DNA of 38,651 nucleotides, taken from assembly GCA_016936555.1 (NCBI GenBank), contig JAFGXR010000125.1:1-38651 (forward strand). Reading direction: 5' to 3'. The notes under the pieces are model-generated. The model saw nothing but the letters and a program-made list of their open reading frames with translations. It made no database searches and was not told where the DNA came from. Below are positions 1-38,651 of this stretch, piece by piece; positions within the stretch are counted from its first letter, which is position 1, and every line of letters begins with the position of its first letter. The position numbers were made by a program, and so were the translations under genes. Source of the DNA: Spirochaetales bacterium (GTDB lineage Bacteria > Spirochaetota > Spirochaetia > DSM-2461).

Positions 1-350
1 CGGACTCTGGCGACAAGTTCATCGGGGTCGAAGGGTTTGACCAGATAATCATCGGCTCCCCCGTCAAGACCATTGAGCCGGTCTTCCTTTGATCCCCTTG
101 CTGTGGTCATAATCACGGGAATATCGCTTTCTTTTCTGAGAATCCGGCAGAGATCCAGACCATTGAGCCTCGGAAGCATAAGGTCGAGAAGAATGAGATC
201 GGGCCGCAATTCCCTGGCTTTCTTCAACCCCTCCTCACCGTTCGGCGATTTCACCGCGGAAAAACCGGCGCGCTCCAGATAGACCTTGATCCATTGAGCC
301 GCTCGCGGTTCATCTTCAATGATCAGAATTGTCTTGTCGCTTCCGCTCAT
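1..350 (-). CDS. Response regulator receiver domain (OmpR-type), partial
   Basis: This is the N-terminal 116 residues of a two-component response regulator; the rest lies beyond the left edge. The CheY-like receiver fold is clear. The acidic pair is at Glu12/Asp13, the phospho-acceptor Asp56 is in LLDLMLP, the switch Thr is at 82-83, and Lys105 is in VKPFDP. The DGGADDYLVKPF block is typical of the OmpR/PhoB class, so a DNA-binding winged helix is expected in the missing part, but this is inferred. The ATG overlaps the stop of the upstream secreted-protein gene as ATGA, which implies translational coupling. The operon order (two small exported proteins, then the regulator) suggests an envelope-related signal. 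No histidine kinase is visible in the window. Confidence 0.93.
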   Translation of the reverse strand, partial: MSGSDKTILIIEDEPRAAQWIKVYLERAGFSAVKSPNGEEGLKKARELRPDLILLDLMLPRLNGLDLCRILRKESDIPVIMTTARGSKEDRLNGLDGGADDYLVKPFDPDELVARV

Positions 351-817
351 CCGCCGCCCTTGCCGGAGTTGCCCCGGTCTGATGGCGGCTCTGAAGGAGG
401 ACCGGATGACGGGGTTTCGCGAGATGGGCCGGTAGAGTTTCCCGATCGGGAAGAATTCGTAAGGGACGCCGATGTATTCTGCTCCTGCCTGTAGGTCATA
501 AGCTTTCCCTGCTTCAACAAATTGAATTCAAAGAGGGCCTGATCAGCGGACAACAGGGATTCCGAGACCTGGTCGATCATGGATTCCAGAATCCCGTCGC
601 TGTCAGTGAAAGGCCGGCTGAACCGGCTGCGCAATTCCGCCAGCTGGTCCTTGGCTTCTTCCGGTGTAAGTTTATCGCTCTCCAGATTATAAAAGAGATT
701 CGTGCAGGTACTTTCGAGCTCTTCGCGGAATTCACGATCCCGCTCGATCGCACCCCTGGCCGATAAAGAGAGAACCGGGAGAATAAACAGCAGAAGAATC
801 AATCTGTATGTCTTCAT
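347..817 (-). CDS. Small secreted protein of unknown function, Pro/Ser-rich tail
   Basis: A 156-residue protein whose family I do not recognise. The start chosen is the ATG at 817: it opens a typical signal peptide (MKTYRLILLLFILPVLSLSARG) and has GGAG 8 bases upstream, whereas a longer reading would add 12 hydrophilic residues. After the signal comes a charged helical region, including a stretch LESDKLTPEEAKDQL, followed by a low-complexity tail rich in Ser, Pro, Gly and Asn that ends in GKGGG. The SARGAIE junction matches SARGAVE in the next gene upstream, so the two are probably tandem paralogues. It ends in an ATGA overlap with the response regulator gene. Export to the periplasm is inferred from the signal peptide; there is no lipobox cysteine. 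Confidence 0.75.
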   Translation of the reverse strand: MKTYRLILLLFILPVLSLSARGAIERDREFREELESTCTNLFYNLESDKLTPEEAKDQLAELRSRFSRPFTDSDGILESMIDQVSESLLSADQALFEFNLLKQGKLMTYRQEQNTSASLTNSSRSGNSTGPSRETPSSGPPSEPPSDRGNSGKGGG

Positions 818-859
818 ATCTTCATCTCCATTATAGCACCGGAAGAAGTTCAAACCGAA

Positions 860-1309
860 TTATTTCTTTTTTGACTGGCCATTACCGCTATTGTTGTTTT
901 TTTCCGGTGCGGGCGGGTCCTGAGTCTCGGTCCGGGCACCGGCCTGCAGATTTTCCTGTACTCTGGTCTGAAGTTTTTCTTCAGTCTGCAGCTGTGTCAT
1001 TTCCTGGATTCTCTCCCGGACCTGTTCCCGTGTCATACTTCCCTCTTCAAGCTGATCCACGCAGTACTGGAACTCCTTCAACTCCTGTTCATTGACCTGA
1101 TTCCTGGTTCTCTGGTATTCGCGCACCTGAGCCATGACCTCACTTCCGGACATTTCTCCTTCTTCCATTCGGTCAAGCCACAGTTCGAATTGCGTCTGGA
1201 TAGTTTCATCATCGACACCTGAAGCTTCGACAGCTCCCCGTGCGGAAAGATTGGTTGCGATTGTCAAAAGAAAAAGGGCTGTTAAAAATACATAAAGTTT
1301 TTTGTTCAT
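860..1309 (-). CDS. Small secreted protein with a repeated helical motif
   Basis: A 149-residue protein of unknown function. It has an N-terminal signal peptide (residues 1-24, ending LSARG) and a strong AAGGAG ribosome site 8 bases before the ATG. The mature part is acidic and helical. It contains two copies of a motif of about 20 residues: LDRMEEGEMSGSEV near residue 45 and VDQLEEGSMTREQV near residue 88. A related copy, LESDKLTPEEA, occurs in the downstream paralogue. The C-terminus is Asn/Lys-rich (ending GQSKKK). The gene lies 42 bases upstream of its paralogue and heads the unit that ends in the response regulator. A role as a periplasmic partner in signalling is only a guess from position. 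Confidence 0.75.
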   Translation of the reverse strand: MNKKLYVFLTALFLLTIATNLSARGAVEASGVDDETIQTQFELWLDRMEEGEMSGSEVMAQVREYQRTRNQVNEQELKEFQYCVDQLEEGSMTREQVRERIQEMTQLQTEEKLQTRVQENLQAGARTETQDPPAPEKNNNSGNGQSKKK

Positions 1310-1377
1310 ATCATATCTCCTTACAAAGAAGAAGATAGAACCGGAATAAGGCAGAAATATGACAGTCTTTATTTTTT

Positions 1378-3342
1378 TTACAGAAGAGACAGAGGATCCA
1401 CATCTATTTCGCAGTAAATACCCGATGAAAAGCGGCTGCTACGGAATACGCTTTCCAGACGGGCATGAGTTCCCGTAAAGTCTGAACTTCTCAAAAGGAT
1501 CTGAAATCGATGATTTCCCGATATGACCGATAAAGGACATTCCGAAGGTCCGAGGAGCTCGAAAGTCCGGTTGTTGACCTTCGCAAGCTCCCGGGAAAAT
1601 GAAAAGGCCGCTTCCTTGACTGAACCGATTTTTTTCCCCCGGAAGACGATTCTGAAAAGGCGGCAGAAAGGAGGGAAATCCAGCATCCGCCGCAATGTCA
1701 GTTCCTTTTCGTAAAACTCATCGATATTTCCTTCCGCCGCCAGTCTCACAGCATCGGTACCGGGCTTGAATGTCTGAATGAACACCTTTCCATCATCGGA
1801 AAAACGGCCCGCCCGCCCGGCTACCTGGGTGATGAGAGAAAATGTTCTCTCGGAAGCGCGGAAATCCGGAAGATTGAGCCCCGTATCGGCCAGGACGATT
1901 CCCACGAGACTGACATCGGGGAAATTGAGTCCCTTGGCGACCATCTGGGTTCCCAGAAGGATATGGGACTCCCCATTTCTGAAAGCCCTCAGGGTTTCCT
2001 GGAGGACACCTTTTTTTGAGGCGATGTCCGTATCGAGACGGCTCACCTTGAGATCGGGAAAGAGCCGCTCCACCTCCTCCTCGATCTGCTCCGTACCGAA
2101 TCCCGAATAGCCGACATCAAGGGAGGAGCACTCGGGACAACTGTTGACCGGACGGATTTTATACCCGCAGTAATGACAGACCATAAAATTGCTGTTCTTG
2201 TGATAGGTCAGTGAGACCGAGCAGTTCCGGCACTTCATCTCATAACCGCAGCTGCGGCAATGGAAGAAATAGGAAAAGCCCCTTCTGTTCAGAAAGAGGA
2301 TACTCTGCTTTCCACTGTCAGCGGTTTTGCGTATAGCGCCAATCAGCTCGGGAGAAAGGACTCCTTTTTTGTCTTTCATATTTATGACGGAGATCTCGGG
2401 CAATCCGCCTCCGGCCAGCCTTTTCGTCAAGGTCAGCTTTTTAATGACTTTCCTTTCCATGAGATGCCAGGCCTCCACCGATGGCGTGGCGCTTCCCATA
2501 ATCAGGGAGGCGCCGGAAGCGCGGCATCTCTTCATCGCGACCTGGCGGCCGTGATAGCGGGGCGTCGATCCGGATTTATAGGAATTCTCATGCTCTTCAT
2601 CAATAATGATCAAACCGGGATTTTTAACCGGTGCGAAGACAGCGCTTCTCGCTCCGATGACAAGGCGGGCTTCACCGCTCTGAATCCTCCTCCACTCCTT
2701 GAGTTTCTGAGAGGGTGTCAGGTGGGAATGGAGGACAGCGCTGCCGCATGTGAAACGGCCCCTGATGACGTCTACCAGCTGGTGCGTGAGGGATATTTCC
2801 GGTACGAGATAAATAACCGACTCCCCCCGTCCGAGAGCTTCCCGGGCGGCCTGGAGAAAAACCTCCGTCTTTCCGGAACCGGTAATCCCGTAGAGATAAT
2901 AGAAGCCGCCTTTTTGCCGGCCCATTTCATCAAGCGCATTCTGCTGTTCCCCGGAGAGGGAAATGGCTCCGCTGGAGTCGACGGGATCCTCCAGGCCAAG
3001 AGCCGGTATATCCTTCTCCTGCCGCCCTCCGGGCAGCATGACGGAGAGAGCTTCGCCGAGAGAACAGAGGGAAAGAGAGGCGAGCCAGCGGGCCAGTTCC
3101 AGAAGGTCTTCATCAAAAAGAGGTTCGCTGTCAACAACTCTTTCAATCTCTTTCAGTTCAAATCCCGCAGGAGCTGCCTCGGGGAGCCCAATAATCCAGC
3201 CGGTAAGGGTTCGCCTGCCGAAGGGAGCTGTTATCCGGCATCCTATGTTTGCTTCGCCTTCACCTTTCCAGATATAGGTGAAACTGTTATTGACCGGTGT
3301 GTTGAAGACGACCTCAACGACCCTACCTTCCAACAAGCACAC
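1378..3342 (-). CDS. priA: Primosomal protein N' (replication restart helicase PriA)
   Basis: PriA is a superfamily 2 DNA helicase that recognises stalled forks and reloads the replisome. Visible features, numbered from the GTG at 3342: an N-terminal DNA-binding region (1-110), Walker A GITGSGKT (152-159), DEEH Walker B (248-251), GSATPS motif III, and eight zinc-binding cysteines in CxxC pairs (362/365, 371/374, 389/392, 402/405) inserted in the helicase core. The C-terminal helicase motifs include GTQMVAKGLNFPDVSLVG and QVAGRAGR. At about 650 residues it is shorter than E. coli PriA (732), mainly at the N-terminus. The GTG at 3342 lies inside the previous gene. A TTG at 3333 has AAAGG 8 bases upstream and is a good alternative start. 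It is the last gene of the long parE operon. Confidence 0.97.
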   Translation of the reverse strand: MCLLEGRVVEVVFNTPVNNSFTYIWKGEGEANIGCRITAPFGRRTLTGWIIGLPEAAPAGFELKEIERVVDSEPLFDEDLLELARWLASLSLCSLGEALSVMLPGGRQEKDIPALGLEDPVDSSGAISLSGEQQNALDEMGRQKGGFYYLYGITGSGKTEVFLQAAREALGRGESVIYLVPEISLTHQLVDVIRGRFTCGSAVLHSHLTPSQKLKEWRRIQSGEARLVIGARSAVFAPVKNPGLIIIDEEHENSYKSGSTPRYHGRQVAMKRCRASGASLIMGSATPSVEAWHLMERKVIKKLTLTKRLAGGGLPEISVINMKDKKGVLSPELIGAIRKTADSGKQSILFLNRRGFSYFFHCRSCGYEMKCRNCSVSLTYHKNSNFMVCHYCGYKIRPVNSCPECSSLDVGYSGFGTEQIEEEVERLFPDLKVSRLDTDIASKKGVLQETLRAFRNGESHILLGTQMVAKGLNFPDVSLVGIVLADTGLNLPDFRASERTFSLITQVAGRAGRFSDDGKVFIQTFKPGTDAVRLAAEGNIDEFYEKELTLRRMLDFPPFCRLFRIVFRGKKIGSVKEAAFSFSRELAKVNNRTFELLGPSECPLSVISGNHRFQILLRSSDFTGTHARLESVFRSSRFSSGIYCEIDVDPLSLL

Positions 3343-3946
3343 CTTTGAGCTGTTTCAGACTCTCCCAGACAGGGCGTTTGAGCTCTCCGTTGATCAGAAC
3401 ATCGGAAGGATGATAGGTCCGGAAGAAGGGTACGTTCCCGGTTCTGCCGGCAAGAGAGCTCTCTTCCTCAAATCCCAGCTGCAGAACAGCAAGGGGCTCG
3501 ACACTCTTCAGAGTCCTCTCAAAATAAGGCAGACAGGCCGTAAGGGCGTCACTTCCGGGATGACCGGGATCCCTGACCGGACAGGCGATTCGCGCCACGA
3601 CGGCGCAATCCCGCTCAAGCTCCAGATCTATCGCCTCGAGCCATTTCGAAAGAAAAAGACTTTCGTCGGGAGTAAAATGGCTTCCTGCCCCTGCCAGAAC
3701 GGCGGGAAGAGGCCTGTTCACAATAAGCAGCTTCTTCCTCTCATCTGCGGGAAGCGGAGCTCTCAGTTCATTATGTTCATGGAGAGAACAGGCTTTGCAA
3801 AGATGAGGATCGGCGGGCAGATCAACTTTAAGCTGCATTTTAAAATGAGGGATTTCCCCCCTTTCCAGGCTGAAGCCGCCATTCAGATGATCCTCGAAAT
3901 CATCGAGAATTTTCCAGTATTCAGTAAAGATCTGTCTCTGATTCAT
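3323..3946 (-). CDS. Uracil-DNA glycosylase family 4-like Fe-S protein with degenerate active site
   Basis: A 207-residue protein (start at the ATG reading MNQRQIF) that follows the layout of family 4 uracil-DNA glycosylases. The four [4Fe-4S] cysteines are in family spacing: Cys50 and Cys53 in CKACSL, Cys122, and Cys138, sixteen residues on. The late motif YHPSDVL with the following LKRPVWESL matches the family HPS motif and last helix. However, the first catalytic motif (GEAPG in the family) reads LIVNRPLPAV here, so the active-site Glu and the glycine loop are gone. It is therefore probably not a normal glycosylase; it could be a structural or DNA-sensing relative. It overlaps the end of truA by 26 bases and the start of priA by up to 20. 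Confidence 0.7.
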   Translation of the reverse strand: MNQRQIFTEYWKILDDFEDHLNGGFSLERGEIPHFKMQLKVDLPADPHLCKACSLHEHNELRAPLPADERKKLLIVNRPLPAVLAGAGSHFTPDESLFLSKWLEAIDLELERDCAVVARIACPVRDPGHPGSDALTACLPYFERTLKSVEPLAVLQLGFEEESSLAGRTGNVPFFRTYHPSDVLINGELKRPVWESLKQLKGVLVGR

Positions 3947-4688
3947 ATAATACCCTGTGTAAAAATAAGCCTCTGGCCGGAGCGGTCGGCCCGGCAGAAC
4001 CGCGGTCTCCCGACGCCAGGATTTCAGCCATAGCGGCAGCATCTCCGCCGGCTTCGGCCAACTGGAGTATTGTTCCCGTCAAGGACCGGACCATCCTCCA
4101 GAGAAAAGCATTCCCCGCAATGCGGAAGACGATAAAATTCCCCTCGGGATAAAAAGAAGCGCTTGAAATGTGGCGTACTTTCGATTCATTCTCATCTTTC
4201 ACGGCCGCAAAAGCCGTAAAGTCATGGACGCCGACGATAGGTGCCGCCAGCCGGTTGAGATGCTGAATGTCAAATTTACCCCTGGTCAGGTAACAGAAAT
4301 TTCTCAAATGGGCGTGTCCCGCGTCGCTGTGGAGCAGATAGTACTTGTATATCCGGAGCCTCGCATCGTACCGGGAATGGAAATCGTCACTGACCCCGAA
4401 GCTTTTCATGATCCTGATATCTTTGGGAAGATGGGAATTGATGGCCTCCCTGAATTTTTCCTCCGGTATGGAAGCGAGGTCACTGTGGAAATTCGCTACC
4501 TGGCATGTGGCGTGAACTCCCGAATCGGTCCGGCCGGAACCGATGAGAGGAATATCCCTGCGGTGAAGCGCTTTCAGAGCTTTTTCAATTTCCCCCTGAA
4601 CAGTTCTCCCCTTACTCTGAATCTGCCAGCCCTGAAAATCGGTACCGTCGTAAGAAATATCCAGCCTAATATTACGGGTTGTTTTCAA
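3921..4688 (-). CDS. truA: tRNA pseudouridine(38-40) synthase TruA
   Basis: TruA converts uridines 38-40 of the tRNA anticodon stem-loop to pseudouridine. The family signature is complete: IRLDISYDGTDFQGWQ near the N-terminus, GSGRTDSGVHA carrying the catalytic Asp55, the FxxRYDAR-like segment (FHSRYDARLRIYKYYL), and NAFLWRMVRSLTG near the C-terminus. Length (about 255 residues) is normal. The start is uncertain because the reading frame stays open into the preceding gene. I chose the TTG at 4688, which gives the usual short N-terminus and has GAGG 12 bases upstream. ATGs at 4718 and 4733 are alternatives without ribosome sites. It overlaps the ends of both neighbours inside the long operon. 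Confidence 0.95.
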   Translation of the reverse strand: MKTTRNIRLDISYDGTDFQGWQIQSKGRTVQGEIEKALKALHRRDIPLIGSGRTDSGVHATCQVANFHSDLASIPEEKFREAINSHLPKDIRIMKSFGVSDDFHSRYDARLRIYKYYLLHSDAGHAHLRNFCYLTRGKFDIQHLNRLAAPIVGVHDFTAFAAVKDENESKVRHISSASFYPEGNFIVFRIAGNAFLWRMVRSLTGTILQLAEAGGDAAAMAEILASGDRGSAGPTAPARGLFLHRVLYESETDLY

Positions 4689-5529
4689 GCTTCTTAATTT
4701 CCTCTTTGATTTTTCCATGCAGTTCAATGGCATTTTCAACCAGTGTCGAAGGTTTTGATTTGGATGATTTTCTCATGCCTACAATCCGGGAAACAACGGT
4801 CATGGAATTCCTCAGCCGCTGAAGACGGACCTGCGTATCCTCCCTGGGGCCGTATGAAAATTCAAGGAGCCCCGCGAGATACATGACTCCGTCATAACCG
4901 TAGTTATTATCGATATCCGGTCCGAAATTCCCGATTCCCTCAACCGATTCCTTACCGGTCTGTTCGTTTTCCACAACCTGCCTGTAAAAAAAAGAGGCTT
5001 TCCTGTACAGGATTCTGGACAGATATTCGAAATTGTCGCCCGGCTCCTCCTCTTCCTGATGACGGCACAGCCAGGCGGCCCTGATGGTACACATGGCCTG
5101 CTTGAATGTCGGCGTATAGTCGGAAGGGAATGAATCGTAAGTTATCATGGCCAGTATATAGGAGGCGATACCCTCTTTCAATCCTCTGTTCTGGGTATAA
5201 TCTATCCCTGGAAAAAGCTTTTCCACACTCCCTTTTCGATCCTGCTGATTCGATCGCAACCGGGTTATGGTCGAATTGCCCATCTCAAGAAAATCCTTCT
5301 CGAAAGCTGCGGAGAAACACTCGGGGCAGACCGTAACGGGATAGAGGAGAGGATAGACTTTTCCGAATTTCTGAGTCGGTTCATAAAGACGGTGCATTTC
5401 CAGCGTCAGCTGTCCCGCATTCATTCTTCCGCCGCCGGAAAGGAGATTTTCCCTGTAGAATTCAGTTCCGCAGACCGGACAGACCGTTTTGTTCTTTGCA
5501 AAGAATGATATTTTGGGATTCTCAGCCAT
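4672..5529 (-). CDS. DUF2225 family protein with two CxxC zinc pairs
   Basis: A 285-residue protein of the DUF2225 type, an uncharacterised cytosolic family found in Firmicutes and spirochaetes. Two cysteine pairs, CPVC (17/20) and CPEC (68/71), probably bind one zinc ion. The rest is largely helical, with several aromatic-rich helices of the kind seen in TPR-like folds. The start at MAENPK is supported by GAGG six bases upstream, four codons inside a longer open frame, and gives an 8-base overlap with the end of acpS. Its last codons overlap the possible starts of truA. No enzyme function can be assigned. Confidence 0.8.
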   Translation of the reverse strand: MAENPKISFFAKNKTVCPVCGTEFYRENLLSGGGRMNAGQLTLEMHRLYEPTQKFGKVYPLLYPVTVCPECFSAAFEKDFLEMGNSTITRLRSNQQDRKGSVEKLFPGIDYTQNRGLKEGIASYILAMITYDSFPSDYTPTFKQAMCTIRAAWLCRHQEEEEPGDNFEYLSRILYRKASFFYRQVVENEQTGKESVEGIGNFGPDIDNNYGYDGVMYLAGLLEFSYGPREDTQVRLQRLRNSMTVVSRIVGMRKSSKSKPSTLVENAIELHGKIKEEIKKLENNP

Positions 5530-5905
5530 TATCCACCTCAATAATTACCTGGGCAATTGCCATTCCGCCTTCATGGGAGAGGGAGAGATGGACAACGGGA
5601 TGCTTTCCGCAGGCATCGACTCTTTTCCTGATTTCTCTGTCGAATCTGAAGTAGGGTTTGCCTTTCTCATCCCTCAAGACGGTTATGCCTTTCAGGGGCA
5701 GACCGTCAAATCCGGTTCCGAGAGCCTTGCATAAGGCCTCCTTGGCGGCATATCCGGCGGCGAGGGAATTGACCGCGCCTTTTCCCCGGGACCGGATATA
5801 GGAAAGTTCGTCTGCGGAAAAATACTTACCGGCCAGACCGTCATTATCGATCCATTTTTCGAAGCGGCCGATTTGTGCAAGATCAATCCCCGTTCCGAAA
5901 ATCAT
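5522..5905 (-). CDS. acpS: Holo-[acyl-carrier-protein] synthase
   Basis: AcpS transfers 4'-phosphopantetheine from CoA to the serine of acyl carrier protein. The 127 residues are the normal size. The metal-binding Asp8 is in GTGIDLAQIGRF, and Glu56 is in AAGYAAKEALCKALG, the second metal-binding motif. The end VHLSLSHEGGMAIAQVI matches the family's last strand pair. The ATG overlaps the stop of the cdaR gene as ATGA, so translation is probably coupled. The acpS gene also sits near priA/truA-type genes in other bacteria, but here it bridges the cyclic di-AMP genes and DUF2225. Confidence 0.96.
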   Translation of the reverse strand: MIFGTGIDLAQIGRFEKWIDNDGLAGKYFSADELSYIRSRGKGAVNSLAAGYAAKEALCKALGTGFDGLPLKGITVLRDEKGKPYFRFDREIRKRVDACGKHPVVHLSLSHEGGMAIAQVIIEVDNG

Positions 5906-6870
5906 GGCTGCCTCCCTTCGGTTTCCGAAACGTTGATCACCTTCAGTTCGACACGGGTCGGAGCAAAACTGAGCACAGTCAGATCGTCGGGAACCTCGAC
6001 CAGAACCGGCAGAGTATACTGTCCCGGCAGCCTGATTCGGGAACAGTCCACAGTGAACTGGAGATTCTGGATCCTGACCCGGTCCAAACGCTGCTGAGTC
6101 CCCTGAAGCTGAATGGTCGCATCGGGGAGAAGCTCATTGATCAGGAGATTATCAGCCAGATCGACAACGACGATATCGATATCCGGGATGGCCCGGATAA
6201 TAATCTTTTCCGAGATAAAACCGGAAAACTCGATAACATCGCCGGCCAGGAAGGATATATCATCACTCACATGAATGAGTCTGGAACGAACGGAAAAATC
6301 CTCATAACGCCCCATGAGATCGATATCTTCCGTGGGAATGAACTGAAGCCCCTCCACCTGGGAACGGGGTCCCGTCACCGTAACCTGCGATGGGGTGACC
6401 AGATATTGATCCATCTCATAACCGGAGAGCGGAAAGCCGCTCAACTTGGGCTGGACGGCGATGGACCTTGTCAATTTTCTCTCCAGATGGGTGCGGGCAT
6501 TAATGGGATCCACATTGATCTCCAGATTTTTCACATTGAGAGCCGAACCTGATTTTTTAATGAGGATAGGGGCCTGGAACTCCCCTTCAATAGTCCTGGA
6601 TTTCAGGTCGATGTATACTTCTATATCCTCTTCCAGTACAGAGTAGATCTCCTCCTGGTTTCCCCGTATCCTGACCCTGACTTTCTCCACAGTATTGTCC
6701 ACCGCCACATAATTCTCATTAATGAGGACCTGGAGAGGAAGTGTGAAAAACCGCTCTTCCAGAGTATTGATCCGGTAAAGGGCGAAAAGGACGATTGCTG
6801 CGAAAAGGCTCAGGATTTTCACAGGCCAGTTATCGACCAGATGGAGGAAGAAGGAGCGCTTGAATAACAT
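5902..6870 (-). CDS. cdaR: YbbR-domain protein, CdaA regulator (CdaR-like)
   Basis: A 322-residue protein with one N-terminal membrane segment (about residues 17-34, VKILSLFAAIVLFALYRI) followed by an extracytoplasmic part with several YbbR repeats. Repeat hallmarks such as VEKVRVRIRGNQE, PSQVTVTGPRSQVEGL and LDRVRIQNLQFTVDCS can be seen. In Firmicutes, CdaR binds and modulates the diadenylate cyclase CdaA and is encoded just downstream of it, and the same arrangement is present here. The cdaA stop and this ATG overlap by one base (TAATG). The assignment is by domain and context; regulation of the cyclase in this organism is inferred. Confidence 0.88.
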   Translation of the reverse strand: MLFKRSFFLHLVDNWPVKILSLFAAIVLFALYRINTLEERFFTLPLQVLINENYVAVDNTVEKVRVRIRGNQEEIYSVLEEDIEVYIDLKSRTIEGEFQAPILIKKSGSALNVKNLEINVDPINARTHLERKLTRSIAVQPKLSGFPLSGYEMDQYLVTPSQVTVTGPRSQVEGLQFIPTEDIDLMGRYEDFSVRSRLIHVSDDISFLAGDVIEFSGFISEKIIIRAIPDIDIVVVDLADNLLINELLPDATIQLQGTQQRLDRVRIQNLQFTVDCSRIRLPGQYTLPVLVEVPDDLTVLSFAPTRVELKVINVSETEGRQP

Positions 6871-7661
6871 TATACGGTCTGTTCCTCCTTTATCTCATCT
6901 GTGAACTGGAGCAGTTTCTTCAGTTCCCGCCTTATCTCATCTGTCTCCAGATCGTAGTAGATCGTTCCGTCGTAAGCCAGGGATTTGGCTCCGGTCTCCT
7001 CCGACAGAATCAGCACTACGGCATCCGATTCAGACGCCATCCCCAGACCGGCCCTGTGTCTCGTCCCCAGGCTCTTCTGAAGATCCGGTTCATTGGCCAG
7101 AGGCAGAAAACAGCCCGCCGCGACGATTTTTCCTCCGGCGATGATGACAGCTCCGTCATGAAGGGCCGTATCGTGTGAAAAAATCGAGGTGATCAGATTG
7201 GTCGTCAGATCCCCGTTGATTCTCGTACCCGTATCGGTTATATGCTTGAGACCCACTTTCCGCGAAAAGATAATCAGGGCTCCCCTTTTCATTTTCGAGA
7301 GGATTTCCACGGCATTCAGAACCGATTCCACAAGAAAGGGCTTGGACCGGGACTGCAGGGTGAAGAGATCGCCCTGACCTATGGAAGTGAATATCTTTCT
7401 GAGCTCCGGCTGAAAAACAATGGCCAGGCCGATGACGATACCGGGAGCCAGCATCTGGAGGATCCAGAGCATGGTATTGAGCTGGAGAAAATAGGCCACA
7501 GCGTAGATCAGCAGGATAATGACAGCCCCTTTGATCAACTGAATGGCTCTTGTTTCCTCGAGAATGCTGTAGGTTTTATAGATAATAACCGCCAGAAGAA
7601 TAATATCGAGTAGCGGCCTTATTATTTCCCGGACAACCGAGATATCGGTAAACCAGTTCAT
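6870..7661 (-). CDS. cdaA: Diadenylate cyclase CdaA (cyclic di-AMP synthase)
   Basis: CdaA condenses two ATP to cyclic di-AMP at the membrane. Three hydrophobic helices lie at about residues 13-33, 42-60 and 64-86. They are followed by the DisA_N catalytic domain, with the DGA motif at 169-171 (LHDGAVII) and the GTRHRAGLG motif at 199-207, both intact. The length of 263 residues is typical. The ATG overlaps the end of folP as ATGA. The order folP-cdaA-cdaR-acpS suggests that growth and envelope functions are co-expressed with the second messenger. No cyclic di-AMP phosphodiesterase is seen in the window. Confidence 0.96.
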   Translation of the reverse strand: MNWFTDISVVREIIRPLLDIILLAVIIYKTYSILEETRAIQLIKGAVIILLIYAVAYFLQLNTMLWILQMLAPGIVIGLAIVFQPELRKIFTSIGQGDLFTLQSRSKPFLVESVLNAVEILSKMKRGALIIFSRKVGLKHITDTGTRINGDLTTNLITSIFSHDTALHDGAVIIAGGKIVAAGCFLPLANEPDLQKSLGTRHRAGLGMASESDAVVLILSEETGAKSLAYDGTIYYDLETDEIRRELKKLLQFTDEIKEEQTV

Positions 7662-8479
7662 CGGAGCGCCTTCAGCATTTTCAGAGCATCCACCGTCTCG
7701 GGCACATCGTGCACTCTGAGGATATCGGCCCCTTCCATGGCGGCGTACAGATTGGCCGCCAGAGTTCCGGCCAACCGGTCCCCGGCGTCCCGTCCCGTTA
7801 CATCCCCGATAAAGCGCTTTCTCGACAAACCGATAAGCACGGGAAAGCCGATGTTTTTCAGCTCTCCGATTCCCCTCAGCAGATCGAGGTTGTCCTCCAG
7901 CCTTTTACCGAAACCTATACCGGGATCAAGGATGATATTCTCTCTGCCGATGCCCGCCGCAGCGGCTCTTGCGGCTGCATCTTCCAGTGCGGCTTTAACC
8001 GAGAAGAGCGCATCTTCATAGAAGGGATCATTCTGCATGGTTTCCGGTGTCCCCTTCATATGCATGAGTATGACAGGCAGTTTTTTTTCCGCTGCGAATA
8101 AAGCCAGCTCGGGATCATCGGCCAGAGCGGAGATATCATTGATGATATCGGCACCGGCTTCAACGGCAGCCCGCGCCACAACGGCCTTCCGCGTATCGAC
8201 GGAGATGAGAATATCCGATTCTCTCCGGATAGCCTCTATAAGGGGAATAACGCGCTCCAACTCTTCTTCAGAGGAGACATAGGCGGAGCCGGGCCGTGAC
8301 GACTCCCCACCGATATCGAGGATATGCGCCCCTTCGCGGATCATCAGGCGCGCCGCGGCCAGAGCATCTTCGACAGCTTCCTTCCGGCTTCCCTCATAAA
8401 AGGAATCGGGTGTGCAGTTGATGATGCCCATGATAAGAGGCGCTTCTTCCCTGATCAGTTCCCGAAGAGTTTTCTCCAT
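7658..8479 (-). CDS. folP: Dihydropteroate synthase
   Basis: FolP joins 4-aminobenzoate to hydroxymethyl-dihydropterin diphosphate in folate synthesis and is the sulfonamide target. Both signatures are present: MGIINCTPDSF (residues 17-27) with the metal-binding Asn21, and LDIGGESSRPGS (54-65). The ISVDT, DIINDISAL, ILMHMKGTPETM and ILDPGIGFGK strands of the TIM barrel follow, ending in LRVHDVPET. The 273-residue length is normal. It starts 3 bases after the parC stop and overlaps cdaA by four bases, so it belongs to the same transcript. Confidence 0.97.
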   Translation of the reverse strand: MEKTLRELIREEAPLIMGIINCTPDSFYEGSRKEAVEDALAAARLMIREGAHILDIGGESSRPGSAYVSSEEELERVIPLIEAIRRESDILISVDTRKAVVARAAVEAGADIINDISALADDPELALFAAEKKLPVILMHMKGTPETMQNDPFYEDALFSVKAALEDAAARAAAAGIGRENIILDPGIGFGKRLEDNLDLLRGIGELKNIGFPVLIGLSRKRFIGDVTGRDAGDRLAGTLAANLYAAMEGADILRVHDVPETVDALKMLKALR

Positions 8480-8482
8480 AAC

Positions 8483-10414
8483 TTAACTGTTCTCTATTGT
8501 CGACGTTTTTACAAACTTGGCCGAGGTAAATTCTTTCGCTTTCAGCCTGACGCCCCGGGCTTTCACTCCCTTGACAAGGAATTTATCGATGGGGAACGTA
8601 TCGCCGAGGGACCGCATCAGGCTCTGCTGTTTGAAATCGACAATAGCGGAGACATCATCCCTGGTCGTAAACTTAATAAGTTCGCCCTCTTCCGGCATTA
8701 GCTCATAGGATTTATTCATGATGAACTGGGTAATCTTACAGCGCTTGATATAGGGGAAATCATTTTCCCTGTTGCGGTAGATCATCGTGAACACCGTGCT
8801 CTCCATGGTCTCCTTATCAGCCAGTCCCGCGTAGAGCATGCCTTTTCCGATAAAAGTCTTGTCGGGAACGTTCATCGCCATATAGGTGGCGTCTTTCTTG
8901 ATGACGATAACCTTGTCGTATATGGAAGCGTCGAAGAGCACTTTTCCATTAGACACATCGTAGCCCAGATATCCGGTTTCCTTGTTGTATTTAACTTTGA
9001 GGTTCTTCTGGGCGGCATCGCGTATATCCACTTTTTCAAAGGACACGATTTCCGCGTTCCTGACGAAACGCTCTCCCTCGCTTTCAAGGATGCCCTTCAG
9101 GAAACCGATTCCGTATTCCGTCAGGTTCGCCAGATGATATTTGATCTCTTTAAGGCGGGCCAGGATCTCCTCGATTTCCTTCTTCATCTTATTGATGTCG
9201 TAGAGAGAGATTCTTCTGATGGGGATCTTGAGGAGCCGTTCGATATCCTCTTCGGTTATATCCCTTTTAATTTCACTGAGGAACGGTTCGAACCCCGTGC
9301 GGACGGCGAGATAGACAGCCTCTTTGGATTTCATCTCCTCGATTCTCTTGTAGATTCTCTCTTCGATGAAAATCCGTTCCAGGGTTCTCGCATGGAGTCT
9401 GTCGTGGAGCTGTCCCTCCTCCAGTTTCAGCTCTTTTTTCAGAACGACGAGTAGCTGTTTCGCATGATATTCGATAATCTCGCTCACCGTCATGATGACG
9501 GGAGTGTTGTCCTTGATAACCAGCAGATTGACGGAGATGGAGACTTCGCATTCCGTAAAAGCGTAGAGCCCGTCTATGACATCCTCGGCGTGGACCCCTC
9601 TGGGCAGCTTGATCTCGATCTCGACGTTTTCCGTCGTATAATCGTTGATCGCCCCGATTTTTATCTTGTTTTTACGGGCCGCCGCTTCAATGGAAGCCAT
9701 CAGGGTTTCCGTATTGGTCCCGTAGGGAATTTCCCGGATGATAATGGTCTTGTCATCTTTCGTCGTTTCAATTTTCGCCCGGGAGAGAACCTTTCCGTTT
9801 CCGTCCTTATACTCGGAGACATCGCAGAATCCGCCTGTGACGAAATCGGGATAAAGCCTGAACTCCCGCCCTTCCAGACAGGCGATTTCCGCTTCCAGGA
9901 CCTCCACGAGATTGTGGGGGAGAATCTTCGTGGCCATACCGACGGCGATCCCCTCCGCTCCGAGGATCAGGACCAGAGGAATCTTAGCAGGAAAAGTAAC
10001 AGGCTCGTTGCGCCGTCCGTCATAGGACGGTTCGAAATCGGTGATCTGGGGATTGTACAGGACCTTCTTCGTGAAGGGGAGAAGACGGCATTCGATATAC
10101 CTCGCAGCCGAAGCGGGGTCTCCCGTAAAAACATTTCCGAAGTTCCCCTGCTTATCGATAAAGAGGTCTTTGTTGGCAAGATTAACCAGAGCCGAATAGA
10201 TCGAGGCGTCCCCGTGGGGATGGTACTGCATACAGTGCCCCACAATATTGGCGACTTTGTTGAACTTGCCGTCATCCGTATCGATCAGGGACTGGATGAT
10301 TCTTCTCTGAACAGGCTTGAAACCGTCATCGATATGGGGAATAGCCCTGTCCTTGATAACATAGGAAGCGTATTCAATAAAGTTCTCTTCAAATAATTTC
10401 TGTACGTAAGCCAT
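8483..10414 (-). CDS. parC: DNA topoisomerase IV subunit A (short ParC type)
   Basis: This is the cleavage-religation subunit of a type IIA topoisomerase. The winged-helix active site has the catalytic Tyr106 in AARYIECRL. The tower and coiled-coil domains follow, with a shortened beta-pinwheel (643 residues against about 750 in E. coli ParC). The N-terminal sequence (MQYHPHGDASIYSALV) resembles the Bacteroidetes-type ParC more than GyrA. After HPHGD, the position of E. coli ParC Ser80 is Ala70 and that of Glu84 is Ser74, so both usual quinolone-contact residues are replaced. It is coupled to parE by a TAATG overlap, which supports the topoisomerase IV call over gyrase. A C-terminal GyrA box was not seen. 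Confidence 0.9.
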   Translation of the reverse strand: MAYVQKLFEENFIEYASYVIKDRAIPHIDDGFKPVQRRIIQSLIDTDDGKFNKVANIVGHCMQYHPHGDASIYSALVNLANKDLFIDKQGNFGNVFTGDPASAARYIECRLLPFTKKVLYNPQITDFEPSYDGRRNEPVTFPAKIPLVLILGAEGIAVGMATKILPHNLVEVLEAEIACLEGREFRLYPDFVTGGFCDVSEYKDGNGKVLSRAKIETTKDDKTIIIREIPYGTNTETLMASIEAAARKNKIKIGAINDYTTENVEIEIKLPRGVHAEDVIDGLYAFTECEVSISVNLLVIKDNTPVIMTVSEIIEYHAKQLLVVLKKELKLEEGQLHDRLHARTLERIFIEERIYKRIEEMKSKEAVYLAVRTGFEPFLSEIKRDITEEDIERLLKIPIRRISLYDINKMKKEIEEILARLKEIKYHLANLTEYGIGFLKGILESEGERFVRNAEIVSFEKVDIRDAAQKNLKVKYNKETGYLGYDVSNGKVLFDASIYDKVIVIKKDATYMAMNVPDKTFIGKGMLYAGLADKETMESTVFTMIYRNRENDFPYIKRCKITQFIMNKSYELMPEEGELIKFTTRDDVSAIVDFKQQSLMRSLGDTFPIDKFLVKGVKARGVRLKAKEFTSAKFVKTSTIENS

Positions 10415-12213
10415 TATACGAGGTTCTCCATAATGTAGTCTCTTCTTTCAGGGGTGTTTTTTCCCATGAAAAACTCGAGCGTCTCGGGAATGCTCTTGAT
10501 GGTTTTCACATTGACGGGAACCAGCCGGATATCCTCCCCGATAAACTGGCCGAATTCCTTGGGCGAAATCTCTCCGAGCCCTTTGAACCGGGTGACTTCA
10601 GGTGTTGAGATCTCAGACATGGCTATATCCCGCTCTTTCTCGCTGTAACAGTAGCGGGTTTCCTTTTTGTTTCTCACGCGGAAAAGCGGCGTTTCCAGAA
10701 TATGGATATGGCCGGCGATGACTAGCTCCTCGAAATAGTTGAGAAAGAAAGTCAGGAGCAGATTCCTGATGTGGAATCCGTCGTTATCGGCGTCAGTGGC
10801 CACAACGATTCTCTCATACCTCAGGTTCTCTATATCGTTTTCGATTCCGAGAGCCATCATCAGATTGTAAAGCTCTTCGTTTTTGTAGATCTCCGTCCGC
10901 CTCTTGCCGTAGGAGTTCCAGGGCTTACCGCGGAGGGAGTAAATCGCCTGGTTGTAGACATCGCGGCAGGAAACCATGGACCCGGTCGCCGACTGCCCTT
11001 CGGTGATGAAGATGGTCGACTCCTTCCCCTTCTCACCGTCGGTCAGATGGAATTTGCAGTCCTTCAGCTTGGGTATTTTCAGACTGATTCTTTTTGCGGC
11101 TGCCTTCGCTTCCTTTTTGACCGAGTTGAGCTCTTTCCGCAGCTTCTCGTTATTGATGATCTTCTCTTCGAGAGCTTTGGCCGCCACTTCGTTCTTGTGC
11201 AGGAAGTCCGATACGCCGGCTTTGACCTCATTGACGATCCAGCTCCGGATATCCGTATTTCCCAGCTTGTTTTTGGTCTGGCTTTCGAACACGGGATCTT
11301 TCAGTTTAATGGCTATAGCGCCGGTCATTCCCTCGCGGACATCCATGCCGCTGTAATTCTTTTTATAGTACTCGTTTACACCTTTGAGAAAGCCTTCCCG
11401 GAAGGCGCTCAGATGGGTCCCCCCGTCGGAGGTGAACTGACCGTTTACAAAAGAGAAATGATTCTCTCCGTAATTGAGCGTATGGGTGAAGGAGAACTCG
11501 ACCTGCTCCCCGGCGAAATAACCGATATCGTAAACAATCTCCTCACCGACTTCAGCTTCCAGCAAGTCGTAGAGACCCCGCTTCGATTCGAATTTCTGTT
11601 TATTGTAGTAGAGCCTCAGATTTCGGTTGAGACAGGCGTAATTCCACATTCTCTGTTCGATAAACTCATCGACAAAGGCATAATCGCCGAAAATCTCCTT
11701 ATCGGGGATAAACTCGATCAGGGTTCCGTCGGAAACACCTTCGCATTTACCCTTTCTCTCCTTTTGGAGCTTGCCCCTTTCAAATATCGCTTCGGAGAAC
11801 TGCCCGTCCCTGTGGGACCGTACCAGGAATTCCGATGAAAGGGCGTTGACCGCTTTGGTTCCAACCCCGTTCAGTCCCACGGAAAACTGAAAGACATCGT
11901 CGTTGTACTTTCCCCCGGTATTGATAACGGAAACACATTCAATGACCTTTCCCAGAGGGATACCCCTCCCGAAGTCGCGGACCCTGACTTTACTTTCCTC
12001 TATCGTGATTTCGATTTTTTTGCCGACACCCATGATAAACTCGTCAACCGAGTTGTCTATGACCTCTTTCAGAAGAATATAAATCCCGTCGTCGGGATTG
12101 GAGCCGTCTCCAAGGCGCCCGATATACATGCCGGACCTGAGGCGGATATGCTCAAGAGAACTGAGCGTTTTGATTTTGCTTTCGTCGTAGATAACCTGAT
12201 TCTTCTGTTCCAT
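10414..12213 (-). CDS. parE: DNA topoisomerase IV subunit B
   Basis: This is the ATPase subunit of topoisomerase IV, 599 residues from the ATG that reads MEQKNQ. The GHKL ATPase site includes EVIDNSVDEF (from Glu50), DFGRGIP and GLNGVGTKAVNALS. The transducer domain and then the TOPRIM domain follow, with ITEGQSATGSM and DADNDGFHI. The usual EGDSA motif reads EGQSA, so the Asp equivalent to E. coli GyrB Asp426 is Gln. The C-terminus is the short ParE type without the proteobacterial GyrB insert. No Shine-Dalgarno precedes the ATG. A TTTACA/TATTAT promoter ends 8 bases before it, so the mRNA may be nearly leaderless. It is the first gene of a ten-gene run. Confidence 0.92.
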   Translation of the reverse strand: MEQKNQVIYDESKIKTLSSLEHIRLRSGMYIGRLGDGSNPDDGIYILLKEVIDNSVDEFIMGVGKKIEITIEESKVRVRDFGRGIPLGKVIECVSVINTGGKYNDDVFQFSVGLNGVGTKAVNALSSEFLVRSHRDGQFSEAIFERGKLQKERKGKCEGVSDGTLIEFIPDKEIFGDYAFVDEFIEQRMWNYACLNRNLRLYYNKQKFESKRGLYDLLEAEVGEEIVYDIGYFAGEQVEFSFTHTLNYGENHFSFVNGQFTSDGGTHLSAFREGFLKGVNEYYKKNYSGMDVREGMTGAIAIKLKDPVFESQTKNKLGNTDIRSWIVNEVKAGVSDFLHKNEVAAKALEEKIINNEKLRKELNSVKKEAKAAAKRISLKIPKLKDCKFHLTDGEKGKESTIFITEGQSATGSMVSCRDVYNQAIYSLRGKPWNSYGKRRTEIYKNEELYNLMMALGIENDIENLRYERIVVATDADNDGFHIRNLLLTFFLNYFEELVIAGHIHILETPLFRVRNKKETRYCYSEKERDIAMSEISTPEVTRFKGLGEISPKEFGQFIGEDIRLVPVNVKTIKSIPETLEFFMGKNTPERRDYIMENLV

Positions 12214-12221
12214 AAGAGTAA

Positions 12222-12251
12222 ATAATAACAACTATACATAATTGTTGTAAA
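12222..12251 (-). promoter_or_regulatory. Candidate parE operon promoter
   Basis: Read on the minus strand, a -35 box TTTACA (12246-12251), an 18-base spacer and a -10 box TATTAT (12222-12227) precede parE. The -10 ends 8 bases from the ATG. The -35 box overlaps the first copy of the AAAGCACGCTTT repeat, so a protein bound there could affect transcription. Assignment is by consensus match only. Confidence 0.5.
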
Positions 12252-12382
12252 GCACGCTTTGATAAGTCGGACTACGCCTTATATTTTCCCGAATAAAGCA
12301 CGCTTTCATAAGTCGTGCTGTGTTCGTCAAGGTCGGGCTCCGCCTTCAATTTCCCCGAATAAAGCACGCTTTCATAAGTTCG
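12249..12382. repeat. Three-copy intergenic repeat with core AAAGCACGCTTT
   Basis: The 178-base gap between parE and the barrel gene holds three exact copies of the 12-base core AAAGCACGCTTT, at 12249-12260, 12295-12306 and 12361-12372, each followed by CATAAGT or GATAAGT. The core is a 5-base inverted repeat (AAAGC/GCTTT) around AC. Flanks are also shared: (T)TTCCCCGAAT before copies 2 and 3, and CTGTGTTCGTCAAGG after them. Copy spacing is 46 and 66 bases, and the shorter unit lacks an internal block of about 20 bases. A related AAAGCACGCT lies at 38532-38541. It may be a genome-wide intergenic repeat or an operator cluster for the divergent side of parE. Confidence 0.8.
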
Positions 12383-12391
12383 CTGTGTTCG

Positions 12392-13699
12392 TCAAGGACC
12401 AATCAGAACTTTTGATTTATATTCCAGACTGAAGCAGGGATTCCAATCGGAAAGTGCGGAATTGTACAGGCCCAGATCCTCGAAACCGGCTTTTCCCGAA
12501 AGGCTCCAGCTGTCGGTTCCAAAAGAAAAGACAGCGCCTCCCAAAAGGGCAATTTCCGTATCGATTTCCACGGCCAGGTCTGCCGATATAACCATTCGAC
12601 CCCTGTTGATCTCGCCTCCCAATTTAATCCTGTATCTATAAACGCTTTCTTCATAGGAGGCTAGAACCGACCCGGACCAGGAAACGCCGTGAACATGATG
12701 TCCATATTCCGCATCAATTGAAATATCCGGCAGATAATTTCCTTCCGGCCCCCCCGATAGAGACAACTCCAGACTGCTTTCGATAGAGTTGGAGGACCAT
12801 TCTTTCCCGAATGAGATTTCATGAGAGAATTCAATTTCCCGAAAGAGGTTCGCATTCGTCACCCGTCCGGCGCTGAACTTCAATTGCGTTTTTAATCGGT
12901 AGGGTCTGTTTTTTGCCTCGCCCCGGAGTCGAATCAGAAATGCCTCACGAGAGTGTTCCAGATCGGCTGCGACAAAATAGGGACTGGACCAGAGGATCTC
13001 GCCCTGGACCAGGGCAAAAGCATTCTCAGCTCTTCCTGTAAAAAGAAGCGAAGCCCCGGATCTGTCCCGGAGAGAAGAATTCACAATGATCCGGCCACCG
13101 GCGGAAAGGGAATCGCTCTCCAGATTCAATCCCGCAAGGCTGTGAAGGAAAAAAGGGGAAAAAAGCGGTTCCTCCTCATAATACCAGGACTCATCTTCTC
13201 CCGGATCTTCAGGTAAAGTGACAGATTGGCCGAAAACCAAACTTCCCGCTTCCAAGATATCGGGAACCAGCCAGATATAAGACCGGCTGGTACATTCATC
13301 TCTGAAAAATGAAAAACCGCCCGTTGAGATGTTCGGCGTAAAAACAATTCCCAATCCACTTTCCAAATTACCTTCTGTATTGATTTCCGCTCCTTCTCTT
13401 TTTCCCGGATCATAAAATGATCCCATTCCGCTCAGCAACCCCGACGAGAATCCGGAATAGGATAAGGGCCCGAAAGCGATTCTGTCGCTGAGGAAATAAA
13501 ATCGGGAGAAAGAGAGGTTTTCCCGGTACAACACATCAGCCGCGATATCAAAATGATCACTTCTATAGGCAATTCCCGACAGCAGACCGTCCGGATAAGA
13601 GAGTGAAGTTTTTATCAGCACCTCACTCCGCTCTGAATACAGATCTGAAAGAGAAACAGCATTAATAAGAATTATGATATAAACAACAGAGAGTCTCAC
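12392..13699 (-). CDS. Putative outer-membrane beta-barrel protein
   Basis: A 435-residue protein of no recognised family. A likely signal peptide occupies residues 1-22 (from a GTG start). The rest has many short amphipathic strands with alternating aromatic residues (for example SYSGFSSGLLSGMGSFYD, FSLEYKSKV), ending near the C-terminus with FSLEYKSKVLIGP, which suggests a spirochaetal outer-membrane barrel. The start codon is preceded at one base by a hairpin (13701-13717) that contains the only Shine-Dalgarno-like bases. It lies 42 bases downstream of the hydrolase gene, so the two are probably co-transcribed. No cysteine lipobox is present. Confidence 0.7.
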   Translation of the reverse strand: MRLSVVYIIILINAVSLSDLYSERSEVLIKTSLSYPDGLLSGIAYRSDHFDIAADVLYRENLSFSRFYFLSDRIAFGPLSYSGFSSGLLSGMGSFYDPGKREGAEINTEGNLESGLGIVFTPNISTGGFSFFRDECTSRSYIWLVPDILEAGSLVFGQSVTLPEDPGEDESWYYEEEPLFSPFFLHSLAGLNLESDSLSAGGRIIVNSSLRDRSGASLLFTGRAENAFALVQGEILWSSPYFVAADLEHSREAFLIRLRGEAKNRPYRLKTQLKFSAGRVTNANLFREIEFSHEISFGKEWSSNSIESSLELSLSGGPEGNYLPDISIDAEYGHHVHGVSWSGSVLASYEESVYRYRIKLGGEINRGRMVISADLAVEIDTEIALLGGAVFSFGTDSWSLSGKAGFEDLGLYNSALSDWNPCFSLEYKSKVLIGP

Positions 13700-13700
13700 A

Positions 13701-13717
13701 TCCTACATTACGTAGGA
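13701..13717 (-). promoter_or_regulatory. Hairpin abutting the start of the barrel gene
   Basis: TCCTAC and GTAGGA form a 6-base perfect stem around a 5-base loop, one base upstream of the GTG at 13699. The only purine-rich stretch in front of the gene (TAGGA) is within the stem and too close to the start for normal use. The stem might limit translation, or might be a leftover of a transcript boundary. No T-tract follows, so it is not a typical terminator. Confidence 0.4.
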
Positions 13718-13741
13718 AGAAGCTCTCCCGCTTTAAGATCG

Positions 13742-14698
13742 TCATCTTTTTTCTTCTAGGGCCGGCAAATGTTCTATTAGCCATTTGCAGAAAGTATCAT
13801 ATACTTCCCGGCGGTTTGTCTCATTGAGATTTTCGTGGCGCCCTCCGGGATTCAGAATCATCTCGACATCGGACAGACCGGCCGCTTTATAGTTATTATA
13901 AACTTCCATGACAAATGAACCCTTTACCCCTCCTACAGGATCTTCATCTCCTGAATAGAGAAGGATAGACAGATCTTCGGGAACTTCCTTGTAAATTCCC
14001 GGAGAGCAGACCCGTTTCAGCCCCTTTGACAGATCCCTGAAAAAAGAGGATGTACAGATAAAACCGCAGAGCGGATCGGCAACATAGCGGTCGACCTGTT
14101 CGCGGTCACGGGAAAGCCATTCGAAAGGAGTGGGTGCGCCGGGCTCGAAGGGCTTATTGAATGTACCGAAAGAAAGCCTGTCGAAGAACGAGCTTCTGTG
14201 ATGCATTCCCCGAAAGAGGATTTCGAGGCGGGTCAGCACTCCCAATACATTCATCAGGGCGGGAGACTGATTGCCCGTCCCCGAGAGAATAACTCCGGTC
14301 ACATCATCTCCCCACCGGGATATGTAATCCCTGGCGATGAAAGATCCCATGCTGTGAGATACGATGAAAAGCGGGATATCGCCGTGCTGATCCCGGATAT
14401 GGGAAGTGACTTTCCGCGCGTCGTTGACGACTTTCTCCCATCCGTCCTTCCCGGAGAAAAAACCCGTGCCGCTCTCATTTTCAATTGATTTGCCGTGTCC
14501 CCTATGGTCATGACCTGCGACCACGAAACCTTTGCTGTTGAGAAAGAGGGCGAAGTCCTCATATCTTTCAATGTGCTCCGCCATGCCGTGAAAAATCTGA
14601 ACAGCTCCCACAATGGAATCTTCATCTTCGGGTATCCATTTTACAGCGGATATATCTCTGAGATCCTGACTTTTAAATGTGTAACGGCTGCCTTTCAC
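13742..14698 (-). CDS. Alpha/beta hydrolase, lysophospholipase / monoacylglycerol lipase type
   Basis: A 318-residue serine hydrolase of the lysophospholipase (PldB/YtpA-like) family. The oxyanion region is VQIFHGMAEHIERY and the DHRGHGKS motif follows. The nucleophile is Ser116 in SHSMGS. The acid is probably Asp253 in SGDEDPVGG, and His288 is in GGRHENLNE. The catalytic triad is therefore complete. No signal peptide is present, so it should act in the cytoplasm. The GTG start has GGAGG 8 bases upstream. The likely substrates are lysophospholipids or monoacylglycerols, but specificity cannot be read from the sequence. It is divergent from ackA across a 188-base gap. Confidence 0.88.
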   Translation of the reverse strand: MKGSRYTFKSQDLRDISAVKWIPEDEDSIVGAVQIFHGMAEHIERYEDFALFLNSKGFVVAGHDHRGHGKSIENESGTGFFSGKDGWEKVVNDARKVTSHIRDQHGDIPLFIVSHSMGSFIARDYISRWGDDVTGVILSGTGNQSPALMNVLGVLTRLEILFRGMHHRSSFFDRLSFGTFNKPFEPGAPTPFEWLSRDREQVDRYVADPLCGFICTSSFFRDLSKGLKRVCSPGIYKEVPEDLSILLYSGDEDPVGGVKGSFVMEVYNNYKAAGLSDVEMILNPGGRHENLNETNRREVYDTFCKWLIEHLPALEEKR

Positions 14699-14886
14699 GA
14701 CCTGTCCTCCTCAAAAAGGCTAATCACTCTTTTTTTCACTATTCAGAATAACAGATTTTCGCAATAAGGCCAGTTTTTTCTTAAAAGGTCTGTTTCAGGT
14801 TGTCATGTATAAATGAATAAAGTTACACTGGCCGTGGTTGGTTCTGATTCTTGAAGAAATAGTGGTTGAACAGGAGAGGTAGAGAA

Positions 14887-16221
14887 ATGGTAATTTTAAC
14901 CCTGAACTGCGGTAGCTCGTCTGCAAAATATCAGGTGTACGACTGGGAAGAGAAGAAAGTGCTCGGGAACGGTGTTGTCGAGAGGATTGGAGAGAATATC
15001 TCCACAATTGAAAGCAATACGCCGGGAAGAGAGCCGCTGATAAGGCAGAGAGCCTGCCCGACACATAAAGAGGCTGTCGAACTGATCATCAAGACCATAC
15101 TGGACAGAAAAGGCGGATGCATCAACGATATCAACGATATCAAAGCCGTCGGCCACAGAGTCGTTCACGGAGGGGAAAAATTCATAAAATCGGTCATTGT
15201 CAGCGACGAAGTTCTGGCGACGCTCCGGGAATTGTCTCCTCTCGCACCCCTTCATAATCCCGCGAACATCACCGGAATCATGGGGGCAAGAGAAGTGCTT
15301 CCCAAAGTTCCCCACTGCGCCATCCTCGATACAGCCTGGCACCAGACTATGCCCGACAAGGCCTTTATGTATGCCCTGCCCTACAGCTGGTACACAGACT
15401 ACAATGTAAGGCGTTACGGGTTTCACGGAACATCTTATCTCTATACGGCAAAAAGAGCGTCAACACTCCTCGGAAAAGATCCCAAAGACACAAATGTCAT
15501 CATCGCCCATATAGGAAACGGTGCCAGTATGTGCGCGGTTAAGAACGGTGTCTGCGTCGATACATCCATGGGGCTCACACCTCTGGAAGGACTGATAATG
15601 GGAACGAGAAGCGGCGACATGGATCCCGCCATCATCCCCTATATCATCAGCCGGACCGATATGAACTCCAAAGCGGTGGACCGGATTCTCAACAAACAGA
15701 GCGGGCTTCTGGGAATCACCGGACAGTACATAGACAGAAGAGACATCAACGACGGAGTCGAAGACGACGACGAACGCTGCATCCTCGCCCAGGATATGGA
15801 AGCCTACAGAATAAAAAAATACCTCGGAGCCTATTCCGCAGCGCTGGGACGGGTGGATGCCATTGTCTTCACAGCCGGCGTCGGCGAAATGTCGCCCCCC
15901 GTGAGAGCGAAAGCCCTTTCGGAACTGGAGAGCATCGGCGTCAAAGTGGATATGGAGAAAAATGCCCTCTCGAAATCCCGGAACTGCGAAACATGTATTT
16001 CCGCAGATGACTCCAAAGTCAAAGTATTCATCATCCCCACCGATGAGGAACTGGTTATGACTGAAGATACCTTTGCCCTCATGGACGGCTCCTATGATGT
16101 TCATACGAACTTCACCTACTCTTTCCAGAGCCGGGATTACATAAACAAAAGCAGAGAGGAATCTCTCCCCAGAGACCTGGAAAAAAGACCGGGACTGGAG
16201 AAAATTATCGTCAGGCCCTGA
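14887..16221 (+). CDS. ackA: Acetate kinase
   Basis: AckA interconverts acetyl phosphate plus ADP with acetate plus ATP, the usual last ATP-yielding step of spirochaete fermentation. From the ATG at 14887 (GGAGAGG just upstream) the motifs are [47 protein letters not shown] and [11 protein letters not shown], plus [13 protein letters not shown] near the end. The 444 residues exceed the usual 400. The extra length is mostly a C-terminal tail after [14 protein letters not shown] that is rich in charged residues. No pta gene is adjacent. A strong terminator follows directly. Confidence 0.97.
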
Positions 16222-16241
16222 TTTTCTGTACGATCCAGGAG

Positions 16242-16271
16242 AAAGGCTGTCCCTCGGGACAGTCTTTTTTT
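16242..16271 (+). terminator. Rho-independent terminator of ackA
   Basis: An 8-base stem, GGCTGTCC with GGACAGTC (one G-T pair) around a CTCG loop, is flanked by A and T runs and followed by seven T. It begins 21 bases after the ackA stop. The stop of the converging DJ-1 gene lies in the T-tract, so the element separates the two genes. Confidence 0.9.
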
Positions 16272-16815
16272 ATTTCTGAATCGTTCCCTTGTAAATCTGA
16301 TCCCTCGATTCCTTTCCACAGAGGTATTCAATGAGCGCCAGAGAGAACTCTGCCGCCGTTCCCGGCCCCCGGCTGGTTATCAGATTGCCGTCGAGCACCA
16401 CGCGGTCTTCTGAAAAGAACGCTCCGGTAAAGCTGGTCTCAAATCCGGGATAACAGGTAAAATGCCGGCCCTCGATCAACCCGTTAAGGCCCAAAACAAC
16501 GGCCGGGGCGGCGCAGATGGCTCCGACCAACGCCCCGCTCTCCAGGGCGGCCTGAATGATTTTCATGGAAGCCATATCGGAGCCGATATTCGATGCCCCC
16601 GGCATCCCACCCGGAATGACAACGCCGTCCAGATCCCCCGACAATTCAGAGACTTTCGCATCACAGTTTATTTCAATTCCGTGGGAACCCGTAACCGTCC
16701 GCCCCGTCACACCGGTCAGTATCACATCGACACCGCTTCGTCTCAGAAAATCCGCCGGAGTTATTGCTTCGACTTCTTCAAATCCCTCTGCCAGAAATAA
16801 TGCGACTTTTTTCAT
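16270..16815 (-). CDS. DJ-1/PfpI family protein (YajL-like)
   Basis: A 181-residue single-domain protein of the DJ-1/ThiJ/YajL group. The nucleophile Cys101 is in the elbow GAICAAPAV, the conserved Glu16 is in AEGFEEVEAITP, and the strand DGVVIPGGMPGA precedes the elbow. The C-terminus TSRGPGTAAEFSLALIEYL is typical. Such proteins act in protection from oxidative or glycation damage; the precise activity is debated for the family. The ATG has GGAAGG 6 bases upstream. It stands alone between ackA and the divergent pgeF. Confidence 0.92.
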   Translation of the reverse strand: MKKVALFLAEGFEEVEAITPADFLRRSGVDVILTGVTGRTVTGSHGIEINCDAKVSELSGDLDGVVIPGGMPGASNIGSDMASMKIIQAALESGALVGAICAAPAVVLGLNGLIEGRHFTCYPGFETSFTGAFFSEDRVVLDGNLITSRGPGTAAEFSLALIEYLCGKESRDQIYKGTIQK

Positions 16816-16869
16816 ATAAACCTTCCTGAAAATATTCAGCTGAGAGTCAGCCTGTGTTATTTTAATTTT

Positions 16870-17676
16870 ATGTATAAATCTTCAGAATATCCATTCCTCT
16901 ATTATTTTTCCATTTTCGATCCTTTTACCGATCGACTGTCTGCCGGAATGACAGGAAGAAAGGGAGGGGTCAGCCGCCAGCCCTTCGGAAGTTTCAACCT
17001 GGCGCTCCATTGCGGTGACGATGACGATGCGGTGCTGGAAAACAGAAACAGGCTCTGCGAGGCTCTCAAAATTGATATTTCATCCTATACCTGTGCCGAG
17101 CAGATCCACAGCTCAGAAGCTAAAGCCGTCGGGACCAGAGATATGGGCTCGGGAGCCATATCCTACGGAACCTCGATCAGGGGGACCGATGCACTGATGA
17201 CAGACCGGAGGGGAATTCTTATGAATATACACATAGCGGACTGCGTTCCCCTGATTATCTATGACCCTGAAAACCATGCGGGAGCTCTCGTCCATGCTGG
17301 CTGGAAGGGAACCGCGTCCCGTGTTGCCCAAAAAACTGTTTTGCAGATGAAGGAAACTTACGGCAGCAGACCGGAAAGCATGATCGCGGCACTGGGACCG
17401 TCAATAGGCTCCTGCTGTTTTGAAATCGGTGATGATACTGCAGATAAACTGCAATCAGGATTTCCCTATGAAAAAAACATCATAATCAAAAAAGAAGGAA
17501 GCACCTACGCAGACCTGTGGATCGCCAACGGAGAACAGCTTCTCCGGGCAGGATTGAAGAAAGAAAATATAGAGTCAGCCCGAATCTGTACAAGCTGCCA
17601 TACCGAAGAATTTTATTCCTACAGAGCGGACAGGGGAAAAACCGGACGTTTTTCTGCTTATCTGTTACTGAAGTAA
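16870..17676 (+). CDS. pgeF: Laccase-domain purine nucleoside phosphorylase / PgeF (YfiH) family
   Basis: A 268-residue member of the DUF152/YfiH family, described both as a peptidoglycan editing factor and as a purine nucleoside phosphorylase/adenosine deaminase. The metal site is intact: His80 in AEQIHSSE, Cys125 in HIADCVPLI, and His142 in LVHAGWKG. The GGVS and FNLALHCGDD motifs lie near the N-terminus, and the C-terminal CTSCHTEEFYSYRAD is also conserved. The ATG has no Shine-Dalgarno. TATTTT ends six bases before it, so the mRNA may be leaderless. It is divergent from the DJ-1 gene and converges with the helicase operon. Confidence 0.93.
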   Translation: MYKSSEYPFLYYFSIFDPFTDRLSAGMTGRKGGVSRQPFGSFNLALHCGDDDDAVLENRNRLCEALKIDISSYTCAEQIHSSEAKAVGTRDMGSGAISYGTSIRGTDALMTDRRGILMNIHIADCVPLIIYDPENHAGALVHAGWKGTASRVAQKTVLQMKETYGSRPESMIAALGPSIGSCCFEIGDDTADKLQSGFPYEKNIIIKKEGSTYADLWIANGEQLLRAGLKKENIESARICTSCHTEEFYSYRADRGKTGRFSAYLLLK

Positions 17677-17677
17677 G

Positions 17678-17703
17678 AAAAAAAAGGCTGCCCGAAAGCA
17701 GCC
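17678..17703 (-). terminator. Rho-independent terminator of the helicase gene
   Basis: On the minus strand, the stem GGCTGC/GCAGCC around a 6-base loop (17686-17703) is followed by eight T (complement of A 17678-17685). It starts 6 bases beyond the stop of the DEAD-box gene. In the plus direction there is no T-tract, so it should not end pgeF transcripts well. Confidence 0.9.
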
Positions 17704-17708
17704 CTGAA

Positions 17709-19475
17709 TTATTTTCCGAATAATCGGGAGAAGAATCCCTTCTTTTCCGGTTTCTTGTCAATTTTCTTTTTCGTGTTCTTTCTCTGTCGTTCCTTGTCCG
17801 TTTTAACGGTCTTTTCGTCGACTTTGAAATCCTCGCCATACTTATCGCGGTAATAAGCGAGCCTATCATTGATATGATTTTTACCGGAAACCCGTTTCTT
17901 ATCCTCTCCGGATCTGTTCCGGGTATTTTTGCTGTATTTCGGTTTCTGATCTCCGGAAGATTTCTTGTAATTGCGGTTGCTGTTTTTCCTGTTCTGATTA
18001 CTTCTCTTACCGGATCTTTCCACTTTCTTCCCTTGAGATACGGGAGCGCTGGATTCCTCTTTGAAAAGATCCAGACCGCCCGAAGCTTCAAGGACCAGAT
18101 TCTGAACCTGTCGCTCACTCTTTTCGAGAGGCCGTTTGTTATAGGGATATTTTTTATTACCCTGCCTGTCTCTGTTCCCGTCTCTGTTCCCATCGCGGTT
18201 CCGGTCGCGTTCGCGGTTCCGGTCTCTGCTTCCGTTCCTGTTTCCGGACCGGTTCCGGTTATCATCGCGAGGTCCCCGGCCGTTTCTGTCAGCCCTGCTG
18301 TTGCTGTCACGGAGGTGAAAACGCATACCCTCGCTCTTGTCTTCCACAAATAATCCATCGTCGGCCCAGGCTACGGGGATTTTCAGATCGATATATTTTT
18401 CGACAGCCGGCAAGCCGTAGACATATTTTTCGCAGGCGAGGGAAATGGCTTTACCGCTCTTTCCCGCTCTTGCCGTCCGCCCTATTCTGTGAACGTAGTT
18501 CTCACAGTCCTGGGGTATATCGTAATTGACAACCATGGCCAGGTCGTCGATATGAAGACCTCTTGCGGCAACATCTGTAGCGACGAGAAATTTGACTTTC
18601 CCCTCTTTCGTATCTTCAACAATTTTCAGTCTTTTCTTCTGAGGAAGATCGCCCATGAGACACTCAGCCTTATATCCATTGTGTTCAAGCCGTTTGGCGA
18701 CCTCATAGGCCGTATGCTTTGTATTTGTAAAGACGATCGCCGTCTCGGGGCTCTCTTTTTTCAGAAGCCCCAGGAGCAGCTGCATTTTTTCATTGGTACC
18801 CACATGGTAGAGCTCCTGCGTTATAGCGTCTACAGTCACATGCTCCGGTTCGATAACGATCTCTCCGGGATTGTTCAGATGCTCCCAGGCGAGATTTCCG
18901 ACTTTGGAACTGAGCGTCGCACTGTAAAGCATGGTTCTCCGCTCTTCACGGGGGGGCATTCTTCTGAGTATATTTCTCAGGTCGGGCAGGAATCCCATAT
19001 CGAAGAGCCGGTCAGCCTCGTCGATAATACAGATCCCGAACTCCTTGTAGTCGATCTTTCCCGATTTTCCGAAGTCGATCAGACGTCCCGGCGTACCGAT
19101 GATGACATCACAGCCTTCGCTCAGTTTCTTCTCCTGGCTGTTGTAGCCCACACCGCCGTAAAAGGATCCGATGGAAAATCCCATCTCTTTTCCCAGCAGC
19201 TCCGCTTCCTGCTCGATCTGCACAGCCAGCTCTCTGGTCGGGGCTATAACAAGTGTTTTCTTACCTTTGAAATTCTCGTCTTCCGCCATCAGATGAAACG
19301 CACTGATCATGAATGCGCCGGTTTTACCCGTCCCGGTCTGGGACTGGGCATAGATATCCCTTCCCTCAAATAGAAACTTGAATGTTTCCGCCTGTACGGG
19401 AGTACACTCTTCAAAGCCGGCTCCCGCAATACCTTTCTGTAAATTCTCATTAAATTCAAATTCAGTAAATTTCAT
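17709..19475 (-). CDS. DEAD-box RNA helicase with Arg/Asn/Asp-rich tail
   Basis: A 588-residue ATP-dependent RNA helicase of the RhlE/DeaD type. Motifs in order: Q motif (TPVQAE, Gln28), AQSQTGTGKT (43-52), PTRELA, TPGR, DEAD (152-155), SAT (185-187), VATDVAARGLHI and HRIGRTAR (330-337). From about residue 390 to 442 the chain turns into repeats built from R, N, D and G (for example NRDGNRDGNRDR). A Lys/Arg-rich tail to the C-terminus follows, which probably binds RNA and is likely disordered. The ATG at 19475 is preferred because it opens the core fold at once; a GTG six codons upstream is possible. Its terminator follows at 17703. Confidence 0.95.
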   Translation of the reverse strand: MKFTEFEFNENLQKGIAGAGFEECTPVQAETFKFLFEGRDIYAQSQTGTGKTGAFMISAFHLMAEDENFKGKKTLVIAPTRELAVQIEQEAELLGKEMGFSIGSFYGGVGYNSQEKKLSEGCDVIIGTPGRLIDFGKSGKIDYKEFGICIIDEADRLFDMGFLPDLRNILRRMPPREERRTMLYSATLSSKVGNLAWEHLNNPGEIVIEPEHVTVDAITQELYHVGTNEKMQLLLGLLKKESPETAIVFTNTKHTAYEVAKRLEHNGYKAECLMGDLPQKKRLKIVEDTKEGKVKFLVATDVAARGLHIDDLAMVVNYDIPQDCENYVHRIGRTARAGKSGKAISLACEKYVYGLPAVEKYIDLKIPVAWADDGLFVEDKSEGMRFHLRDSNSRADRNGRGPRDDNRNRSGNRNGSRDRNRERDRNRDGNRDGNRDRQGNKKYPYNKRPLEKSERQVQNLVLEASGGLDLFKEESSAPVSQGKKVERSGKRSNQNRKNSNRNYKKSSGDQKPKYSKNTRNRSGEDKKRVSGKNHINDRLAYYRDKYGEDFKVDEKTVKTDKERQRKNTKKKIDKKPEKKGFFSRLFGK

Positions 19476-19550
19476 ATTTTCTCTTTTATACACATCCGGA
19501 TTCGGGGAGACTGAACCGGGTTTTCTCGATAGTGAAGAGGAGATTCACTG

Positions 19551-21494
19551 TCAACGCCATGAATCATTTCGAACCTGTTTGACGACCTCTTCGAATCGGT
19601 AATTATGCAGAATTTCCTCAACTCTGCCGGCGAGACTCTTTCCGTCGAGTCCGCACATTCTGATGAGCTCCTCCCGGGTCGCCTGACCGAGGAATTCATC
19701 GGGGGCTCCCAGATACCGGAAATGAAAATTCCTATCATGTTCCAGCATGGCGGCGGCAATTTTCTCTCCCAGGCCGCCTGTTTTTACACCGTCTTCTACA
19801 AATACTGTCAGGTTATAATTACTAACTAAATCCAGAAGATAATCAATATCCAACGGCGCAATAAATCTCATATTGTAGACATCGCAGGAGATACCCTTCT
19901 TTTCCAGAAGCCCGGCACAGGTCTCCGCTTCCGTCAGCAGAGAGCCGAGACTGATCAGCAGTGTTTTGTTCTCCCGGCCTTCTCCCTTAGACAGGAAAAC
20001 ACCTCTACCGCTTTCAAAGGGCGCCGAAAGGGCTGCGCATTCAGGATAGCAGCTCTCCTTGGCATAGCGGATCATGAAGGGTCCCCGGCTCTTCAGAGCC
20101 AGTTCAACAGCCATCTCCATCTCCGACTGGTTGACCGGAGCGACAAAGGTCATCCCCGGAACATTTTTAAAGAGGGAAATATCGTAGATTCCCTGATGGG
20201 TTTCACCATCACCGGGGACCAGTCCCGCCCGGTCCATGACGATAGTTACGGGAAGATGCGGTATGGCCACATCGTGAATCACCTGATCGACCGCCCTCTG
20301 CATAAATGTGGAATAGATAGAAATAAAGGGCTTTCTTCCCGCAACAGCCAGCCCGGCGGCATAGGTAATTCCATGGGGTTCCGTTATTCCCACATCAAAG
20401 AATCTGTCCGGATATGTCTCGGAGAACTCCTTGAGTCCCGTTCCCGAAGTCATAGCCGCCGTTAAGGCTACAACATTTTTATCTCTTTCTGCTGCTTTGA
20501 CTATAGTCTGTCCGTACGCCTCGGTCAGTTTCTGCGCTGAAGGACTGTCGTCTTTCTCCGATTCATCAGCTTTTTCGGGAGCTTTAGGAGAGACGCCGTG
20601 ATATCCAGCGGGATTCTCCTCCGCATCGGTCAAACCCTTCCCTTTTGTAGTCGCCACATGAATGACCAGCGGCTGATTAACCTCTTTGGCCACTTCGAAA
20701 ACCTTTTCCATTCTTTCGATATTATGACCATCGATGGGACCGATATATTTGAATCCCAGGTCAGTAAAAAGATTTTCCTTGAAAAATATGCTTTTAGCGC
20801 CCCGTTTCAACCGGTATACGAACCTCAAAGTCGCTTTGCCGAAAAAAGGGATGGTGCTTATGGCTCTGTCGATAAAGCGGCGCATATTGATATAGGAACC
20901 GGTCGATGTCATCCGGCTCATATAAGATGAAATGGCGCCGACATTATTCCCGATGGACATATTGTTGTCATTGAGAATAATAATGAGATTCTTCCCCAGA
21001 TGCCCCGCGTAGTTGAGTGCTTCGAGAGCCTGGCCTCCCGTAAGAGATCCGTCTCCGATCACAGCGATGGCCCGGCCTCTGAAACCGGCCAGCTGCTCGC
21101 CGACGAGTACACCCAGCGCCGCCGAAACGGAAGTGGATGCATGTCCCGTGTTCATAATATCGTGGGGACTCTCCTCCCGCTTGGGAAAACCGCTCATGCC
21201 GTTCAACTGCCTCAGGGTCCTGAATTCCTCAAACCGTCCGGTCAGGAGTTTGTGGGTATAGCACTGATGCCCGACATCCCAGATGATTTTATCGACGGGC
21301 GAATTAAACGACCTGTGCAGGGCTATGGTCAGTTCAACCGCACCCAGGTTGGACGCCATATGGCCGCCGTTACGGTGAACCGTTTCTATTATATATTCCC
21401 GGATTTCTCCTGAGAGAATCTTCAGCTCTTCGGAGGACAGGCTCTTTAAAGCCGCCGGATTATTCATTCCGGGAAGAATGGAAAATTCAGACAT
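19551..21494 (-). CDS. dxs: 1-deoxy-D-xylulose-5-phosphate synthase
   Basis: Dxs makes DXP from pyruvate and glyceraldehyde 3-phosphate using thiamine diphosphate, the first step of the MEP isoprenoid pathway. In the 647 residues can be seen DVGHQCYTHKLLTGR, the cofactor motif GDGSLTGG (147-154) with LNDNNMSIG, GPIDGHN, DVGITEPHGITYAAG with the catalytic Glu, and DRAGLVPGDGETHQG. The pyrimidine-domain and C-terminal transketolase domains are complete. AGAGG stands 5 bases before the ATG. It lies 75 bases upstream of the helicase and downstream of a terminator, so it probably has its own promoter within 21495-21553, where a TTATAT-like -10 can be seen but no convincing -35. Confidence 0.97.
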   Translation of the reverse strand: MSEFSILPGMNNPAALKSLSSEELKILSGEIREYIIETVHRNGGHMASNLGAVELTIALHRSFNSPVDKIIWDVGHQCYTHKLLTGRFEEFRTLRQLNGMSGFPKREESPHDIMNTGHASTSVSAALGVLVGEQLAGFRGRAIAVIGDGSLTGGQALEALNYAGHLGKNLIIILNDNNMSIGNNVGAISSYMSRMTSTGSYINMRRFIDRAISTIPFFGKATLRFVYRLKRGAKSIFFKENLFTDLGFKYIGPIDGHNIERMEKVFEVAKEVNQPLVIHVATTKGKGLTDAEENPAGYHGVSPKAPEKADESEKDDSPSAQKLTEAYGQTIVKAAERDKNVVALTAAMTSGTGLKEFSETYPDRFFDVGITEPHGITYAAGLAVAGRKPFISIYSTFMQRAVDQVIHDVAIPHLPVTIVMDRAGLVPGDGETHQGIYDISLFKNVPGMTFVAPVNQSEMEMAVELALKSRGPFMIRYAKESCYPECAALSAPFESGRGVFLSKGEGRENKTLLISLGSLLTEAETCAGLLEKKGISCDVYNMRFIAPLDIDYLLDLVSNYNLTVFVEDGVKTGGLGEKIAAAMLEHDRNFHFRYLGAPDEFLGQATREELIRMCGLDGKSLAGRVEEILHNYRFEEVVKQVRNDSWR

Positions 21495-21553
21495 TAAAAC
21501 CTCTACAAGTGCAATATAACATAAAAAAGCCCGGAACCATAAGGCGAAGCCGG

Positions 21554-21586
21554 AAAAAAAATACCCCGGAACGATACCGGGGTATT
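21554..21586 (-). terminator. Rho-independent terminator upstream of dxs
   Basis: A perfect 10-base stem AATACCCCGG/CCGGGGTATT (21560-21569 with 21577-21586) and a 7-base loop are followed on the minus strand by an eight-T tract (A run 21554-21561). It ends transcripts coming from the small ribosomal-protein-like gene and rpoZ-miaA. Confidence 0.92.
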
Positions 21587-21592
21587 ACTACC

Positions 21593-21653
21593 GGAAACCT
21601 GCCATCAGAAAGCCTATGCATCGGACCTTTCTCAAAAGTAATAAGCGGTTTCC
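21593..21653 (-). other. Candidate structured RNA in the 3' region of the small basic protein gene
   Basis: Nested inverted repeats lie between the small gene and the terminator. The outer arms are GGAAACC (21593-21599) with GGTTTCC (21647-21653). The inner arms are AGAAAG (21607-21612) with CTTTCT (21627-21632), enclosing a palindromic ATGCAT. With the terminator stem just beyond, this could be a 3'-derived small RNA or a stability element. No known RNA family was recognised. Confidence 0.35.
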
Positions 21654-21702
21654 AGCACTACAATCCCCGACATTCCGCGGAGATTTAACAAAGAATAACC
21701 AA

Positions 21703-21721
21703 GCCGCAGAAACTATGCGGC
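21703..21721 (-). terminator. Possible weak terminator after the small basic protein gene
   Basis: On the minus strand GCCGCA and TGCGGC pair around a 7-base loop, starting 10 bases past the stop codon. The following sequence TTGGTTATTCTTTG is T-rich but interrupted, so termination may be partial, letting some transcripts run on to the strong terminator at 21586. Confidence 0.45.
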
Positions 21722-21731
21722 CTGAAAGAAC

Positions 21732-21821
21732 CTATTTATGTTTATGTCTGTTCTTTCTAAGCTTTTTCTTACGTTTGTGCGTAGCTATTTTTTTTCTTTT
21801 TCTTTTTCTACCGCAAGGCAC
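21732..21821 (-). CDS. 29-residue very basic protein, AURKAIP1/COX24-like ribosomal small protein
   Basis: A tiny gene not evident from a length-based search. GTG at 21821 is preceded by a perfect AAAGGAG seven bases away and followed by 29 codons that encode an almost purely Lys/Arg/His protein (begins MPCGRKRKRKK, contains IATHKRKKKLRKNRHK). This resembles the short AURKAIP1/COX24 domain proteins, which include the mycobacterial 30S protein bS22. I recall near-identical short proteins in Bacteroidetes, but could not check this. It has its own consensus promoter 80 bases upstream and a terminator downstream. A ribosome-associated role is likely but not proven. Confidence 0.78.
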   Translation of the reverse strand: MPCGRKRKRKKIATHKRKKKLRKNRHKHK

Positions 21822-21900
21822 GTGCTTACTCCTTTACATATTGGGACCCCGAAAGGGTTAATACAGTTAACTGAAAGTCCTCATTGGGAGAACTTTATAG

Positions 21901-21929
21901 ATTATGCAGAGACTCCCCATATAAGTCAA
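21901..21929 (-). promoter_or_regulatory. Promoter of the small basic protein gene
   Basis: Minus-strand TTGACT (21924-21929), a 17-base spacer and CATAAT (21901-21906) match the sigma-70 consensus at 5/6 positions each. The predicted start leaves a leader of about 70 bases before the GTG at 21821. That leader contains a short ACCC/GGGT stem just upstream of the ribosome site. Confidence 0.7.
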
Positions 21930-21933
21930 GGGT

Positions 21934-22830
21934 TTAGGGGAAAACCTCTCTCATTATTCCCTCTCTGTTCAGCGGGGAAAACCATTTCACCCCCGGCAGA
22001 GATTTAAAAAAGGTGATCTGCCGCTTGGCATATCTCCGGGAATCCTGTTTTATCTTGTCTTTCAGATCCTCCAGAGTCATACATCCCCGGTTCATCATAT
22101 CGAAGAACTCGCTGTAGCCTATTCCTTTCATGGACGGCATATCTGAATCGATTCCTCCGGCGATCAGTCCCTTGACTTCCTCGACAAGACCCTGCTGAAA
22201 CATGATATCCACACGGCGGTCAATCCTCTCATAAAGTTCGGCGCGGTCTCTTTCCAGTCCGATGATTTTCACATCATAGGGAATCCTGCTCCTATGGGAG
22301 ATTTCAAAATGAGAGAGTGGTGTGCCTGTCCCCCTGTAAACCTCCACAGCCCGGACTATGCGGGCACTGTCGTTTCGGTTCAGCCTCCGCGCTGTCGGAG
22401 GATCGCACCGGAGAAGCTCTTCATATATTGAATTGAGCCCGTTTTCTTTTAAAGAACGGCTCAGGGCTTCCCTTATGGAAGGATCTATGGGCGGTATGGG
22501 GGGAAGTCCGTAAAGAAAATTGCGGAAATAAAAAGCCGTACCTCCCGATAAAACCGGCATACGCCCCCGGGAGGTGATTTCCGGGATAAGCCTGTCGGCC
22601 TCCCGCACGAAATCGCCGGTGGTAAACTGTTCGTGAGGGTCTCTCACATCGATTAAATGATGGGGAAGTTTTTCAAGATAAGCCCGGTCGGGCTTGGCGC
22701 TTCCGATGTCCAGCCCCCTGTAGACCTGCATGGAATCAGCGCTGATAACCTCACCCCTGCCTTCAAAAAGCTCAAGCAGGAGATCGGTTTTGCCGACGGC
22801 TGTAGGTCCGAACAGGAGAACGGGAACGGC
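21934..22830 (-). CDS. miaA: tRNA dimethylallyltransferase MiaA, start codon unresolved
   Basis: MiaA adds the isopentenyl group to A37 of tRNAs that read UNN codons. The P-loop GPTAVGKT is encoded at 22786-22809, followed by VISADSMQVYRGLDIGSAKP, HHLIDVRDPHEQFTTGDF, the GGTAFYFRNFLYGLP motif and a C-terminal RYAKRQITFFKSLPGVKWF. The homologous region begins at about AVPVLLFGP (22830). In this frame, however, there is no ATG, GTG or TTG between an in-frame TAA at 22852-22854 and the internal ATG at 22731, which is after the P-loop. A CTG at 22815 is the only near-cognate codon before the P-loop. Either a rare start, a frameshift from rpoZ, or a sequence error applies. The rpoZ stop is at 22832. 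Confidence 0.88.
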   Translation of the reverse strand, partial: AVPVLLFGPTAVGKTDLLLELFEGRGEVISADSMQVYRGLDIGSAKPDRAYLEKLPHHLIDVRDPHEQFTTGDFVREADRLIPEITSRGRMPVLSGGTAFYFRNFLYGLPPIPPIDPSIREALSRSLKENGLNSIYEELLRCDPPTARRLNRNDSARIVRAVEVYRGTGTPLSHFEISHRSRIPYDVKIIGLERDRAELYERIDRRVDIMFQQGLVEEVKGLIAGGIDSDMPSMKGIGYSEFFDMMNRGCMTLEDLKDKIKQDSRRYAKRQITFFKSLPGVKWFSPLNREGIMREVFP

Positions 22831-22831
22831 T

Positions 22832-23038
22832 TCAGCGCTTGAATTCGTATTTTACCTCTTCGGTAACGATTTCGCGGATGGCTTTGGAAATGGTCTTGCC
22901 TTCAGTTTCCTCATTCTCGTTTCCGCCTGTAATAGCGATCTGTTCGGCGCGGTGGATAGCCGCATTGGTAAGCTCGTACATGTTTTTATCTGTATTGACC
23001 AGTCTGTCCATAGGGATGACTCTGCTTTCTTCTGCCAT
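22832..23038 (-). CDS. rpoZ: RNA polymerase subunit omega
   Basis: A 68-residue omega subunit, which aids assembly of the beta' subunit. The core NMYELTNAAIHRAEQIA matches the family's conserved RFELVLVAARRARQLA block, and GKTISKAIREIVTEEVKYE matches the second conserved helix. GAGG lies six bases before the ATG and a consensus promoter overlaps the end of cmk just upstream. The gene ends where miaA homology begins. In many bacteria rpoZ sits beside guanylate kinase and YicC; here the kinase between yicC and rpoZ is a cytidylate-type enzyme. Confidence 0.9.
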   Translation of the reverse strand: MAEESRVIPMDRLVNTDKNMYELTNAAIHRAEQIAITGGNENEETEGKTISKAIREIVTEEVKYEFKR

Positions 23039-23070
23039 TTAATTCCTCGTAAAAATGAATGCTGTTGGAC

Positions 23071-23100
23071 ATTATACCCAATATGAACGCTTAAAATCAA
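23071..23100 (-). promoter_or_regulatory. rpoZ promoter
   Basis: On the minus strand TTGATT (23095-23100), an 18-base spacer and a perfect TATAAT (23071-23076) precede rpoZ by 32 bases. The -35 box overlaps the stop codon of cmk, so rpoZ-miaA can be expressed separately from murC-yicC-cmk. Confidence 0.75.
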
Positions 23101-23666
23101 CCGATCCTCGTTTCAGAGCGGCCTTTTTCCTTCATAACATTGATAACGGCCGCTGAAATAATCTCCGTGATTTCCTCAGGCGTCATGCGGTCCGTATTGA
23201 TAATCAGATCCGCGAAGCCGTAATCGCTGTTGTTTATGTCGTAGAGTTTGAGATAACGGTCATGATCTCTCTGATCGCGCTCCGCCGTCTCTTCCATCCT
23301 GTCCTGGAAGGATCCTCCTTCGCGCTGATGGATTCTGGATGCCCGGACTTCCGGAGAGGCGGTGAGAAAAACTTTCAGGTCCGCTTCCTTCAGCATCCAG
23401 ATAGCCAGACGGGACCCCAGAATGGAATCATCCTCCATGGCCAGCTTGACCTGCTTTTCATCGACATAGCGGTCCCAGCTGGCATCCTTTTCCGCCATTT
23501 TGCAGAACTCGTGAAACTCGATTCCCTTCTCCTCGGCGATGTTCCGGAAGGTGTAATTGACCATCTTGAATTTGAAACGGTCCGAAAGCATGCGGGTAAC
23601 CGTGGTATTGCCGCATCCGCTTCTCGATGAAATGGCGATTCTGACTTTGTTCGATTTATTCGACAT
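23097..23666 (-). CDS. Cytidylate kinase-like protein, archaeal/spirochaetal type
   Basis: A 189-residue P-loop kinase of the small (d)CMP kinase type. From the ATG at 23666, the nucleotide loop reads SSRSGCGNTT (13-22), where the usual Lys is Asn20. Further on are NYTFRNIAEEKG, LGSRLAIWML, VFLTASPEVRASRI and the lid-like REGGSFQDRMEETAERDQRD. The HDRYLKLYDINNSDY and DLIINTDRMTPEEI segments are typical of CMP kinases. I recall that archaeal-type enzymes also lack the P-loop Lys, which would favour a functional enzyme. It overlaps the end of yicC by 11 bases. In most bacteria a guanylate kinase (gmk) occupies this position next to yicC and rpoZ. Confidence 0.78.
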   Translation of the reverse strand: MSNKSNKVRIAISSRSGCGNTTVTRMLSDRFKFKMVNYTFRNIAEEKGIEFHEFCKMAEKDASWDRYVDEKQVKLAMEDDSILGSRLAIWMLKEADLKVFLTASPEVRASRIHQREGGSFQDRMEETAERDQRDHDRYLKLYDINNSDYGFADLIINTDRMTPEEITEIISAAVINVMKEKGRSETRIG

Positions 23667-24522
23667 TGCGCAGCTGCTCCCTGATCTTCTCCAGCGCATC
23701 TTTCATGAGAACAACAGACTGGTGCACCTCAACGACCGGAGATTTTGATCCTATCGTATTGATTTCCCTGTTCAGCTCCTGACAGAGAAAATCCAGCTTC
23801 TTTCCGGCTCCCTCTTCCTCTCTCATGATTTCGGCAAACCGGTCGAGATGACTCCGCATGCGGATGATCTCCTCGTTTATATCATATTTTACGAGATACA
23901 TAGCTGTTTCCGCAAGTAAACGGGTCTCTTCCAGCTCATCACCGGTTATCTCCCTGAATTTTCCGCTGAGGGTTTCGCGGATCTGCCGATCCACTTCGGG
24001 AGCTCTGGATTCGACAAAAGCAAGGTTCTCTTTCAGAACGCCTATCTGATCCGCGATATCTTTCTCCGTATTGTCTCCTTCCCTGAGGCGGTTCGCTTCA
24101 AAATCGATGAAAGCTTTCTCCATCATTGGCTCCAGTTTTTCCCAGATCGTGGAGAGATCTCTTTTCCTATCTGTTTTGATAATGCCGTCCATTCCCAGAA
24201 GATGGGAAAGCCCCGGCTTTTCATTTATGCCCGCAATGGCTGCCATCTGATTGAGAACGGACGCGTACTCTCTGACGACATTTTCATCGAGAATAACCTT
24301 CATATCCTCTTCCAGCTCGCGGTAGCGGATATGCACTTCCACGCGCCCTCTGCCGATCCGGGCCGAAAGCCATTCCCTGATCGTCGGCTCCAGCGGGTTG
24401 AGAATGGAGGGGATATTGGTAATGATATCGAGGTACCTGTTGTTATAGGATTTCAGATCAAGAGAGATATGGCTTTTCTCATCCTGGATTTCGCTGAATC
24501 CGAATCCCGTCATGCTTTTCAT
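23656..24522 (-). CDS. YicC/YloC family endoribonuclease
   Basis: A 288-residue member of the YicC family, whose E. coli and B. subtilis members are now described as metal-dependent endoribonucleases. It begins MKSMTGFGFSE, the invariant N-terminus, and ends with the DUF1732 block (LDFLCQELNREINTIGSKS) and VVLMKDALEKIREQLRNVE. Length is standard. AAGGAG lies 8 bases before the ATG, within the last codons of murC, and the ATGA overlap shows coupling. Its position next to a nucleoside monophosphate kinase and rpoZ matches the common yicC-gmk-rpoZ order. Confidence 0.93.
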   Translation of the reverse strand: MKSMTGFGFSEIQDEKSHISLDLKSYNNRYLDIITNIPSILNPLEPTIREWLSARIGRGRVEVHIRYRELEEDMKVILDENVVREYASVLNQMAAIAGINEKPGLSHLLGMDGIIKTDRKRDLSTIWEKLEPMMEKAFIDFEANRLREGDNTEKDIADQIGVLKENLAFVESRAPEVDRQIRETLSGKFREITGDELEETRLLAETAMYLVKYDINEEIIRMRSHLDRFAEIMREEEGAGKKLDFLCQELNREINTIGSKSPVVEVHQSVVLMKDALEKIREQLRNVE

Positions 24523-25967
24523 GAAAGATTCTCCTTTTTAAATTGATTATACAGATTTTTTCCGATCTGCCAGTTATTGCCGGCGCCCATGGTGATAAAG
24601 AGATCCCCCTTCTTCAGGGCGGACCGGCAGAACAGTTCGGTTTCTTTAAAGTTATCAAAATATCTTACGTTCCGGTGGCAGGCAGCCGTCTTGTCATAGA
24701 GATGGCGGCCCGTGACCGATCCGTCGGCCTGTTCTCTGGCTGAAGCGTAGATATCCTCGAGCAGCACAAGATCAGCCGCCTGGAAAGAAGCGGCGAACTC
24801 ATCGAGAAGGGCTGCTGTCCGGCTGTAGGTATGGGACATGAAATCCACGACGATCCTTCTGCCTGGATAAAACTTCTTCAACCCCTCCAGGGTCGTGCTG
24901 ATGGCTGTAGGATGGTGGGCATAATCATCCATAAAGAGGATACCCCCCGCTTCCCCTATGATTTCACTCCGTCTCCGGCTTCCGGCGAAAGAAAGGAGGC
25001 CTTCAGATATTTTATCCGCCAGAGAGGGCTCTCCCCCCCGGCCTTCTCGTTCCAGAGCCCTTACAACCAGAGCCACAGCCGCCGCGGCGTCCAGCACGAG
25101 GTGGTGACCGGGAATACGCAGCGCAAAATCGCGGTCAAAGCGATCCAGAGAGAAAGAGGAAAGCCCCTGTTCCTCCCGGACTTTTGAAACGCGGTACGGT
25201 CCTGCAGCGCTGAGACCGTAGGGAATAAAATTAATATCGGGCCGTTTTTTCTTCATGTGCGCGGCGGCTTCGGATGCCCCTTTATCATCGGTGCAATAAA
25301 TGAGATCGCCATTTGCCGGCAGCCTGTCAATATAGGAGTAAAAAGCATCAAAAATATCATCGAGGTTCCGGAAATAATCGAGATGGTCCGGTTCAATGCT
25401 TGTGAGTATGATGGACCGGGGATGGAAGTCCAGAAAATGTCTCTTGTATTCGCAGGTCTCGGCGATGAAATAGCGGTCCCCGAAATGGGCTGTCGAAAAG
25501 CCTCCGAAGGAGGGAACGGAGCTGCCCACAAGAACCGATGCCTCGAGCCCCGCGGCGCCGGCGACCGTCCCGGCGAGGGCCGTCGTGGTCGTCTTCCCGT
25601 GTATTCCCGAGACGCCGAAGGATTCTGTCAGCGAGGAAATGTATCCGAGCGCTTCTGTGTAAACCATGACCGGCAGATTCCGCCTATCCGCTTCAATCAA
25701 CTCCGGATTATCGGAACCGTAAGCCGCCGAATGTATAACCAGCTGAACCGATTGATCTATATTTTCCGGCCTGAATGATTCTTCATAAGGTATTCCAAGG
25801 CGCTGAAGGACTTCGTCGGTATAGAATTTTTCATCGATATCAGAACCGGTGACAACAGCGCCGCGCCTCTGCAGCAGTTCGGCGAAGGCAGCCATGCCGG
25901 TTCCCTTGATACCCACCAGATGCACTCTGAAGCCATTCAGTGAGGCGGGCAGCGTTTTCTTATCCAT
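24519..25967 (-). CDS. murC: UDP-N-acetylmuramate--L-alanine ligase
   Basis: MurC adds L-Ala to UDP-MurNAc in peptidoglycan precursor synthesis in the cytoplasm. The 482-residue chain has the N-terminal nucleotide-sugar loop HLVGIKGTGMAAFAELL, the ATP loop SGIHGKTTTT (120-129), the EPDHLDYF motif, MDDYAHHPTAI in the C-terminal domain and a final ITMGAGNNWQIG. The first Gly of the usual GIGG is Lys here. No Shine-Dalgarno precedes the ATG. A TTGCCA-17-TATAGT promoter ends 6 bases from it, suggesting a leaderless mRNA. It is divergent from yihY and is the first gene of murC-yicC-cmk. Confidence 0.97.
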   Translation of the reverse strand: MDKKTLPASLNGFRVHLVGIKGTGMAAFAELLQRRGAVVTGSDIDEKFYTDEVLQRLGIPYEESFRPENIDQSVQLVIHSAAYGSDNPELIEADRRNLPVMVYTEALGYISSLTESFGVSGIHGKTTTTALAGTVAGAAGLEASVLVGSSVPSFGGFSTAHFGDRYFIAETCEYKRHFLDFHPRSIILTSIEPDHLDYFRNLDDIFDAFYSYIDRLPANGDLIYCTDDKGASEAAAHMKKKRPDINFIPYGLSAAGPYRVSKVREEQGLSSFSLDRFDRDFALRIPGHHLVLDAAAAVALVVRALEREGRGGEPSLADKISEGLLSFAGSRRRSEIIGEAGGILFMDDYAHHPTAISTTLEGLKKFYPGRRIVVDFMSHTYSRTAALLDEFAASFQAADLVLLEDIYASAREQADGSVTGRHLYDKTAACHRNVRYFDNFKETELFCRSALKKGDLFITMGAGNNWQIGKNLYNQFKKENLS

Positions 25968-25973
25968 AAAAGA

Positions 25974-26002
25974 ACTATACAGCTGATTCCCCGTTATGGC
26001 AA
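25974..26002 (-). promoter_or_regulatory. murC promoter, probably giving a leaderless mRNA
   Basis: TTGCCA (25997-26002), 17 bases, then TATAGT (25974-25979) on the minus strand. Six bases separate the -10 box from the ATG at 25967, which puts the expected transcription start at or next to the A of the start codon. Confidence 0.65.
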
Positions 26003-26021
26003 TTGGAGGTATACTGGTTCC

Positions 26022-27284
26022 ATGAGCAGCCGATCCATATACCGGACAATTATCAGCGAGGAGAAAATTTACCCGTCGCGATTCAAATCACTTTTATACT
26101 CGCTGGTGCGGATTTTATTGCGCATATCCGACAATTTTTTCCACGACAGCTGCCTTATCCGCGCCTCAGGACTGGCTTTCAACAGCCTGCTGGCTCTGGT
26201 TCCTCTCTCGGCGGTCCTCTTCGCTTTCGGAGGTTTCAACAGCGTCGGCGGGGAACTGTACGATTTTCTGGTGGAAGTTCTCCTCCCCTCGAGCCTCAAT
26301 CAGATTCTCGACGAACTGAGCGGCTTTACGGAAAACTCGACGAAACTGGGAACCTACGGGCTGGTTTTCTTTCTCATAACCATCCTTTTCCTCATGAACA
26401 ATATCGAAAACAATCTCAATGCCATCTGGCATTGCAAACGGAAGAGAAGCTTTTTTCAGCAATTTACCATCTACACGACCGTCATCGTTTTCACATCACT
26501 GCTGATCGGTGGAAATTTTTCTCTGTCGGGAGATCTTCTGGCTATCCTGCCCGATTACAGCGATGCCCTGAAAGAGCCCTTTATCGTCACAACACTCTAC
26601 AGGCTGTCCTCTATTCTCTTTATCACGACGACTTTTCTCCTCCTGATACTGCTCATTCCCTCTACAAAGGTCTCCTTTCTGAGCGCTCTGACCGGGGGCC
26701 TGACCGGGGCTCTCATCTGGGAGCTGGCCAAATGGGGATTTAAAACATGGGCCGGTTATTCGGTCCGCAATTCGGTCATTTACGGCTCTCTTTTCCTCAT
26801 TCCCCTTCTCCTTATCTGGCTATACGTCGTCTGGCTTATCATTATGATCGCCATGGAAACGGCCTACGTCCATCAGCACAGAAAAGAAAAACACATCCGC
26901 TACCGGAAAGAGATGAAAACCAGTGAGGTCTTCAACCTGAAACTCGATCTTTATCTGGCCGTAGCCCGGGCTTACCTCAACGGCGAGGGGGGGATCGATG
27001 ATGAAAGGCTATCGTCATCCCTCGGGCTTGGCGAAGAGGAGATCCGGAGCGGAGCGGCAGTCCTTCTCAACGAAGAACTGATTCTGAGAACTGAGGAGGG
27101 CCTGTATGTGCCTTCTCTACCCCCGGATAGGATGGAGGTATCCCGCCTCTACAGCCGGCTTTCCGGAATTGATGAAAACGACAGTGAAAGCCTGACTGCC
27201 TACAGGGTCGGCGGAGAAAAAGAGCTGGCAAACCGGAAGGTTTCCGATCTCATTGATGAAAAGAGGAGCGACACCTCTGTCTGA
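26022..27284 (+). CDS. YihY/BrkB family inner-membrane protein
   Basis: A 420-residue integral membrane protein of the YihY/BrkB family (once called RNase BN; that activity belongs to another gene). The family core is clear: IRASGLAFNSLLALVPLSAV, then LFLMNNIENNLNAIW, TGGLTGALIWELAKWGF and IYGSLFLIPLLLIWLYVVW. About six membrane helices lie between residues 45 and 280. A soluble C-terminal domain of about 130 residues looks like a winged helix (LYLAVARAYLNGEGGIDDERL). Transport or virulence functions proposed for the family are not settled. GGAGG lies 12 bases upstream, further than usual, and TATACT ends 6 bases before the ATG. The next gene overlaps its end by 29 bases. Confidence 0.9.
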   Translation: MSSRSIYRTIISEEKIYPSRFKSLLYSLVRILLRISDNFFHDSCLIRASGLAFNSLLALVPLSAVLFAFGGFNSVGGELYDFLVEVLLPSSLNQILDELSGFTENSTKLGTYGLVFFLITILFLMNNIENNLNAIWHCKRKRSFFQQFTIYTTVIVFTSLLIGGNFSLSGDLLAILPDYSDALKEPFIVTTLYRLSSILFITTTFLLLILLIPSTKVSFLSALTGGLTGALIWELAKWGFKTWAGYSVRNSVIYGSLFLIPLLLIWLYVVWLIIMIAMETAYVHQHRKEKHIRYRKEMKTSEVFNLKLDLYLAVARAYLNGEGGIDDERLSSSLGLGEEEIRSGAAVLLNEELILRTEEGLYVPSLPPDRMEVSRLYSRLSGIDENDSESLTAYRVGGEKELANRKVSDLIDEKRSDTSV

Positions 27285-28782
27285 ACTGGAACCGATAGGA
27301 GCTGTTTTCACCCCGTTGCTCCAGGCGCAAAAGACAATCATAGACAGGGGGCTATACGCAAACTGGATCTCCGGAGCTTCCATTCTCGATCCGACAGCGG
27401 GTAGCGGCCACTTTATCGAAGCATTTATCAAAACAGCCCGGGAAAGAGGGGACCGGCTGTCCGGCAAGAGACTGGCCCGTCTCTGCGCGGTCGAAATGCA
27501 GCCGCGCTTTATCGATGACTTTCATCTGAGAATCGAAAAGGAATACTCGATCAGCTTCCCCCGCGACAGGTTTATGGAAGGAGATTATCTCTTTACGCAT
27601 CTGACGGAAGAATTTGATTTTCTCCTGGGAAATCCGCCCTGGCTGAATTTCTGCGACCTCGAGGAAACCTATAAAGAAAAGCTGAAACCCCGCTTCATTC
27701 AATCGGGTCTGACCGGAAATAAAAAGGATCTTCTTCTGGGGAGCTCCCGTATAGACCTGGCCGCCCTGATTGTCACCGAAGCCATAAAAAAAAATCTGAA
27801 GAACAGAGGAAAAGCCTTTTTTTATCTCCCTCTATCCCTCTTTCTCGGAGAAGGAGCCCATAAGCCCTTCAGGATTTTGCTGGACAACGGATTGTTTTCA
27901 TTGGATACGATCGATGATTTCCGAGATCTGCCCCTTTTTCCCGGCGTTTCGACCCGATACGGATTCGCAGCATTCACAAAAGGTCTCAGGACTGACTACC
28001 CTGTTCCCTACCGGATCTTTACACCGGAAGGAACCTGTGTAAACTGGCAAGCCTCACCGCTCGACGGCACGGGATCCCCCCTGCTGGCAGGCCCCCGGAA
28101 TAAAAAGACCGAGATCCCCCGCATCACCATATCCCCCCTGTCAAAACCGCGACAGGGGCTCAATACCTGCGGAGCGAACAGTATCTTTATTTTCGACAGA
28201 ATTACCGGATATGAGGGAAATATCCTGACATTGAGAAACAAGGAGGGCGAGGCATCACTTCCCTCTTCTCTGATCTACCCGCTGATCGGATCAGGTCAGT
28301 TCTCAGTCAACGGGGAACACAGGTATGTTTTCCTGCCCTATAACAGAAACGGAAAAGTCCTCACTCCCGATGAACTTTCCCAATACCCGGATGCGGAGAA
28401 TTATCTGAAAGGACATCAGAAACGGCTGGAACAGCGCAAGGGGGTGCTGATCGGAAGCGCCATAAAAAAAGGTCTCTGGTGGTCTCTTCTGGGGGTCGGT
28501 CCCTACTCCTTCGCCCCCTGGAAGGTTGTCTGGGAAGCCTATGGGAAAAAAGAATTCCGGCCGCAGCTGTTCTCCGCCGAAGAAGGGCAGCCCTGGCAGC
28601 CCAATCAGGCCCTACAGGCCTTTTTATCCTTTCAGGACGAAGATGAAGCGAGGCGGGTCATGACAGAACTCGAAAACCCTCTCATAGAGGAAATATTGAA
28701 GATGCAGGGTATGGAAGGAACCTGCAACTGGGCCCAACCGGGCAAAATGATGAGGTTTTTTTCTCTCAGAGACGGAAACTGA
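27256..28782 (+). CDS. Class I N6-adenine DNA methyltransferase (Eco57I-like), orphan
   Basis: A 508-residue SAM-dependent methyltransferase. The SAM loop is DPTAGSGHF (45-53) and the catalytic motif is NPPW (126-129, in LLGNPPWLNF). A second acidic motif lies at CAVEMQP (78-84) and a target-recognition-like C-terminal half follows (from about residue 230). This matches N6-adenine enzymes of the Eco57I or BREX PglX group in outline. No restriction endonuclease, specificity subunit or defence partner is nearby, so it is an orphan. It starts inside the end of yihY (ATG at 27256; a TTG one codon earlier is possible). Its stop overlaps the converging TPR/barrel gene by 17 bases. The recognition site cannot be read from the sequence. 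Confidence 0.85.
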   Translation: MKRGATPLSELEPIGAVFTPLLQAQKTIIDRGLYANWISGASILDPTAGSGHFIEAFIKTARERGDRLSGKRLARLCAVEMQPRFIDDFHLRIEKEYSISFPRDRFMEGDYLFTHLTEEFDFLLGNPPWLNFCDLEETYKEKLKPRFIQSGLTGNKKDLLLGSSRIDLAALIVTEAIKKNLKNRGKAFFYLPLSLFLGEGAHKPFRILLDNGLFSLDTIDDFRDLPLFPGVSTRYGFAAFTKGLRTDYPVPYRIFTPEGTCVNWQASPLDGTGSPLLAGPRNKKTEIPRITISPLSKPRQGLNTCGANSIFIFDRITGYEGNILTLRNKEGEASLPSSLIYPLIGSGQFSVNGEHRYVFLPYNRNGKVLTPDELSQYPDAENYLKGHQKRLEQRKGVLIGSAIKKGLWWSLLGVGPYSFAPWKVVWEAYGKKEFRPQLFSAEEGQPWQPNQALQAFLSFQDEDEARRVMTELENPLIEEILKMQGMEGTCNWAQPGKMMRFFSLRDGN

Positions 28783-29821
28783 AATTGATTCCGTTCATCC
28801 AGATATATTTCGATTCATCGGGAGTAATAACCGAGTACGCTCCGAAATGAAGACCCGCGCTGAAGTGGTCAAGCTGGAGTTTTGCCTCGATCCTGAAATC
28901 GAAAAGGTTGAGCGTGTTCATTTCCGGAAAAAAAAGCAGATTCATATCGATTCCAAGAATAAACCGCTTCAGAGACTCTCTGCTGCGGAACAGATAGAGG
29001 AGCGGCCCCTCGAGATTCACCCCCATATTAAATCCGTTAAGCCACCCTTTCCCGAGAGTGTAGAAATCATAAGCCCCGGCGAAATACCCTCTGTATCCGG
29101 CACCGATTTTTAAAACCGTTTTGCTGTCCACCTCTTCCTTGAAAAAAGTCCGGAAAGTAAAAAGGACATCGACAATATGAAGCATGGTATCCCCGAAGTC
29201 GCTCTGGTCTGAATTAAAAAGCAAGAGAGAATATCCTCCGGAAACACCTATGATGCGGTTCCAGCTTTTAAAATAATAGTTGATGTCAGAAAAAAAGCTT
29301 CCGGAATAGGAACCCGATGAGGGGAGAACTTCGCCACTCTCTCCGATATCCCAGGGGTATATAAAACCCGGAAATAAACCGAATTCGAACCGGCTCCTGG
29401 TTTCCTCGGGCTGAATCAGGTCCTCTTCATCGTGAATGGAAAAATCCGGTTTCTCCAACTCATCATCTTCCGGAGGGACATCTTCCCCTGCTTCAGGTGT
29501 ATTTATGCTGAAATCAGGACGCTCCGCTGTAAAAGGCTCTTGAGCCTGATCGCCATTCCTGCCGATTTCCTTTTCCATTCTGTAGAGTTCTCTGAGGGAT
29601 AGCAGCAAATCGGAAGCCCTTTCGTTATCGGGCGCTAATGACAGAACTGTTTCAAGCAGACTAATGGCCTTTTCATAATTTCCCTGACCGAAATAATCCA
29701 GAGCCAGGTTTATCTGCGCTTCAAGCTCCTCATCGGAAACTGCTGAACCATTCTGAGCTGATAGACAGAGGTGAGACGAAATCAGGAAAACCAGAAAGAG
29801 AGCAGCCAGTTTATTTATCAT
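28766..29821 (-). CDS. Secreted TPR protein with outer-membrane barrel-like domain
   Basis: A 351-residue envelope protein of unknown function. From the ATG at 29821 there is a signal peptide (about 1-23, ending LCLSAQ). One or two TPR units (ALDYFGQGNYEKAISLLETV, residues about 40-75) come next, then an acidic Pro-rich linker with a repeated phrase (PDFSINTPEAG and PDFSIHDEED). A strand-rich domain with aromatic girdles follows to the C-terminal FSFRL, as expected of an outer-membrane barrel. The ATG overlaps the aat stop (ATGA) and is preceded by CCTCC rather than a ribosome site, so translation probably depends on aat. Confidence 0.75.
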   Translation of the reverse strand: MINKLAALFLVFLISSHLCLSAQNGSAVSDEELEAQINLALDYFGQGNYEKAISLLETVLSLAPDNERASDLLLSLRELYRMEKEIGRNGDQAQEPFTAERPDFSINTPEAGEDVPPEDDELEKPDFSIHDEEDLIQPEETRSRFEFGLFPGFIYPWDIGESGEVLPSSGSYSGSFFSDINYYFKSWNRIIGVSGGYSLLLFNSDQSDFGDTMLHIVDVLFTFRTFFKEEVDSKTVLKIGAGYRGYFAGAYDFYTLGKGWLNGFNMGVNLEGPLLYLFRSRESLKRFILGIDMNLLFFPEMNTLNLFDFRIEAKLQLDHFSAGLHFGAYSVITPDESKYIWMNGINFSFRL

Positions 29822-30552
29822 TGAAGGAGGTCCCTGAGCCCGCGGCACCGGGGGAAATCAGGAAACAGACGGTTCCACATACCTCTATAATCGGGATAAG
29901 TCAGCTCTTTCTTCAGGATGGAATAAAAAGCATTCCGGCTGATATATTCCGCCCCGAGGCTCTCCATATGATCGGTATGCTCCTGGCTGTCGATCAACAA
30001 GAACCCCTGCTCCCTGAGGAAAAGGGTCAGAAAAATCAAGGCCGTCTTCGATCCGTTGGAGACCCGGGTAAACATGGACTCGCCGAAGAAGACGCGCCCC
30101 ATGGAAACACCGTAGAGCCCGGCAACAAGATTCCCCTTATCCAGAACCTCGACGGAATGGGCCCACCCCAATTTATGGATTCGGCAATAAGCCTGAACCA
30201 TCTCTTCGGTGATCCAGGTTCCTCTCTGTCCTCTCCGGACCGTTTCCCGGCAGGAGCGGATGACCTCTTCGAAATTCCTGTCCACTACGACCTGGTATTT
30301 CTCTTTGCGGATTTCCTTTTTCATGGACCGGGAAATCTTCAGCCTGTCGGTAAAAAGCACGAAACGCGGATCGGGGCTCCACCACAGAATATCCTGTCCC
30401 TCGCTGAACCAGGGAAATATCCCCTGGCGGTACGCCGAAAGCAGTACACCGGGGCTGAGGTTCCCCCCGAAAGCGACGACGCCCTCTCCGGTAGCCTCTT
30501 CCACCGAAGGGAAAACAATGTGCTCATCTTCTTCGAGCCAGGGAAAACTCAA
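29818..30552 (-). CDS. aat: Leucyl/phenylalanyl-tRNA--protein transferase
   Basis: Aat adds Leu or Phe from aminoacyl-tRNA to proteins with N-terminal Lys or Arg, creating N-degrons for ClpS-ClpAP. The 244 residues show the family signature GIFPWFSEGQDILWWSPDPR, then GWAHSVEVLD, LVAGLYGVSMGRVFFGESMF and LIDSQEHTDHMESLGA. The start is a TTG that overlaps the clpA stop (TTGA), with GGAAG about 9 bases upstream. Directly downstream of clpS and clpA, it completes an N-degron module in one transcript. Confidence 0.96.
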   Translation of the reverse strand: MSFPWLEEDEHIVFPSVEEATGEGVVAFGGNLSPGVLLSAYRQGIFPWFSEGQDILWWSPDPRFVLFTDRLKISRSMKKEIRKEKYQVVVDRNFEEVIRSCRETVRRGQRGTWITEEMVQAYCRIHKLGWAHSVEVLDKGNLVAGLYGVSMGRVFFGESMFTRVSNGSKTALIFLTLFLREQGFLLIDSQEHTDHMESLGAEYISRNAFYSILKKELTYPDYRGMWNRLFPDFPRCRGLRDLLQ

Positions 30553-32840
30553 GTGAGCTTCCGCCTGGAGATAAGAATTTTCACATCGTTATCGACGATT
30601 TCCGCCACGGCGTTGCCGCCTTCGGAAAGATCGCCGAAGAGAACCTGATCCACGAATATGGTCTTGATTTTATCCTCCACGAGGCGGGCGATATTTCTGG
30701 CTCCGAATTCGGGGGAGTACCCCTCTCTCGCCAGCCAGCTGACACACTCGTCACTCACATTGAGAGTCACGTTTTTCGCCGTCAGCATATGCCGGAAATG
30801 ACTGATTTCCTTTATGACGATCTTCTCAACGATCTTCTGATCGAGCCGGTCGAACAGGACGACTTTATCGAGCCGGTTGCGGAATTCCGGCGTAAATGTT
30901 CTCTCGATGGCTTTCTCCATGGATCCGACCTGAACCATATTGTCGCCGAACCCGATTATGGCTTTTCCCAGTTCTCCCGCTCCTGCATTGGAAGTCATGA
31001 TTATGATGACATTGCGGAAGTCGGCTTTGCGGCCCATATTATCGGTAACGGTCGCATAGTCCATCATCTGAAGAAGTATATTGAATACGTCCCGGTGTGC
31101 CTTTTCGATCTCATCGAGGAGCAGCACGGCATGAGGCGTTTTTCTTATGGCATCGGTGAGAAGACCGCCCTCTTCAAACCCCACATACCCGGGAGGCGAG
31201 CCGATCAGACGGGAGACCGTATGCTTCTCCTGATACTCACTCATATCGAAGCGGTGAAGTGTTATACCCATTTCATCGGCCAGCGTTCTGGCCAATTCGG
31301 TTTTTCCGACTCCCGTGGGTCCGACAAAAAGAAATGAAGCGATGGGTTTGTCGGGATTGCGGAAGCCCGCGCGGGACCTCTTGACCGCTTCTACAACGGC
31401 GCTGACAGCTCTGTTCTGCCCGAAAATCTGTTTCCGGAGAATCGTCTCCAGGCTTTTTAGTTTTTCCGTTTCGCTCACGGAAACGCTTTTCTCGGGAATA
31501 CCGGCGATTTTGGAAACAACCAGTTCGATATCCTTTTCCGAGACTTCGGGGATCAGAGTATCGCCGTTCTTTTCGCAGAACAGCCTCTTCCAGGCTCCGG
31601 CTTCGTCAATGACATCTATGGCCTTATCGGGAAGTTTGCGCTCATTGATATACTGAGCGGACAGGTCTACGGCGGACTGCAGGGCCTCGTCGCTGTACAT
31701 AACGCCGTGATGCTGCTCGTATACGCTTCTGAGTCCTTTGAGAATCTGCAGCGTCTCATCGACCGTAGGCTCATTTATATCTATTTTCTGAAAACGGCGG
31801 ACCAGGGCGTGATCCTTTTCAAAATGTTTCTTGTATTCATCAAATGTTGTGGAACCTATACATTTTAACGTCCCCCGGACCAGAGCGGGCTTAAGAAGAT
31901 TGGAGGCATCCATCGCCCCGCCGGAGACGGCCCCGGCGCCGATGATGGTGTGGATCTCATCGATAAAGAGAATAGCCTTCTCCCTATCCTCCAGTTCTCC
32001 GAGAACCAGTTTCATCCGCTCTTCGAAATCACCCCGGAATTTGGTTCCGGCCAGGAGAGATCCCATATCCAGAGAAAAAATGGAATAGCCCTTCAAAGGA
32101 CCGGGAACTTCACCCGCAACGATTCTCTGGGCCAGACCTTCTGTTACAGCGGTTTTCCCGACACCGGGATCCCCGACATGAACCGGATTATTTTTCAGGC
32201 GCCTGGAAAGGACCTGAATCGTCCGCTCGATCTCTTCCTCCCGGCCGATCAGAGGCTCGAGTTTCCCCTCTTCGGCCAGAGCGGTCAGATTGGTGGTATA
32301 TTTATCCAGGTTGGACTGTTTTTTCTTCGCGGAGCCTTTGCCGCCCCCGACGGATTTCATCTGGTCGCGGACAAATTCGTATTCCTCTTCATCATCCTCA
32401 TCGGGCTCTTCCTCCTCCTCATCGATACGATGAGAGAGGAAATCGAGAAGTGTCAGTTTTTTCAATCCGGCTTTTTTCAGAAAGTAGGAGCCGTAACTCT
32501 CTTCCTGTTCGAGTATGGAGACGAGAAGGTCTCCGATCTCTATCGTATCCTTTCCCGCCGCTTCCATATGGATCATGGTCCTTTCGATGACAGACTGCAG
32601 ACCTACAGTCTGGAAGGGATCGATATCCTTGACCTGGGGGATGTGTTTTTCGAAATAGATCTCCAGTTCCTCGATCAGCTCATCAGTGTCGATGCCGCAC
32701 TGCTCCAGAATGATTTTTGATTTATCGAAATTCAGAGCCGTATAGAGGACGTGCTCCGCCGTAAAATACTCATGACTGCGGTTTTTAGCTTCATACCAGG
32801 CCGAGTTTATGACGGTCTGGACTTCTTCGCTTATATTCAA
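30549..32840 (-). CDS. clpA: ATP-dependent Clp protease ATPase subunit ClpA
   Basis: ClpA is a double AAA+ unfoldase that feeds ClpP. The 763 residues comprise an N-domain (1-140), an unusually acidic linker EEEEEPDEDDEEEYEF (141-156), D1 with GDPGVGKT (223-230) and DEIH, and D2 with GPTGVGKT (507-514) and DEIEKAH. The ClpP-docking IGF loop is at 629-631. There is no ClpB-type middle coiled coil, so it is ClpA rather than ClpB or ClpC. It begins directly after clpS (stop and start adjacent) and is followed by aat. No clpP is in the window. Confidence 0.97.
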   Translation of the reverse strand: MNISEEVQTVINSAWYEAKNRSHEYFTAEHVLYTALNFDKSKIILEQCGIDTDELIEELEIYFEKHIPQVKDIDPFQTVGLQSVIERTMIHMEAAGKDTIEIGDLLVSILEQEESYGSYFLKKAGLKKLTLLDFLSHRIDEEEEEPDEDDEEEYEFVRDQMKSVGGGKGSAKKKQSNLDKYTTNLTALAEEGKLEPLIGREEEIERTIQVLSRRLKNNPVHVGDPGVGKTAVTEGLAQRIVAGEVPGPLKGYSIFSLDMGSLLAGTKFRGDFEERMKLVLGELEDREKAILFIDEIHTIIGAGAVSGGAMDASNLLKPALVRGTLKCIGSTTFDEYKKHFEKDHALVRRFQKIDINEPTVDETLQILKGLRSVYEQHHGVMYSDEALQSAVDLSAQYINERKLPDKAIDVIDEAGAWKRLFCEKNGDTLIPEVSEKDIELVVSKIAGIPEKSVSVSETEKLKSLETILRKQIFGQNRAVSAVVEAVKRSRAGFRNPDKPIASFLFVGPTGVGKTELARTLADEMGITLHRFDMSEYQEKHTVSRLIGSPPGYVGFEEGGLLTDAIRKTPHAVLLLDEIEKAHRDVFNILLQMMDYATVTDNMGRKADFRNVIIIMTSNAGAGELGKAIIGFGDNMVQVGSMEKAIERTFTPEFRNRLDKVVLFDRLDQKIVEKIVIKEISHFRHMLTAKNVTLNVSDECVSWLAREGYSPEFGARNIARLVEDKIKTIFVDQVLFGDLSEGGNAVAEIVDNDVKILISRRKLT

Positions 32841-33146
32841 TTACACTCTCTCCATAATGCACTTGAGGGGATACTCTCTCTCCTGCGCAGCCGCATGGAC
32901 CTGGGCGATTTTAGTCGCCGCAATATCGTGAGTATAAAGACCGACAACGCCTTTACCCTTTTTATGCACATCCATCATAATTTTCGCCGCTTCTATCGGC
33001 GGTTTATGAAAAATAGAGACAAGGACCTCAACAACAAAATCAGTCGTGGTGTAGTCGTCGTTGAGAAGTATAACCCTGTACATGTCGGGTTCTTTTATCT
33101 CTTCTTTTATTTCCTCTTTCAGTTGACCGTCATACTGTTCAGACAT
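32841..33146 (-). CDS. clpS: N-degron adaptor ClpS
   Basis: ClpS binds N-terminal Leu, Phe, Trp or Tyr and delivers the protein to ClpA. The 101 residues have a flexible Glu/Lys-rich tail (1-20) and the core RVILLNDDYTTTDFVVEVL, with the N-end ligands Asn29, Asp30, Asp31 and His61 (MMDVHKKGKG) conserved. The residue that corresponds to the E. coli gatekeeper Met40 is Thr35. The last residues LKCIMERV are typical. The ATG lacks a good Shine-Dalgarno; TATAAA ends 8 bases upstream, so the mRNA may be nearly leaderless. It heads clpS-clpA-aat. Confidence 0.95.
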   Translation of the reverse strand: MSEQYDGQLKEEIKEEIKEPDMYRVILLNDDYTTTDFVVEVLVSIFHKPPIEAAKIMMDVHKKGKGVVGLYTHDIAATKIAQVHAAAQEREYPLKCIMERV

Positions 33147-33154
33147 ATCCCTAA

Positions 33155-33181
33155 TTTATACAATTTTTACACCATTATCAA
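33155..33181 (-). promoter_or_regulatory. Candidate clpS promoter
   Basis: Minus-strand TATAAA (33155-33160) with TTGATA (33176-33181) at a short 15-base spacing, or TTGTTG at 18 bases. The -10 ends 8 bases before the clpS ATG. The spacing problem lowers confidence. Confidence 0.4.
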
Positions 33182-33194
33182 CAAAAGTAAGGGT

Positions 33195-33223
33195 TTTACA
33201 AAAAATAGGAGGTAGAGTATATT
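33195..33223 (+). promoter_or_regulatory. Promoter of the secreted-protein gene at 33257
   Basis: Plus-strand TTTACA (33195-33200), 17 bases, then TATATT (33218-33223); the TTG start is 33 bases downstream of the -10. It is back to back with the clpS promoter. Confidence 0.7.
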
Positions 33224-33256
33224 TATTATTGAACCATCTGATTTCGGGAGGATATT

Positions 33257-33925
33257 TTGAAAAGGAATCTCACTATCGCCATTTTTTTTCTCACAGCCAT
33301 GAGTCTGAGCAGTCAGTATTTTTTTGACAATTTCTCCGACTCCCAGAAACTCGATGCAGCCCATGCCTATCTGATGGTCAGCGAACAGTTCGCCAAACTC
33401 GGAGATACCAGACAGGCGGCCAAATTCAGAGAAATGGCCCTGTTCATTTATCCGGAGCTTCTGATAATGGATAAAGAGAGGATTGAAGCTGCCGTTGAAG
33501 CGAATGCCCGGCCGGCACAACCTCGGACAGCCGGTCCCGACAGAAGCGGCATGATACGCTTTTATTTCTCCAAATTGCTGCGGAGCGTAACCACCGGCGA
33601 TCTAGAAACTGCGGATTCGCTTATCGCCGAAAGACTTTACCTACCGGAATACGAGGGAGGGCTCACCAAGTCGCAGCTGGCTCCCATGGTTCGGGAAATA
33701 GCAGAAGACTACAATTTATCCACTTATTCTCCGTCAGATCTCTATAAGATCGAATCGATCCGTGTTGAAAAGATCGAAGAGGGCACGTACCTTCTCACGG
33801 TGGACGGAGCCGATGATGAATCGCTCTACCATACTGGAATTACCTTCTTCGGACGCGTTCAGACTTTCCGCTTCAGACAATTTGATACGGGTTGGAAGAT
33901 TGATAAAATTACGGCTCTTTTCTAA
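33257..33925 (+). CDS. Secreted protein of unknown function
   Basis: A 222-residue protein I do not recognise. It starts at a TTG with GGGAGG six bases before it. A signal peptide (1-19, MKRNLTIAIFFLTAMSLSSQ) is followed by a helical stretch with a TPR-like phrase (LMVSEQFAKLGDTRQAAKFREMA). After a Pro/Ala linker near residue 80, a second domain of about 130 residues ends in strand-rich sequence (HTGITFFGRVQTFRFRQFD, WKIDKITALF) that resembles NTF2-like or DUF4878-type folds in outline. It is monocistronic, and its end overlaps the converging Cys-rich gene by 17 bases. Confidence 0.78.
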   Translation: MKRNLTIAIFFLTAMSLSSQYFFDNFSDSQKLDAAHAYLMVSEQFAKLGDTRQAAKFREMALFIYPELLIMDKERIEAAVEANARPAQPRTAGPDRSGMIRFYFSKLLRSVTTGDLETADSLIAERLYLPEYEGGLTKSQLAPMVREIAEDYNLSTYSPSDLYKIESIRVEKIEEGTYLLTVDGADDESLYHTGITFFGRVQTFRFRQFDTGWKIDKITALF

Positions 33926-34217
33926 AAGTTTCCACATATCCGCAGTAAGGAGGGAGCCATGGTGCAAACAGTGCGTGCCTGGCTCTCAGCCTTGAACAGT
34001 CCCGGCAGACCTTGAACCTCTTTTCATATACAGTGCAGCGGTTCGTATAGGTATCGAGAAAAGTGCAGGGACTATCGAAATCGATATAGATTACCCCGTC
34101 TTCACTCTGATTCTTTTCATAACAGCAGGCTCCGCAACCTTTGCAGATGGAATCCCATTCGCCCCGGTAACCCGTAAGGATTGACTTTAACAATAACCGG
34201 AGATTTTTATATTTCAC
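33909..34217 (-). CDS. YkgJ-type CxxCxxCC zinc/iron-binding protein
   Basis: A protein of about 102 residues with the hallmark CKGCGACC, followed by PCTFLDTYTNRCTVYEKRFKVCRDC near the middle and one more Cys near the C-terminus. This spacing marks the YkgJ family of putative zinc- or iron-chelating proteins. No activity is known with confidence for the family. The start is either the GTG at 34217, nine bases after GGGGGA, or the TTG at 34223, which sits too close to that site. It is the last gene of the galactokinase-like operon, 11-17 bases after the VWA-like gene. Confidence 0.83.
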   Translation of the reverse strand: MKYKNLRLLLKSILTGYRGEWDSICKGCGACCYEKNQSEDGVIYIDFDSPCTFLDTYTNRCTVYEKRFKVCRDCSRLRARHALFAPWLPPYCGYVETFRKEP

Positions 34218-34234
34218 TTTCAATCTTCCCCCGG

Positions 34235-36253
34235 CTACTGGATAGGTGGATAATAGCCGGATTCATCGCGTCCGCTTTTATTGACATAGAGCACTTCCAG
34301 CTCAACAGGGATATAGGCACGGCCGAAATCAGGATTGCTGTTAGAACTGTAACTGGCTGTGTAGATGGCACTGGGCGTGTATTCCATATCTTCCAGAAGA
34401 GGTCTGATTCCCCCGGGCCTGAACATATAGATGCTCTGACCTCCCGTCGCCCCGGCAAGGTATTCCAGCTCCCTGTTCCTTCTTCCCGGAACTGTATAAA
34501 CAGTATTAAAGACAATATTATTGTTTTTGTAATAAGCGGCCAGATCGATGACATCGTAGCGGTCGAATGCACTGGCCGGCAGATCTCCCTGTGTGATAAA
34601 AAGGACAGATCTCCTGTCCCGTCCCGGAATCATCTGAGACGCAGCCAGCCGGATACCTGTATCGGCACTCCATAAAGGACTCCACTGCGATGTGGCTTCC
34701 TCTATGGCATCGGATATGGATCTGTCATTAAAGGAGCTAACGATGTAAGGGGTTTCTCCGATCGAAATGAGCGATTTCACACTCCCTGTTTCCGATGAAT
34801 ATATCTCTTTCAGCAGACCTGTAACGGAATCTCCATAAGGAGCCATCTGTTCAGAACCATCAACCAGTATGGTCAGGTAGGAGTCTGTTCCGCTGAAACC
34901 TTTAAATTCCAGAGAATAACCGTTAACGGGTCTGGATTTCTCCGTTATGATAAAATTCCCTTTATCGAGACCGACAACGGCCCTGCCGTCCCGTCTTTCA
35001 ACGGAAAAGTCAACGATGATTTCGGGAAACCTGTCGGCATTGATCCTGTTTATCCTTACAAAAAGTCCGCCGTAAACAGAAGAGAGCTCTGTAAGGACGG
35101 CGATTCTGTTCGCATCGTAATCGGCTACCAGCAAATTGCCGTTTTCATCGAGCTCTCCGTCCATGGAACGCAGACTGTTTCCCGTCCTGTCAATCAAAAG
35201 GGAGAGATGCTCCATTGATCTGTCATAGCGGCGTATCAAAGGTCCATCGGCGATCAGCAGATCATTATTATAGAGACTCAAACCTTCCGGTCTGTCCAGT
35301 TTTCCCTCAACAAGAGTTTCCAGATAATTTCCGCTGTCGTCAAAAACATATATGGATCCGGCGACTGAATCGGCAGCATAAATTTTCTCATTATCAAGAA
35401 CGATGCCCGTCAGCCATTGAAACCCCGGAAAACCATTAACTGTTTTCCCGATCTCAAGAACGAAATTCCCTTCAAAATCATATTTAACGATTTTTCTGTT
35501 ACCGGCATCTGTGACATAAAAGTACTTTTTTTCATCGGAAGCTAGATACTGAGGGCCCAGGAGCTGCCCTTCCCCAATTCCCTTATCACCTATTTTCAAT
35601 ATCCGCGAACCGCCGGCACCGCAAAGAGAAACTGAATTTCCGGTAAACTCACTCAGAAGGAACCGCCCGTCTCGGAGGGGGAAAATATCAAAAGGATGGT
35701 CGTATCCCTCAAAGCCTCCGTCAAGGGTCTCTTTCAGAGCTCCGTTGGCATCGTAGTGAAGGACCTGATTCGTCGCGAAAGAGACAATAAACATTCCGCC
35801 CGAACCGTCTCTTGTGGGAACGGCCGCAGTCGGTCTATCGAAAAGAGTGAATCCCCCCAGCTGACTCTCCAGCTCCATATGAACAACCCATTTTTCTTCC
35901 TGCCGGGGCTGTATGGATAAAAGCTGCCGGTATTTGATCAGCTCGGAAAGATTGATAAGTGATGCTCCGGCTTCACCTGTGGAAATGATCTTTTCCCATT
36001 CGGCGAGCGCGGCATCCTCAAGACCCGACATATAGTAGCTCCGGCCCAACCAGGCCAGAATCACAGGGTTTTCCGGCTTGAGGGCTAAAGCCTTTTCGAG
36101 AGACTGAACAGCTTTATTGTAAAAACCGTTATTAAAAGCGATGACTCCCCACCTGAGATTATCTTCAGCCTCCACAGCTTTCATATCTATAGTCTGTCCA
36201 TAGAGCGCCGCAGAGAGAACCGTCAGCAGGAATAATAATTTCACGACTTTCAT
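34235..36253 (-). CDS. Secreted TPR / NHL-propeller / VWA-like protein
   Basis: A 672-residue exported protein with three parts. After a signal peptide (1-19) come TPRs (about 25-100, for example GVIAFNNGFYNKAVQSLEKA). Next is a six-bladed NHL-type propeller (about 140-390) with repeated phrases such as YFYVTDAGNRKIVKYDFEGN and KIYAADSVAGSIYVFDDSGN. The C-terminal domain of about 270 residues looks like a von Willebrand A domain: TILVDGSEQM in place of the metal-site DxSxS, RSVLFITQGD, and GATGGQSIYMF near the end. The metal motif is degenerate (DGSEQ). Function is unknown; the domain order suggests a periplasmic scaffold. GAGGGG lies 8 bases before the ATG. Confidence 0.8.
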   Translation of the reverse strand: MKVVKLLFLLTVLSAALYGQTIDMKAVEAEDNLRWGVIAFNNGFYNKAVQSLEKALALKPENPVILAWLGRSYYMSGLEDAALAEWEKIISTGEAGASLINLSELIKYRQLLSIQPRQEEKWVVHMELESQLGGFTLFDRPTAAVPTRDGSGGMFIVSFATNQVLHYDANGALKETLDGGFEGYDHPFDIFPLRDGRFLLSEFTGNSVSLCGAGGSRILKIGDKGIGEGQLLGPQYLASDEKKYFYVTDAGNRKIVKYDFEGNFVLEIGKTVNGFPGFQWLTGIVLDNEKIYAADSVAGSIYVFDDSGNYLETLVEGKLDRPEGLSLYNNDLLIADGPLIRRYDRSMEHLSLLIDRTGNSLRSMDGELDENGNLLVADYDANRIAVLTELSSVYGGLFVRINRINADRFPEIIVDFSVERRDGRAVVGLDKGNFIITEKSRPVNGYSLEFKGFSGTDSYLTILVDGSEQMAPYGDSVTGLLKEIYSSETGSVKSLISIGETPYIVSSFNDRSISDAIEEATSQWSPLWSADTGIRLAASQMIPGRDRRSVLFITQGDLPASAFDRYDVIDLAAYYKNNNIVFNTVYTVPGRRNRELEYLAGATGGQSIYMFRPGGIRPLLEDMEYTPSAIYTASYSSNSNPDFGRAYIPVELEVLYVNKSGRDESGYYPPIQ

Positions 36254-36272
36254 AATTTTTGCCCCTCAGACC

Positions 36273-36941
36273 TTAAAAGCGGGATTCCACAGTTCGAAGA
36301 TGATAGGCGATTTCCTCGTCATCTGGCCAGACTTCCTTCGCCCTTCGCAGGAACCGGATTGCTTCCACAATATTACCGTCCTTGTAGTAAGCCCAGCCCA
36401 CCGAATCCAGATAAGCGCCATATTCGGGGTTCTGACGAAGAGCCTTGAGACAGAAATCGACAGCAGATCTGGTTGACTTGCCTTCCTCCGCCAGAATAAA
36501 TCCATAGGAGTTAAGGCTGTTGGCATTGTCCGGCTCAAGTTCCATTGCTTTTTCCAGATAATCCAGAGCCTTGGAAAGATTTCCGCTGCCGTAACAGCAG
36601 TATGCAAGTGTCGAATAAATCTGGGCTGATTCAAAGCCCTCATCAATTACCTGCAGAATAAGATTGATTGCCTGATCATATCGCTCTGTAATGCTGTAAA
36701 TATAACTGAGAACCATCGAGCTCTGAAAAACTCTCAGGATATGAATATCATAACGGATAACAAGATCGAAAAAACTCTCCGCTTCTTCAAAATTTCCGAG
36801 TTGGGTATGAGACAACCCGAGATAATACGCTGTTTCCGGATCTTCTTCATATACGGCATCTATGGCCAGAAGGGCTTTGACTGCGTCCTCGTAATCCCCG
36901 TTATGATAGAGATTCTTCCCTTTGTCTCTTCTGGATATCAT
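36273..36941 (-). CDS. TPR protein
   Basis: A 222-residue protein made almost wholly of about five to six tetratricopeptide repeats (for example AYYLGLSHTQLGNFEEAESF, IYSTLAYCCYGSGNLSKALD, DSVGWAYYKDGNIVEAIRFL), without a signal peptide. TPRs mediate protein-protein contacts; the partner is unknown. Its ATG overlaps the stop of the shortened surE gene (ATGA), and the secreted TPR/NHL protein follows 19 bases later. It is therefore probably a cytoplasmic component of the same unit. Confidence 0.85.
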   Translation of the reverse strand: MISRRDKGKNLYHNGDYEDAVKALLAIDAVYEEDPETAYYLGLSHTQLGNFEEAESFFDLVIRYDIHILRVFQSSMVLSYIYSITERYDQAINLILQVIDEGFESAQIYSTLAYCCYGSGNLSKALDYLEKAMELEPDNANSLNSYGFILAEEGKSTRSAVDFCLKALRQNPEYGAYLDSVGWAYYKDGNIVEAIRFLRRAKEVWPDDEEIAYHLRTVESRF

Positions 36942-37204
36942 ATCACAATCCTCTTGAACTCAACCGTTTTATACATCTCATCGTCAAGGTGATTGACAGG
37001 TTGGAGAAAAACGGAGGAGATGGAAATATTTCCTTTCAGTATAGCAGAAGAATCCTCTCCTGACAGGTCTGAAGATTCAATTCCCCCCTTCCTGTCTCCG
37101 TCCGGAGCCATTATCCACACATTGTGATTTTTGCAAAAAGAATCGTAGAGAGCTTTAATACCGGGACTGTCTACTCCGTCATCATTGGTCAGTAGAATGG
37201 TCAA
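36938..37204 (-). pseudogene. surE: Internally deleted SurE (5'/3'-nucleotidase) reading frame
   Basis: An 88-residue open frame with a TTG start seven bases after AGAGG. It begins with a textbook SurE N-terminus, TILLTNDDGVDSPGIKAL (metal ligands Asp8 and Asp9), and VWIMAPDGDRKG. It then passes to EDSSAILKGNISI, which aligns with the SurE C-terminal block around GYVSITPL. About 160 residues in between, including the Asn and Ser metal ligands and most of the active site, are missing in frame. It cannot be an active SurE. It is either a decaying gene or a retained small protein whose translation couples galK-like to the TPR gene; the conserved overlaps favour some selection on the frame. Confidence 0.75.
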
Positions 37205-37207
37205 CCG

Positions 37208-38368
37208 TCACCTCTCTTCAGGATATATGATTTTCACCCCCGCGGAAGGCTTGCAGATAAAATCCTCCGCCTTGAATCCGAATATTCTTTCATATTCTTC
37301 CAGGTGTTCTTCGTATGTACCGATTTTATCTTTCTCGATCAGAGTGACCGTACAGCCGCCGTATCCTTTGCCCGTAAGTCGGGATCCCAGGACACCCTGT
37401 GTTTCCTGGGCTCTTTTTACAAGCCAGTCGAGTTCGGGACATGAGACATCAAATTGATTCCGAAGGCTATCGTGAGACCGACTGAGCAGCCGCCCGCACA
37501 TGACCATATCCTCCTGCTCGAGAAACCCTTTCATATCGAGAACTCTCTGATTCTCATCGAGGATATGCATAGAACGTCGCCTCGTATCTTCACTCACTCC
37601 ATCAATGCTCAGACTGAGATCCTTTTTGGAAAAATCCCGGAGAGAGGATCCTGTTTTTTTGGATGATAAAGCATCAACAATCGTACGGAAGTCCTCGTAA
37701 TAATCAATCTCATCATCTATTTCTATAAGAGATGGCGGTATTCTGGTATCGGTGATAAGAAAACAGTGCTCTATAAAATCCAGAGGAATGTATTCGTACT
37801 CAAGACTTCTGGTATCAAGAAACATGGCTTGACCTTCCCGGGCATAATAAGCGAGAAGAAAAGAAGATATACCGGTTTTCTGTCCCAGAAAGACAGATTC
37901 GGACTGTCTGGCAGCTTCAATAATCTGCACATCGGTCAATTCGAGTTCAAAGAGCTTTTTCAGAGCGACAGTCAGAGCTATGGCCATAGCCGATGAAGAA
38001 GCAAGACCTATTCCTTCGGGGATATCACCCCAGATAGTAATATCAACGCCTCTCAACACACAGCCGATACGAAGAAGAGAAGAAATGACACCCTTGGGAT
38101 AATTGGCCCAGCGGTCCTCTCTTTTTTTCTTCAAATTCGAGATAGTCGTTTTTTTTCGTTCATCATAATTCACAGAATAAAAGCGGAGAGAATTATCATT
38201 TCTTCTGGAAACAGCGACCTTCACATATCTGTCGATGGCCACAGAAAGGACATACCCTTCTGAGAATTCCGTGTATTCCCCCAGCAAATTGATCTTTCCC
38301 GGAGCTGAAGTAATCACTTCCGGTTCAGAACCATATTCTTTTTTATGAAGGGAAACAATCTCATTCAT
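37208..38368 (-). CDS. Galactokinase-like GHMP kinase with altered active site
   Basis: A 386-residue GHMP kinase closest to galactokinase along its full length: APGKINLLGEYTEF, the ATP motif GIGLASSSAMAIAL (119-132), LDTRSLEYEYIPL, the third GHMP motif LTGKGYGGCTV, and FICKPSAG at the end. Several active-site residues differ from GalK. The signature GRVNLIGEHTDY reads GKINLLGEYTEF, so Arg becomes Lys25, His becomes Tyr32 and Asp becomes Glu34. The catalytic GIMDQ reads GISSF, so the catalytic Asp is Ser169. ATP binding may persist, but ordinary galactokinase activity is doubtful. The ATG at 38368 follows AGGTG. It heads a five-gene operon; no galT or galE is in the window. Confidence 0.85.
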   Translation of the reverse strand: MNEIVSLHKKEYGSEPEVITSAPGKINLLGEYTEFSEGYVLSVAIDRYVKVAVSRRNDNSLRFYSVNYDERKKTTISNLKKKREDRWANYPKGVISSLLRIGCVLRGVDITIWGDIPEGIGLASSSAMAIALTVALKKLFELELTDVQIIEAARQSESVFLGQKTGISSFLLAYYAREGQAMFLDTRSLEYEYIPLDFIEHCFLITDTRIPPSLIEIDDEIDYYEDFRTIVDALSSKKTGSSLRDFSKKDLSLSIDGVSEDTRRRSMHILDENQRVLDMKGFLEQEDMVMCGRLLSRSHDSLRNQFDVSCPELDWLVKRAQETQGVLGSRLTGKGYGGCTVTLIEKDKIGTYEEHLEEYERIFGFKAEDFICKPSAGVKIIYPEER

Positions 38369-38406
38369 AATCAAGCACCTGATGTTTAAGCTCTAATACA
38401 CTATTC

Positions 38407-38435
38407 ATCTTAAGTCTGAATCACCTTTTTATCAA
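38407..38435 (-). promoter_or_regulatory. Promoter of the galactokinase-like operon
   Basis: On the minus strand TTGATA (38430-38435), 17 bases, then TAAGAT (38407-38412). The -10 lies 38 bases before the ATG at 38368, leaving a leader of about 30 bases that includes AGGTG. Confidence 0.55.
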
Positions 38436-38551
38436 CAGAATTCCCTGAGAAGTAATACCCCACCGAGACTGAGTAAAACAGATCAGATCTTCAAGTCTCG
38501 GATAAAGTATATTCCATTTAAAAGATAATTGAAAGCACGCTAATTTGCACA

Positions 38552-38576
38552 CAAACTCCGGTTCAACCGGAGTTTG
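38552..38576. repeat. Perfect 12-base inverted repeat
   Basis: CAAACTCCGGTT and AACCGGAGTTTG are perfect reverse complements separated by a single C. No T-tract follows on either strand, so it is not a standard terminator. It may be a dyad protein site, a cruciform or part of a dispersed repeat. Confidence 0.7.
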
Positions 38577-38651
38577 CCGATGACGCGATCTTTAACGAAC
38601 TCGTTCCTCGCTTCGCTGTGGTACGATTCTTCTTTGAGCGTCAATCCTTTC

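Follow-up and report, generated by a model that had tools for sequence, protein, structure and literature searches.

The window, the whole 38,651-nucleotide stretch of spirochaete DNA analysed here, carries on its minus strand a Mur ligase gene (murC-like), yicC, cmk, a small open reading frame (ORF) with an RNA polymerase Rpb6/omega domain (68 residues, 22832-23038), miaA, bS22, and dxs, in that order. The upstream neighbour of bS22, miaA, encodes an IPP transferase and spans 21934..22731 (PF01715, E 1.4e-82; the true start may be further upstream), and the downstream neighbour, dxs, spans 19551..21494 (PF13292, E 1.1e-110). An initial annotation had singled out a short ORF between the two, and its frame, coordinates, and strand proved correct: the gene occupies 21732..21821 on the minus strand and consists of a GTG start, 29 codons in all, and a TAG stop. 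With the initiator Met read at GTG, this ORF (21732-21821, minus) encodes the peptide VPCGRKRKRKKIATHKRKKKLRKNRHKHK, in which 17 of the 29 residues are Lys or Arg, as expected of bS22 (about 29 to 33 residues, more than half of them Lys/Arg). The in-frame codons preceding the GTG are TAA AGG AGT AAG CAC. Since the TAA lies five codons upstream with no start codon in between, the frame offers no common start codon other than GTG. A good ribosome-binding site had also been claimed, and indeed AAAGGAG is present 7 nt before the GTG (21829..21835, minus); it is identical in four aligned members of the genus, save for the first A in one of them.

We then searched for known relatives of the peptide. 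A phmmer search against the PDB at E up to 1 returned three sequences only: 8fmw_V, the bS22 protein of the Borrelia burgdorferi ribosome (E 8.1e-9), 7jil_5, the bS22 protein of Flavobacterium johnsoniae (E 1.2e-6), and 9i5v_10, named as an AURKAIP1/COX24 domain-containing protein (E 1.7e-6). Counted from the alignment, 24 of 27 aligned residues are identical between the window protein and B. burgdorferi bS22. A profile built from 13 rows recovered the same chains more strongly (3.6e-14, 1.7e-13, and 1.6e-12, respectively) and, at E up to 10, nothing beyond those three and no actinobacterial chain. Judged by sequence, the peptide is thus homologous to a structurally proven bS22, and its nearest solved relatives are the Borrelia and Bacteroidota proteins. 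The convincing bS22 copies in the window's own genome number one; a second, weak match on contig C24 (E 0.48), which shows 44% identity and falls within a frame of 150 codons, was treated as chance.

Family libraries were of little help. No model in Pfam or NCBIfam recognises the window protein, Pfam giving 0 families at E up to 1, and COX24_C (PF08213, curated cut-off of 23 bits) likewise left it unmatched at E up to 1. When we ran COX24_C on three bS22 controls at E up to 10, two gave no match and one scored 11.7 bits. COX24_C thus also misses bS22 chains of solved ribosomes, and by the bS22 controls the family libraries tested are nearly blind to bS22. The gene is, as suggested, a short one of the kind missed by annotation: Pfam and NCBIfam lack a matching model, and B. 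burgdorferi bS22 was likewise unannotated before 2023. The initial annotation had further likened the peptide to AURKAIP1/COX24 domain proteins such as mycobacterial bS22. The bS22 identity stood; the match to Pfam COX24_C and the actinobacterial sequence match did not. Because no such chain appears at E up to 10, the mycobacterial comparison holds for the binding site, through published structures, and not by sequence. Every Rfam match over 21400-22100 fell below its gathering score.

The stretch is short and A/G-rich, and one could argue that it is not a gene at all, only A-rich DNA that reads as Lys/Arg by chance; the promoter scan, taken by itself, is also at chance level (see below). The codon pattern refutes this. 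Across 24 loci of the window's family, 25 of 28 codons vary silently only and 3 vary in amino acid, with variable columns at the first, second, and third codon positions numbering 8, 2, and 27 of 28. Differences from the window copy total 278 that are silent and 11 that alter the amino acid. The silent share is 0.962 (96.2%), whereas 500 simulations of random placement give 0.152 (15.2%) on average and 0.227 (22.7%) at most; these simulations take no account of transition bias or relatedness, but the margin is wide. Furthermore, the frame is kept in 277 of the 297 genomes of the class, and a chance reading has a vanishingly small probability. By codon pattern and conservation this is a genuine protein-coding gene. 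Taken with the homology, 21732-21821 almost certainly encodes bS22, a highly basic 30S-subunit peptide of 29 residues.

A search for homologues in spirochaetes and Bacteroidetes had been proposed as a check, and the gene proved widespread. It is found in 38 of the 41 nearest genomes, in 202 of 206 good-quality genomes of the class (at least 90% complete, at most 5% contamination), and in 251 of 296 phylum genomes, or 208 of 231 in the good-quality subset. The first search left 45 phylum genomes without a match; when these were searched with a profile (E up to 1), 11 gave hits. One of these is convincing (G317, E 8.1e-4), and another (G305, E 0.011) was left undecided by an identity scan; most of the weak profile matches were rejected for stops or partial coverage of the profile. 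Several families outside the class, many of their genomes near-complete, seem to lack bS22 or to hold a form too divergent for these searches to see. A scan of named records gave at least 118 stretches; among the matches listed (80) are Bacteroidota, Ignavibacteria, Spirochaetes, and Treponema, and single or few records from Omnitrophota, Neomarinimicrobiota, WOR-3, and Cloacimonadota. To our knowledge, there is no report of bS22 from Omnitrophota, Neomarinimicrobiota, WOR-3, or Cloacimonadota. Records with these titles (loci L040, L103, L042, L060, and L097) hold a bS22 of the Cys3 type. A record titled as a Streptomyces griseus MAG (L054, 6959-7012 of CALPIT020000020.1) holds a Bacteroidota-like bS22, pointing to a bin that is mislabelled or mixed. 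At another locus (L162, genome G098), bS22 starts with GTG, and some 136 nt lie between its start and that of dxs downstream.

The gene had been credited with a near-consensus promoter of its own. A sigma-70-type sequence, TTGACT-17-CATAAT, lies at 21901..21929 on the minus strand, with 79 nt between its end and the start codon; we identified it by pattern scan and by conservation in the family. It is the sole promoter match in 1601 bases, and shuffled sequences give 1.4, so the single match is not significant alone. The relatives supply the argument. In all 13 family loci that were aligned, TTGAC and CATAAT are unchanged while the spacer diverges. Of the 23 family loci that could be tested, 22 carry a relaxed form of the pattern (TTGACN, 16 to 18 nt, NATAAT, within 250 nt upstream of bS22), and in each of them the spacer is 17 nt (TTGACN-17-NATAAT). 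The relaxed form occurs in 0 of 536 other tiles and in 14 of 4800 shuffled upstream sequences; locus L018, with less than 100 nt of upstream sequence, was left out. By this conservation we regard the predicted bS22 promoter as real, and it is probably active in the window organism. Outside the window's family, the relaxed pattern occurs in 5 of 18 further loci of the spirochaete phylum and in neither of two loci that keep bS22 after miaA, the Borrelia-type L155 and L164. The private promoter therefore belongs to the window's family and some others. In a mixed group of loci with named titles, comprising non-spirochaetes and named spirochaetes, 10 of 116 carry it, a figure on which we base no conclusion.

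The terminator claimed for the gene fared less well. A terminator scan marked five terminator-like sites in the window region, with 1.9 expected from shuffles. A hairpin is indeed present directly 3′ of the stop codon (21699..21725, minus), but it is weak and is kept in only two of four genus members, so it does not qualify as a conserved feature. A second terminator-like hairpin with a longer T run, also found by the scan, lies before dxs (21560..21586, minus).

The proximity of dxs raises another reading, in which the peptide is a leader or attenuator that controls dxs. Among the 35 loci holding bS22 within L001-L036, mostly cut 1.5 kb from the gene, 18 have dxs (at least 54% identity) beside bS22 on the same strand, and 3 more have only weak dxs matches of 23-25%. 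However, L155, which resembles B. burgdorferi, and L164, of the same family, keep bS22 after miaA and no dxs was found nearby, and a Brachyspira-like locus (L156) holds bS22 among other neighbours. In the window itself, both hairpins stand between bS22 and dxs, and bS22 itself is a component seen in the solved ribosomes of Borrelia and Bacteroidota. We consider a dxs leader extremely unlikely. In genome G187, which belongs to the same class as the window genome, the order is murC-like (by eye), yicC, cmk, a small ORF, miaA, and bS22, so that bS22 follows yicC-cmk-small ORF-miaA in both. G187 is very likely B. burgdorferi, because its bS22 begins at C11:867605, the first base published for bb0822 (PMC10618245). 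The small ORF between cmk and miaA in L155 has 66 residues and no Pfam match. This shared order, and the failure to find dxs in L155 and L164, support orthology and speak against a leader role; the position of bS22 is conserved.

The GTG start of bS22 is also conserved. A GTG-start bS22 pattern matches 233 of the 297 class genomes, 277 of which have any protein-search match. As controls, we examined bL36-type genes, with GTG in 4 of 39 matched genomes, and bL34-type genes, with GTG in 4 of 44 and TTG in 6 more; both controls were searched in 98 genomes, missed over half of them, and are to be read as samples. The GTG habit looks particular to bS22, unlike these two types of gene. A GTG start would be expected to temper bS22 synthesis, and together with the private promoter it suggests a controlled dose of the protein. 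One tentative idea, which we hold to be possible and on balance doubtful, is that the GTG is a conserved control element in Spirochaetia that sets the level of bS22 or couples it to the state of translation initiation, acting in the window's family alongside the dedicated promoter.

It had been anticipated that the window would extend bS22 to spirochaetes. This is out of date: Sharma et al. reported in 2023 an unannotated bS22 with a GUG start in the structure of the B. burgdorferi 70S ribosome (PMC10618245). The same authors give 61% Lys/Arg for Borrelia bS22, note that a published transposon library has no insertion in its gene, and anticipate that more bacteria will prove to have bS22 (PMC10618245). 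In the open-licence literature, we found no survey of bS22 across spirochaetes and no paper pairing bS22 with Treponema. New here are the promoter, the conserved GTG start, and the finding that nearly every genome of the class has the gene. The window gene is an ordinary but well-supported addition to a known ribosomal protein family. Within this class of spirochaetes, the gene for a ribosomal protein that cryo-EM revealed in Borrelia is nearly universal; the family models tested miss it, and one short profile could improve its annotation.

The published structure places B. burgdorferi bS22 at h2, h27, h44, h45, and H68 (PMC10618245). By homology, bS22 of the window organism would be a bent helix buried in the 16S rRNA pocket formed by h2/h27/h44/h45 and would reach 23S helix H68 upon subunit joining. 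There it would neutralise phosphates and make the surroundings of the decoding centre and of the subunit interface more rigid; this place and role are proposed by analogy. In the window's family, transcription would run from the sigma-70-type promoter in the miaA-bS22 gap, and translation would start at a GTG codon, though behind a strong ribosome site. Such a ribosomal protein could have an extra role outside the ribosome, for example as an antimicrobial peptide, as proposed for Cutibacterium acnes bS22. The free C. acnes peptide is reported to inhibit bacteria and cell-free translation (PMC10085706). However, high charge alone could account for such in vitro activity, and nothing in the 29 residues of the window peptide looks, by eye, like a signal for export or any other export feature. 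An extra-ribosomal role is very improbable, and we favour a ribosomal protein acting within the 30S subunit.

Among known systems, the bS22 proteins of Mycobacterium smegmatis and C. acnes, mitochondrial mS38, and eukaryotic eL41 occupy the same pocket by published structures (PMC10618245, PMC10085706), and C. acnes bS22 also makes an inter-subunit contact (PMC10085706). In sequence, the profile search (E up to 10) matched none of these. Closer are 7jil_5, from F. johnsoniae, and 9i5v_10: their lengths are within one residue of the window protein and they share the core THKRKK...NRHK, but they have Ser or Asn at position 3, where the window protein has Cys. The Bacteroidota copies among the matches listed start with ATG, mostly without a Shine-Dalgarno-like site, whereas the window gene has GTG and AAAGGAG. 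Closest of all is B. burgdorferi bS22 (bb0822; 8fmw_V), with a near-identical sequence, a GTG start, a place immediately downstream of miaA within the shared gene order, and, until 2023, the same lack of annotation. The difference lies in the junction: at the Borrelia locus L155, bS22 starts 3 nt after the miaA stop with no match to the promoter pattern, whereas in the window a 112-nt gap with a conserved promoter separates the two genes.
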